A stretch of 42,305 nt of DNA. Origin: a virus. Position 1 is the first letter of the stretch; each line of letters opens with the position of its first letter. The DNA is taken from IMG/VR virus record IMGVR_UViG_3300032163_000034, positions 1 through 42,305 of that record; one strand, given 5' to 3'. Position numbers and translations under genes: made by a program. Positions 1 through 42,305 of the stretch are shown one piece after another. The notes under the pieces are model-generated. The model searched no databases. It worked only from the letters and a program-made list of their open reading frames with translations, and was not told the origin of the DNA.

Positions 1-127
1 TTTACTACCAGATTGCCGCATTTTCTTGAAATGTTCCCTTTTTAGCTCACCGAAGTTAATCGAAGTGACGTTCCCAGCAAAGAGTTTCTGTTCTGGACTC
101 ATTTCATGGCTTTGAGCTTTGGATTTC
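1..127. repeat. Terminal direct repeat, left copy
   Basis: Identical to 42179-42305. It lies inside the terminase reading frame, and joining the two copies restores one intact gene. The length of 127 matches a common maximum assembler k-mer, so it is most likely an assembly overlap of a circular or circularly permuted molecule, not a biological terminal repeat. Confidence 0.95.
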
Positions 128-1419
128 CTCCAAACTAAGGAGAGATACCTAAATCCGTCAGCAGCATGACTCGCCCCATCATGTTTTGGAGTAGAAGCGA
201 AGACGTTATTTTCTTCGTCAAACTCACGTCTGTAGGCTTTCAGATGATCTATTCCTAATTCGCACTTCTCTGAGTCTATAAAGCATTTGGGGAAAGTAGC
301 TCTGGCTGCTTGGATACCTTCTTGCACGTCTAACTTGGGCGCGATAGAGAAATCCCCCAACTTTCCTTGGTGGTCTGAATTATATTCAATAAATTGGTGA
401 AGAATTGACTTTCCTCCTCCTGCGAGGGTAGCGGGTCTTGCATCGTGGGGTAACCATTGTGTTCCGTAGACATATCCTTCAATTTCATGTTTGTTCAGTA
501 GCATTTGAGCGTAAAACTCAACGTCCTTAAAATTATCTTCGTAGTAATCAATTACCCTAATATCATCTTCTATGACTTGGAAAAACCAAAATACTGTCGA
601 ATCGTCAAATCCCAAATCAGAAGCGGTAAATACGGGGTAACCTTTTGTATGGAGTACCTCAGTAATTCTCCCATTAGCTTCCAGCTTGGAAACGCAGTCT
701 CCCCAGATTGAACCAGGCATCGCCGCTTCAAAAGAAACGTAATACTCTTGTTGAAAGAGTGCCATCCCGTACTCAACCCCGTGGGTTGCTTGGAGTTGTT
801 TAAGAATATTCAGGAGTTGTTCAGGGCTAAAAACCCCAGTATCGTCAGCATTCAGGGAGGAAAAGAACCAATCTTTCTCACTTTCAGCAAAATCACACAT
901 GCCTTTAAAGTGATTCTTACCCCGTGGGGTAGAGTTAAATCCAGCCCAGCCCCCGTTTTCCTCCAGAATAGGCATTAAGTACCCCCATGCTGAAGGGTTC
1001 GAAATGGCGTATTCCGAGAAAACCAGTCCTACGGGGGGAGAGCCTACTAGAGAGTTGAAGTTATCTGACCCGACCAGTTGAAAAGTTGACCCATTCAGGA
1101 ACTGAATCATCATTTCGTTTTCACGGGTACTTTTGCGGATTTCTTGAGGGAATGCTTCGTCTATCCTTCGTTTACCAGTATGAGAGTTAATAGCATCCCA
1201 CATGGATTTACGGGCTTGAGAGTACTCAGGTAGCATGTACCAGATATTCCCAATTCTCTCGTGGGCAGCGCAAGCAGCGTGGTGTAGAAATACATCATCC
1301 TTGCCACTCCTTCGATGCCATTTGGTAACGGCTCTTTTACCTCCTCTAGACAGGTAATCCCAGAGAGGTTTTTGGTAGGGACGTGGCTTCCAATTATTCG
1401 GGAGGCTTAAATTGCTCAT
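1..1419 (-). CDS. terL: Terminase large subunit (5' part; gene crosses the contig join)
   Basis: ATP-driven DNA packaging motor with a C-terminal nuclease that cuts concatemers. Translated from the ATG at 1417-1419. Seen: an N-terminal YQKPLWDY adenine-binding-type motif, Walker A HRRSGKD (about residues 35-41), Walker B ending FSE (E136), an STPRG motif after it, and nuclease-type acidic residues in ASDLGFDD (D268) and HAADGFRY (D421). The 473 codons here continue at 42178 on the circle with three more residues and a stop, giving 476 aa, a normal length for this family. ATGA overlap with the upstream 118-aa gene. Confidence 0.93.
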   Translation of the reverse strand, partial: MSNLSLPNNWKPRPYQKPLWDYLSRGGKRAVTKWHRRSGKDDVFLHHAACAAHERIGNIWYMLPEYSQARKSMWDAINSHTGKRRIDEAFPQEIRKSTRENEMMIQFLNGSTFQLVGSDNFNSLVGSPPVGLVFSEYAISNPSAWGYLMPILEENGGWAGFNSTPRGKNHFKGMCDFAESEKDWFFSSLNADDTGVFSPEQLLNILKQLQATHGVEYGMALFQQEYYVSFEAAMPGSIWGDCVSKLEANGRITEVLHTKGYPVFTASDLGFDDSTVFWFFQVIEDDIRVIDYYEDNFKDVEFYAQMLLNKHEIEGYVYGTQWLPHDARPATLAGGGKSILHQFIEYNSDHQGKLGDFSIAPKLDVQEGIQAARATFPKCFIDSEKCELGIDHLKAYRREFDEENNVFASTPKHDGASHAADGFRYLSLVWRKSKAQSHEMSPEQKLFAGNVTSINFGELKREHFKKMRQSGSK

Positions 1420-1772
1420 TGTGGCAAAGGCGTACCTTGATTCATAGCTTGCATTTGTTGGGCAATCCATTCATCTTTACCCATTGGATTACCTGGCATA
1501 CTCCCAGACACCGTATGTTGCAATACATATTCGTTATAAGCCCTATCCCAATTTGCATTTACATTCCCGTAAGTAGGTAGAGTGGGCGCTCTAGGGGGCA
1601 TTGTTTCAGCGGGAACTTGTGGTGGAGGCATCGCCCCTTGAGGAGCTTGTGGCGTTCCTTGTTGAGGCATCTGTTGACCAACTAAATCTGGCGGCAGTGG
1701 AATCCCTTGTCGTTGATAGGCTTCAAGTCTTGCCGCTGCTTGTGCATCTTCTCTATTATCGTACAGTGCCAT
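1416..1772 (-). CDS. Pro/Gln-rich small protein upstream of terminase
   Basis: 118 aa, function not recognised. The middle (about residues 30-70) is rich in Pro, Gln, Met and Ala (GQQMPQQGTPQAPQ and similar), probably disordered; the C-terminal third is a more ordinary sequence with NWDRAYNEYV. A strong ribosome site (AGGAGAACATT) precedes the ATG at 1772. It overlaps the 67-aa gene before it by 17 bp and shares ATGA with terL after it, so it belongs to the late packaging/virion operon. A small structural protein or terminase partner is possible but only by position. Confidence 0.75.
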   Translation of the reverse strand: MALYDNREDAQAAARLEAYQRQGIPLPPDLVGQQMPQQGTPQAPQGAMPPPQVPAETMPPRAPTLPTYGNVNANWDRAYNEYVLQHTVSGSMPGNPMGKDEWIAQQMQAMNQGTPLPQ

Positions 1773-1959
1773 AATGTTCTCCTAAATTTTTAAAGTAAAA
1801 ACCACCCCTATACATCACCGCTTCTTGGTGAACTATAAACCAATTCCCTTTGCTGTCTATAATATAATTATCCATAAACCGAACATAAACCGAACGATTA
1901 GCAAAAGCAGTAGCAGGCAGGAAAAACAGCAAAAACATCACAAAAGTAAAAATCTTCAT
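1756..1959 (-). CDS. Small exported or membrane-anchored protein
   Basis: 67 aa, function unknown. Residues 1-20 form a hydrophobic signal-like segment (FTFVMFLLFFLPATAFA) with an AFA-type signal peptidase I cleavage site, followed by a short tail rich in Tyr and Phe. The ribosome site GGGGAGATAAA precedes the ATG at 1959, which overlaps the stop of the upstream gene (ATGA). An exported peptide in a packaging operon is unexpected; host envelope modification is one option, but there is no direct evidence. Confidence 0.7.
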   Translation of the reverse strand: MKIFTFVMFLLFFLPATAFANRSVYVRFMDNYIIDSKGNWFIVHQEAVMYRGGFYFKNLGEHYGTVR

Positions 1960-2318
1960 TTTATCTCCCCTTCAATCGTTAAAAATTCTTCCGAATCCAT
2001 CTGAATAGAATTCCCACCAGTAGTAATAGTAACTTTACCAGCACAAGAACGGTCAACAAAAACCGTTTTAATCCCCCCACCCTTCGACTCTTTATCAAAC
2101 TCACTCACCGGGAGCATTCTATCTACAACGACCCTAATTGCATCCATTTGTTTAGGGTGGTCGTCATTGGTCGCAATATTCAGTAACTTGTGGATAACTT
2201 CTTCAGCCCTATCCTCCAAAAGTAACATACGCTGAGTCAAACGCACAGCTTTGATCGCGGGGGCTACAGGAGCAGCCTGATTCTGAGTTTCAGCACCAAA
2301 TATATTAACTTTTGTCAT
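1956..2318 (-). CDS. Possible terminase small subunit-like protein
   Basis: 120 aa. Two genes upstream of terL. The central helical part (about residues 24-72, LTQRMLLLEDRAEEVIHKLLNIA then DAIRVVVDRMLP) resembles the helical segment common in small phage proteins that precede the large terminase; a beta-rich tail follows. No helix-turn-helix is clear. The assignment as the DNA-recognition subunit rests on position, size and helical content. Overlaps both neighbours by 4 bp. Confidence 0.5.
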   Translation of the reverse strand: MTKVNIFGAETQNQAAPVAPAIKAVRLTQRMLLLEDRAEEVIHKLLNIATNDDHPKQMDAIRVVVDRMLPVSEFDKESKGGGIKTVFVDRSCAGKVTITTGGNSIQMDSEEFLTIEGEIK

Positions 2319-2548
2319 TTCTTCAATTCAAGTGGTAAAACTTCCAGCTTCCTCAATCCAGTCTTATAAGCAAATAACTCAGCTACAGCAGGGTGCATAG
2401 ACTTATGTCCTATATTCCCTCTGGGTATCTCACAAGCCTTCCAGTAGGAGTGAGGATGGTATACCAGAAAAGCCGCTTCCTCAATCGTCAAACCAGTTCT
2501 CAACCGAGACTTCCTTATATCTAACGGGTCAGGACACTTAGGGTGCAT
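2315..2548 (-). CDS. Small HTH-like protein, first gene of the late operon
   Basis: 77 aa. Residues 10-65 (IRKSRLRTGLTIEEAAFLVY through WKACEIPRGN) read like an XRE/Cro-type helix-turn-helix with the TIEEAA recognition-scaffold pattern. It heads the minus-strand packaging/virion operon, so it could regulate late transcription or bind DNA for packaging. Start ATG 2548 follows GTGAGG 7 nt upstream. It diverges from the HNH gene at 2713. Confidence 0.65.
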   Translation of the reverse strand: MHPKCPDPLDIRKSRLRTGLTIEEAAFLVYHPHSYWKACEIPRGNIGHKSMHPAVAELFAYKTGLRKLEVLPLELKK

Positions 2549-2712
2549 CTATTAGCCTCACTAATCTACATAGAAAGTAATAATTTATCACAAATTTACC
2601 ATAGACAAAGTATATTTGTAAGTAAGTGCTAGTTCTGTTAGTATTGGGGTGTAGTAATTTCAACAATTAGACGACCCTAGATGGGCAACGTCACTAAATA
2701 GATAGGAACATC
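2549..2712. promoter_or_regulatory. Divergent intergenic region with a plus-strand promoter candidate
   Basis: AT-rich spacer between divergent genes. On the plus strand TTGTAA (2616-2621), 17 nt, then TAGTAT (2639-2644) is a fair sigma70-type promoter for the HNH gene. The minus strand must carry a promoter for the late genes, but no match is convincing (TTGTCT near 2604 with AT-rich sequence downstream is the best). The 15-mer AATTTCAACAATTAG here recurs at about 5631-5645. Confidence 0.35.
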
Positions 2713-3276
2713 ATGTCTAGATACATACCTGATCTTAGGTCAGCTTATCCAGTTGCAAAAGTTTACGCACCCCGTGAATTAAGAAAAAAGCAATTAAGCG
2801 TAAAGCAAAATACAGACACAAGCGAAATTCTTAGTAAATTAAAGCCTGCACCCTACATAAAGCCTCATATTGCACTTCGTAATAAAATATTAGTAAAACG
2901 AATAGCTACGAAACAAACTATAAATATAGGGAAAATGGCAATAAAAGAAGTTGCAAGGCTAAAAAATATCATAAAGAATCAAGAACCTAAGAAATTGGCT
3001 TCTAAATACCCAGAGGCACCAAAGTATGTAAAAGGAATGAAGTCTGACTTTTACTCTACGAGAGAATGGCGCGAATTAAGATGGAAGGTAGTTGAGGCAT
3101 CCAAAGGGGCTTGTGTTGTGTGCGGTAGAAGCAATAAGCATCATGGTGTAATATTGCATGTAGACCACATTAAACCAAGATCAAAATTCCCCGAATTAGA
3201 ATTAGACCAAGGCAATATGCAAGTGTTATGCGAAGAATGTAATATCGGCAAGAGAGATAAATTACAAACCTTCTAA
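2713..3276 (+). CDS. HNH endonuclease
   Basis: 187 aa. The first 100 residues are very basic and Lys-rich with no recognised domain. Residues 100-185 form an HNH domain: FYSTREWRELRW entry helix, CVVCG zinc knuckle, HVDHIKPRSKFPELELDQGN (HNH core with D-H and N) and CEECN second knuckle. AGGA 7 nt before the ATG. Set apart from the virion genes and facing the other way. Could be a free-standing homing-type nuclease or a packaging-associated HNH protein; the separate promoter and basic N-terminus favour the former. Confidence 0.88.
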   Translation: MSRYIPDLRSAYPVAKVYAPRELRKKQLSVKQNTDTSEILSKLKPAPYIKPHIALRNKILVKRIATKQTINIGKMAIKEVARLKNIIKNQEPKKLASKYPEAPKYVKGMKSDFYSTREWRELRWKVVEASKGACVVCGRSNKHHGVILHVDHIKPRSKFPELELDQGNMQVLCEECNIGKRDKLQTF

Positions 3277-3462
3277 TCCGGCACCCGTAGATCGGTAAGT
3301 GCAAGTACAGAGTAATTACCCGTAAACCAGGGTAGCAATACAAACTCATTAGAGACCTACCTCTTTTGAGTAGTGGCAGCCTCCATGTAATCAGGAGCAA
3401 TCCAGTCAAAACTTAAGCCCTAGGAAGGCATTAATTCGTTCTAAATTATTAACTCTAACTTA

Positions 3463-3485
3463 CCCCCCAGTTAGCATAAGGGGGG
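3463..3485. terminator. CCCCCC/GGGGGG hairpin
   Basis: Six C (3463-3468) pair with six G (3480-3485) around an 11-nt loop, about 190 bp after the HNH stop codon. Only a weak T run (TTCTT) follows on the plus strand, so termination is plausible, not certain. Confidence 0.4.
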
Positions 3486-3955
3486 TTCTTACACATCTAT
3501 GTGCCGTTCTACCAAGTACCCAATGGTCTCCTACCAAATCACTATCTGCCATCATTCATACCCCCCCATAGCATAATAGCGTTACGGATATATGTGTTGG
3601 GAGATATATAGGCATACAAACATCCCTACGGTGGTCATCCCCCACCTGCCCGAACATACCCCCCACTCAACCATGGCAAGAGTAGGTAATAGGCTAGTAC
3701 AATCAATGGGTTAGAGTATGAATGCATGGTGCATGGAGCGTGGTGCTTACTATTGCATGGTGCATGGTAAGTGTGCCGGTATCCGCATACTTATTCACTG
3801 CTATCCTTATATTTATCTACCTGGTATACCTAAGCTTACAGCCGGTTACTCACTCATAAGTTATGCTTATATATACATAAGCTTTACTTATACATACCGT
3901 TCATACCTGAATATCTACCGTTCGTCGGTTTAATACAAATATTTGTTTGTAGCTA

Positions 3956-3986
3956 TTGACAATGCATTTGGGGGGAGTAGTATCTG
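3956..3986 (+). promoter_or_regulatory. Promoter for the small early genes
   Basis: A perfect TTGACA (3956-3961) is followed 19 nt later by TATCTG (3981-3986), with a GGGGGG run in the spacer. Spacing is long for sigma70. It lies about 45 bp upstream of the first small gene and just after a 12-bp palindrome that could be an operator. Confidence 0.45.
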
Positions 3987-4030
3987 GGTTGTAGCAACTT
4001 TACTTTCCAACAACCCAAAGGGGATATATC

Positions 4031-4240
4031 ATGATGTTACGCCGACCAGTAGGAACACCTTCCCAGGAGGCCGCATATAAAGAAAAAAATGAATTTTTTC
4101 AGGCCGTAAAAAAAGCTGCAAAGCTTTCAGAGCTTTTCGATTGGAAGACCAGTCATCATGCCGCTTATACGTCTTTCTCACACACCGGGATGACTCCAGA
4201 AGAGGTGGCAAAAAAAGTTCTTTCCATAGTAAGTGAGTGA
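4031..4240 (+). CDS. Small hypothetical protein
   Basis: 69 aa, not recognised; hydrophilic and helical (KEKNEFFQAVKKAAKLSE), ending EEVAKKVLSIVSE. Ribosome site AAAGGGG 7-8 nt before ATG. First gene of a plus-strand run of about ten small early genes that share closely similar leader sequences. Confidence 0.6.
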   Translation: MMLRRPVGTPSQEAAYKEKNEFFQAVKKAAKLSELFDWKTSHHAAYTSFSHTGMTPEEVAKKVLSIVSE

Positions 4241-4275
4241 ACACCACAATCAATCAACCAGAGAGGGGCAATAAC

Positions 4276-4518
4276 ATGAAACAAATAAATATCACTAGCA
4301 AAGCCAGTGCAAAGAACATCTTACTTGACAGCCTTTTCAAGCCTGTTAACGGGCATACATTAACCGATATGAAGTTAGACAATGGCAAGTACAAGCCGGA
4401 ATCCTGCTTTATCGGTAGATGGCTTGAAGTCCCGGATGATGTATACGCTGTTTATAAGGTTATCCGTTCTGATAGTGATGGCAAGTACGCTCAACTTCGT
4501 TGCGTATGCAGTAATTAA
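4276..4518 (+). CDS. Small hypothetical protein
   Basis: 80 aa, not recognised. I start at the ATG at 4276 because AGAGAGGGGCAATAAC lies directly before it; a longer frame from 4237 lacks a site. Mixed helix/strand composition with VPDDVYAVYKVIRSDSDGKY and a C-terminal RCVCSN. The leader is nearly the same as that of the next gene. Confidence 0.65.
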   Translation: MKQINITSKASAKNILLDSLFKPVNGHTLTDMKLDNGKYKPESCFIGRWLEVPDDVYAVYKVIRSDSDGKYAQLRCVCSN

Positions 4519-4551
4519 CTTTATCCAATAACAAACAAAGAGGGGCATAAA

Positions 4552-4917
4552 ATGAACAACGATAACGCAATGGAACATTTGGTTAATTCTCAACATGGTG
4601 TTTATGCTTGGGATATTTTACTAAATAATTTTGAGATTTATGTTAACGATAACAAACCGCATGAGATTAAAGACTGGCTCATGAATAACTCTGACATTAT
4701 GGAAGGTGCGACAATTAAAACACTGTTTCATCCTGATAATGAGCATTGGTGCGACAATCTGGATTATTTGAATAATGGAAGTTTTTTCTTAACTGTTATG
4801 GATAAAAACGGAACCCATTGGACTATTGACCAATTCGATGGCGATCTTTACGCGATCAATCCATTGGCACTACAGAAAGCATTATTACATCACTTGTCAC
4901 AGTTAGTGAGTGGTTAG
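4552..4917 (+). CDS. Small acidic hypothetical protein
   Basis: 121 aa, acidic, rich in Asn, Asp and His, with several Trp; no cysteine pattern beyond one HWCDN. Leader CAAAGAGGGGCATAAA directly before ATG, a near copy of the leader at 4260. Acidic small early proteins often bind host DNA-binding proteins, but nothing here proves that. Confidence 0.7.
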   Translation: MNNDNAMEHLVNSQHGVYAWDILLNNFEIYVNDNKPHEIKDWLMNNSDIMEGATIKTLFHPDNEHWCDNLDYLNNGSFFLTVMDKNGTHWTIDQFDGDLYAINPLALQKALLHHLSQLVSG

Positions 4918-4981
4918 AAATGCCTGCAAGCGTAGCAACTGGCGAACCTGTATTTTGTACTAAACTTTAATTGGGGGATAT

Positions 4982-5191
4982 ATGAAATTTTCAGGATTTA
5001 AAAATACAGCATTCAGGCGCTTGGATCATACATCGCCATTTGGTGTTTCATTTAAAGGAAATACAGCTTGCTATGAAAATGGCGTAAAACTTTGGAATGA
5101 AACTAGCAAAATCTCACGATTGAGCCGTGGCGACGCAATTAAAGACGCTCAAAATATGGCGCATGAATACATCATTCAACAATTTAACTAA
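4982..5191 (+). CDS. Small hypothetical protein
   Basis: 69 aa, not recognised; starts MKFSGFKNTAFRRLD and ends with a helix DAIKDAQNMAHEYIIQQF. Ribosome site GGGGGATAT before ATG. A perfect 12-bp palindrome (GCCCAATTGGGC) lies just after the stop. Confidence 0.6.
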   Translation: MKFSGFKNTAFRRLDHTSPFGVSFKGNTACYENGVKLWNETSKISRLSRGDAIKDAQNMAHEYIIQQFN

Positions 5192-5233
5192 TCAATCCGC
5201 CCAATTGGGCACAATCAAAGAGGAGAATTAATC

Positions 5234-5545
5234 ATGGCAACATCAAATAGAGTTACAGAAAAGCAATTGGAAGCCGTTGTAGACCGTATTAATCGTATTA
5301 TGGGTACGCCTTTAACGCCTTACACCAAGACAGAACAAGGGATCAAGCCTAATGCTAACAATTACCATATTGACCATGCTTATGGTGGCGTACAACTTTG
5401 CAAAATGTCATCTCGTGAAGGTTGTACAGGCATTGATTTTACTTCAGGCGGGCATGTACCAAAACGTGAGCTAATGAATTATATGCAAGCGTTTATTAGC
5501 GGCATTTATGAGAAACAAGAATTATCCAAAGAGGTGACAAAATGA
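5234..5545 (+). CDS. Small hypothetical protein
   Basis: 103 aa, no function recognised. Residues 1-25 form a helix (EKQLEAVVDRINRIMG), the middle is polar with Tyr/His/Gly (NYHIDHAYGGVQL), the C-terminus is charged. Good ribosome site AGAGGAGAATTAATC. The pattern of an opening helix followed by a short beta part resembles small phage proteins of unknown function. Its stop overlaps the start of the 52-aa gene (ATGA). Confidence 0.65.
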   Translation: MATSNRVTEKQLEAVVDRINRIMGTPLTPYTKTEQGIKPNANNYHIDHAYGGVQLCKMSSREGCTGIDFTSGGHVPKRELMNYMQAFISGIYEKQELSKEVTK

Positions 5546-5700
5546 CATATAAACATCATAAACCATGCGGCATATTCTGCAAGCTGGCCAGGATGATACG
5601 CCGTAATCAATGGCGGTTAATGAGTAGGCCAATTTCAACAATTAGTCTAGATTCGTATAGCGCAATAACTAAACATTTCTCAAACCCAGGGAGGTATTGA
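5542..5700 (+). CDS. Small basic protein (52 aa)
   Basis: Translated directly: MTYKHHKPCGIFCKLARM and on to GRY. Basic, with two Cys, overlapping the previous gene by ATGA and preceded by AAAGAGGTGAC. Function unknown. Translational coupling to both neighbours is the main support for it being real. Confidence 0.55.
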   Translation: MTYKHHKPCGIFCKLARMIRRNQWRLMSRPISTISLDSYSAITKHFSNPGRY

Positions 5701-5702
5701 TA

Positions 5703-5903
5703 ATGAAATACTTATATATCGCATTATTCACGGTCATTTATTTGACAGTTTCGACCATTGATTACAACGACCAGGCCGCTTATTACGCCAGCAATGACAC
5801 GCAAGGTTATGAGCAGGCTTTTTGGCATGAAGGCCAGCTTGTTGTGCCTTGCCACACTGATTCAGAGTGTGAATCACTTAATCCACACATAAGAGGTTAC
5901 TAA
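5703..5903 (+). CDS. Small membrane or exported protein
   Basis: 66 aa from the ATG at 5703, 8 nt after GGGAGG; a TTG at 5697 is less likely. Residues 1-18 (YLYIALFTVIYLTVSTI) are a single hydrophobic segment, then a polar part with a Cys pair (PCHTDSEC) that could form a disulfide outside the cytoplasm. Function unknown. Confidence 0.6.
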   Translation: MKYLYIALFTVIYLTVSTIDYNDQAAYYASNDTQGYEQAFWHEGQLVVPCHTDSECESLNPHIRGY

Positions 5904-5904
5904 T

Positions 5905-6171
5905 ATGAATGACTTAAAACAGCTTGACGCACGCAGACAATTAATGATTGCGACTAAACAACCATCAAATAGTGAATTGCAATCCGCTTGTTTAATTGCT
6001 GCATTTTTAAACGACATAACAGACTTTTCCAGGATTTTCGCTAAACGTACCACTTGGTTAGGAAAAGATGACCTTGATTTAATGTTTAAACTTCAAAAGT
6101 TTGAGCGTAATTTTGATAAATCTTATGGTTTTTTTGATTGTTCACACGAACTGAGGGGGAATAATGGATAA
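5905..6171 (+). CDS. Small hypothetical protein
   Basis: 88 aa, largely helical and charged, no domain recognised (LQSACLIAAFLNDITDFSRIF in the middle). AAGAGG 8 nt before ATG. Starts 2 bp after the previous stop and overlaps the next gene by 8 bp, so it is part of the same early operon. Confidence 0.6.
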   Translation: MNDLKQLDARRQLMIATKQPSNSELQSACLIAAFLNDITDFSRIFAKRTTWLGKDDLDLMFKLQKFERNFDKSYGFFDCSHELRGNNG

Positions 6172-6559
6172 CTTATTACACAAAGATACTTGGAATGGCA
6201 ACTATAATGATTTTGGTTTTGAGATTGTTAATTGGGGGGGAAATAAAGAAAATTGGAATTACTATATCTATTTTACCCAAAAATCCACACCTGCTGAATT
6301 TTGGGATAAATTGAAAGCAATCCAAAATGGAAAATATGCCATTGATTATAGCAATTCGTTTTTAACTGATTTTCATTGGCATTGTGGCATCACTTTTTGC
6401 GAAAAGATTTATAACTCACAATCTGAAGTTGTCGCATTTAAAGCGGGTTGTGATTATTCGCATTATTGGGATGAGGGAATCGACTACGATTTAAACTATG
6501 TTTTAAACGATTGCAAATCAACAATTGACAGTATAAAGGAGGTTATATGTACATCTTAA
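6164..6559 (+). CDS. Small hypothetical protein rich in aromatics
   Basis: 131 aa with many Trp, Tyr and Asn; not recognised. Ribosome site GAGGGGGAATA before ATG. The acidic, aromatic composition is like the 121-aa protein at 4552, and the two may be distantly related, which I cannot test. The last 13 bp overlap the start of a 19-aa membrane peptide gene. Confidence 0.65.
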   Translation: MDNLLHKDTWNGNYNDFGFEIVNWGGNKENWNYYIYFTQKSTPAEFWDKLKAIQNGKYAIDYSNSFLTDFHWHCGITFCEKIYNSQSEVVAFKAGCDYSHYWDEGIDYDLNYVLNDCKSTIDSIKEVICTS

Positions 6560-6606
6560 TAATTTGCTTAGTAATTGTGGTTTGGTATGTAATTCTAACC
6601 CAATAA
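6547..6606 (+). CDS. 19-aa hydrophobic mini-protein
   Basis: MYILIICLVIVVWYVILTQ: essentially one transmembrane helix. It has the best ribosome site of the neighbourhood, AAAGGAGG, 4 nt before ATG. Tail-to-tail with ninG, overlapping its 3' end by 12 bp. Short membrane peptides can be toxins, antiholins or small membrane regulators; which one is open. Confidence 0.45.
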   Translation: MYILIICLVIVVWYVILTQ

Positions 6607-7146
6607 CTTTAGCTTTTCCTTGTACACCTTGCGGATGTTTTTTAAATCCTCAATGGTGTATTTTTTTGGGGGGTGATTTCCTTCAACCCATTCAACCAGA
6701 TCAAGGCCTACTTTTTTTATCAAATTTATCCTGTATTTCAGAATATTGCCCGACAAGTGATTGTTGCAGGTTGAGCATTGACTATTTACATTAACTGTTT
6801 CGTTAAATCTCAACTCTGGGCAGGCTTTTGTCGTGCGATAATGCCCAGCATGATATTGTATATCGGGTTTTTGCGTACCGCATGAGATACAGATTTTCCC
6901 GTCACGCGCTCGAATATAAGCGTTAAATGCTTGTTGCGCTTCTTTCATGTACTCGGATTTACTTTTTAACTCATTTAAACGTGTTTTAACGGCCTTTTTA
7001 TCAGCCTTAAGTTCTTTGGCTATCCGTGCATCCCTTTGTTGTTTGGCATAGTCTATTGAGCAAATTAACCCACATACAGCTTGCAATGAGTTACGCGGCG
7101 CAAACTTCTGGCCGCATAATTTACTTTTGCAGGTTTTTAATTTCAT
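6595..7146 (-). CDS. ninG: NinG-family recombination protein
   Basis: 183 aa. Matches the lambda NinG (Rap) family: an N-terminal Cys knuckle (CKSKLCGQKF, then CGLIC), a long charged helix, and a C-terminal nuclease-like region with IRARDGKICISCG, QYHAGHYRTTKACPELRFNE and NVNSQCSTCN. In lambda this protein is a Holliday-junction endonuclease acting on Red recombination intermediates. Last gene of the PR-like operon, order NinB then NinG as in lambdoid phages. A stray copy of its 3' end sits at about 11964-12052. Confidence 0.9.
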   Translation of the reverse strand: MKLKTCKSKLCGQKFAPRNSLQAVCGLICSIDYAKQQRDARIAKELKADKKAVKTRLNELKSKSEYMKEAQQAFNAYIRARDGKICISCGTQKPDIQYHAGHYRTTKACPELRFNETVNVNSQCSTCNNHLSGNILKYRINLIKKVGLDLVEWVEGNHPPKKYTIEDLKNIRKVYKEKLKLLG

Positions 7147-7301
7147 ATATCATCTAATAAATCTGTTGCTTTTTGATAATCTTCTAATTCAAGCGCAGCA
7201 ATGGCCATATCAATTTTACATTGCATATACTCGATTTTATCAGCCAAATCGCTCTGGCCATCGTTTCTAAGCTGCTGAATTTCTTTGATATTTATTTTCA
7301 T
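7143..7301 (-). CDS. Small helical protein (52 aa)
   Basis: Translated directly: starts MKINIKEIQQLRNDGQSD, ends ATDLLDDI; helical and acidic. Its stop overlaps the ninG start (ATGA) and it begins 5 bp after the previous gene. Function unknown. A 24-bp imperfect tandem duplication (7298-7345) covers its start region and the end of the gene before it. Confidence 0.55.
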   Translation of the reverse strand: MKINIKEIQQLRNDGQSDLADKIEYMQCKIDMAIAALELEDYQKATDLLDDI

Positions 7302-7345
7302 GGTGTTTACAAGTTTTTAACTTCATGGTGGTTACAGTTTTTAAC
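7298..7345. repeat. Imperfect 24-bp tandem repeat
   Basis: Two adjacent copies of TTCATGGTGNTTACANGTTTTTAA-type sequence (7298-7321 and 7322-7345) at the junction of two genes in the replication operon. Probably a local duplication; it puts the start-codon context of the 52-aa gene in duplicate. Confidence 0.6.
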
Positions 7346-7516
7346 TTTTTCTAGCATATCGGGAAATATTCCGAACTCATTTTGTATTTTTGGCTGTATG
7401 CATCTATAAATTAAAAATTGTGCAGGTTGCTCAGTTGTCCGGGTGCGCATATATTTACAAGTTAGGCATGGGCAACCTGTTTGCGTAAACAGCCGTTTTA
7501 GTTTTGATTTACTCAT
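7307..7516 (-). CDS. Small cysteine-containing protein
   Basis: 69 aa with CPCLTCKYM, a further Cys (YRC) and CNHH near the end, so a small zinc-binding fold is likely. Overlaps the ninB stop by 8 bp. Unknown function; small zinc proteins are common among nin-region genes. Confidence 0.55.
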   Translation of the reverse strand: MSKSKLKRLFTQTGCPCLTCKYMRTRTTEQPAQFLIYRCIQPKIQNEFGIFPDMLEKVKNCNHHEVKNL

Positions 7517-7805
7517 CTAAATATATTTTATGTTCACCGGCCCACACTTCGACCTGTGTCATATAGTCGTTAAATTGCGCCACATCCAGGTCAGTCGTGC
7601 TATTCGAAATGGTTAAATTTTTTCCGTTCGGCATTTTAATTTCTGTTGCACCCAAAAAGCGCAGTTTAAAATATTCGTGCCAACTCGCAGGATTGTATTT
7701 TTTACCCTGTATATTAACATTGGATAACAGGTTAATGATTGCCCAGTAGCGCCTATTTTGCTCGGATGATCTAGGTTCTTGTCTACCACATGCAGGGCAT
7801 TTCAT
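7509..7805 (-). CDS. ninB: NinB/Orf-family recombination mediator
   Basis: 98 aa. The core fits the lambda Orf (NinB) pattern: RSSEQNRRYWAIINLLS (lambda: RSLDQNRKLWA), then NPASWHEYFKLRFLG, ISNSTTDLDVAQFNDYMTQVE. Lambda Orf binds ssDNA and SSB and helps load Red-beta; this one is shorter than lambda's (146 aa) and begins with a CPACG knuckle. AAGGAAAT before ATG 7805. Position two genes before NinG supports the call. Confidence 0.82.
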   Translation of the reverse strand: MKCPACGRQEPRSSEQNRRYWAIINLLSNVNIQGKKYNPASWHEYFKLRFLGATEIKMPNGKNLTISNSTTDLDVAQFNDYMTQVEVWAGEHKIYLDE

Positions 7806-7836
7806 ATTATTTCCTTAACCATGGATTATTTTTCCT

Positions 7837-8055
7837 TTAAAGTTTGCATTCCTTAATCATTTTATCAACCGCAGCCTTGATTGCATCCCATTCTGCTGGG
7901 TCAATTTTCAGCGGAACACTCATATCGTTTTGAGATATGACTAAAAATTCGCCACCTGCTTCGTCATCGATTGATATTTTAGTCCCTCTTTCAGAGAATA
8001 TCGGTTCGCCTTTAGGTAAAATAATTATTGATAGCGTTCTGGTTTCTAATATCAT
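7837..8055 (-). CDS. Small hypothetical protein
   Basis: 72 aa, beta-rich first half (TLSIIILPKGEPIF) and a C-terminal helix (PAEWDAIKAAVDKMI). Not recognised. Starts with an ATGA overlap on the HTH gene before it. Confidence 0.55.
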   Translation of the reverse strand: MILETRTLSIIILPKGEPIFSERGTKISIDDEAGGEFLVISQNDMSVPLKIDPAEWDAIKAAVDKMIKECKL

Positions 8056-8189
8056 TTCTGTCCCCTTAGTTGATGAATAATCCGCTTAACCTGTCTTACA
8101 CCTATCCCAAACTGTACTGCAATTATTTTTTGCCTGATTTTACTGTCAAACATGGCTAAAATCTCAATGTTTCTACGGGTTAAGTTCAT
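8052..8189 (-). CDS. Small homeodomain-like HTH protein (45 aa)
   Basis: Translated directly: begins MNLTRRNIEILAMFDSK, with a helix-turn-helix-like FGIGVRQVKRIIHQLRG in the second half, similar to resolvase/Hin-type DNA-recognition helices. Linked by ATGA overlaps to both neighbours. Could bind DNA near the origin or act as a small regulator; unproven. Confidence 0.55.
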   Translation of the reverse strand: MNLTRRNIEILAMFDSKIRQKIIAVQFGIGVRQVKRIIHQLRGQK

Positions 8190-8608
8190 ATTGATTCACA
8201 TTCATTAGTCGCATATTCAGCATGGTTGTATTTTATTGGAGGCTTGTTTTTTGGGTTTTTTAGAAGATCGTTTATTTGTTTAGACATTCTGCGCCGATAA
8301 TCTGGCAAAGATTCTCCTTGTGCCGCTTCCATGCCAACAGGTGCATTACAGTGTTCAAATTCATGGTATGGCATATTAATCACTTTTTCCAACCAATTTA
8401 TTTCACGTTCATGGTTTTTTAGCAGCATTGTGATGTGATCCAGGCTTTCACCGCTTCGCAGATTGTGATACCTGCAATTCCAGTATTCGGTTTTAATGGT
8501 TGCCAGCCTTGGGCATCCAAAGGCATGACAATCATGCTCCCCAGTGTCATTAGATGTTTTTTGTACGCGTTGATTTTCAGTCGGAGCCTTGAAATTATAC
8601 TTTGCCAT
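8186..8608 (-). CDS. Hypothetical replication-operon protein with Cys/His cluster
   Basis: 140 aa. Residues 20-50 contain CHAFGCPR and WNCRYH, a likely zinc finger (Cys-x4-Cys...Cys-x2-His). The rest is helical (LDHITMLLKNHEREINWLEKVI). It lies in the position of a helicase loader (lambda P, DnaT/DnaC-type) right after the initiator, but no ATPase or loader motif is visible, so that role is only a guess. Overlaps the initiator gene by 14 bp. Confidence 0.55.
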   Translation of the reverse strand: MAKYNFKAPTENQRVQKTSNDTGEHDCHAFGCPRLATIKTEYWNCRYHNLRSGESLDHITMLLKNHEREINWLEKVINMPYHEFEHCNAPVGMEAAQGESLPDYRRRMSKQINDLLKNPKNKPPIKYNHAEYATNECESI

Positions 8609-9314
8609 GATATTTTCTCTCCGCTACTTTCGCAAAATTCGATTCGTTAGTTAAATACTCCAAGTCTGCAACAAATCTCTTACGTCCAGGTGAAGGGTCT
8701 ACTTTCCCGGTCAACCAATCAGATTGACTTACAAAATCAAAATATTCTTTCCACGTTCCCAAGTCCGGCAAGTTTCCACTTTTCCACCTAGCCGCTATCT
8801 GCCCTTTTCGTTTTGTCGTCAGCATCACAACTTTCGGACACATCGGAAGGGTTTGGTGGTAAAGGTTTACTATTTCCTCATATTGCACCGCGTCAGCCTT
8901 CGGCGGTTTTTCTGCCGGAGGTGACATAGGTTTTATATCCTCTGTCTCTGTCTCTGTCTCTGTCTCTGGTTGGTCAGGTTGGCTACCAATTGGCGTCACG
9001 TTGACGTCAATTTGACACTCATCAATAAACCCATTGATTATAAACAGTTTTAAATCTGGCTGAGTATCAAGATGGCATAGTTTTTGAATTATTCTTGGTG
9101 ACGCCGGTATGACGCCGTTGCGGTCAGCAGCAAGCAACCAAATGGCGACAAGTTGACCGCGTTGCGCATCTGTAAGTGAAACCCACTCCACTTTTCTCAT
9201 TAACTCTCTATGAATTTTTATCCACGGTGGTTGACCTCTATCAGCCCGGTAGGATTGCCATTTATCCCAATTATGGATTTTCAGCATTGTCATATCACTC
9301 AATGTTGGCATCAT
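8595..9314 (-). CDS. Phage replication initiator-like protein
   Basis: 239 aa. N-terminal half resembles the winged-helix region of phage replication proteins of the lambda O type (WIKIHRELMRKVEWVSLTDA, QLVAIWLLAADRNGVIP, RIIQKLC); then a repetitive TETETE linker and a C-terminal part (EIVNLYHQTLPMCPKV...WKEYFDFVSQSDWLTG) typical of phage helicase-loading or primosomal proteins. I choose the ATG at 9314, 5 nt after AGGAG; the frame also has a TTG at 9317. First large gene of the minus-strand operon. Its ribosome site is covered by a long hairpin in the leader. Confidence 0.8.
   Translation of the reverse strand: MMPTLSDMTMLKIHNWDKWQSYRADRGQPPWIKIHRELMRKVEWVSLTDAQRGQLVAIWLLAADRNGVIPASPRIIQKLCHLDTQPDLKLFIINGFIDECQIDVNVTPIGSQPDQPETETETETEDIKPMSPPAEKPPKADAVQYEEIVNLYHQTLPMCPKVVMLTTKRKGQIAARWKSGNLPDLGTWKEYFDFVSQSDWLTGKVDPSPGRKRFVADLEYLTNESNFAKVAERKYHGKV
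8940..8968. repeat. CTCTGT hexanucleotide repeat
   Basis: About 4.8 copies of CTCTGT encode the Thr-Glu linker in the replication protein. The 6-bp unit keeps the frame whatever the copy number, so it changes linker length only. Confidence 0.8.
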
Positions 9315-9315
9315 C

Positions 9316-9420
9316 AAATCTCCTGTCGGCTGGCCTCTGTTCCGGTGAGAGTCCGTACATCGGGCTGACCATTGCGGCTAAAAAAACGGGACAGACCAGA
9401 AGCCATGCGGCAGGAGATTT
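9316..9420 (-). ncRNA. Structured leader that covers the initiator ribosome site
   Basis: The ends AAATCTCCTG (9316-9325) and CAGGAGATTT (9411-9420) pair perfectly over 10 bp. Inside, CTGG/CCAG (9330-9333, 9396-9399) and TCTGTTCCG/CGGGACAGA (9336-9344, 9387-9395, one G-U) pair, with a smaller CCG/CGG hairpin in the loop. In the minus-strand mRNA the 3' arm of the closing helix contains the AGGAG of the replication gene, so folding would hide it. No known RNA family recognised with confidence. Confidence 0.6.
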
Positions 9421-9736
9421 TGTCCCAATGTTTACCTGATTCTCACGTCAGGGTGAATTTAAATCACATGGTTATACTAACAAACCTTACTACAAATTGC
9501 AAATTGCACCGTCAATGATTAGTTGATAGTTAGTATTGAAGTTGGTGTACTGTCATCCGCACTATACTAGCTGGCCACTAACCCAGATTTCGATGGTCAT
9601 TTTCAGCGGATTACACAGGTTTACGATCCTGCGCCTGTAGTGAGATACGCTCACTACCTGACACCAACAAGGAACAACCCTATAATAAGATGGTTCCTTG
9701 TTATCCCTGTTTACACTGTCAGGGGCAGAGTGGGCT
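9421..9736. promoter_or_regulatory. Gene-free control region between cro-like and replication genes
   Basis: About 315 bp without a gene. It contains the hairpin GTAGTGAG-ATACG-CTCACTAC (9637-9657), the promoter and inverted repeat described separately (9658-9702), and AT-rich DNA at 9460-9530 with repeated CAAATTGCA. It may hold operators or an origin; no DnaA-box cluster or clear iterons were seen. Confidence 0.5.
9658..9702 (+). promoter_or_regulatory. Strong plus-strand promoter inside an inverted repeat
   Basis: CTGACA (9658-9663), 17 nt, TATAAT (9681-9686). The -10 lies in the loop of a 10-bp perfect inverted repeat, AACAAGGAAC (9666-9675) with GTTCCTTGTT (9693-9702). Transcription would run antisense through the cro-like gene towards 10031, so it could make an antisense or maintenance-type transcript under repressor control. 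Confidence 0.55.
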
Positions 9737-9931
9737 CTATTTGTTCACCAGGGCATCTTCCCTGGCCTTCTTACGCAGGGCTGCCATTTCAACTCTCGGC
9801 CTGATTCTGGGTGTTAAAATTTCTGGCCATTGCCCTACGGCCTGGGGAGTAATGTTACCCACTTCCCTAGCTATCTGGGCTATAGAACCAAATAAATTTA
9901 TTGCATCAGTTTTTGTTTTTAATTTTTCCAT
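9737..9931 (-). CDS. cro: Cro-like repressor
   Basis: 64 aa from the ATG at 9931 (a longer frame to 10009 would run back through the promoter). It fits small Cro proteins of lambdoid phages: LKTKTDAINLFGSIAQIARE then VGNITPQAVGQWPE (helix-turn-helix with the QAV.QW recognition helix), then IRPRVEMAALRKKA. Basic C-terminus. It is the first gene of the minus-strand replication operon, like cro in lambda PR. The palindromes at 9977-9995 and the matching half-site at 13.14 kb are the likely operators. No CI partner gene is seen. Confidence 0.8.
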   Translation of the reverse strand: MEKLKTKTDAINLFGSIAQIAREVGNITPQAVGQWPEILTPRIRPRVEMAALRKKAREDALVNK

Positions 9932-9950
9932 AGCGCATTCTAAATCATCT

Positions 9951-10002
9951 ATATAAAATATGCAAATAAATCCTTGCAAACTAAATTTTAGTTTGGTATA
10001 AT
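9951..10002. promoter_or_regulatory. Divergent promoters with a shared -35 box and palindromic operator
   Basis: Plus strand: TTGCAA (9974-9979), 17 nt, TATAAT (9997-10002), leading to 10031. TTGCAA is self-complementary and, read on the minus strand, stands 17-18 nt from TTATAT/TATATA (9950-9956), leading to the cro-like gene. The plus spacer is filled by a 19-bp palindrome, CAAACTAAATTTTAGTTTG (9977-9995, only the centre base unpaired), so a bound repressor would block both directions. Confidence 0.75.
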
Positions 10003-10030
10003 TCTTCACAATGAACTTTTTGGATAAAAG

Positions 10031-10315
10031 ATGATGAGCAAAATTGATGAATTAAAAGGAATGCCAGTTGTTACCGTTGAACAAGTTTCAAGATTTAGAA
10101 GCGAAGCATTATCTGAATTGTCGGCACAGACATATAGAGCGAATGTACTCGCGGAGACCATCAGAGAATTGAGCGATGTAGTAACATTTGATGGAGAAAC
10201 TAAGCAAGATTTTATAGAGAGAGTTTGCAATATTCTTGCTGCTGATCCTGATAAACGTGTCCCGCCCAACGTAAAGGTAAGTGGCAACGAAAGGATAAAG
10301 GAGAAAATTAAATGA
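10031..10315 (+). CDS. Small hypothetical protein with attC-encoded tail
   Basis: 94 aa. Helical, acidic (VEQVSRFRSEALSELSAQTY, IRELSDVVTFDGETKQDFIE). First gene after the divergent promoter. The last 18 residues (PPNVKVSGNERIKEKIK) are encoded by an attC-like half site (10264-10285) and the leader that follows it, so the original protein probably ended sooner. ATGA overlap with the next gene. Function unknown. Confidence 0.7.
   Translation: MMSKIDELKGMPVVTVEQVSRFRSEALSELSAQTYRANVLAETIRELSDVVTFDGETKQDFIERVCNILAADPDKRVPPNVKVSGNERIKEKIK
10264..10285 (+). repeat. attC-like half site 1 (R''-L'')
   Basis: GCCCAACGTAAAGGTAAGTG followed by GC: the R'' and L'' boxes only. Next comes AACGAAAGGATAAAG, a leader also found after the half site at 10513. 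No R' follows. Confidence 0.5.
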
Positions 10316-10512
10316 AGATACACTATTTTGGGCAAGACAAAGCAGACGCAGACGACATGCAACTTGATATGGCAAAGATGCAATTTTATGTGCCACAGAA
10401 CTGCTTACTCGGCGGGATGGTTGTGATGGGCGAAGTACAGCGCGGCGAGAACCCTTGCAATGGATGCAATGGGCCACGCGATAAATGTAATGGCAAGCCA
10501 AAAGTAACATGA
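10312..10512 (+). CDS. Small Cys/Asn/Gly-repeat protein
   Basis: 66 aa. N-terminal half has IHYFGQDKADADDMQLDMA; the C-terminus contains PCNGCNGPRDKCNG, a CNG triple repeat that may bind metal. ATAAAGGAG about 10 nt before the ATG. The stop codon is 4 bp before the next attC-like half site. Unknown function. Confidence 0.6.
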   Translation: MKIHYFGQDKADADDMQLDMAKMQFYVPQNCLLGGMVVMGEVQRGENPCNGCNGPRDKCNGKPKVT

Positions 10513-10534
10513 CGCCGAACGTAAAGGTAAGGGG
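10513..10534 (+). repeat. attC-like half site 2
   Basis: GCCGAACGTAAAGGTAAGGG plus GC, then AACGAAAGGATAAAAATG: nearly the same as half site 1 together with its leader, so a unit of half site plus ribosome site has been copied. Confidence 0.5.
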
Positions 10535-10550
10535 CAACGAAAGGATAAAA

Positions 10551-10889
10551 ATGATTGATATTGTAAGCAGGCTTAGAACTGGCGTGTATGGAATTGATAG
10601 AATACCTCTCTGCATAGAAGCGGCTGATGAGATTGAAATACTACGCGAAGGCGGGCTTTTTAAAAGGGATGTGAAAATGAGTAAGATGATTGAAACTACT
10701 GGTTATAACGGCATACCGCTGTTGATAGCGCAAGACAAAATTATTTCGATGCAAGAGAGAATTGCGCCAGGTGGAATATCTGGCGATAGGCATGGGCCAT
10801 TAACTGCAATTTCCATAATTGGCGACCCAGATGAGTGGCTGGTGATAGAGTCCATGCATTCTTTGCGCGTGAAATATGAGAAACCCTAA
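10551..10889 (+). CDS. Hypothetical protein, possibly two cassette proteins fused
   Basis: 112 aa from the ATG at 10551, which follows GAAAGGATAAAA; an upstream ATG at 10509 would translate the half site. Residues 1-34 (VSRLRTGVYGIDRIPLCIEAADEIEILREG) resemble short coiled-coil segments of lambdoid accessory proteins. From residue 43 (MSKMIETTGYNG, with AAAGGGATGTGAAA before its ATG at 10677) an independent small protein could begin. The stop TAA lies inside R'' of the next attC-like site. Confidence 0.6.
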   Translation: MIDIVSRLRTGVYGIDRIPLCIEAADEIEILREGGLFKRDVKMSKMIETTGYNGIPLLIAQDKIISMQERIAPGGISGDRHGPLTAISIIGDPDEWLVIESMHSLRVKYEKP

Positions 10890-10944
10890 CGTGGAGGTAA
10901 GCGGCTCCGCGCTTTTGCGGAGTCCGAGTTGAACGCCGGGTTAG
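10884..10944 (+). repeat. attC-like site A (complete, 61 bp)
   Basis: R'' CCCTAAC (10884-10890), L'' near GGTAAGCGG, perfect hairpin CTCCGC/GCGGAG, L' CCGAGTTGAAC, R' GTTAG (10940-10944). The stop of the previous gene is inside R''. Nearly the same hairpin and L'-R' half as site J (18346-18408). Confidence 0.72.
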
Positions 10945-10954
10945 AGGATGGGCC

Positions 10955-11134
10955 ATGAATAAAAGACAGGCAAGCAAGATAAATAGGCTGCGAAAAGAAG
11001 CGGCGGAAAGATGCGCCGAGCTTGAAACTGAAGCACAAGCAGCAAGCTGTATGTGCCGAGAGATGTTGATGAAGATGGCGGCAAAATACAGGAAACAGGC
11101 GGAAGAATATGGGGATCAAATTGGCATCCTCTAA
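10955..11134 (+). CDS. Small coiled-coil protein (59 aa)
   Basis: Translated directly: MNKRQASKINRLRKEAAERC, then a long charged helix to YGDQIGIL. Predicted single coiled coil with three Cys. Lies between complete site A and the next half site, i.e. it occupies one cassette; its TAA is in R''. Ribosome site GAGGATGGG is modest. Confidence 0.6.
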   Translation: MNKRQASKINRLRKEAAERCAELETEAQAASCMCREMLMKMAAKYRKQAEEYGDQIGIL

Positions 11135-11152
11135 CGATAAATTAAGGGGCTG
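11128..11152 (+). repeat. attC-like half site 3
   Basis: CTCTAACGATAAATTAAGGG followed by GCTGCCCC: R'' and L'' with a short GGGGC/GCCCC hairpin, then AGAGAAAGGATAACAGAG, the leader of the next gene. No R'. Confidence 0.5.
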
Positions 11153-11178
11153 CCCCATAGAGAAAGGATAACAGAGAA

Positions 11179-11370
11179 ATGAACGATCAGACTGAAGTGA
11201 ATGAAAGGTTAGCCAGTAATTACCCATCTGGATATACACCGTCGCAAATGGAATTAGATTCTGATGCATGGCTTGACCGAGAATTTTGGAATGGGATATA
11301 CAAGAATGAGATGGCGGAGCGCACGCGCAGATGGTTAGAAGCAGAGGATGCGACTGGTCGAATCGCGTAA
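11179..11370 (+). CDS. Small hypothetical cassette protein
   Basis: 63 aa, acidic, helical in the second half (WNGIYKNEMAERTRRWLEAED). Leader AGAAAGGATAACAGAGAA before ATG. Stop at 11368, just before another half site. Not recognised. Confidence 0.6.
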   Translation: MNDQTEVNERLASNYPSGYTPSQMELDSDAWLDREFWNGIYKNEMAERTRRWLEAEDATGRIA

Positions 11371-11371
11371 T

Positions 11372-11485
11372 GTGCCCAACGTAGAGGTAAGGGGCCTCTG
11401 TGTATTTTTCACGATCAAGCTAACACCACCACCGAACGAAAACGATAAGAGAATTATGGCGACTAAGTGGAAAGGGAAAAGATGA
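11372..11485 (+). pseudogene. Truncated copy of the 45-aa membrane protein fused to an attC half site
   Basis: A frame from GTG 11372 reads VPNVEVRG (attC-encoded) and then LCVFFTIKLTPPP through TKWKGKR. The part after the attC half matches the second half of the small membrane protein at 14897 (LCVFFTVKF...), sharing the exact 16-mer GCCTCTGTGTATTTTT. Its start and signal segment are missing, so it is a remnant; the stop overlaps the start of the next gene (ATGA). Confidence 0.55.
11374..11396 (+). repeat. attC-like half site 4
   Basis: GCCCAACGTAGAGGTAAGGG followed by GCC; R''-L'' joined straight to the inside of a broken gene copy. No R' here. Confidence 0.5.
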
Positions 11486-11676
11486 ACTCAATCAAAGACC
11501 AGCTCGATGTGGCATGGGTAGAAGGTAACAAGCTCTTGGACGAAGGTCACAAGCTATATACCGATGGTAACAATCTATGGGCTGATAAAGTTGCTGAGGT
11601 ATGTGGATCAGAAGCAAACATAGAGTGGACAGATACCGGCTGCATAGTGATGGGCATGGAGTTTAAATCAGCATAA
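11482..11676 (+). CDS. Small acidic cassette protein
   Basis: 64 aa from the ATG at 11482 (AAAGGGAAAAG before it). Contains a short internal repeat, EGNKLLDEGHKLYTDGNNLW, with three similar units of about 7-8 residues. Followed immediately by an isolated R'-like sequence. Function unknown. Confidence 0.6.
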   Translation: MNSIKDQLDVAWVEGNKLLDEGHKLYTDGNNLWADKVAEVCGSEANIEWTDTGCIVMGMEFKSA

Positions 11677-11692
11677 TGCCGGGTTGGGCGGC
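11677..11692 (+). repeat. Isolated attC R'-like half
   Basis: TGCCGGGTTGGGCGGC: the right end of the repeat family without R'' or L'', directly after the stop codon. It shows the sites can lose either half. Confidence 0.45.
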
Positions 11693-11717
11693 TTTTTCAA
11701 CAACGAAAGGAATGGTG

Positions 11718-11921
11718 ATGGCAGACGATAAAGAACTAAAGGCAGCATTACTGATTGCGGCAAAGGCGCTGGAAATTGCACATGATTGGAACCTGCCTGC
11801 TGTCCAGGTAGAGCCGCCAAAAGAATGGAATCTTGATGGCGGAGGCAAGCCCGCGAAAGACGGATGGTGTAGTACATATTCCCTTGCCAAAAAATTGCGC
11901 GAGCTGGCCGCAGCTTTGTAA
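11718..11921 (+). CDS. Small hypothetical cassette protein
   Basis: 67 aa from the ATG at 11718, 6 nt after GAAAGGA. N-terminal helix (DKELKAALLIAAKALEIAHDW), middle WNLDGGGKPAKDGWCSTYSL, C-terminal helix. Not recognised. Followed by about 150 bp without a complete gene that holds a ninG fragment. Confidence 0.6.
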   Translation: MADDKELKAALLIAAKALEIAHDWNLPAVQVEPPKEWNLDGGGKPAKDGWCSTYSLAKKLRELAAAL

Positions 11922-11963
11922 ACACCGATGATCGAATAATAATCCATATTAGGAGGGTGCATC

Positions 11964-12052
11964 GATCTGGTTGAATGGGTTGAAGGCAATCACCCCCCAA
12001 AAAAATACACCATAGAGGATTTAAAATCTATCCGCGTAATGTACAAAGCAAA
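11964..12052 (+). pseudogene. Stray 3' fragment of ninG
   Basis: The plus strand here reads DLVEWVEGNHPPKKYTIEDL then KSIRVMYKAKL, nearly the same as the last 35 residues of NinG (6595-7146), and the DNA also matches closely (about 85% by eye over 90 bp). No start codon or ribosome site. A piece of the replication operon has been copied into the cassette array in the opposite orientation. Confidence 0.8.
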
Positions 12053-12075
12053 ATTAATCACCATAAAGGAAAAAA

Positions 12076-12258
12076 ATGTCTATAACAAATATTGATTTTC
12101 ATATTGATACTCACATAATCCAGGTCGGACAGGGGGTCGTTAGAATTTTTATAGACGGATGTACTAAAAAACCTCCAATTAAATTTATTGAATTTAATGC
12201 TTTAGAACTTGAACGGATTTTGAGGGTTTCGTCTGAGCAATTGGATGGGCATGTTTAA
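12076..12258 (+). CDS. Small hypothetical cassette protein
   Basis: 60 aa, beta-rich (FHIDTHIIQVGQGVVRIFID) with a C-terminal helix. Leader ATAAAGGAAAAAA. Stop TAA lies inside R'' of the following complete attC-like site. Not recognised. Confidence 0.62.
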   Translation: MSITNIDFHIDTHIIQVGQGVVRIFIDGCTKKPPIKFIEFNALELERILRVSSEQLDGHV

Positions 12259-12345
12259 CGTAGAGTTGAGGGGGCACGCACTATGACCGACCAGAAAACA
12301 CAGAACCACGCTTTTGCGCACTCCATCTCGAACGCCGGGTTGGGC
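12253..12345 (+). repeat. attC-like site B (complete, 93 bp, enlarged loop)
   Basis: R'' GTTTAAC (12253-12259) and R' GTTGGGC (12339-12345) both fit the RYYYAAC/GTTRRRY rule. L'' AGTTGAGGG pairs with L' CTCGAACGCC; the loop carries ATGACCGACCAGAAAACAC, nearly identical to the loop of site F (16674). Confidence 0.75.
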
Positions 12346-12370
12346 AGAACTTAATTAAGAGAGGTGCATT

Positions 12371-12811
12371 ATGGATGATAAAGAACGAAAAGCGCGACAT
12401 ATTTTCCCCAAATTCGACGATATAAATACTTACACGGTTCGCGTTTTTGACCAACTAAGAAAGGTAAGGCGTATAGGGAATAACGATATACGCGCACTTA
12501 ATCCTGGAACGTTGATATTTACTGACTGCGCTCACCCAATGCAAAACGTTATTTGTCCAGAGGAAAAAATAACAGCGTGGCGAGTTGATATGCCCAACGT
12601 ACTTTTAGGCGACATAAAAACCGATACCATCGGGTTAGAGCGCATTAAATTTGAGGCTTGGATAAACCACCCAAAAGCGCTTGAGAGGTTTTCTGGAAGC
12701 AGTGCTGTTGCTGGATTTTATGTGCGCGAGGAATTGCAGATGCAATGGGAGGCATGGCAAGCCGCATTACGCTCTAACGTTAAATTAAGGGGCAGCGAAC
12801 ATGAAAATTAA
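12371..12811 (+). CDS. Phage accessory protein with attC-encoded tail
   Basis: 146 aa. N-terminal half unknown (IFPKFDDINTYTVRVFDQLR). The C-terminal half (RIKFEAWINHP...GFYVREELQMQWEAWQAAL) matches a short Trp-rich domain (FEAW...WQAWQAAL) common in accessory proteins of lambdoid phages and prophages. The last 13 residues, SNVKLRGSEHEN, come from translating an attC-like half site. AAGAGAGGTGCATT before ATG. Confidence 0.7.
   Translation: MDDKERKARHIFPKFDDINTYTVRVFDQLRKVRRIGNNDIRALNPGTLIFTDCAHPMQNVICPEEKITAWRVDMPNVLLGDIKTDTIGLERIKFEAWINHPKALERFSGSSAVAGFYVREELQMQWEAWQAALRSNVKLRGSEHEN
12771..12793 (+). repeat. attC-like half site 5
   Basis: GCTCTAACGTTAAATTAAGG then GGC, inside the 3' end of the preceding gene. 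AAGGGGC also serves as ribosome-site-like sequence for the gene at 12801. Confidence 0.5.
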
Positions 12812-13058
12812 ACAGTGTCACCCAGCATGGCCGCAACACGCAACTTTCAGTTGCCCGACTTGCGGGAGTTTATATCAAGATGGTGATGAATATGATGAAT
12901 ATTCAGGCGGGCTAGATGACGATGAAAGCGCGGCTCAATGTTTGCGGTGTAGCAACGGTTTTATTGTGAGGCGAATTGTTACCATAACGTACCACACTGA
13001 AAAACCCGGCAAGACAATCCCTGTTGTAAAAATACCGCAGGATTATAAGGATGCCTAA
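12801..13058 (+). CDS. Small zinc-ribbon cassette protein
   Basis: 85 aa with CPTCG (residues 18-22) and CLRCS (47-51), a two-knuckle zinc ribbon split by an acidic loop (DGDEYDEYSGGLDDDE). Starts 11 nt after the AAGGGG of a half site. Stop TAA inside R'' of the next site. Likely DNA- or protein-binding; partner unknown. Confidence 0.68.
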   Translation: MKIKQCHPAWPQHATFSCPTCGSLYQDGDEYDEYSGGLDDDESAAQCLRCSNGFIVRRIVTITYHTEKPGKTIPVVKIPQDYKDA

Positions 13059-13086
13059 CGTAAAGTTAAGGGGCGACGCTTCGCGT
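13053..13086 (+). repeat. attC-like half site 6
   Basis: R'' GCCTAAC, L'' AAAGTTAAGG, and the hairpin GCGACGCTTCGCG, then unrelated sequence. Same left side as site H (17821) but no L' or R'. Confidence 0.55.
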
Positions 13087-13096
13087 ATGAGGTCGA

Positions 13097-13151
13097 TCAA
13101 TTAAACTTTTAATTGAAATAGCTTGTATCGCAAAGTTTAGTTTGCTATAAT
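13097..13151 (+). promoter_or_regulatory. Second promoter with operator-like palindromes
   Basis: TTGTAT (13123-13128), 17 nt, TATAAT (13146-13151). The spacer holds GCAAAGTTTAGTTTGC, sharing the right half-site and -10 junction (TTTAGTTTGSTATAAT) with the promoter at 9974. Upstream is a 20-bp perfect palindrome, TCAATTAAACTTTTAATTGA (13097-13116). It should drive the SSB-containing gene group. Confidence 0.75.
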
Positions 13152-13188
13152 ACGCTTCAAGATGTAAGCAAATTTTTTAAGGGAGAGA

Positions 13189-13539
13189 ATGATGGACGCC
13201 AATACTTATCATCTGAATGAACATTTGGCAAAAGAAGACGAAGCTGAACGTGTCCAAGACTGGAAAGATGACTATGTCGAGGAACTTTTGGCAGAGGGTG
13301 GTGATTGTTATCCTTTTAAGCATGGAAATCTGCAAGAAGCCATTGCTGAATTGAAATTGCATGAAGCTATCCTTTTGTCATCGTATGCTCATGTAGCTCA
13401 TAAGTTACCTAGCCAGTCATCTAAAGAATATTTGGCTGAATATCTAGGTAAGATTGTTTATGCTTACTGGAAAGATGCTGCTGAAAAGAAAGCTGACGTA
13501 GATTATAACGATTACTATCAAGGGAGGAAACATGGTTAA
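13189..13539 (+). CDS. Hypothetical protein, first gene after the second promoter
   Basis: 116 aa, acidic, helical (NLQEAIAELKLHEAILLSSY, SKEYLAEYLGKIVYAYWKDA). Ribosome site GGGAGAGA. Not recognised. Likely an early protein, co-regulated with the cro-like promoter through the shared half-site. Not flanked by an attC-like site on its right, unlike its neighbours to the left. Confidence 0.7.
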   Translation: MMDANTYHLNEHLAKEDEAERVQDWKDDYVEELLAEGGDCYPFKHGNLQEAIAELKLHEAILLSSYAHVAHKLPSQSSKEYLAEYLGKIVYAYWKDAAEKKADVDYNDYYQGRKHG

Positions 13540-13759
13540 GGATAGATGTGATAAATGCAAATCAATGCGAGAAGTAGTAGGGGATGCACATATCAGCTGC
13601 GTCAATCCAGACCCAAAAATGACGGGGAATGAAAGCGGGATTAAAAAAGGATGGTTTTATTATCCGCTATTGTTTGATCCTGTATGGATGACAAAAGAAT
13701 GCTCAAATTTTGAAGTAGATACTGTTAGTAATCCTGTAAGTGGCGCAGTTAGGAACTAA
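13532..13759 (+). CDS. Small conserved-type Cys protein
   Basis: 75 aa: CDKCKSMREVVGDAHISCV, later GIKKGWFYYPLLFDPVWMTK and ECSNF. The four-Cys layout with GDAHISC and GWF.P..FDP.W looks like a small zinc-binding family that I have seen in prophages, without a known role. AGGGAGGAAAC directly before ATG; overlaps the previous gene by 8 bp. Confidence 0.65.
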   Translation: MVKDRCDKCKSMREVVGDAHISCVNPDPKMTGNESGIKKGWFYYPLLFDPVWMTKECSNFEVDTVSNPVSGAVRN

Positions 13760-13837
13760 TGCCTTAACGTGAAATAGACATTCATCCGAGGCGGGTTCAG
13801 TTAGTCGTCCAGTTAGTGATTCAGTTAGTTATCGAAA
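13760..13837 (+). repeat. Degenerate R''-like sequence and CAGTTAGT repeats
   Basis: GCCTTAACGTG (13761-13771) resembles R''. About 25 bp later TTCAGTTAGT, CCAGTTAGT and TTCAGTTAGT follow, spaced 13-14 bp apart (13797-13830). May be a decayed attC-like site or a small set of protein-binding repeats. Confidence 0.35.
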
Positions 13838-13857
13838 ATAAAATTTAGGTGAAAATA

Positions 13858-14019
13858 ATGGAAGATTATGCAGAAGTTATGGCTAAAATACCTCTTAAAC
13901 TTCGGGAGTTGTTAGATGCCTTCAACAAGAAGGATATGAGCAAGGCTTTTGAGATTGCCGATGATATACAGAATGATTGTTTTGGGTTGAAACTTTTTAT
14001 TATGGGAGAGCAAAAATGA
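13858..14019 (+). CDS. Small helical protein (53 aa)
   Basis: Translated directly: MEDYAEVMAKIPLKLRELLD through IMGEQK, all helical. TTTAGGTGAAAATA before ATG, ATGA overlap with the next gene, and position two genes before the SSB-like gene suggest a replication/recombination accessory role, unproven. Confidence 0.6.
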   Translation: MEDYAEVMAKIPLKLRELLDAFNKKDMSKAFEIADDIQNDCFGLKLFIMGEQK

Positions 14020-14231
14020 GCATGGGAAACTACGCCTTCCAAGAAGGTGAACAGAACGACTCAGGCATTAACGAAAAAGAGTATATGGAATGGCTTGAAA
14101 GTATTGAAGGGTCTTACCATTGCCCGTATTGCGGAACAATATCAGCAGAGCAAAAAACGTGCTGTGGTGAAAATCACATGCAATTGATTAGTGGAATGTC
14201 TAAGGAAGAGAAAAAGGAGAAATTAGCATGA
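14016..14231 (+). CDS. Small zinc-finger protein
   Basis: 71 aa from the ATG at 14016 (ATGA overlap). Acidic N-terminus, then YHCPYCG and KTCCGENH, a likely Cys4/Cys3His zinc site, and a charged Lys/Glu tail. GGGAGAGCAAAA before ATG. ATGA overlap with the SSB-like gene suggests co-translation with it. Confidence 0.65.
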   Translation: MSMGNYAFQEGEQNDSGINEKEYMEWLESIEGSYHCPYCGTISAEQKTCCGENHMQLISGMSKEEKKEKLA

Positions 14232-14845
14232 GATGGTCTGATACAGGAGGCGGTGACTTCGAACAACCACCAGCAGGAACCCATATAGCACGTTGTATTA
14301 AGCTGGTGGACATTGGTACGCATAAAAGCGATTATCAGGGCGCAATCAGCTTTAAACGGCAAGTAATAATTACCTGGGAGTTACCAAATACCCTGATGAA
14401 TGAGGGAGAGTTTGCAGGTAAGCCGTTTGTTACCTCAAAATTCTACACTCAGTCATTGGGCGAGAAGGCTAATTTAAGGAAAGATTTAATCAATTGGAGA
14501 GGTCGTGATTTTACACCGGATGAGCTATCGAGTTTTGAAGCTAAGAATATACTGGGGAAGCCTTGTATGCTCTCAATTACGATCAATGAAAAGAAGAAAG
14601 CGAAAATTACTGGGGTAATGGCTTTGCCTAAAGGGATGGAGTGTCCTACTCAAGTTAATCCATCGGTAGTATTTTCTCTGGATGAGTTTGATAGGGCGGT
14701 GTTTGAAAGCCTGTCCAAAGGGATTAAAGCAATGGTCGAAGCAAGCCCTGAATTCCAGCATCTAGGCAAGAAGGATGAATTCAAAGATGCAGCAGATCAT
14801 AACTTTACGAATGAAGAATTCAAGGACGACATCCCTTTTAATTAG
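14228..14845 (+). CDS. ssb: Phage single-stranded DNA-binding-like protein
   Basis: 205 aa. Matches a phage family with the pattern PPAGTHIARCIKLVDIGTHK, RQVIITWELP, ANLRKDLINWRGRDFT, LGKPCMLSI and ALPKG, thought to form an OB fold. The C-terminus NEEFKDDIPFN closely copies the acidic DDDIPF tip with which bacterial SSB recruits partner proteins, so ssDNA binding in replication or recombination is the likely role. AAGGAGAAATTAGC before ATG. Not itself inside an attC-bounded unit. Confidence 0.75.
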   Translation: MRWSDTGGGDFEQPPAGTHIARCIKLVDIGTHKSDYQGAISFKRQVIITWELPNTLMNEGEFAGKPFVTSKFYTQSLGEKANLRKDLINWRGRDFTPDELSSFEAKNILGKPCMLSITINEKKKAKITGVMALPKGMECPTQVNPSVVFSLDEFDRAVFESLSKGIKAMVEASPEFQHLGKKDEFKDAADHNFTNEEFKDDIPFN

Positions 14846-14879
14846 AATAATACATAAGCTGCATTACTGCTACATTAAA

Positions 14880-14889
14880 AAGGTTAGGC
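14880..14889 (+). repeat. R'-like remnant after the SSB-like gene
   Basis: AGGTTAGGCG: matches the R' end of complete sites, with no R'' or L'' upstream. It marks where the cassette-like units resume. Confidence 0.35.
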
Positions 14890-14896
14890 GCTTACG

Positions 14897-15034
14897 ATGA
14901 AATGCGCCTTCGGGATTGCCCTGGTTGGCTTGATAATCGGTTGCCTCTGTGTATTTTTTACAGTAAAGTTTACACAGAAGCCTGATCCGATGATAACAAA
15001 GATTATGAATGTTGAGTGGAGGAGGAAGGGTTAG
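14897..15034 (+). CDS. Small membrane protein (45 aa)
   Basis: Translated directly: MKCAFGIALVGLIIGCLCVF, then FTVKFTQKPDPM and a basic end WRRKG. One N-terminal transmembrane helix with two Cys. No good ribosome site. A 5'-truncated homologue is fused to an attC half site at 11394-11485, which supports this being a real gene. Its TAG lies in GGTTAGGG. Confidence 0.55.
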   Translation: MKCAFGIALVGLIIGCLCVFFTVKFTQKPDPMITKIMNVEWRRKG

Positions 15035-15323
15035 GGTGTTGAACGAAGAGGCAGGCGGGAAGCAGACGCCGGGTTTTGAAATAACGGAGCAGCGCCAACA
15101 GGTGGGAAACGCTGCAAATACTGGATTGATGACACCAACGATCAAAGGTCTAAACCAGTACCGCACAGGCAAGATTGGCCCCTTGGCCGGATGGAACCGC
15201 AGCCATTGTTGGAGTAGCGCCCAGCCCTCTTCATTGAACACCATAACGTATGAATTAACCGGCGCTCGTAGAGCGTCCGACTTGAATGATGGGTGTGGGC
15301 GTCACTTAACAACGGAGAATAAA
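15035..15323. other. Cassette-sized stretch without a plus-strand gene
   Basis: About 205 bp before site C, then the site, then a short leader. The plus strand has no convincing gene. The minus strand (15244-14870) is open for 124 codons rich in Phe, Pro, Ser and Cys, a composition often seen on the antisense side of non-coding cassettes; I do not accept it as a gene. Confidence 0.45.
15240..15300 (+). repeat. attC-like site C (complete, 61 bp)
   Basis: R'' CCATAAC, L'' ATTAACCGG, hairpin GCGCTC/GAGCGT, L' CCGACTTGAAT, degenerate R' GTGTGGGC. L'' and L' pair with extrahelical bases as in true attC sites. Confidence 0.65.
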
Positions 15324-15542
15324 ATGTGCGTAATAGTTATGGTCGGAGATATTGAGTGTAGTACAAAAGCAGAGCTTCGGAACGCTATTGGAATTGAACC
15401 GGAGCGTAGAAAGAAAGATTACAAAACATTTGAGGATGGAGATTGTCTTTGTCCGTGCGATCTTGAGAAAACAGCAAAGCGAGCAAATATGACACTGAGC
15501 GGTTATTCTTGGGATATGCAGATTTTGACGGCTAACGTGTAG
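15324..15542 (+). CDS. Small cassette protein with Cys pair
   Basis: 72 aa from the ATG at 15324 (ACGGAGAATAAA before it; a longer frame from 15009 would translate the whole of site C). Contains VMVGDIECSTKAELRNAIG and GDCLCPCDLEKTAKRAN, a possible metal-binding CLCPC. Ends ILTANV with the stop TAG inside the following attC-like site. Unknown function. Confidence 0.62.
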   Translation: MCVIVMVGDIECSTKAELRNAIGIEPERRKKDYKTFEDGDCLCPCDLEKTAKRANMTLSGYSWDMQILTANV

Positions 15543-15593
15543 TTGAGGGGCGCGACGCTTTACCAGCGTCCCGCTCGAACGGAAAGTTATGCC
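15530..15593 (+). repeat. attC-like site D (complete, 64 bp)
   Basis: R'' GGCTAAC (15530-15536), L'' GTTGAG, hairpin GACGCT/AGCGTC, L' CTCGAAC (one extrahelical base relative to L''), R' GTTATGC (15586-15592). Confidence 0.72.
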
Positions 15594-15616
15594 ACACACT
15601 TTAAAAAGGAACTGAA

Positions 15617-15817
15617 ATGAGAAAAAATTACCATGCTTTCACCGGAATAACGAACCCATACCCTGCCTATATCTCTGTGAACCAAGAGGAAGACTTCAAA
15701 ATATCAGTAACAGTGCGCGGAGAAGGCAGTGAAACTGCAAGCACAATATACCTGACAGCAGAGCAAGCGGAGCAACTTGCAACTGACATGCTGGATAAAC
15801 TCAATGGTGGGGCATAA
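15617..15817 (+). CDS. Small hypothetical cassette protein
   Basis: 66 aa: beta-rich first half (AYISVNQEEDFKISVTVRGE), then LTAEQAEQLATDMLDKL helix. The beta-beta-helix pattern resembles small proteins of unknown function seen in phages and cassettes. AAAAAGGAACTGAA before ATG; TAA inside R'' of site E. Confidence 0.65.
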   Translation: MRKNYHAFTGITNPYPAYISVNQEEDFKISVTVRGEGSETASTIYLTAEQAEQLATDMLDKLNGGA

Positions 15818-15892
15818 CGTATAGGTAAGGGGTCGCCCGCTTTGGGGCGATCCCGCTTCACCGCCGAGTCCGAGTGGGCTGCCGGGTTGGGC
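15812..15892 (+). repeat. attC-like site E (complete, 81 bp)
   Basis: R'' GCATAAC (15812-15818), L'' AGGTAAGGG, strong hairpin GGGTCGCCC/GGGCGATCCC, then CCGAGTCCGAGTGGGC and R' GTTGGGC (15886-15892). Confidence 0.7.
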
Positions 15893-15911
15893 TAATAAAT
15901 TGGAGAATAGC

Positions 15912-16181
15912 ATGGACAGAACTATAACTGGGGTGAGTGATTTTGTTTTACTGCGATCAGTGGCGGAAGATGTGCCGCATATGGCGGGATCAGTTCGAGA
16001 ACATTTGCGATCAATAGCCGACAAGCTCGAATACGGTGATAAAGTCGGGCAGATGCGGTGCAGAAAGTGCGGCGAAAACGTGGATATTTTAATACAAACA
16101 ATGAATGTGTCCAGTCTGTGGGAACCACTGACACCACGCACCAGCGTAACGGACATCCGAACGAGAAGGAGACCGATATGA
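15912..16181 (+). CDS. Cassette protein with a possible frameshift
   Basis: 89 aa from the ATG at 15912 (TTGGAGAATAGC before it). Helical first half (LLRSVAEDVPHMAGSVREHL), then CRKCG. A second knuckle CPVCGNH followed by a stop is readable at about 16108-16130 in another frame; a 1-base shift there would give an 70-aa protein with a complete two-knuckle zinc ribbon. The tail in the present frame (EPLTPRTSVTDIRTRRRPI) is low-complexity and basic. It overlaps the next start by ATGA. Confidence 0.5.
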   Translation: MDRTITGVSDFVLLRSVAEDVPHMAGSVREHLRSIADKLEYGDKVGQMRCRKCGENVDILIQTMNVSSLWEPLTPRTSVTDIRTRRRPI

Positions 16182-16351
16182 ATGACTGCAATGATTGCCG
16201 CTACTACTTGAGCGAAGAAATAAGCCCATATCATAGATGCTTAATTGTCTACGGGCAAGGAAGTGCAAAAGAGATAATTAAGGATGGATTGCTAGGGCGA
16301 TGTGATGAACATAAAGGAATCCTCCCTACAAAAGAGGAATCCCCAACGTAG
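16178..16351 (+). CDS. Small Cys-rich cassette protein
   Basis: 57 aa from ATG 16178 (GAAGGAGACCGAT before it): CNDCRYYLSEEISPYHRCLI, later GRCDEHKG. Likely a small zinc-binding fold with four Cys. Stop TAG lies in the following attC-like half site (ESPT then stop). Unknown function. Confidence 0.65.
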   Translation: MNDCNDCRYYLSEEISPYHRCLIVYGQGSAKEIIKDGLLGRCDEHKGILPTKEESPT

Positions 16352-16366
16352 AGTTAGCCGGCTCCG
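16340..16366 (+). repeat. attC-like half site 7
   Basis: R'' CCCCAAC, L'' GAGTTAGCCGG, start of hairpin (CTCCGCCCC), then the sequence breaks off before L' and R'. Confidence 0.5.
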
Positions 16367-16402
16367 CCCCACTGGGCTGCGAACCTTGATAAAGGAAATA
16401 AC

Positions 16403-16681
16403 ATGATGTACATACTTACGCAAAAAGAATATAAGCCGGGTGATATGCCACCAGATGGATATTTAGCGTGGCATGAATGGGCAGAAGTGCAGCGTAAAGC
16501 AGGCATCAAACAAGTTTCATGCGGGCGCTGTGGATTATGGAAAACTCCACAAGAATTAAGCGGGGAAATTATCACTATGAACGCACGAAATAAACGTGGA
16601 GATACTGTGAAAATTGAAAGTCCTGTGTGCATAAAATGTGTGAAGCCCAACGTGGAGCTAAGGGGCGCGCAAGATGACTGA
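16403..16681 (+). CDS. Zinc-ribbon cassette protein with attC-encoded tail
   Basis: 92 aa: PGDMPPDGYLAWHEWAEVQR helix, then CGRCG and CIKC knuckles about 34 residues apart, typical of a small zinc ribbon. Ends PNVELRGAQDD, encoded by the left half of site F. Leader AAAGGAAATAAC. ATGA-type overlap region with the next frame at 16674. Confidence 0.68.
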   Translation: MMYILTQKEYKPGDMPPDGYLAWHEWAEVQRKAGIKQVSCGRCGLWKTPQELSGEIITMNARNKRGDTVKIESPVCIKCVKPNVELRGAQDD

Positions 16682-16734
16682 CCAGAAAACACCACACGCT
16701 TATATGCGCGTCCCTCTTGAGCGTAAAGTTAGCC
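16645..16734 (+). repeat. attC-like site F (complete, 90 bp, enlarged loop)
   Basis: R'' GCCCAAC (16645-16651), L'' GAGCTAAGGG, arms GGGCGCGC/GCGCGTCCC, L' CTCTTGAGCG, R' GTTAGCC (16728-16734). Loop holds ATGACTGACCAGAAAACACC, a near copy of the loop of site B, and is the start of the next frame. Confidence 0.75.
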
Positions 16735-16964
16735 GCCGCTGGTGTGAGTGTGGGAAGCGTATATTCAAAAGCGTGAATCGTGCAAAGTTTAATGCTAAAA
16801 AACTACAAGCGGACGTTCCTATGTGGGTTTATGAATGCCATAAAGCGACAAAAAAAGGAATTTTTCATATAACACGTTCAAAGGGGAATGCTGCAATGAA
16901 AATAGAGGCGGCTAACGACAAAATTGAGCAGCCGACCACTAAAACACTGGAGCAAACACAATGA
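16674..16964 (+). CDS. Basic Cys-containing protein starting inside an attC-like loop
   Basis: 96 aa as drawn; the start is uncertain. From ATG 16674 the first 20 residues (MTDQKTPHAYMRVPLERKVS) are encoded by site F. The likely native core begins near RRWCECGKRIFKSVNRAKF and runs through VPMWVYECHKATKKGIFHIT, a CxC...C...H pattern. An ATG at 16701 is the alternative. The last residues (AANDKIEQPTTKTLEQTQ) come from the next site. Confidence 0.5.
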   Translation: MTDQKTPHAYMRVPLERKVSRRWCECGKRIFKSVNRAKFNAKKLQADVPMWVYECHKATKKGIFHITRSKGNAAMKIEAANDKIEQPTTKTLEQTQ

Positions 16965-17033
16965 ACGCAAATACACAGCGACATGACGAAAACCCCGCTG
17001 ATGGGCGGTCTGACTCGAATGGCGGGTTATGCC
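16910..17033 (+). repeat. attC-like site G (complete, 124 bp)
   Basis: R'' GGCTAAC (16910-16916), L'' region AAAATTGAGCAGCCGACC, and on the right GGTCTGACTCGAATGGC with R' GTTATGC (17026-17032). The long loop contains the ATG of the next frame (16961). Confidence 0.6.
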
Positions 17034-17284
17034 CTCAAAGGATGGCGTGGGAGCAGCGTTATAGTGACGATAGCGGAGTGCAATATGCGGTGCGCTACGA
17101 TGCAATAGATACGCACTATGACGGCTGCGCAAAGATACAGATTGCAGCGGTTGATAGCGCAGATTTCCCAATAACGCAACTCGACTGGCTAATCGCCTGC
17201 CTTTTCAAAATACGCGAAGAGGTTGGGCATAACGTAAAGTTAACCGGCGGGCTGACCGCAGAAAGTGATAAAACAAATGAATGA
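16961..17284 (+). CDS. Hypothetical protein whose frame spans two attC-like sites
   Basis: 107 aa as drawn. The first 24 residues are encoded by the right part of site G and the last 16 (HNVKLTGG onward) by site H2 at 17227. The core (MAWEQRYSDDSGVQYAVRYD, IQIAAVDSADFPITQLDWLI) looks like a real small protein with a conserved-looking DFPITQLDWL helix; an ATG at 17042 has its AAAGG too close. Function unknown. Confidence 0.55.
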   Translation: MNANTQRHDENPADGRSDSNGGLCPQRMAWEQRYSDDSGVQYAVRYDAIDTHYDGCAKIQIAAVDSADFPITQLDWLIACLFKIREEVGHNVKLTGGLTAESDKTNE

Positions 17285-17351
17285 CCAGATTGCAACTGAA
17301 CAACCTAACGAAGCGCATATCAGCCCGTCAGAGTTGAACGACGGGTTGGGC
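17227..17351 (+). repeat. attC-like site H2 (complete, 125 bp, enlarged loop)
   Basis: R'' GCATAAC (17227-17233), L'' GTTAACCGG, arms GGGCTGA/TCAGCCC, L' GAGTTGAAC, R' GTTGGGC (17345-17351). L''/L' are the same boxes as in sites A and J. The loop holds the ATG of the next frame. Confidence 0.72.
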
Positions 17352-17594
17352 TTAGCTGAGTTCGCAGAAATGATTGGTGGCGGGAAATTAAGGCCATACC
17401 AGAAAGAAATGCTTGACGCTTTAGAGCGTGGTGAAAAGATGCGATTCTACCCTTGCACAGGAAGGCGATACTACGAAGATTTATATGCACAGTGGCGTAA
17501 ATCATTTTTAGAGCAAGAAACAGATGATTATTCAGAGACGCCGAACGTGGAGGTAAGCGGGTGCTTGCCAAAGAATGAAAAAGGAAATATATGA
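17277..17594 (+). CDS. Hypothetical protein starting inside an attC-like loop
   Basis: 105 aa from ATG 17277, with the first 25 residues encoded by the site. Core FAEMIGGGKLRPYQKEMLDALERGEKM then CTGRRYYEDLYAQWRKS: the LRPYQKEML pattern resembles the opening of terminase or helicase domains, but no Walker motif follows. Ends PNVEVSG, from the next half site. Native start unclear. Confidence 0.55.
   Translation: MNDQIATEQPNEAHISPSELNDGLGLAEFAEMIGGGKLRPYQKEMLDALERGEKMRFYPCTGRRYYEDLYAQWRKSFLEQETDDYSETPNVEVSGCLPKNEKGNI
17540..17562 (+). repeat. attC-like half site 8
   Basis: GCCGAACGTGGAGGTAAGCG followed by GGT, R''-L'' only; same left boxes as site A. The next gene begins 28 bp on. Confidence 0.5.
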
Positions 17595-17866
17595 GTATAG
17601 ATTGCCAAAAAGAAAAACATCAGGGGCGCTGCTGCTGTAATTGCGCATGGCACATTGAAGATTTTCACCACTGCACAACGGCGTTGGAATTGCGAAAAGA
17701 AAAGCATGGATGCGTTTGCTCAGAACATAAAGGATGGATTTGCATGACATCAGAATTTGAGGGTGTAGCGCATTCAGGATGGACAGAGCATAGTTTGTGT
17801 GAGTGCCATGAATTTAAGGCGGCTAACGTAGAGGTAAGGGGCGACGCTTCGCGGCGTCCCTCTTGA
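17591..17866 (+). CDS. Cys/His-rich cassette protein with attC-encoded tail
   Basis: 91 aa: GRCCCNCAWHIEDFHHC, later GCVCSEHKGWICM and SLCECHEF, so at least two metal sites. AAAAAGGAAATAT before ATG. The last 15 residues (ANVEVRGDASRRPS) are the translation of site H; the stop TGA is in L'. The CCNC...W...H and HSxCExHEF patterns suggest a conserved small family. Function unknown. Confidence 0.66.
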   Translation: MSIDCQKEKHQGRCCCNCAWHIEDFHHCTTALELRKEKHGCVCSEHKGWICMTSEFEGVAHSGWTEHSLCECHEFKAANVEVRGDASRRPS

Positions 17867-17880
17867 ATGATGGGCTAGGC
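17821..17880 (+). repeat. attC-like site H (complete, exactly 60 bp)
   Basis: R'' GGCTAAC, L'' AGAGGTAAGG, hairpin GGCGACGC/GCGTCC region with TTCGC loop, L' CTCTTGAATG, R' GCTAGGC. The tidy 60-bp form is the classical length of a short attC. Confidence 0.78.
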
Positions 17881-17912
17881 TCTCACCCTTGACGAGAGCA
17901 CAGGAGAATAAC

Positions 17913-18077
17913 TTGAACACAATTAAATATACGCATAAAAAAACCGGCAGTATGAAAACTGTAACAGTCAGTCAGACCCATGAAATCCTCAAAGGTCAAA
18001 AATATTATGGGCAAAAAATACACTCTGTTGCGAGCGCGGACAAGAAATTGTATGCCGCTGGTTATATACGTGCCTAA
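17913..18077 (+). CDS. Small cassette protein with TTG start
   Basis: 54 aa. I choose the TTG at 17913 because AGGAGAATAAC precedes it directly; the frame is open upstream to 17889. Sequence NTIKYTHKKTGSMKTVTVSQ, EILKGQKYYGQKI then SVASADKKLYAAGYIRA. Not recognised. TAA is inside R'' of site I. Confidence 0.58.
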   Translation: MNTIKYTHKKTGSMKTVTVSQTHEILKGQKYYGQKIHSVASADKKLYAAGYIRA

Positions 18078-18133
18078 CGTATGACATGAGGGGCGCGCGC
18101 TTTTGCGCGTCCCTCTCGATGGATGGGTTAGGC
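18072..18133 (+). repeat. attC-like site I (complete, 62 bp)
   Basis: R'' GCCTAAC and R' GTTAGGC are perfect reverse complements and both fit the integron rule. L'' CATGAGGG pairs with L' CCCTCTCGATG with extrahelical bases; hairpin CGCGCGC/GCGCG. The best single match to attC in the window. Confidence 0.82.
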
Positions 18134-18159
18134 ATTTTAACAACGAAGAAAGGGTAGTG

Positions 18160-18351
18160 ATGAAAATAGAACTGACAAAAAATGAAATGTTTGATGCCGT
18201 TGCCGCAGGGGTAGACCGGGCAATCTGGCGGATGATAACAAGTGCAACAGATATGCCTGGAGCTGATTTTTGGGACACACTGAAAGGCGCGATGGAGCGC
18301 TCATTTGTAAAAATAGCTGAAGATGAAATTGAGCGCAGGCGTGATGCCTAA
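18160..18351 (+). CDS. Small helical cassette protein
   Basis: 63 aa from the ATG at 18160 (GAAGAAAGGGTAGTG before it); a longer frame from 18103 would translate site I. Helical: LTKNEMFDAVAAGVDRAIWR, LKGAMERSFVKIAEDEIERR. Ends RRDA with TAA in R'' of site J. Unknown. Confidence 0.63.
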   Translation: MKIELTKNEMFDAVAAGVDRAIWRMITSATDMPGADFWDTLKGAMERSFVKIAEDEIERRRDA

Positions 18352-18408
18352 CGTAAAGTTAACCGGCTCCGCGCTTCTGGCGAGTCCGAGTTGAACGCCG
18401 GGTTAGCC
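18346..18408 (+). repeat. attC-like site J (complete, 63 bp)
   Basis: R'' GCCTAAC (18346-18352), L'' GTTAACCGG, hairpin around CTCCGCGCTTCT, L' CCGAGTTGAAC, R' GTTAGCC (18402-18408). Nearly identical on the right to site A, 7.5 kb away. Confidence 0.78.
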
Positions 18409-18432
18409 CGGAATGATAAAGGAGATATCTGA

Positions 18433-18585
18433 ATGTCAAAACTTTTTATACCACCACCAAGCATGGAAAATTTAATTTCATATTTTGTCGAATGGATTGC
18501 AAAGAACATGAGAGCAAGGGTAACAATTAATGTTTACTGGCATGATGGAAAACATTTTACAGAAGAATCAGATGGCAGGGGCTAA
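18433..18585 (+). CDS. Small hypothetical cassette protein (50 aa)
   Basis: Translated directly: MSKLFIPPPSMENLISYFVE, WIAKNMRARVTINVYWHDGK, ending SDGRG. AAAGGAGATATCTGA precedes ATG. The TAA lies in GGCTAAC, an R''-like end. Last cassette of the array. Confidence 0.6.
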   Translation: MSKLFIPPPSMENLISYFVEWIAKNMRARVTINVYWHDGKHFTEESDGRG

Positions 18586-18597
18586 CTGTATTTAGGC
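18580..18597 (+). repeat. Degenerate R''-like end of the array
   Basis: GGCTAACTGTATTTAGGC: R'' present, L'' weak, no R'. It marks the right edge of the repeat array. Confidence 0.35.
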
Positions 18598-18659
18598 GGC
18601 ATCATCACCCGCGCACCTTAACAAACACTGAATTTACAACTTAATGTGATTTATGAGCT

Positions 18660-18911
18660 ATGACCACAAAAACAGAAATCCGACTTATCTTCTCAAAGAC
18701 CGATGACTTTGTTCGTATGAGCGCCATTAATCCTGAGACCTCACCTAGTAAATATAGGGTTTTGAAAGAGATGGTTGACACTGGGGAAATTGAGTTATTC
18801 CACGGTCACAAGGTAAGAAAGCTGTGGGAGTTTAAACGTACTCCGGGATTAGTTATTCCAGTACAGAAGGATAAAAAGAAACCTGTAACTGGGATATGGA
18901 CTGTTTGGTAG
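18660..18911 (+). CDS. Small hypothetical protein
   Basis: 83 aa: IRLIFSKTDDFVRMSAINPE, LKEMVDTGEIELFHGHKVRK then VIPVQKDKKKPVTGIWTVW. Not recognised. No good ribosome site and no attC-like site after it, so its link with the array is unclear. Converges with the minus-strand HNH gene. Confidence 0.55.
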   Translation: MTTKTEIRLIFSKTDDFVRMSAINPETSPSKYRVLKEMVDTGEIELFHGHKVRKLWEFKRTPGLVIPVQKDKKKPVTGIWTVW

Positions 18912-18944
18912 AATTAGTCAGGTGCAATCGGGAAAGAATTTACT

Positions 18945-19640
18945 TTAAAGCAAAAAACCCCTTGATTGCATGAAGGCTATTGGGTCTTTTGCGCTTTTCT
19001 GTAAATTACATTTTGATCTTAGAAGTTGTATATTCCAGTCTTCATTCGCTCCGCCAAGGTCAATGGGCATTATATGATCTAAGTGATAATCCTCACCAAG
19101 AGGCTGTTTGCAGCACGGACACAGGCCTTTCTGGAGTTTAAATAACTTGGCCGCTAGGCCTTTGGATATCGTGCCACCATTAACTTGTTTGCGTGCTTTG
19201 CGGTTTTGCTGATGGATACGGCGTGCCTCTGGGTTTGCTTTTGCCCATTTAGTTGAGTTTGCACGAATCTTTTCAGGATTGGCGTTAATCCAATTTAAAC
19301 AGGCCATGCGGCGCTTGTCAGGATTATCAATACGGTACTTAATGCCATATAACCGAACCTTCTCGGCATTCGCGCAGTACCACTTGGACGCCGCCTCAGG
19401 ATTGGCTTCTCTCCACTTAATGTTATATGCATTTCGTTTTTCGGAATGCGTTGCCCTACTTTTTGCATCAGCCGCTTTTCTTTTTTCTGGATTTATAGTA
19501 TTCCATTTGGTGTTATATCCCCTTTTTTTCTCAGGATTCTCATTCCACCACTTAATACAGGCTTCCTTATGACAAGGCTTGCATCTGCCATTCGCGTAAC
19601 GATCTGTTGCGCCGCATTTAATACATGATTTTGTTTGCAT
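18945..19640 (-). CDS. HNH endonuclease with tandem NPEKR repeats
   Basis: 231 aa. N-terminal zinc knuckles CIKCGATDRY and CKPCHKE; then about seven units of roughly 18 residues built on (W)xxxNPEKxR (residues 28-140); then an HNH core LCPCCKQPLGEDYHLDHIMP with DLGGANEDWNIQLLRSKCN. The repeats may wrap along DNA, as modular repeats do in some homing nucleases. GGGAGTATCGTA precedes the ATG. It follows the lysis genes on the same strand. Confidence 0.88.
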   Translation of the reverse strand: MQTKSCIKCGATDRYANGRCKPCHKEACIKWWNENPEKKRGYNTKWNTINPEKRKAADAKSRATHSEKRNAYNIKWREANPEAASKWYCANAEKVRLYGIKYRIDNPDKRRMACLNWINANPEKIRANSTKWAKANPEARRIHQQNRKARKQVNGGTISKGLAAKLFKLQKGLCPCCKQPLGEDYHLDHIMPIDLGGANEDWNIQLLRSKCNLQKSAKDPIAFMQSRGFLL

Positions 19641-19676
19641 TACGATACTCCCAATAGTAATTGAATGTTGTCGCTA

Positions 19677-19708
19677 TCACCGATTGGGCGGTGAAAGGCT
19701 GGCCAGCC
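19677..19708 (-). terminator. Paired hairpins after the lysis genes
   Basis: TCACCG/CGGTGA (19677-19694, 6-nt loop) stands beside the 12-bp palindrome GGCTGGCCAGCC (19697-19708), about 30 bp after the Rz stop in the direction of late transcription. No T run follows, so termination is uncertain. Confidence 0.3.
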
Positions 19709-19733
19709 CCGTTCACGACATTAGTATTATATC

Positions 19734-20171
19734 TTATTTCTCTACTGGGAATGGGTTGCGCCTGAAAAATTCCGCCATGCCTGACCTTACTCTTGTGCAG
19801 GTAAGGAACTCGCTTTCGACTTCACTAGGGCATCCAGTAATGGTTTGCTCTTGGGGTCTTCCGTCCACTCCTGTGGTATCTTGGGGAGCTTGGCCGGGAC
19901 TAGGATTATTTGGGGCTTTGGGCACACGCAGGCGCTCATAGTAAGCAATAGCAGCACGATACTTGTCATCTTTAAGTTTAATAACATTTGCAACCTCCTG
20001 TTGAGTTCTTACATTTTCTTTTGCAATCACATCTATTGCTATTATGACGGCATTGAGCTTGTTAATTTCAGGTTGTAACTTGTTCTCGGCTGTCCTGTAC
20101 CCAAATGCGAAGATACCGGCTGCAAAGGCTAGTACAGCCGTGGCACGGAATGCCCACATGTACCAGTTCAT
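19734..20171 (-). CDS. Rz: Rz-like inner-membrane spanin
   Basis: 145 aa. One N-terminal membrane helix (residues 5-24, MWAFRATAVLAFAAGIFAFG), a long periplasmic helical/coiled-coil part (LNAVIIAIDVIAKENVRTQQ) and a Cys pair near the end (TGCPSE, LTCTR). This is the layout of lambda Rz, which fuses inner and outer membrane at lysis. A second frame inside it encodes the Rz1-like lipoprotein. ATGA overlap with the holin-like gene. Confidence 0.85.
   Translation of the reverse strand: MNWYMWAFRATAVLAFAAGIFAFGYRTAENKLQPEINKLNAVIIAIDVIAKENVRTQQEVANVIKLKDDKYRAAIAYYERLRVPKAPNNPSPGQAPQDTTGVDGRPQEQTITGCPSEVESEFLTCTRVRSGMAEFFRRNPFPVEK
19787..19987 (-). CDS. Rz1: Rz1-like outer-membrane lipoprotein spanin, nested in Rz
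   Basis: 66 aa, wholly inside the Rz gene in another frame. The ATG at 19987 is 6 nt after a perfect AGGAGG. Signal MTSIVLLLLTMSAC ends in a lipobox-type MSAC, followed by a Pro-rich mature part (CPKPQIILVPAKLPKIPQEW). Lipoprotein, small size, Pro content and nesting are the hallmarks of Rz1. Confident. Confidence 0.88.
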   Translation of the reverse strand: MLLNLKMTSIVLLLLTMSACVCPKPQIILVPAKLPKIPQEWTEDPKSKPLLDALVKSKASSLPAQE

Positions 20172-20527
20172 TCTTTGGCCTCCACTTCGGGCTTTTTTGC
20201 TTCTTCCTTTTTGCCATCCTTCCGGGCGAACATCCTGTCACTTACAAAAGCAGCGAGCGCCAGCCCGTATGCCCATTCTGTTAGTGAGTTATTGATTGTC
20301 TGGTACACAATCACGAACATCGCAATAATCCACGTCCCATTGATTCTCATCTTGCTTGAGCCAAGAGGGAGAAACATATCAAGCAGGCTGTGTTCATTCT
20401 TATTTGAGGTCACGGCATGGATGAATCCTATCACCGCGCCAGCGATCACCAGGACAGCCATGACATTGCCCACGTTCTCCCAGGTAAAGAGGTTGAGCCA
20501 AAGGTTAATTTCTTTTATTTCACTCAT
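20168..20527 (-). CDS. Holin-like membrane protein
   Basis: 119 aa from the ATG at 20527 (GGGGGTCGC before it; a longer frame to 20620 is inside the endolysin gene). Three hydrophobic segments: VMAVLVIAGAVIGFIHAV, WIIAMFVIVYQTI and WAYGLALAAFVSD, then a charged tail (KDGKKEEAKKPEVEAKE). This is the class I holin pattern, and it lies between endolysin and Rz. ATGA overlaps on both sides. Confidence 0.75.
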   Translation of the reverse strand: MSEIKEINLWLNLFTWENVGNVMAVLVIAGAVIGFIHAVTSNKNEHSLLDMFLPLGSSKMRINGTWIIAMFVIVYQTINNSLTEWAYGLALAAFVSDRMFARKDGKKEEAKKPEVEAKE

Positions 20528-20937
20528 GCGACCCCCAATTGTTTGATGACCCGTTCTGCGCGTTTCCCGACTTGCCTGTACCAAAGAGATTGTTTCGCGC
20601 TCTCCTGCGCCTCTGTCCATCGTCCGGCGTTGATATGTCCTACTGTCGTTTTAAATTCGCTCAGGTTTTTTATGCCGAGGTTAAACATCATGTTTGCCAA
20701 TGCGTCCTGTCTTGACTGGCTAAATGTATCGTAAGCAGGAAATAGCTTTCTGCAATCTTTTCTGGCCGATGCAATATCGTTATCCAGCATTAAGTTAATT
20801 TCATCGTCTCGCAAGAACCCGCCCTTCGCAGGGTCGATCAATCTACCCACCCCGATAGTCCAATACCCAAGACTATCTTTATATGCCGATGTTCGTTTGC
20901 CTTCGTCGGCAATAAGCTGTTCCCGTAAAGTTGCCAT
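20524..20937 (-). CDS. Endolysin, T4-lysozyme-type muramidase (GH24)
   Basis: 137 aa. The catalytic triad pattern E-8aa-D-5aa-T is present in LIADEGKRTSAYKDSLGYWT (E12, D21, T27), followed by IGVGRLID. Later SQSRQDALANMMFNLG and WYRQVGKRAERVI are typical of the family. No signal peptide or SAR helix, so it needs the holin to reach the cell wall. GGGAGGGTAG before ATG. Confidence 0.93.
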   Translation of the reverse strand: MATLREQLIADEGKRTSAYKDSLGYWTIGVGRLIDPAKGGFLRDDEINLMLDNDIASARKDCRKLFPAYDTFSQSRQDALANMMFNLGIKNLSEFKTTVGHINAGRWTEAQESAKQSLWYRQVGKRAERVIKQLGVA

Positions 20938-21090
20938 CTACCCTCCCAATTTATCCACACACTGATGAACTATTCCGTTGATGCTTGCCAAAAGAAAAAC
21001 ACAAATAACAACAAGTGAAATAATCGTCACCGCTGCCAGTAACCACGCACAGACATGAGGCCAGCGAATTGATGTACGTCGGTCGGTCAC
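20938..21090 (-). CDS. Small membrane protein with GTG start (50 aa)
   Basis: Translated directly from a GTG: TDRRTSIRWPHVCAWLLAAV then TIISLVVICVFLLASINGIV, one strong transmembrane helix after a basic N-terminus. It fills the gap between the 86-aa gene and endolysin exactly (stop next to the endolysin ATG; start overlaps the previous stop by 1 bp). Could be an antiholin or second holin. Confidence 0.55.
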   Translation of the reverse strand: MTDRRTSIRWPHVCAWLLAAVTIISLVVICVFLLASINGIVHQCVDKLGG

Positions 21091-21350
21091 TATTTTAAAT
21101 GCTCTCGTAACCAGCTCAGTACACCAGCTCCAATAACTCCAATGACGACAAGGACACCGGAAATGATAAGCGACCCTGCTATCTTATCTTCGATAGCTTT
21201 CCTTCTGGCTAACTTGTCAGCACGCTCCTGTATCATCATCTTGATAAAGTCATGTTCGTCCGAGTGCGTTTCCGGGTCAATCCAAAAAATATGTTTCTCG
21301 TCTTTCATTTTCTGAACTATCGCGGCGGCAAGTTTATCTACATCATCCAT
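21090..21350 (-). CDS. Small C-terminal membrane protein of the lysis region
   Basis: 86 aa. Residues 22-50 have IFWIDPETHSDEHDFIKMMI and ERADKLARRKAI, then one transmembrane helix (LIISGVLVVIGVIGAGVLSWL). The W-x-PETH-x-x-H-x-F pattern is shared with a conserved family of small phage membrane proteins near lysis genes (DUF6127-like from memory). An accessory holin or lysis regulator is likely. Confidence 0.7.
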   Translation of the reverse strand: MDDVDKLAAAIVQKMKDEKHIFWIDPETHSDEHDFIKMMIQERADKLARRKAIEDKIAGSLIISGVLVVIGVIGAGVLSWLREHLK

Positions 21351-21360
21351 TTACTACCCC

Positions 21361-21774
21361 TTATTTAACAAGTTTATTGCGACACGTTGGCGTGTCTATT
21401 TTTGGCGGGTCAGATGCCCAGATTTTACGCTCGAATGAGTCTACTGCATGATCTCCGACTGTGTGTTTAATATCGTATGGTAGCCATTGCAGGTTAGATA
21501 CTGCATGTATTCCACCGCAAGCTCTGGGAACGGTGTGGTTAATCGCCCACCCGACACATCCAGCCTTGTATACTCTTGAGCCGGTAGAAGGGCACGGGTG
21601 GAGTTTTACGAATGCGTTATAGACAGCGACAGGGCGCAGGTATTCGCCCGATGAATTACGCATCGGCTGCGCTTCGTACCGGCAGTCTTCGTAAATTGAG
21701 CACTCAACCGCCTGCGCGTCAACGCAAATCATTACCACCATTGCAGCTAACAGTGCGGGGAGAAAGTATTTCAT
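21361..21774 (-). CDS. Secreted HNH-type nuclease
   Basis: 137 aa. Signal peptide residues 1-22 (FLPALLAAMVVMICVDAQAV, cut after AQA). The mature part has six Cys, suggesting disulfides, and the HNH-like core WAINHTVPRACGG followed by AVSNLQWLPYDIK (H-x4-P...N..W.P). This matches phage proteins with an export signal and an HNH fold. It would act in the periplasm or on DNA outside the cell. It stands between a membrane protein and the lysis genes. Confidence 0.8.
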   Translation of the reverse strand: MKYFLPALLAAMVVMICVDAQAVECSIYEDCRYEAQPMRNSSGEYLRPVAVYNAFVKLHPCPSTGSRVYKAGCVGWAINHTVPRACGGIHAVSNLQWLPYDIKHTVGDHAVDSFERKIWASDPPKIDTPTCRNKLVK

Positions 21775-22190
21775 TTTTCGCAGTGCCTTTTATCAAAGGG
21801 GGTTAAAAAATTCCTGCACCACCAGAAAGCCTGATCTTGCCGCCAGTGCGTTGATTCGTATTTGTGTCGTGTCACTCTGGCCGTCGATAGGAACTCTCTA
21901 GGTAGCTCCCAAAACGCGACAGTGAGCACGACCCAATTAAGCAGGGTATCAAGCACAAGGCCAATGAACAAAATAAGATAGCAAATCCAGCGTACAGAAT
22001 AATGTAGGTAAAATATTTCATCTTGCACTTCTCTCATCTTCATAATCGCCACGAAGAAAACGAAAGTCGAAACAAATAAAGTGATTGAGGTCGTTAGCCA
22101 TACGAGGCCGATTAGCGCCCAAGATACTCCTGTATTGGAAAGCCAGTTCCAGATTTCTAACAAATTCATCATGTCGATTACTCCGTTCAT
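21771..22190 (-). CDS. Phage membrane protein
   Basis: 139 aa. Hydrophobic segments: WALIGLVWLTTSITLFVSTF, WICYLILFIGLVLDTLLNWV. Then EFLSTARVTRHKYES and FLTPFDKRHCEK, a pattern (RVTRH...C..LL/FLTPFD) I know from conserved phage membrane proteins near the tail-fibre and lysis genes. Role unknown; possible superinfection exclusion or lysis timing. Confidence 0.72.
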   Translation of the reverse strand: MNGVIDMMNLLEIWNWLSNTGVSWALIGLVWLTTSITLFVSTFVFFVAIMKMREVQDEIFYLHYSVRWICYLILFIGLVLDTLLNWVVLTVAFWELPREFLSTARVTRHKYESTHWRQDQAFWWCRNFLTPFDKRHCEK

Positions 22191-23443
22191 GGTAGGTATT
22201 CCTCAATGATTATTTTTGAGGACAAAACACCACCTAAAGTCTGGCTACCAGATGCGCTATTCAGATAGGCTATTCCTCCAGTGTGTGCACCCAGTCTAAC
22301 GGTAAAGGTCGTTGCAGATACCGAACCTGCTGGAGTTTCATATTCATATGTTATGTTTACTATTTTGCCGGCTAAGAAATTTTCAACGATCCCAGCGGCT
22401 TTTGCGTCAGCAGTGGAGTCTTGAAATAAAGCAACTATAGGTGGAAAGCCACCAGAGTTGGTGGAGCAAAAAACTGACACTTTAACTACTAAAATATTAC
22501 TTGCATTCGTAGGTGTAATCGCCCTTGATAATACTTGGTCTCCCTCTGTTATTTGCGGGACTGTATTATCATAGGGTATCACTGTATTGGCTGTGGACGC
22601 AGTTGTAGATGTAGTAGAAACTCTTTGCACAAGTAGCCTATTAGTCTGCCATGATGGAGCTGCACCACCCCCACTTTTTAGCACTTGACCAGCCGTTCCT
22701 GCTGCCAATAATGCAGTAGTATCTACCGCTGATTGGTAAGGTATTTGACCTACTAAGCCACCGGCTATGTTTGTTGATTTAGTAGCTGTAGTAGCTGTAG
22801 CCGCTTTTAAATTAGCCACTTCTGTAGTTGAACTCACAATTAAAGGAGCTGTACCTGTCGCAATAGTCGAGGTTAATTGTGTACCAGATACCCCACCACT
22901 AAAGAAGCCGGATGCAGGGTTTAATAGTTCCCATCGCGTACTGGCGAGCAAATAACGAAGGATTAATTCATGTCCTACTGCCTCAATATCACCAGCTACT
23001 AATGCTACACCACCTTTTTTTACTATCGTTCTGGCAGTCAATCCATTGGGTGCGAAAGTTGGGGTCGTTGTCGCGTTTGCCGCTGTAGCCCGTACACAAC
23101 ACAATTGCCCATCTACCAAAGCAGTTATTGCAGGGGAGTAAGTAGCTGTTATCACGTCTGCTGTTCCAGCCCCTGCTACCCAGTTTAGCTTACCATCCTG
23201 AACTTGCCCAAGACTATTAGAGTCTGTCCTTGCAGAACCATCTAAAAGTCCAGTGAACTTTTTACTATTCATTGGTATGTTAGCTGTGACAGTAGTTTGT
23301 CCGTCAGCCGCCAAAGACAGTGTTAAGACGGAGTTAATATCGTCTATCACTGCGTTAAATTTTGTACTCTCAATCAGGGTAGAAGCTACTGCTGGGTAGC
23401 TTGCACCTGGGCTTGACTGAACACCACTTCCGTTTCTACTCAA
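22187..23443 (-). CDS. Tail fibre or tail spike protein
   Basis: 418 aa. Starts SRNGSGVQSSPGASYPAVAS with TLIESTKFNAVIDDINSVLT, the usual start of phage tail-fibre head-binding segments. The centre is Thr/Ala/Gly-rich (TADVITATYSPAITAL, GTAGQVLKSGGGAAPSW), the latter like fibre-shaft repeats. The C-terminus is beta-rich and not recognised; it should bind the host. Two small lysis-side genes follow. TTCTCCT on the plus strand shows AGGAGAATATT before the ATG. Confidence 0.8.
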   Translation of the reverse strand: MSRNGSGVQSSPGASYPAVASTLIESTKFNAVIDDINSVLTLSLAADGQTTVTANIPMNSKKFTGLLDGSARTDSNSLGQVQDGKLNWVAGAGTADVITATYSPAITALVDGQLCCVRATAANATTTPTFAPNGLTARTIVKKGGVALVAGDIEAVGHELILRYLLASTRWELLNPASGFFSGGVSGTQLTSTIATGTAPLIVSSTTEVANLKAATATTATKSTNIAGGLVGQIPYQSAVDTTALLAAGTAGQVLKSGGGAAPSWQTNRLLVQRVSTTSTTASTANTVIPYDNTVPQITEGDQVLSRAITPTNASNILVVKVSVFCSTNSGGFPPIVALFQDSTADAKAAGIVENFLAGKIVNITYEYETPAGSVSATTFTVRLGAHTGGIAYLNSASGSQTLGGVLSSKIIIEEYLP

Positions 23444-23519
23444 AATATTCTCCTTTAAATCAGTTGCTTATTACTTTCTGACCGCCATAGATATTAATTT
23501 CTAATGGGTGGAATTTATT

Positions 23520-25562
23520 TCATTTCTGTGAAGCTATTGCAGCAGGCGTAATGACTGCCGCCCTCTGAGTAATTGCGTTTAACAATAATTGCTTTTCTGT
23601 AGGCTTTGCCTTTGTCATTAATTCACCCAATCTACGAGGATTAGTCAACATCAATTCTGATAAGGCATCCGTAGTTTTAGACGAACCCTTACCTTGCAAG
23701 GTAGACAATATCTTGTTGGTAATTGCGACTTTCGCATCAACAAAAGCAGGCAATTTAGTTAGAGCTTCATCATCCCTTAATATACTCCCCGCCTTACCTG
23801 CGCCCAAGTTACCAAGCCTGTCTACTTCTTTACGTTTAGCGAGTTGGTCAGCAATATATTTAATTGCCTTTTCTTTTCCTCCCATTTGTTCAGCAAGGTC
23901 TATTTTGCCTTGTCCAAACACATCTTCTACTATCTTTGGAGCATTGCCTTCACCTAGTTTAATTAACTGTTCTGGTGAATTACGGTACAAATCTAGTGCT
24001 TTAGCTCCCATGTTTTCCTGAGAGATTAAATGTTCACCTGCCGAGTGAGTTTGTAAATAATTTGCCCATTCAGGCCCACCACCTGTTGCATCTGTAATAG
24101 CCTTGTCAATATATGGCTTTACTTCTGCTGTGAGTTTTGCAGAAAGTTTCTTGGATGTCGTTGGGTCGCGTCCAGCCATTAATTTATCAACTATTTCATT
24201 TACTCCACTCTTACGAATCTCATAAATATCTCTTGCATCAGGAACACCCTTCCCAAGTTTAATAGCTTCATTGAACTTTTCCTTTACACCGTTCAGCACA
24301 GATTTTATATCATTATTTATTCTAAGCCCCGGAGTTGAGATAGTATTGTCTATAGAATCTATAATTTTTGAGACCTTCAGCGAAGGGAACCCCATATTGG
24401 CAATTGTTAGTTCCGTTTCACGCATAGGCGTAGTTACATCATTCAATACGCCCCTATTCATCTTTTCAGCTTGTAACGCAGCGGTCTGAGTATCCCCACC
24501 AGATAAGCGTTTAAGCATGGATTCTTCAATCCCCGCCTGTCTAGCTCTAACCGCCTCGGCTATAGAAGGTTTATTAGCTGAAGCAATTTTCTCTAATCCT
24601 GACACTTCGGCGTTTGCAGCAGGTAAAGCTGCTTGTGCAGCCGTTTCACCAGTTTTTGCATTCATCAGTAATTGAGCAATTTTTGCCTGATTATCTATCT
24701 TTGGGTCAGTCATTACCTTAGCGGCTACTCGTTCAGCACCAGTAGTTTGCCCTTGGAGTGTACTGGGTAGATAAGGTCGTATCTCGTTCCCATAAGGGAG
24801 ATATTTGGCTAAATCTAGCTTGGGTAAGTGTGGTTCGGCAATATTCCTTGCAGCAGCACCCACACCTTTCAATACCTCTAAACCACCAGCAGTAGCACCA
24901 CCAAACATTGCGCCAGGCAATACGCCTTCCTGCCCTTCTGATACAAATCCTTGTCCACCACCAGCTACAGTTCCAACTGCAGTATTTTGTAGTCCTTGTC
25001 CAATTCTAGGGAAAAATCCTTTTGCACCAGAAGCAAATGGAATCGGTACAGCAGCAGTTCCAGCCATTTCAGTTAGAATCTTGCCTGTTTTATAACCACC
25101 AGAATTAGGGTTAGTCCCAATTAAAGAGGTTAAATCTTCATCCATGCGATTACGTGCAGCAGTATCTTCATTAAGAATCTGGTCTACACCAAACTCTTTA
25201 TCTCCGGTAGCCATTGCATAGAGCTTCCTTTGTGGATAGCTAAGGAATTTCTCGCCAGTTAAGAGTGTTCTGCCTACGTTAGATGCACCTTTAACTGAAC
25301 CTCCTACTACGTTTTTATGCCAGTCAGCGCTACCTTTTCTTTCTGCCGTTTCATATTCATTCTGAGCTTGTTTTTGAGATGCTTCATCCTTTGGGAATTG
25401 ACGCATGTAAGATGCACGGTCAGTATCTTTGGGGGTGAGTAGAGAGGGTTGTGCAGGTGTAGAAGGAGCATTTAATAACCCTTCCATTTCAGCATCAGAT
25501 AAAGGCTTATTTGAAGGCGCAGATAATGCCGCTTCCATTTCAGCGTCAGTCATTGGCTTCAT
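23520..25562 (-). CDS. Internal virion / DNA injection protein
   Basis: 680 aa from the ATG at 25562 (ATGA overlap with the gene before); a start 12 bp upstream is also possible. N-terminal duplicate MTDAEMEAALSAPS and PLSDAEMEGLLNAPS, then a long Ala/Gly-rich region with a hydrophobic AVPIPFASGAKGF and helical coiled segments (VRARQAGIEESMLKRLSG). Large Ala-rich helical proteins here are usually ejected with DNA. The lack of a lysozyme domain leaves the exact class open. Confidence 0.72.
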   Translation of the reverse strand: MKPMTDAEMEAALSAPSNKPLSDAEMEGLLNAPSTPAQPSLLTPKDTDRASYMRQFPKDEASQKQAQNEYETAERKGSADWHKNVVGGSVKGASNVGRTLLTGEKFLSYPQRKLYAMATGDKEFGVDQILNEDTAARNRMDEDLTSLIGTNPNSGGYKTGKILTEMAGTAAVPIPFASGAKGFFPRIGQGLQNTAVGTVAGGGQGFVSEGQEGVLPGAMFGGATAGGLEVLKGVGAAARNIAEPHLPKLDLAKYLPYGNEIRPYLPSTLQGQTTGAERVAAKVMTDPKIDNQAKIAQLLMNAKTGETAAQAALPAANAEVSGLEKIASANKPSIAEAVRARQAGIEESMLKRLSGGDTQTAALQAEKMNRGVLNDVTTPMRETELTIANMGFPSLKVSKIIDSIDNTISTPGLRINNDIKSVLNGVKEKFNEAIKLGKGVPDARDIYEIRKSGVNEIVDKLMAGRDPTTSKKLSAKLTAEVKPYIDKAITDATGGGPEWANYLQTHSAGEHLISQENMGAKALDLYRNSPEQLIKLGEGNAPKIVEDVFGQGKIDLAEQMGGKEKAIKYIADQLAKRKEVDRLGNLGAGKAGSILRDDEALTKLPAFVDAKVAITNKILSTLQGKGSSKTTDALSELMLTNPRRLGELMTKAKPTEKQLLLNAITQRAAVITPAAIASQK

Positions 25563-26734
25563 TGCTGAACCCATCCTGCGGGAGTTTTAACCATTACACG
25601 ACCATCTGGCAAAGTCCTTGTTTCGCCATGCTGCGCAGAACTTACAGGGGCGACTTGTGCTTTACCTACATATTTTTCACGCAAGTTTTTAAGTAAAATT
25701 AAGTTAGATTTAAGGTCGCTCTTTGGGTCAGAAGCCGCTTTCATAAAATTCTGAAGTTCCACGTTAGAGTTCATTTGTTGAGCAGAAGCCCCTGTCAAAT
25801 TCTTAATATCCAAAACGAGCAATGGGATTGTTCCGCTTATTTGTTTCCGCAAAGCCTGCTCTTGTGTACCGAAAGCACCACCCATAACTTGTCCAGCACC
25901 AGAAGATGAAAGAGCCGCACCTAAATTAGACATGCTAGATTTATCAGGGTTAGTAATTCCGCCTAATTTATCCAAGTCTAAATATGCTTTTTCTAAAGAA
26001 TCCAATGAGCCTGTAAATCCTATTTTTGCCTCATCTTTTGTCTTTTGCTTTTCTTCAGCTTTAATTCCCGCTGCATTTGTTTTAGTATCAACTTTATTAG
26101 CAGCAATCCCCTCAGCACTTGCAAGTTTTTTGTCTTGCAGACTTTTCATTAATTCCGCATGTTTCTGATCTCTGTCTACTCTATTTGTATTTTCAATAAT
26201 TGCCGCATCTGCCTTCTGCTGTGCAGCAAGTGCCCTCGCTTGATCTTGCTGTTCGTAGGCAGAGAATGCTTTACCTGTAGCCTGTACTTCTTTATAAGGA
26301 GAGGTCATCGCCCCAATAACAGCTTGTCGTTTCTGTTCTGAAGTACGCGGAGTTGCAGCGGCAATTTCTTCAGGAGTTCTACTAATCTGCATCACATCGC
26401 CACGAACGTTGCTTTGTGGCATAGGTTGAGAGCCTTCAGGCAAGAAATCAGTCTTGAACTGTTGAATAGCGTTATCTTTCTTGGTTGTGTAATCTCTACC
26501 CAAGTCAGCCTGCTTAGTATCAGCGGCTTTAGCCGCTTGTGCGCCAAAGAATGCCTGCGCTATTTTAGCTATTGCATTAGGCAAGGCAGTATCAGGCGCA
26601 AAGCCTCTTTGGGGGATTTGGTTAGGGCTAGCCTCAAGCGATTGCTGTTGTAGCATATCGGCTATTTTCCGTTTACGGTCTATCGCTTGCTGTTGAGAAG
26701 CGTATTCTGGTATATCTGCGTAAATTCCAGCCAT
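25559..26734 (-). CDS. Internal virion / injection protein
   Basis: 391 aa, Ala/Gln/Lys-rich: QQQAIDRKRKIADMLQQQSL, AKIAQAFFGAQAAKAADTKQ, then a coiled-coil stretch around 170-230 (RDQKHAELMKSLQDKKLASA) and a C-terminal helical part (SDLKSNLILLKNLREKYV). Ends KTPAGWVQQ, a short motif (DGRVMVKTPAGW) common at the ends of such proteins. Together with the next gene it probably forms the ejected core. Overlaps it by 4 bp. Confidence 0.7.
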   Translation of the reverse strand: MAGIYADIPEYASQQQAIDRKRKIADMLQQQSLEASPNQIPQRGFAPDTALPNAIAKIAQAFFGAQAAKAADTKQADLGRDYTTKKDNAIQQFKTDFLPEGSQPMPQSNVRGDVMQISRTPEEIAAATPRTSEQKRQAVIGAMTSPYKEVQATGKAFSAYEQQDQARALAAQQKADAAIIENTNRVDRDQKHAELMKSLQDKKLASAEGIAANKVDTKTNAAGIKAEEKQKTKDEAKIGFTGSLDSLEKAYLDLDKLGGITNPDKSSMSNLGAALSSSGAGQVMGGAFGTQEQALRKQISGTIPLLVLDIKNLTGASAQQMNSNVELQNFMKAASDPKSDLKSNLILLKNLREKYVGKAQVAPVSSAQHGETRTLPDGRVMVKTPAGWVQQ

Positions 26735-26743
26735 ATAATTTCC

Positions 26744-27448
26744 TTACATATTGTTCATTTGTTTCATTACTGCAATCTTAATCTCTATGTGCTTTATTTT
26801 TACCCATTTTGCTATATCTGGGTAAGTACCTTCAAGCCAATCTAAATGTTTACTTTCCCACCATCCAGTACAGTGTAAACATTCTATACCATCGTTAATC
26901 TTGTCATACACCGGATGAATGGGTGCATTTACTTCTTTCAAATACTTGTAAACATCATCGTGTGACCATTCTTGTATTGGATATAAATATTCAATCCCAT
27001 TAACTATCGACCCAGTTACTAACGGGCCTTTTATAGAGTCGCATAATTTCTGCCCTCTTATAATTAGTGTTATCCCATCCTCTATAATCTTGTCATGCAG
27101 TGGCTTCATTAAATTGTTAAAACAGCAATCAAACCTGTCTATCAATGCCATCCCACCGACACTATCCCTACGGCCAATAACAGTTGAGCTTGTTGGCACT
27201 ACATCAGAAGGATAGCCATTTTTACTTATCCATTCTCGTGAATCTGTTTTTACTTCTACATAATGAGGAATAAATTTTTTTAATTCATCCATTATGTCTT
27301 GTGTTTCTTTCGGTTGATCGCCTGTGTTTAAGTGATAAACCGTAATTTGATCTAAATAATCTTTCAGTAAATATAAACAAACTACCGAATCTTTCCCTCC
27401 TGATAATTGGAGAGCTATTTTTTTATGCTTACTTAATATTTCTTTCAT
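26744..27448 (-). CDS. PAPS reductase-like ATP-pyrophosphatase protein
   Basis: 234 aa. P-loop PP-motif SGGKDS (residues 16-21) after a hydrophobic strand (KIALQL), VYHLNTGDQP, IIRGQKLCDSIKGP (R-G-x-K-x-x-D type), YPIQEWSHDDVYKYL and CLHCTGWW. This is the adenine nucleotide alpha-hydrolase fold of CysH/DndC-like proteins. The C-terminal CTGWW replaces the ECGLH reductase signature, so it may not reduce PAPS. It sits inside the virion operon, and its role in the phage is unknown. Confidence 0.88.
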   Translation of the reverse strand: MKEILSKHKKIALQLSGGKDSVVCLYLLKDYLDQITVYHLNTGDQPKETQDIMDELKKFIPHYVEVKTDSREWISKNGYPSDVVPTSSTVIGRRDSVGGMALIDRFDCCFNNLMKPLHDKIIEDGITLIIRGQKLCDSIKGPLVTGSIVNGIEYLYPIQEWSHDDVYKYLKEVNAPIHPVYDKINDGIECLHCTGWWESKHLDWLEGTYPDIAKWVKIKHIEIKIAVMKQMNNM

Positions 27449-28455
27449 TAGTAATAAGTTAATGCTCCAGCACCTAACTGTGCAACTGCACCCAATCTTG
27501 AATTATTAGTTCCTACTTGCTGGTTGTAAATATCCTGATTATATTGGTTAAGCATATTAGCGCCTGAGAAGTAATCATTCCCTTTAACCTGCGTACCACC
27601 ACCCCCACCACCAGAGTTAGCGAATGGGTTTTGAGTCTGTTGTCCACTCATCAAAGCAGTGATTTCGTTCAAAGGTACTGAGCGTTTAGAGAGAAGTTCT
27701 GAGATGTAATTTCTACGCGCTTCTGTTCCCATGCCGAATTCTTGCTGGGCAGCATTGCCACCAGCGAGTTCAGCTTGCATAAGCATGTCGTTACGATTTC
27801 TTCCTTGTTCACCTTTTACCCTGTCCCATGCTTCAGTTCCGGGGCGTATTCCGGCGGCTATCAGGTCAGCATCTTGCTGAGAGTTGGCACGGCCTAAAGC
27901 GGGGTCTGAACGGCTTAACATAGCGTCCATTACCTTCTTGCGTAAGGCATCATTTTGAGTATCAGGGGCAGCGGGAGCACCGCTGTAGTCGATACCAGTA
28001 CCAAGTATGCCACGCACCTTGTCCAATGACTCTCCAGCAGTCTCGTTTAATTTGAGACGATTTTGCTGATTAGCATTGAATATCTTTTGTTCTTCAGGGG
28101 AGAAAGATTGGGTTTGGGTATTTCTGCCTAAAATTGTGTAATCAGCGCGTGTTGGGGCAGCACCTATGTCACGTTCTTTCCAATAACCTTCCCCTACGCC
28201 AGGGGGCGACTCACCGCCTGCGCCTGCCATAGTTGAAATCCAATCTCTGCCCCTTCTGGATTCATAGCCTTGTACTGCTGAATTGTAGCCTTTTTCGTCA
28301 AAGGTATCCCCTGAAGTGTATTTCACACTACCATAAGGGTTTATTTGGTCAAAATTATTGAGTCTTTCTTGAGCGGTAGCAGTGGCTATATTGCCTTTAG
28401 TCTGATCTGCCACGCTAGGTGGGGTTGGTGCGCCGGGTGGTTTAGGTGAACACAT
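27448..28455 (-). CDS. Tail/injection-associated virion protein
   Basis: 335 aa. The N-terminus is Pro-rich (PKPPGAPTPPSVADQTKGN) and leads to RLNNFDQINPYGSVKYTSGD, the NQxxPYGSxxY motif of a podovirus structural family found in front of the injection proteins. Gly-rich near 275-285 (GGGGGG), C-terminus Asn/Gln-rich (LNQYNQDIYNQQVGTNNS). Likely in the ejected complex or tail. Touches the next gene (1-bp overlap). Confidence 0.72.
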   Translation of the reverse strand: MCSPKPPGAPTPPSVADQTKGNIATATAQERLNNFDQINPYGSVKYTSGDTFDEKGYNSAVQGYESRRGRDWISTMAGAGGESPPGVGEGYWKERDIGAAPTRADYTILGRNTQTQSFSPEEQKIFNANQQNRLKLNETAGESLDKVRGILGTGIDYSGAPAAPDTQNDALRKKVMDAMLSRSDPALGRANSQQDADLIAAGIRPGTEAWDRVKGEQGRNRNDMLMQAELAGGNAAQQEFGMGTEARRNYISELLSKRSVPLNEITALMSGQQTQNPFANSGGGGGGTQVKGNDYFSGANMLNQYNQDIYNQQVGTNNSRLGAVAQLGAGALTYY

Positions 28456-28536
28456 ATCTATCTCCGTAACTAAGTTCTGTTAAAGAGGTTTTGCTGTCTG
28501 CGCTACCTACAATTACAATATATTCTTTTAAATCAA

Positions 28537-28983
28537 TTAAGTCAATCTTTTCTCTAAGACAACCATTTCTATCTTATATCCACAGTGTTCTATTAATCTA
28601 CTGCCTGAGCTATTGGGTTTCATGGTAAAGCTCATACTCACTGCACCACGGCTTTTCATGTCGTTTTCGACATATTTCAAGAACCGTTTAGCCAAAGTTC
28701 CCCCTCTATATTGGGGTTTTAGGAAGATTATATCTTCCGTTGCGATTAGCTTTTGGCTGTGCATGGAAGGGGATAAGTAGATTCCTGAGTATCCCGCTAT
28801 TTTTCCTTCATCCCTTGCGATGTACTGGAAATACATTCCTGCTTTTTCGTAGTTCTCGTACAACTCCAGCTTTAAATTAGGAGGTTCGCCTTTGTCTATA
28901 TATTCCTGACCCCAGTTTTCTATCCAATCACGGGACATTTCATCCCAAACACTTCTCACCGGCTCGATAGCGAAAGTAATCAC
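28537..28983 (-). CDS. GNAT-family N-acetyltransferase
   Basis: 148 aa. GNAT fold: acidic N-terminal helix, IAGYSGIYLSP strand pair, EDIIFLKPQYRGGTLAKRFL with an R/Q-x-x-G-x-x/A acetyl-CoA-binding loop (QYRGGTLAKR), and SGSRLIEHCGYKIEM at the end. It acetylates a small molecule or protein; substrate unknown. GNAT genes between connector and injection genes are known in podoviruses. ATGA overlap with the gene before it. Confidence 0.85.
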   Translation of the reverse strand: MITFAIEPVRSVWDEMSRDWIENWGQEYIDKGEPPNLKLELYENYEKAGMYFQYIARDEGKIAGYSGIYLSPSMHSQKLIATEDIIFLKPQYRGGTLAKRFLKYVENDMKSRGAVSMSFTMKPNSSGSRLIEHCGYKIEMVVLEKRLT

Positions 28984-30542
28984 ATTATGTTACCAGTTTC
29001 CCATGTAATATCGTTTGAAATCCACTGTATTGTTAGTGTTTTAGTATTCACTTTTATCTTCACCGAGGCACAATAGCCAACGTCTTGAGAGGGTGAAGTC
29101 CATCTCCGAATTATCTCTAAGCCAGCAGCCCAATAAGATGAGTCCCAAATAGCTATATCCCAAACAGCCCCAGAAGTTACTGTATAGGTAGAAGTATCAC
29201 TAATGGGTGCGTCTTTGTAATCTACATCTATCCCTGTCAGAAAGGATAGAGAACCATTTACGTTCAGTACCGGGCGGTACATGGAAAATCTCTTTTGTAC
29301 GCCGGGGGTTCTGAAGTAGCTAAAAGCCGATTTCCCATACCCTACAATATCATCCCCATAATCACTGGTTCCTGTCCATGCTTTGACTACTTTAGTGCTG
29401 GTAGCGAAGTATAAGTCACCATTAAATTCGACAAAGGTTTCAGCATCCCATTCGGTGAATTCAGTCCATGCTTGAGTAATAGTGTTCATTACATACTGTC
29501 TATGGGTTCCATCTTCTACTACGGGAACATTGAGAACAAGGGCTGATTGAGCAGGATAGGTGGTAATTTCCCATCCAAAATTGTCTCCATAAGACCGTGC
29601 ATCATCAGTAATATCTTGTTCGATCAGGTTGGTAATGGCTATAGATTTGTCTATAGCGGTAGATTGTAGAGATTTAGAAAGTGGGAAAACACCACCTTCA
29701 GTAATTAAAAGGAGGTCGCCTCCAAGTTTCTGTAGGCATCTACGTCCCAACGGCTTCCCAAGATCATATCTACCGACTATTGACCAAGCAGTAGCAGAAG
29801 CAGGGTTCGTACCTCTAAACACAATTACTTCGCCTTCTGAGCTTACTAAAACGATAGCATCATCTAACCCGTCTCCACCGTCAAAAGTCCAGTTAGCCCC
29901 CGCCATTAAATAACCGCCTTTACCCATTAAACCATCTAAAGGATATTCGGTTAAAGCACCACCCGCCGCACCTGCGGCGAGATACCAGAAGGAAAGCGAG
30001 TCTTTTTCGATAAAAAATAATCTCCCTTTGCTCATAAAGGCTTGAACTATCTTGGTTGAAGTGAGTCCGGTTAAAGCAGGAGAAGTAGCATTATCTACGG
30101 CTGTCCAAGTAGTACCGTCAAAGTAAAGTGGTTTATCCACCCCATTAAACATCATCAGGTAGTTATTGGTTCCGTCACCGTAATTTAACCATTGGTGTTT
30201 AGCGTTCGTTCTCGAAGCCAAATTAGCCCCTACTGCTCCCGCACTGGTAGCATCAAACACTCCAGCAACAGTCACAGCATACATTGCGTTAGTACCGTTT
30301 ACCCTGTTGTAAACAGCAAGGGTCTTGGGGGTTCCGGTCATTCCTGTTAGGTGATTTGCACACCCTCCCCTCAGTTCAAGGTAGGATGTTCTGGGATACC
30401 AGTTTTCTAAAGAAAGCGCATAACCCTCTTTCATATTTGCGAGTGAGTCCCTGCTATTCAATCCCATTAAAGGAGCCGGCATAGACCTTGATTGGCTCGT
30501 TTGAGCCATGGGGATTTTTTTACTTCTTAGGGGTGCTCTCAT
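28980..30542 (-). CDS. Tail stabilisation / tubular protein
   Basis: 520 aa from ATG 30542 (ATGA overlap); ATG 30506 and a start at 30554 are alternatives. Starts PAPLMGLNSRDSLANMKEGY with AxxLENWYPRTSYLELRGG, the N-terminal signature of a podovirus tail protein of T7 gp12/stabilisation type, followed by beta-propeller-like repeats (NYLMMFNGVDKPLYFDG, GDLYFATSTKVVKAWTG). It should form the tail below the connector. Confidence 0.78.
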   Translation of the reverse strand: MRAPLRSKKIPMAQTSQSRSMPAPLMGLNSRDSLANMKEGYALSLENWYPRTSYLELRGGCANHLTGMTGTPKTLAVYNRVNGTNAMYAVTVAGVFDATSAGAVGANLASRTNAKHQWLNYGDGTNNYLMMFNGVDKPLYFDGTTWTAVDNATSPALTGLTSTKIVQAFMSKGRLFFIEKDSLSFWYLAAGAAGGALTEYPLDGLMGKGGYLMAGANWTFDGGDGLDDAIVLVSSEGEVIVFRGTNPASATAWSIVGRYDLGKPLGRRCLQKLGGDLLLITEGGVFPLSKSLQSTAIDKSIAITNLIEQDITDDARSYGDNFGWEITTYPAQSALVLNVPVVEDGTHRQYVMNTITQAWTEFTEWDAETFVEFNGDLYFATSTKVVKAWTGTSDYGDDIVGYGKSAFSYFRTPGVQKRFSMYRPVLNVNGSLSFLTGIDVDYKDAPISDTSTYTVTSGAVWDIAIWDSSYWAAGLEIIRRWTSPSQDVGYCASVKIKVNTKTLTIQWISNDITWETGNIM

Positions 30543-31249
30543 GGCACAGACCAATTCCCTTGAGGTATTGAAATACCGGGTCGTGCGTCACTTCTACCAC
30601 CTGACATACTAAGTGGTTTTTTAAGTCCATTTGCTCCCAGAGCTTGATTTACCTGTGATTCGTAAGTACGGAAGTCCTCGGCATAATCGAAGCCTTTTTC
30701 CTTCTTCCATCTCCAACGAAGTCCCATAGTTAGGAGTTCTTCTGGTAATAGAAGTGTATCTGTATCAAGAGTAAAGTATTGCTTGTAGGTCGTACCGTCT
30801 TCCCCAAGTATCCAGTTCTTCGAGAGGTATTCAAAAGCCCATGTATTTCCTGCTGTGGGGGTAGGATTAGCCAATAACAGCCCACCACGTAGACGAACAG
30901 CATATCTTGGGCTGGTAGAGGCAAAGCCTTTTTGAGCCTGCCATTCGGCTTCGTTGAGCAGTTGGAGGGGGAGTTTTAGAGTTCTATCCCAGAGGGTATC
31001 GGGTTTGAAATCTCTGAATCCATTAGAGGCGATTGTACTGATTGCGCCTTGTGATTCAGAGGCAATGGTAGTATGAGTAGCTTCGAAGGTAAGTGATTCC
31101 CAATTACCTCTTTTTGAGAGGTCGTTACCTTCTTCTTCCAATAAAGCCTTAATTTGAGAGATTTGTGGGTCGGTTGAACCGTATACCGTTACAGGTGAGT
31201 TTAGGTTTTGACGCTCACAAAATCTCTGTACCAAGACTAACATTGTCAT
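30539..31249 (-). CDS. Head-tail adaptor / connector protein
   Basis: 236 aa. LVQRFCERQNLNSPVTVYGS then DPQISQIKALLEEEGNDLSK with RGNWESLTFEATHTT: the fold-start of podovirus adaptor proteins that attach to the portal (helix bundle, then beta part). C-terminal LGANGLKKPLSMSGG and a Pro-rich end. AGGAGTGAATT before ATG. Next to the tail protein as expected. Confidence 0.75.
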   Translation of the reverse strand: MTMLVLVQRFCERQNLNSPVTVYGSTDPQISQIKALLEEEGNDLSKRGNWESLTFEATHTTIASESQGAISTIASNGFRDFKPDTLWDRTLKLPLQLLNEAEWQAQKGFASTSPRYAVRLRGGLLLANPTPTAGNTWAFEYLSKNWILGEDGTTYKQYFTLDTDTLLLPEELLTMGLRWRWKKEKGFDYAEDFRTYESQVNQALGANGLKKPLSMSGGRSDARPGISIPQGNWSVP

Positions 31250-31252
31250 AAT

Positions 31253-32041
31253 TCACTCCTTTAATGCAGCCAATATTGTTGCTGGAAGCATTTTATGGTG
31301 CGGCTTCTTGCCAAACTTTACTTCGTATTGCTCTGCCAATGATGCACTTTTAATGATGGTCAAAGGTGCATTTGTTGGCACTATCATAACGTCATCATCC
31401 AGCAAGTCAGCAGCACTAATCTCATTCTCAGGCTGATAAACGGCTTGAGGTTGGATAGTTTGACCATTCTTTAAAGCAGCTACTTGAGCGCCCAAAGTCT
31501 CAACTTGTGATTGCAGTATCTTGTTTTGCTGTTCAAGGGCGGTTACTTGGCTTACCAATGGGCCATGATCTTTCATGGATTGTAGCCAGTTTTTAGCCTT
31601 ATTCTTGAGTTCCATCGCTCCCATACCTATCCTGCGGATACCTTCATCATTGATAGCGGCCAAGTCCTCAATAGTCATAACGTGCATACGGATAAGCGTT
31701 TCCTGCATGGAAGGAGCGATAATTCCCCATCCACGGATAGGTGTACCGTTTAATGGCATTTCCTGTCCTTGCTTCCAGCGTTGATAACCTTCTTTCCAGA
31801 GTTCAAGCCATTTAGGGTTAATTCTACCGTCACGGGCGTTACGTTCTTGGGTTTCAAACCAAGACAAAACTTTGGCTACCATTTCATCCTTGGAACCTTG
31901 GGGGGTGATGTGGACAAAATCAACATCCTTTCCTACATAGTGACCAGCAGCCAAAGAAGCGGCTTTATCCTCTACTACAGTACGTTCAAAACGTACATAG
32001 GGAGGACGTTCTTCACGGGAAATTAATTCACCTACTGACAT
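31253..32041 (-). CDS. Conserved phage protein with coiled coil
   Basis: 262 aa. PPYVRFERTVVEDKAASLAA, then GHYVGKDVDFVHITPQGSKD: a family I know only as conserved phage proteins next to capsid and connector genes. Middle EDLAAINDEGIRRIGMGAME looks like a helix-hairpin-helix-type segment. A coiled coil (LEQQNKILQSQVETLGAQVA) spans 165-190, and the C-terminus ends KKPHHKMLPATILAALKE. Function unknown; perhaps assembly or DNA contact. Confidence 0.75.
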   Translation of the reverse strand: MSVGELISREERPPYVRFERTVVEDKAASLAAGHYVGKDVDFVHITPQGSKDEMVAKVLSWFETQERNARDGRINPKWLELWKEGYQRWKQGQEMPLNGTPIRGWGIIAPSMQETLIRMHVMTIEDLAAINDEGIRRIGMGAMELKNKAKNWLQSMKDHGPLVSQVTALEQQNKILQSQVETLGAQVAALKNGQTIQPQAVYQPENEISAADLLDDDVMIVPTNAPLTIIKSASLAEQYEVKFGKKPHHKMLPATILAALKE

Positions 32042-32053
32042 GATTTTTCCTTT

Positions 32054-33415
32054 TTATCGTTCTATTACGAAAAGGGACGCAATATTTCTTTCTTCATCCC
32101 AAGGTACACTATACCCCAATCCCTTAAATAATTCTACCCACCAGTTATGAGGTCTGACGGTTAAATGCAGGTCTTGGCCTATAATAGCCCCTATTACGTC
32201 AGATACAGTCGAAATATTAAAGAATACTATTTCTGATACATTCATAATGTTTTCAATAACCTGACGTACATTCTCAGTAGGAATATGCTCCATTACATCC
32301 GTACAATATCCGTATTTAGAAAAATAGATATTCGGGAAAGGTTTAGTTAAATCATGTTGTAAAAATGGCAATACCATCGCCTGTAAATCGCGGCTATTAT
32401 CAGTAAAGTCTACTAATAAAACATCACAGCCATCTTCCTTGATCTTTAACGCGCCTCGCCCTGTACCACAGCCGAAGTCAATAACTTTACCAGAAGGCTT
32501 AACGACTTTAAGGAAAGTGTCTACACACAGTTCGCCTGGTGCTACAGTCCTATAGTTAGGATAAGCCCACATCCTTTGGTATTTCTCTTGTTCGGTCATT
32601 ACTTCTTTAGGCATGTTGTACATATCAGGTAAGAGTCCGTCACCGTGAACTTCGATATTACAGCCTAGATGCTTGAGTTCTTTAGCGGTATCTTGGAACT
32701 TTTCCGCTTGGAGTTTCATGGTTAAAGAAACAATATAGTCTTTACCCCCAAATACAACCGAAGCGCAGGGGTCGCCTTCATTCAGTTTTTGGTGGAAAGC
32801 ATGGCCTTCTGTGCCTTTATGGCTAGAATCATAGCCAAATATCTGCAAATTACGGTATCCCATCGCATAAACCAAGCAAGTAGCCGTATTCCCTACTGAA
32901 GCTGCGCCGCCGATTAAACAGTAAGCATCGTTATATTCAGGGAAATAATCTTCAATATTATCTATTTGAAGATGCCAAAGCTCTATATTCCCTACATCTT
33001 CGAAGCAATCAGGGTGTACTTGTGAGGCAAATAAGTGACATTTTGCGACACCTACCAAATCAGCCGTTTCCTTGCGAGCATCAATAATTACTTGGTAATC
33101 TGGAACTATGTCATTCTCATAAAGGAAATTTGCACAGCCATTCATGACAAAGACTTTCCCGCCTTCCTTCTGTAGAGCCTTTATGTGTTCTAGGTTATCA
33201 GCGATAGAAGGGCCTGAACCACAGAGAATCGCTACTCCTTCATGGGGTTTTTCTTCTTTTACCCACTTTAAAGGCCTGCGAGAGTTTATCTCGATGTTTG
33301 AATAAAGAGACTCATCCGAGGTATTGCAGATTAACTGGATTGGGAGGATAAGAGGATTTTCTGCTCCGGGGTTTTGGTGTTTTAATTGCAAATTGCTATA
33401 AGGCAAGATTGCCAT
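32054..33415 (-). CDS. DUF115/MptE-like domain fused to a SAM methyltransferase
   Basis: 453 aa from ATG 33415, 10 nt after GGAGG; the frame is open 17 codons further. The N-terminal half has EGVAILCGSGPSIADNLEHI and GKVFVMNGCANFL with YQVIIDAR, the DUF115 / 6-hydroxymethylpterin pyrophosphokinase-like pattern, and GGAASVGNTATCLVYAMGYR. The C-terminal half has GKVIDFGCGTGRGALKI (motif I) and DVMEHIPTENVRQVI, a class I methyltransferase. Both in one polypeptide among capsid genes. Glycan or nucleotide modification is the likely kind of role. Confidence 0.85.
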   Translation of the reverse strand: MAILPYSNLQLKHQNPGAENPLILPIQLICNTSDESLYSNIEINSRRPLKWVKEEKPHEGVAILCGSGPSIADNLEHIKALQKEGGKVFVMNGCANFLYENDIVPDYQVIIDARKETADLVGVAKCHLFASQVHPDCFEDVGNIELWHLQIDNIEDYFPEYNDAYCLIGGAASVGNTATCLVYAMGYRNLQIFGYDSSHKGTEGHAFHQKLNEGDPCASVVFGGKDYIVSLTMKLQAEKFQDTAKELKHLGCNIEVHGDGLLPDMYNMPKEVMTEQEKYQRMWAYPNYRTVAPGELCVDTFLKVVKPSGKVIDFGCGTGRGALKIKEDGCDVLLVDFTDNSRDLQAMVLPFLQHDLTKPFPNIYFSKYGYCTDVMEHIPTENVRQVIENIMNVSEIVFFNISTVSDVIGAIIGQDLHLTVRPHNWWVELFKGLGYSVPWDEERNIASLFVIER

Positions 33416-33480
33416 TGATTGTTCCTCCGAGTAATCTTTATGATGCACACTATTGCTAATGTGCATTTAAAAACAACTAC

Positions 33481-33984
33481 TTAGGTAATACGTCCCTGCT
33501 TTGTTGGCCGGGAAATCATCACCTTAACAGTGGTACGACCTGCTGTTGCAGAGGCTACAGCCGCTACGCAAGCGCCGTTAATCTCTTTACCAGAGCCAGT
33601 GCCAGCGATAAGGCCGGTAGTCAACACAGCTACAGCAGCACCAGCAGCAAGGGAGATAGTGCAAGTCTTGGCGCAAACTGCTACGCCAGAGATTTGATAC
33701 CAACCATACTGAGAGGCTACGTTAGCCGACATTGAAACAGCGATAGGGCGAGGGATATTGCCACCTACCGCGCTCAGTGTAGTCAAGTAAGTAATTGGGT
33801 CGTAAGTTACTACAGACCCGACTACTGTACTTGCTACGCCGAGCAGGTAAATAAACTCACCTTCACCATACGTTGCCGATGCAGCTTTGATGATAGTACC
33901 CAAGACGTGAGCCTGAGTGGTGTTTGTTACCGTAAGTGCTTGCGCACCGGGCAATCCATGTACTGCATATTCCGCTACTGACAT
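33481..33984 (-). CDS. Head decoration-like protein
   Basis: 167 aa, Ala/Thr/Val/Gly-rich beta protein (GTIIKAASATYGEGEFIYLL, AKTCTISLAAGAAVAVLTTG) with few charges. This composition and its position directly after the capsid gene fit a decoration or head-stabilising protein. AAGGAGAATATT before ATG. Confidence 0.65.
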   Translation of the reverse strand: MSVAEYAVHGLPGAQALTVTNTTQAHVLGTIIKAASATYGEGEFIYLLGVASTVVGSVVTYDPITYLTTLSAVGGNIPRPIAVSMSANVASQYGWYQISGVAVCAKTCTISLAAGAAVAVLTTGLIAGTGSGKEINGACVAAVASATAGRTTVKVMISRPTKQGRIT

Positions 33985-34005
33985 AATATTCTCCTTTTCT
34001 ATAGA

Positions 34006-34968
34006 TTAAGCAGTAATAACGCCTTGCTGGTTCCTGTTGGAACAAGTCAAGTTACCCATCCAAAGGATAGGAATTACGTCACCATCTTGGCTAATCGGGC
34101 GCATTTCAGGCATGATTTCCAAATCTGCATCTTTGTGTACAACCAAGTCGATGTAGTTTGTATTCAGCATGTAAGTCGTGCTTGTAGGGATACCGGAGTT
34201 ACCATCAAAGTAAACGTCAGCATTCTTGTATTTCACTGAAATAAGTCCACCGTTTGCGCTTTCTGCATTGGTGTAGCGTTTCAAGGAAGTTTGAGAAGCC
34301 TCAAAGAACTTGTAATGAACGTTATCCATAATAATCAGGTCAGGCTGGTCATCAGAGCCACGGTCAAGGTTCAACCAGAGGGGCAGCATCGCGCTGTTTT
34401 CAATGGTAGTAGCTGACATAGTTACTGATTCGGTAGACAGATCGAAAATCTGGTTTTTCCAGAAAGCGAAGGTAGAAGAGTTAATACCACCTACTGTACC
34501 AGTTCCCAAGATGTTTACTAGTGATTGCAGGCCGTTGATCTGGTTGGTTGCAGTGCCATCTGAGTAAAGATCGCTAGAAAAGTTGTTATTGAAGGTGCGG
34601 ATTGCATTCTTCATTTTGGCTTTTGCCAGTGAGAAAATCTTGCTATCGCCAGAGTTGATACGCTTTTCACGGCCTGAAGCAACGATATTGATAGCGATTT
34701 GTCTCCACTGATATTCAGCGGCGGATATTACGTCCGAAGCAGAAATATTCAGCAAATCCCAATCACTGTAACGTTGATAAGTACCGTTTTCAGCGTAGTC
34801 CAGAGGGGTTACGATTGTTAGACCGCCATCTTCTTTGCGATAATTTCCACGTTTGTAGATATGTTTCAGCAAAGCATTGCGTTTTGACAAGTTATCTTTG
34901 ACATCAGTACGAACCTTGCGGAAGGTACTAGACACCAGTTCGGTGAAGGTGCTATTTGGTGAGGCCAT
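34006..34968 (-). CDS. Major capsid protein
   Basis: 320 aa. Matches a phage coat protein family: N-terminal TFTELVSSTFRKVRTDVKDN helix with SKRNALLKHIYKRGN, GGLTIVTPLDYAENGTYQRY, later DLIIMDNVHYKFFEAS and TYMLNTNYIDLVVHKDADLE, then EMRPISQDGDVIPILWMGNL, features of HK97-fold coat proteins of podo-/siphoviruses. It lies just after the scaffold. AAAGGAGCCTACC before ATG. Confidence 0.9.
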   Translation of the reverse strand: MASPNSTFTELVSSTFRKVRTDVKDNLSKRNALLKHIYKRGNYRKEDGGLTIVTPLDYAENGTYQRYSDWDLLNISASDVISAAEYQWRQIAINIVASGREKRINSGDSKIFSLAKAKMKNAIRTFNNNFSSDLYSDGTATNQINGLQSLVNILGTGTVGGINSSTFAFWKNQIFDLSTESVTMSATTIENSAMLPLWLNLDRGSDDQPDLIIMDNVHYKFFEASQTSLKRYTNAESANGGLISVKYKNADVYFDGNSGIPTSTTYMLNTNYIDLVVHKDADLEIMPEMRPISQDGDVIPILWMGNLTCSNRNQQGVITA

Positions 34969-35001
34969 GGTAGGCTCCTTTCAGTTATTGAGCTAAATGC
35001 T

Positions 35002-36015
35002 CTAATGGGTTCTTGATTTAATTTCGCGCATTGATTCTTCCAATGCACCATCCAAGTTACGCATCGTGGCTTTCGGCCCTGTGGGAGTCCTACTCGTTTC
35101 TCGATTCTTAACGTTTAATCCTGCTGCTTTTTTCTTAATATCGGCTTCTTTCATCGCTTTCTCACGGAGAATGGTTTGTTGCTCTGTTTGGAGCCTTACC
35201 ATCTCTTTCTGGCGAGTTACTGGATTTGCCCATACCGCTTTGTCATACGCACTTTCAAGGTCGTGGCCTCCTTGTATCATTACTGCTATATCGTCTGCCA
35301 CTTCATCGAAATACGGATGACTTGCATCTGTTGCGAATGCTTCTACATCTCGTTGCACTCGTTCCTTGGCTTGATTTATAGTCGCTTCTTGATTCCTTGT
35401 CAAGTTCTGTTTGATTCCATTGAGTTCTTCCTGTAATTTCCGTACAGTTGGGTCAATGTTTTGCTGTTCTTCCGCCTGCATACCCGGTATTTCAATTCCG
35501 TAGCCTTGCAGGATGCTTAGCCCATAAGCGGTCTTTTCTGCCTGAGAAAGATTAGTCAATTTGTAGTGTACGTTCATTAAAGACTGTACAGCTTGGGCTT
35601 CATTCACGCCTTGGGCTTGTAACATCGCTCGATAAGGGGTCATAGTGTCCCGCATTACCCTACCGAGATTAGCGTCAGAACGGTCATTTTCCAGACCATT
35701 TTTCATCTGGGTTTCACGAAGTTCCATGTATTCCTGAACATCAGGAGGTAAAGCGGCGAATTTCGCCTGCATTTCCTTAGTCCATGACTTAGGTGCTTGA
35801 CGTGCTTCAGGGGCGGGTTCCGCCGCCACTTCTGCTGTTTCAGTTTCTTCTGCGGGCTCTTCGATAGCTTCATCAATTAGTGCATCAGTATCTTCAGGTT
35901 CGGCTCGTTCTCTATCAGGGAAAAGGTCTGAAGCAAGATCATTCGCTAGCGAGTCTGATTGAGATTCGGTTTCCTGTGGGGATGATTCGATTCCACTGCT
36001 AATTTCTTGTTCCAA
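35002..36015 (-). CDS. Scaffolding protein (TTG start)
   Basis: 337 aa. The first 100 residues are acidic (DLASDLFPDRERAEPEDTDA, EEPAEETETAEVAAEPAPEA), then a helical region with FAALPPDVQEYMELRE and KLQEELNGIKQNLTRNQEAT, and a basic C-terminus (KKKAAGLNVKNRETSRTPTG), the normal plan of phage scaffolds. The start is TTG at 36015, 6 nt after AGGAG; no ATG is suitable. Directly upstream of the capsid gene. Confidence 0.85.
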   Translation of the reverse strand: MEQEISSGIESSPQETESQSDSLANDLASDLFPDRERAEPEDTDALIDEAIEEPAEETETAEVAAEPAPEARQAPKSWTKEMQAKFAALPPDVQEYMELRETQMKNGLENDRSDANLGRVMRDTMTPYRAMLQAQGVNEAQAVQSLMNVHYKLTNLSQAEKTAYGLSILQGYGIEIPGMQAEEQQNIDPTVRKLQEELNGIKQNLTRNQEATINQAKERVQRDVEAFATDASHPYFDEVADDIAVMIQGGHDLESAYDKAVWANPVTRQKEMVRLQTEQQTILREKAMKEADIKKKAAGLNVKNRETSRTPTGPKATMRNLDGALEESMREIKSRTH

Positions 36016-36030
36016 TTTATTCTCCTAAAT

Positions 36031-36459
36031 TTAAATGCGGGTGACTTCTACGTCTGAGTTTTCAATCTCAGTTGCTAACTGCTCTCTTTTTGCTGCTGGC
36101 ATTTCATAAATCGTTTGTTCAACAATTTCATCTACTTTTTTATCCAAAGCGGCATCTTCTTTGGCGTGTCTTGCGGCTTGTTCTGTTGCCATTGAAGGGT
36201 CGTATTCAACACAATTACTGGTTTCAAGGTCATACTTACGTGCTTTCCTGCCTTCTATCCATTTCCCTGTGGTTGGGGATTCGTAACCGGGTAGGTCATA
36301 TAACCTTCCATGCGGTTTATCAGGATTTTTTATCCTTGATACTTTTAAGTCATGTTCAAGTTTATCCAACCATGCTTGTTCAGCTTCAGGTGTTCCAAGG
36401 GAATAACCCCATCCATCTAACCATTCATCTTTTTCAGCGCCATATACACTTGTTTGCAT
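36031..36459 (-). CDS. Hypothetical virion-operon protein
   Basis: 142 aa from ATG 36459 (AAAGAGGATGAA before it; the frame extends 9 codons upstream into the 472-aa gene). Acidic, rich in charged residues; KPHGRLYDLPGYESPTTGKW is the only folded-looking part, and the C-terminal half is helical (MATEQAARHAKEDAALDKKV). Not recognised; possibly an assembly chaperone by position. Confidence 0.65.
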   Translation of the reverse strand: MQTSVYGAEKDEWLDGWGYSLGTPEAEQAWLDKLEHDLKVSRIKNPDKPHGRLYDLPGYESPTTGKWIEGRKARKYDLETSNCVEYDPSMATEQAARHAKEDAALDKKVDEIVEQTIYEMPAAKREQLATEIENSDVEVTRI

Positions 36460-36469
36460 TTCATCCTCT

Positions 36470-37888
36470 TTAGTAGAATTCTTCATAAGCCATCAAAAGT
36501 ATCTGTTCTTCATCGTCTAACTGTTGTTGCCATAGTTCTAAAAGTTTACTTACTCTGTCTGTGTCTTTCTGTAGTGCTTCCCAATTTACAGATTCAACAT
36601 TAGGAACCTTTGCCTTGCTGTCTGTAAATGGTTTAACTACTTTTGCAAATTCAATTCGTTTCTCTTGAGGTACATCTTTCTTGGTGGCTTCTTCGTAAAT
36701 ATCTTGCGCAGCATTTTCATCCATTGCAACATCAAGAATTTCCTTGATAGTCTTTGGACGAACAAACTTACCATATACCGGATAACCAGAACCACCGTAA
36801 GTAACATTATCTTCAGGGACAGTTCCACTTGCGACAACCGTGTCATTTTGGTTTGTGTAATTTACTGTTCCGGTTATATTCCCCGCTGTGCCACTCGCAA
36901 CAACCGTATCATTTGCATTGGTACTAGCAACCGTACCAACTATTGTTGTAGTGCCACTGGCGGCACTGGTATCATTGGCATTTGTTCTTGCCAGCGTACC
37001 AAGGATGGTAGTCGTTCCACTTGCTGCCGATGTATCGTTAGTATTAGTTCTGGCTAATGTACCTAATATCGTAATTGTACCAGCAGCAGCACTTGTATCG
37101 TTTGCGTTTGTGTAGGCTACTGTTCCAGTGGAACCACCCGCCGCCACAGCAGGTGCATACAGCACTCTTTGCAGTGGCTGGAATATCTGCCAAGGGTTAG
37201 CAGATATGGCCTGTATTTCTGTATCGGATAGCACCCTGTTCCAAACCAGTGCAAGCTCTGTTATCCCTGTTCCGTACTGTGTCGCACCATTTATATCATT
37301 ACCGGGGCCTCGTCCGATTGCAAACTCCCAAGCTGCTCCGCCGTGGCCAACAGCCCCAAGAGAATTGACTGTGGCAAGTTTAACACCATTCCCCCAGATT
37401 GTAGTCGCCTGCCCCGACCCGTCTATTTTAGTTCCTACAGCAACAACTCTGGTATTAACTACAGAGGCCGCGCCTATTGCGTATGACGCCCCATTATTGG
37501 ACATTACCCCGAAGGAAAGATAACCAAGTGAACTAACTCCAATTGCAGCACCGCCACGCGAACCCAAACAGCTAAATGCAACCAATGGAGAGAGTGACCC
37601 AGTGCCAACCGCTGTTGGTGTTGCCACCATTAAAATGGTTTCACTATCTGCCCATGCTAGAGTTGGGGGAATTCGTGAGATATAAGAGCTAGACCCGTTT
37701 GTTACTATTCCACCGCCCTGTTTTGTTGGACCGCTTGTTGGCGACAGTCTCTCGCCTGTCTTTAAATCAACATATCCAGCAGCAGGGTTTAGAACTGCAA
37801 TAATCCCCCTACAAATAGGATTACTCCAATCAAGCCCCGTAGGAACTTGCGGCTGTCTAGTCCATGGCTTTTTAATTATTACGCTCAT
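36470..37888 (-). CDS. LamG/ConA-like protein with tandem repeats
   Basis: 472 aa. Residues 1-250 form a concanavalin/LamG-like sandwich (CRGIIAVLNPAAGYVDLKTG, YLSFGVMSNNGASYAIG, NGVKLATVNSLGAVGHGG). Then five repeats of 21-22 residues on GTLARTNANDTSAASGTTTI (about 255-365). The last 110 residues are different: charged and helical (IKEILDVAMDENAAQDIYEE). Glycan-binding outer-capsid or tail protein is possible; it lies between the scaffold side and small structural genes, not with the fibre. Confidence 0.75.
   Translation of the reverse strand: MSVIIKKPWTRQPQVPTGLDWSNPICRGIIAVLNPAAGYVDLKTGERLSPTSGPTKQGGGIVTNGSSSYISRIPPTLAWADSETILMVATPTAVGTGSLSPLVAFSCLGSRGGAAIGVSSLGYLSFGVMSNNGASYAIGAASVVNTRVVAVGTKIDGSGQATTIWGNGVKLATVNSLGAVGHGGAAWEFAIGRGPGNDINGATQYGTGITELALVWNRVLSDTEIQAISANPWQIFQPLQRVLYAPAVAAGGSTGTVAYTNANDTSAAAGTITILGTLARTNTNDTSAASGTTTILGTLARTNANDTSAASGTTTIVGTVASTNANDTVVASGTAGNITGTVNYTNQNDTVVASGTVPEDNVTYGGSGYPVYGKFVRPKTIKEILDVAMDENAAQDIYEEATKKDVPQEKRIEFAKVVKPFTDSKAKVPNVESVNWEALQKDTDRVSKLLELWQQQLDDEEQILLMAYEEFY
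36800..37130 (-). repeat. Coding tandem repeats (63-66 bp)
   Basis: Five in-frame repeats encode the NANDTSAASG units of the LamG-like protein. The two middle copies are nearly identical in DNA as well, so recent slippage or unequal exchange is likely; copy number may vary between related phages. Confidence 0.75.
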
Positions 37889-37891
37889 GGC

Positions 37892-38407
37892 TTAGGTATT
37901 TGTGTAGGTTATCCCGCTGTACTGGAACTTGCCAGACATTGCCGCCGCCAGTGCACCAGCATGATTATGAGCAAAGAACAGCCCCCAGAACTTAGGCATT
38001 ACTCCACCAAACAGAGACGCTACTGTGAAGGGCTGGATGTAGTAAACAAGTCCAGCAGTAGCTACCGTAACAGCAGCGCTGCCTGCGAATCTCAAACTGT
38101 TTAGCACAGATACATGAGCTAGTGTCTCCGCGCTGTCTACACCATCCAACACATCAATCGGAGTAGTAGCAAGAGAAATATCTGAACCCCAGCAGTACAG
38201 GTTCATCACCTGTCCTATAACTGGAGCAGTGACGGCGTGACCTGTGATACCTTTCACATCCACCAGAACATCCACAAACTTGTTAGTGGTGTTGTCTACC
38301 TCATTACTTTCACGTCCAGCCACGAAAGTTGCTGAAGTACCTAGTGAGGATAGGTCAAACGTGATCGCTGTGTTTGCGCCGTATGTTGTGGTTAGGATTG
38401 TCGCCAT
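37892..38407 (-). CDS. Small structural protein
   Basis: 171 aa, beta-rich and uncharged (GANTAITFDLSSLGTSATFV, FVDVLVDVKGITGHAV, LFFAHNHAGALAAAMSGKFQ). Resembles small capsid- or tail-associated beta proteins encoded between portal and capsid in related podoviruses. Function only from context. Confidence 0.7.
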   Translation of the reverse strand: MATILTTTYGANTAITFDLSSLGTSATFVAGRESNEVDNTTNKFVDVLVDVKGITGHAVTAPVIGQVMNLYCWGSDISLATTPIDVLDGVDSAETLAHVSVLNSLRFAGSAAVTVATAGLVYYIQPFTVASLFGGVMPKFWGLFFAHNHAGALAAAMSGKFQYSGITYTNT

Positions 38408-38409
38408 GA

Positions 38410-38970
38410 TTAAGCCCTCGCTGCTTCGATGTCCTGCGGTGAAACGTTACCCTCAAATCCGAGTAGATTAGAGGTAGTGGAACCGGTTGCCGCGCTTCCA
38501 GTTGAAAGTAGCTTTTCAAGCCTCGTGGAAGTACGAATACAAGCCGCCAAGGTAGTTGCACCGCTTGCACCGCCTGCTGCTGTTAATGCTCCACCTACCC
38601 CGGAAGGAAGTTGAATTACAGCATCCCTCAACCCCGCACGGATGTTTGCTTTGCTGGTATCAATCGTATCTTTACCCACAGTCATGTTTTGCAAATTCAT
38701 CTGCTTGACATTGATAGCCATTGCACGGGCTGTGTAGATACCAGTAGCCTCTGGTGCATCCGTAGGTGTGTACTTTGTCCAGTCAATCGTGTCGAAAATA
38801 TCCTTGGTAGGTGTATTTGTTTTCCATACGCTGAAGGCTGGAACTGCTGGGAGATTGTACAAAGCTGCAATCCCATAAGCCCCATCCGAGTTGGCAGGGA
38901 AAATGTTTAAATCCGCATTGGCTGCAATGTCGGCTTTTATTGTTGCGTTTTGTGCTGGTGTGAGTGACAT
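38410..38970 (-). CDS. Small phage structural protein
   Basis: 186 aa. Start SLTPAQNATIKADIAANADL with AIAALYNLPAVPAFSVWKT is a family signature I know from phage virion genes of unknown role. Second half: IRAGLRDAVIQLPSG, LAACIRTSTRLEKLLSTGSA, ending VSPQDIEAARA. GAAGGGAACGCTTAAC before ATG. Confidence 0.78.
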   Translation of the reverse strand: MSLTPAQNATIKADIAANADLNIFPANSDGAYGIAALYNLPAVPAFSVWKTNTPTKDIFDTIDWTKYTPTDAPEATGIYTARAMAINVKQMNLQNMTVGKDTIDTSKANIRAGLRDAVIQLPSGVGGALTAAGGASGATTLAACIRTSTRLEKLLSTGSAATGSTTSNLLGFEGNVSPQDIEAARA

Positions 38971-38971
38971 G

Positions 38972-39367
38972 TTAAGCGTTCCCTTCGGTTATCACAAAAC
39001 TTGTCACACTGACAGGTTGTGTGGCTACGATAGAAAGAGTCGTAAGGTTCAAGTCACTTCCCGATGTACCTACGTTTCCATCCAATACATGAGTTGTGCC
39101 GTCTGCTTTTACAATACGGAACCAACTGGCTGTACCAGTAGCGTTCGCACTTGAATCCTGAGTGATCGCCCCAAGGGTCAAAACACCGCTTGCAGCGCCA
39201 GCCGCAAAGGGAGTGCCACAAGTCAATTCGGCAAGCAATGTAGTTGCTGCACCACCTGTTGCTGGTCGCGTACCATCATAAATTCTAAGAAGTGCTGCAT
39301 TGCCTGCGCTGGTTGTAATTGCGTCTAACATTGAATTTCGGGTTGCTACTAAATAAGCTAGTGCCAT
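38972..39367 (-). CDS. Small phage structural protein
   Basis: 131 aa. LVATRNSMLDAITTSAGNAA then LLRIYDGTRPATGGAATTLL: the N-terminal 'LRIYDGTRP' pattern is common in small phage head/tail proteins. Beta-rich end. AAAGGAGTATAGAA before ATG. Adjacent to the 186-aa protein by 1 bp. Confidence 0.75.
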   Translation of the reverse strand: MALAYLVATRNSMLDAITTSAGNAALLRIYDGTRPATGGAATTLLAELTCGTPFAAGAASGVLTLGAITQDSSANATGTASWFRIVKADGTTHVLDGNVGTSGSDLNLTTLSIVATQPVSVTSFVITEGNA

Positions 39368-39369
39368 TT

Positions 39370-41772
39370 CTATACTCCTTTTGATTGTTTAGGAACAAGT
39401 CTTACTATTTGTCCCATTTTGTTACGTTCTACATCTACGATAGGTTTGTTGTTCAACTTGTCGATAATTTCAGTCATCATCTTTTTGATTTCTTCATTCT
39501 CAGTTGGGGCTTCGACTTCTTCTCCCATGTCGTTCATTATCATTTTCTTTTCTTCTGTAGCGCTCTTACTTGCTTCGGTCATTTCGCACATCTTTTCTTT
39601 AGAAGCACAGTCCATTGTGTTTTTCTGTAAAGCGGCTTCTGCGTTAATTTGAGCGACCTTGATAGCGGTATCCCTCTGAATATCAGCTTTCATCTGCTCA
39701 ATACCTCGTTGCATTTGCAGTTTAGCGTTTTCAGATTCAGACTTGGCTTGTAGAATAGCCATTTCAGATTCCTTCTTTGCTTGGATAGTCGCTTGAGCGA
39801 TTTGATTATCGGCTTGGAGTTGCATCATCTGAGCCTGATTTTCAGATTGGAGTCTTTGCTGTTCCATCTGAGCATCTTGTTGCATTTTCTGCATTTCCAT
39901 CTGACCATCAGCTTGAGCTTGTTGCATTTCAGCTTTCAGCTTGTCGGCTTCAGGATTTCCTTTATCGGCAGGCGGTTTCATGTTCTGGAATTGTTCTTCG
40001 ACTTCTGTTCCAAAACGATACTTTCTTACGACTGCCAAAAGGATAGACTGAGCCGCCTCAAAAGGCATCGCTCCTTTTTCTACCATCGGAGTAAGTCCTG
40101 CCATTAATTGACCCATGGCATTCATAAAATCAGCTACGTTCTTTTGATCTTCGGTCGCTTCTATGTCAATCGTTGAATTGGTCTCAATGTCTATCCGGTA
40201 GCTTCTTTGTAAATCGTCTTTCAAAACCCCAATGATTTCTTCCCACGAAGGCATTTGTGCTGCTTGAACGATTTGTGGGTCGGGTTCCTGGGGAAGTTGT
40301 TGGGGTTGCCCGGGCATTTGCTGTGCTTGCATCTGCATAGCCTGCATGACTTGTTGTGCTTGTTGTTTCTGTTGAGCCGTAGGGAAAGGAAGTCCGGTAG
40401 CTTTCGCCCAAGTTTCCTCACTCATTTTGGAAGCAGCGACTTCCAGCATGATTCTCATTATGTCACGGGCGTATCGTTGAACTTCACCTTGAAGGCGTTT
40501 AAGCCTTAAAGTACCCCAAGATTCTTTAATCTTTTGCGCTCCCAAAGTCTCGGAAGCAGCCGATTGACCACGAATAATGTCTGAGATTCCGGTGATTTCG
40601 TAAATCGTACGTTTACACGCATCCCTTGCAGCGATTAACTGTTGGTAAACAAGAACCAATTGTTCGTTGGGCATAAACCAAATTGCTTTAGCCAACCCAC
40701 CGTCCAACAATGACGAACCTTTGTCTGTTGGAGTAAGAATATTCTCGGCATTCTCCAGAACCCTGCCTATATCTTCTCCCAGAGCGCCATCATAAAGACC
40801 GCGAGCTTTAATTGCTTTTACGACTTCATTAATTCTAAGGGTAATCGTATTGAGTTCTTTTGCCTGATTCTCATATATGGTGTACATTGCTGTCGGCATC
40901 ATGTCATTCGATTTCTGAATGAACTGAATCGGTTTAGGACAATTGAAGAATCCTGTAATCCCTAGATGGTCGTCATCTACTTTGAGATACCCATCGTTGT
41001 AGGCAGGGGAGATATAACGAATCTTCTTATCGCCTACTTTATCCCATATTTGATAAATTACTGCGGTTTTACGAGAGCCTTTATTCTCTTCTGATTTATT
41101 GCGGCGATTTTCTTCATCTTCATCTTCTTCGCCTTCAGTAAAGGTTATTTTAGCCGAAACTTCTTCACCAAAGAGTCGCTCACATTCTTCTTCATCCAGA
41201 TAATCTTCGTAGGCTATCCAAGGAACTTTAGACCATTTCTTTGAATAACCAATGATAACTTTATCCCACCCGCGTGAATCAGTACAAACTTGCTCCCATT
41301 TAACTACGGGGGTTACTTCAGTATCTTCTTCGGAAGAAGGAACATTTACAATGTCAGCATCGTATTTAACCGAAGTCATGCCACGACCGGGCAAAAGCGC
41401 ATCCAGCGTAGCGTTATTCATGGAGTCACTAAATGTTTCGTATCCTTCTACATTGGTATCCAGAAGGTATTTCAACATACGTTCAGCGGCTTTACTCGCT
41501 GCATGACCTAAGGGGTCTTTGTCATCAAAGCGTCTTTTGACTACAGGGCGGGGTGTTTGAGAATAAATCGCAGGTAAAAGAGTCTCTACGTTAGAAAATA
41601 GGATATTAAAGGGTATTTGGTCTGATTTTTTACCAGAATAAATATCAATAATCTCCTGACCATCCTTTCGGTAGTCTTTTTCCCGCTTTTTGGCAGTAGA
41701 AATCTCTGTCATCCAGTGTTTAACTTCCTCACTGGGTTCTTTTGCTGCTTCCACTGCCATTTTCTTAGCCAT
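39370..41772 (-). CDS. Portal protein
   Basis: 800 aa, the size of large podovirus portals. N-terminal half has WMTEISTAKKREKDYRKDGQ, PFNILFSNVETLLPAIYSQT and PRPVVKRRF typical of this family; later GMTSVKYDAD, VWDKVGDKKIRYISP-like wing and TEISDIIRGQSAASETLGAQ helix (tunnel/stem region). The C-terminal 250 residues are a long Gln/Met-rich coiled coil (MEMQKMQQDAQMEQQRL), probably a barrel. Right after terL and the 100-aa gene. Confidence 0.92.
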   Translation of the reverse strand: MAKKMAVEAAKEPSEEVKHWMTEISTAKKREKDYRKDGQEIIDIYSGKKSDQIPFNILFSNVETLLPAIYSQTPRPVVKRRFDDKDPLGHAASKAAERMLKYLLDTNVEGYETFSDSMNNATLDALLPGRGMTSVKYDADIVNVPSSEEDTEVTPVVKWEQVCTDSRGWDKVIIGYSKKWSKVPWIAYEDYLDEEECERLFGEEVSAKITFTEGEEDEDEENRRNKSEENKGSRKTAVIYQIWDKVGDKKIRYISPAYNDGYLKVDDDHLGITGFFNCPKPIQFIQKSNDMMPTAMYTIYENQAKELNTITLRINEVVKAIKARGLYDGALGEDIGRVLENAENILTPTDKGSSLLDGGLAKAIWFMPNEQLVLVYQQLIAARDACKRTIYEITGISDIIRGQSAASETLGAQKIKESWGTLRLKRLQGEVQRYARDIMRIMLEVAASKMSEETWAKATGLPFPTAQQKQQAQQVMQAMQMQAQQMPGQPQQLPQEPDPQIVQAAQMPSWEEIIGVLKDDLQRSYRIDIETNSTIDIEATEDQKNVADFMNAMGQLMAGLTPMVEKGAMPFEAAQSILLAVVRKYRFGTEVEEQFQNMKPPADKGNPEADKLKAEMQQAQADGQMEMQKMQQDAQMEQQRLQSENQAQMMQLQADNQIAQATIQAKKESEMAILQAKSESENAKLQMQRGIEQMKADIQRDTAIKVAQINAEAALQKNTMDCASKEKMCEMTEASKSATEEKKMIMNDMGEEVEAPTENEEIKKMMTEIIDKLNNKPIVDVERNKMGQIVRLVPKQSKGV

Positions 41773-42074
41773 TAGGTGAAATCGCCTATAGCAATTAGAT
41801 TAACACCGGCTCCTGTCGTGATATTCCATGCCCCGATTGCAGATACAATTCCTTGCTCTCCAAAATCAATCGTGTAAACGCCTATAGTGGTAGCTGCGGG
41901 GACAAGAGAGACGGAAGTCGTACTGTCCAAAAGGGCGACTGTAGAAGTGGCTGCGGTAGTGACTGTAATAATTAGTTTTTTGATTCTGTCGCCAATTGCG
42001 CCGGTAGCGCCGAGAACTTGGGCTGTTTGAGATGCTGCGACTGTTTCATACTTATAACTTGAAATTGTTGCCAT
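41772..42074 (-). CDS. Small structural protein between terminase and portal
   Basis: 100 aa, Thr/Ala/Val-rich beta protein: YETVAASQTAQVLGATGAIG, KLIITVTTAATSTVALLDST, GVNLIAIGDFT. Resembles phage head-fibre or decoration small domains. CAGGAGGTTTT before ATG; its stop touches the portal ATG. Confidence 0.7.
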   Translation of the reverse strand: MATISSYKYETVAASQTAQVLGATGAIGDRIKKLIITVTTAATSTVALLDSTTSVSLVPAATTIGVYTIDFGEQGIVSAIGAWNITTGAGVNLIAIGDFT

Positions 42075-42166
42075 AAAACCTCCTGAGCAAAGCTCATTAT
42101 TTAATTGGATTCCGTTGAAATCTCAACCAATACTGCATTTAAAACCTAATTATGTCAAATTGCAAG
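42075..42166. other. Spacer between terminase and the next gene
   Basis: About 90 bp, AT-rich, with the ribosome site of the 100-aa gene at its left end. No terminator or promoter was convincing. Confidence 0.5.
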
Positions 42167-42305
42167 TTAAAGCGAGTGTTTACTACCAGATTGCCGCATT
42201 TTCTTGAAATGTTCCCTTTTTAGCTCACCGAAGTTAATCGAAGTGACGTTCCCAGCAAAGAGTTTCTGTTCTGGACTCATTTCATGGCTTTGAGCTTTGG
42301 ATTTC
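42167..42305 (-). CDS. terL: Terminase large subunit (3' end)
   Basis: Same reading frame as the gene at 1-1419: the overlap encodes the LKREHFKKMRQSGSK part, then HSL and a TAA at 42167-42169. Together they make one 476-residue protein. Confidence 0.93.
   Translation of the reverse strand, partial: KSKAQSHEMSPEQKLFAGNVTSINFGELKREHFKKMRQSGSKHSL
42179..42305. repeat. Terminal direct repeat, right copy
   Basis: Exact repeat of 1-127 (127 bp), showing the contig closes on itself. Confidence 0.95.

Follow-up and report, generated by a model that had tools for sequence, protein, structure and literature searches.

In the RNA phage MS2, the maturation (A protein) gene is preceded by a cloverleaf leader with a long-range helix, and the control of its Shine-Dalgarno (SD) sequence has been modelled by kinetic folding. 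In phage lambda, the leader of the N gene contains a long stem that is cut by RNase III. The locus analysed here belongs to a viral stretch of 42,305 nucleotides, hereafter the window, in which a structured leader on the minus strand lies directly before the gene of an O-like replication initiator and carries the SD of this gene within its closing helix. This leader is probably an undescribed RNA switch that times the production of replication proteins.

Structure of the leader

The closing helix P1 is a perfect 10-bp pairing of AAAUCUCCUG with CAGGAGAUUU (minus strand, 9420-9411/9325-9316), located where the initial annotation had placed it, and the AGGAG of the initiator gene (9324-9320) sits within its 3' arm with a spacing of 5 nt to the ATG at 9314 (Table 1). 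The fold proposed for this strand was reproduced by calculation: the RNA from 9420 to 9316 has a minimum free energy of -40.2 kcal/mol, with a z-score of -3.13 in 200 shuffles and of -3.23 for the 105-nt element in 1000 shuffles, four of which folded equally well. Fold energy alone is unexceptional, as 52 of 16,880 overlapping 105-nt windows of the whole stretch equal or exceed it. The three helices first described stood in part: P1, P2 and the small hairpin P3 are stable both in the window and in the second phage sequence presented below, but the near-optimal folds of the inner head disagree.

Judged from its conservation, the element is longer than first described and runs from about 9316 to 9453, because a conserved hairpin, P0 (9452-9435), lies upstream of P1. 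The P0 loop GUGAGA and the UCUCAC of the head are perfect 6-bp complements, invariant in both phages (chance probability about 0.05), a match suggestive only of a possible pseudoknot. The linker between P0 and P1 (GGGAYA) is complementary to a UGUCCC in the head in both phages, with a G-U pair in the second one, and the duplex is calculated at -11.2 kcal/mol; this pairing would represent an alternative conformer, and its coexistence with a straight stack of P1 on P2 is unlikely.

Table 1. Coordinates of the leader, its predicted parts and the adjoining gene and promoter (window numbering; L007 is the second copy)
Feature	Coordinates	Strand	Basis or remark
O-like replication initiator gene, 239 aa, directly behind the leader	8595..9314	-	phrog_345 'replication initiation O-like', E 1.8e-24
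P1 3' arm CAGGAGAUUU, with SD AGGAG	9316..9325	-	SD opening cost 13.4 kcal/mol
P2 3' arm CAGAGGCCA	9331..9339	-	pairs with 9405-9397
Head, largely unpaired	9340..9396	-	sequence mostly identical in L007
UCUCAC in head, candidate pseudoknot partner of P0 loop	9345..9350	-	complementarity
P3, small head hairpin GCCG-CAA-UGGU	9368..9378	-	pairing kept in L007
P2 5' arm UGGCUUCUG, pairs with 9339-9331	9397..9405	-	9 bp including one U-G, invariant in both phages
P1 5' arm AAAUCUCCUG, anti-SD	9411..9420	-	perfect 10-bp helix
Linker GGGACA (L007: GGGAUA)	9421..9426	-	candidate alternative pairing with UGUCCC at 9393-9388
P0, 5-bp hairpin CCUGA-CGUGAGAA-UCAGG, upstream of P1	9435..9452	-	L007: CCCGA-CGUGAGAA-UCGGG
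P0 loop GUGAGA, candidate pseudoknot partner of 9350-9345	9441..9446	-	complementarity
Weak putative leader promoter TTGCAA, 17 nt, TAGTAT; TG one base before -10	9474..9502	-	read by eye, below scan threshold

Predicted sequestration of the Shine-Dalgarno sequence

The calculated cost of opening the SD, 13.4 kcal/mol, is the highest among the 46 SD-bearing starts of the window (median 2.25); the second highest, 12.9, belongs to the in-frame ATG that follows within the initiator gene itself, and outside this gene the highest value is 6.9. A TTG start lies behind the element in the second phage, and there the cost is 13.8 kcal/mol, the top value within the first 20 kb of its contig, G001 (median 2.0, next 6.7). 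The proposed hiding of the initiator's ribosome site by this leader is thus supported by an SD cost that is the highest of the window and by the recurrence of the arrangement, with compensatory pairing, in a second phage. When an in silico transcript was made to begin at 9410 or later, the SD was freed. In nine other phage early genes, mostly O-like and including that of a close relative, L002, the SD costs were between 0.4 and 7.5 kcal/mol. None of the other O-like genes inspected has an SD-trapping leader of this kind, and therefore the leader is not general to the O-like gene family.

A second, diverged copy of the leader

A search with patterns derived from the arms returned one other phage contig with the same element (L007 in G001), where the copy precedes the first gene of the replication operon. 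The element is the best DNA match between the two genomes, with 85% identity over 139 nt, and the proteins common to both phages are 28-56% identical. Conservation stops exactly at the gene side of P1 and on the promoter side extends about 35 nt upstream, through P0; within the head, only a T-run and a few positions in loops differ. This identity of the head could in part come from exchange between phages.

The arms of P1, AAAUCUCCUG/CAGGAGAUUU in the window, are GAUUCUCCUG/CAGGAGAAUC in L007, which amounts to two compensatory pairs, and P0 has one more (U-A to C-G) around an identical loop. In P3 both G-U closing pairs are replaced, by A-U and G-C, through one-sided changes that maintain pairing. 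None of the 38 proposed pairs is broken in either sequence, and there are three two-sided and two consistent one-sided changes, a count taken from two sequences with helices picked after both had been viewed. When the partners were slid by 1-3 columns, 29-42% of the cells were paired and there were zero two-sided changes, and simulated random placement of the substitutions gave three two-sided changes at p ~0.0014; the alignment shuffle control (75/500) is unable to reach significance because it has two rows only. A relative of the window phage therefore retains compensatory pairing, and with such a homolog the inverted repeat is not chance, in line with the earlier judgement that the match was too extensive for it.

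No homolog beyond L007 was returned by DNA-pattern scans of IMG/VR, a pattern scan of 84,980 genomes, BLASTN against phages and plasmids, and a covariance search of related loci. Among the candidates set aside, L003-L006, L014-L018 and L025-L042 are coding or repeat coincidences, four contigs of one Verrucomicrobiales MAG and two single matches are also coincidences, and the matches in Escherichia phages PEC14 and PEC9 are GTCCCG repeats. In one Verrucomicrobiales MAG, contigs SYMW01000247, SYMW01000199, SYMW01000220 and SYMW01000003 (L019, L020, L023 and L024) carry a repeat near the contig end with GTCAGCCC...GGACTCTCACC, which probably has no relation to the leader.

Known RNA and DNA elements were also considered. 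Rfam release 15 (4227 families) gave no gathering-score match in the window, and permissive scans returned chance matches to eukaryotic miRNA models only; a tRNA/tmRNA search found none, and a search of the available literature for similar leaders found nothing specific. The terminal inverted repeats brought a retron-like msr/msd into consideration, and there was no reverse transcriptase among the genes scanned. An origin as coding sequence was rejected: the 1-nt indel within the element makes conserved coding unlikely, and the plus-strand frame that overlaps it is not preserved. An integron attC or attI identity was rejected as well, since the GTTRRRY of the RYYYAAC/GTTRRRY core is found on neither strand of 9311-9460.

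Genomic context

The operon behind the element in L007 encodes a 68-aa protein (phrog_35777), an O-like protein and a DnaC-like loader, in this order. Its first gene uses a TTG start at 2588, backed by a phrog_35777 match that begins at residue 1. Because the phrog_35777 gene comes first, the gene directly behind the element differs between the two phages. The O-like proteins of the two phages share about 39% identity, across an 89-residue N-terminal match only. Five CTCTGT repeats lie near 8940-8970, within the O-like gene, and the comparable repetitive stretch of L007 encodes KSREETEKSREETEKGRGEVE. The repeats suggest that a replication origin likely lies inside the O-like gene, as in lambda, where the origin region is inside the O gene. 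The promoter-like site in L007 that is the counterpart of the putative leader promoter (Table 1) reads TTGCAA-16-TATAAT, matching 10 of 12 positions, and the order there is terminator (2364-2384), promoter (2397-2424) and leader.

In the region 9737-10060, a Cro-like gene occupies 9737-10009 on the minus strand, and a divergent promoter-like site on the plus strand (9974-10002) precedes the cassette-like ORF that comes first, at 10031. Among the genes scanned, none was seen to encode a CI repressor. From about 10258 to 18406, many attC-like repeats lie on the plus strand between small ORFs (for example 10885-10944, and a complete site at 18072-18133), a region that appears from its sequence to be a gene-cassette array in a phage. 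Within it, 11959-12057 is an inverted fragment of the ninG gene of this same phage, 99 nt long and 85% complementary to 6609-6707. The window has a 127-base terminal repeat. Integron-type attC sites are common to both leader-bearing phages: in G001, an attC-like site (L012, 8195-8254) shares 85% identity over 60 nt with 10884-10943 of the window. No tyrosine recombinase was found in either of the two phages. Phage-borne attC clusters without an integrase have been described already (PMC9892861). As the attC sites of both phages are related, they give a hint that the hosts may be related too.

Discussion

We favour the reading of the element as a cis-acting mRNA leader of the phage replication operon that probably keeps translation of the first gene off until it is opened. 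The minus-strand transcript would fold into P0, the linker, the long stem of P1 and P2 and the conserved head, with the SD shut according to the calculations; because P1 takes up the SD in its 3' arm, the first gene would by default not be translated. A factor sensed by the head would then open P1 and allow the replication proteins to be made, and pairing of the P0 loop and the linker with the head may form part of this switch. A recognised shape of the head is likely, because its unpaired positions are near-identical in the two phages and are not needed for pure sequestration of the SD. As opener, the phage's own initiator appears less probable than a host protein, the ribosome or a small molecule. 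Indeed, since the leader is better conserved (85%) than the O-like proteins (about 39%, N-terminally) and the first gene of L007 is a different one, a metabolite or host factor that the two hosts share would be favoured, and autoregulation by the initiator appears less likely. In a more specific form of the proposal, P0, linker and head would make up a sensor of a host factor or a phage riboswitch of a new class, which reads a host signal, opens P1 and so times translation of the replication operon; this form is tentative and less likely than not.

The same leader might work with no ligand at all, if the SD is free on the nascent RNA before the helix closes or if RNase III cuts the stem, the head then serving folding speed or cleavage. 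The SD arm is indeed transcribed about 85 nt later than its partner, P1 and P2 supply a nearly continuous duplex of about 19 bp, and differing first genes are compatible with such a leader. However, the near-identical single-stranded positions of the head are not easily accounted for in this way, and we consider it unlikely, though the likeliest of the alternatives. Of the mechanisms named in the initial annotation, a riboswitch and a protein-binding leader may each apply. The third, an RNA thermometer, would agree with an SD held in a helix close to the start codon. It is disfavoured because, in both phages, AGGAG is calculated to be unpaired with a probability of no more than 0.0005 between 15 and 50 °C and of only about 0.005 at 70 °C; moreover, the unpaired head is conserved, and we give a thermometer hardly any credence.

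The functional RNA might instead be made from the plus strand, as a structured antisense RNA that covers the beginning of the replication gene and for which the overlap with the SD is incidental; the oop antisense RNA of lambda is comparably placed. The plus strand folds as well as the minus strand or better (-47.9 vs -40.2 kcal/mol in the window, -56.0 vs -49.2 for the consensus), with a P1 of 13 bp including one U-G and 42 pairs that contain the same three two-sided changes, so that the strand assignment rests on context. A promoter-like site matching 9 of 12 positions is found on this strand just upstream, at 9287-9314, but it has no match on that strand in L007, and no U-tract terminator follows P0. 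In addition, the SD stays in the P1 arm in both phages, before two different genes, and the one-sided changes of P3 suit the minus strand only. Together with the limits of conservation on the gene and promoter sides and the promoter-like sites upstream of the leader, of which that of the window is the weaker, these features make the minus strand likely the functional one, and a plus-strand RNA quite improbable. A DNA-level element, either hairpin-forming or a protein-bound replication site adjoining the initiator gene, would suit the location, and paired changes in an inverted repeat could stem from a hairpin of single-stranded DNA. Nevertheless, the likely origin lies inside the O-like gene, the SD and its spacing to the start are maintained and there is no integron core GTTRRRY, and we regard such an element as a very doubtful explanation.

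If a cis-acting leader is the right reading, the replication module of these phages would be locked at the level of translation by an RNA that passes from phage to phage without being tied to one downstream gene. Such a lock would constitute a candidate RNA family and an undescribed control point for the onset of phage DNA replication. Because two diverged natural copies exist that differ by compensatory changes, the leader is directly testable by ordinary reporters.

The arrangement of a conserved head on an SD-sequestering stem is shared with riboswitches and ribosomal-protein leaders that act on translation, although no Rfam family matches this leader. The leader of L002, the nearest O-gene relative, is also a large closed hairpin with a branched head, in the same position before an O-like gene whose N-terminal part shares 69% identity with the initiator of the window (residues 8-108). 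It differs in having no sequence similarity and an untrapped SD (0.4 kcal/mol), and since its 19-bp stem runs into U8 it is a termination-type element. This terminator-like hairpin, at about 3900-3990 of L002 and immediately before the O-like gene, is a possible attenuator, and control at the RNA level seems to take more than one form at the position before the O-like gene. In the case of lambda N, likewise, a long stem in the leader of an early phage mRNA governs translation of a regulator; here no nut site or antitermination protein was identified, and the SD itself is in the closing helix. In the RNA switch of lambda cIII, too, the initiation region of a phage mRNA alternates between structures, and two conformers are documented there, whereas the alternative pairing of 9426-9421 with 9393-9388 is predicted. 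In the MS2 maturation leader, a branched structure is similarly shut by a long-range helix, which conceals the SD of a phage gene whose product is required in small quantity; MS2 is an RNA phage and there is no homology, and control there is kinetic, whereas the present leader has a head conserved as though something recognised it. Although it fits none of these families, the leader appears to work like the SD-sequestering phage leaders of MS2 maturation, lambda N and cIII.
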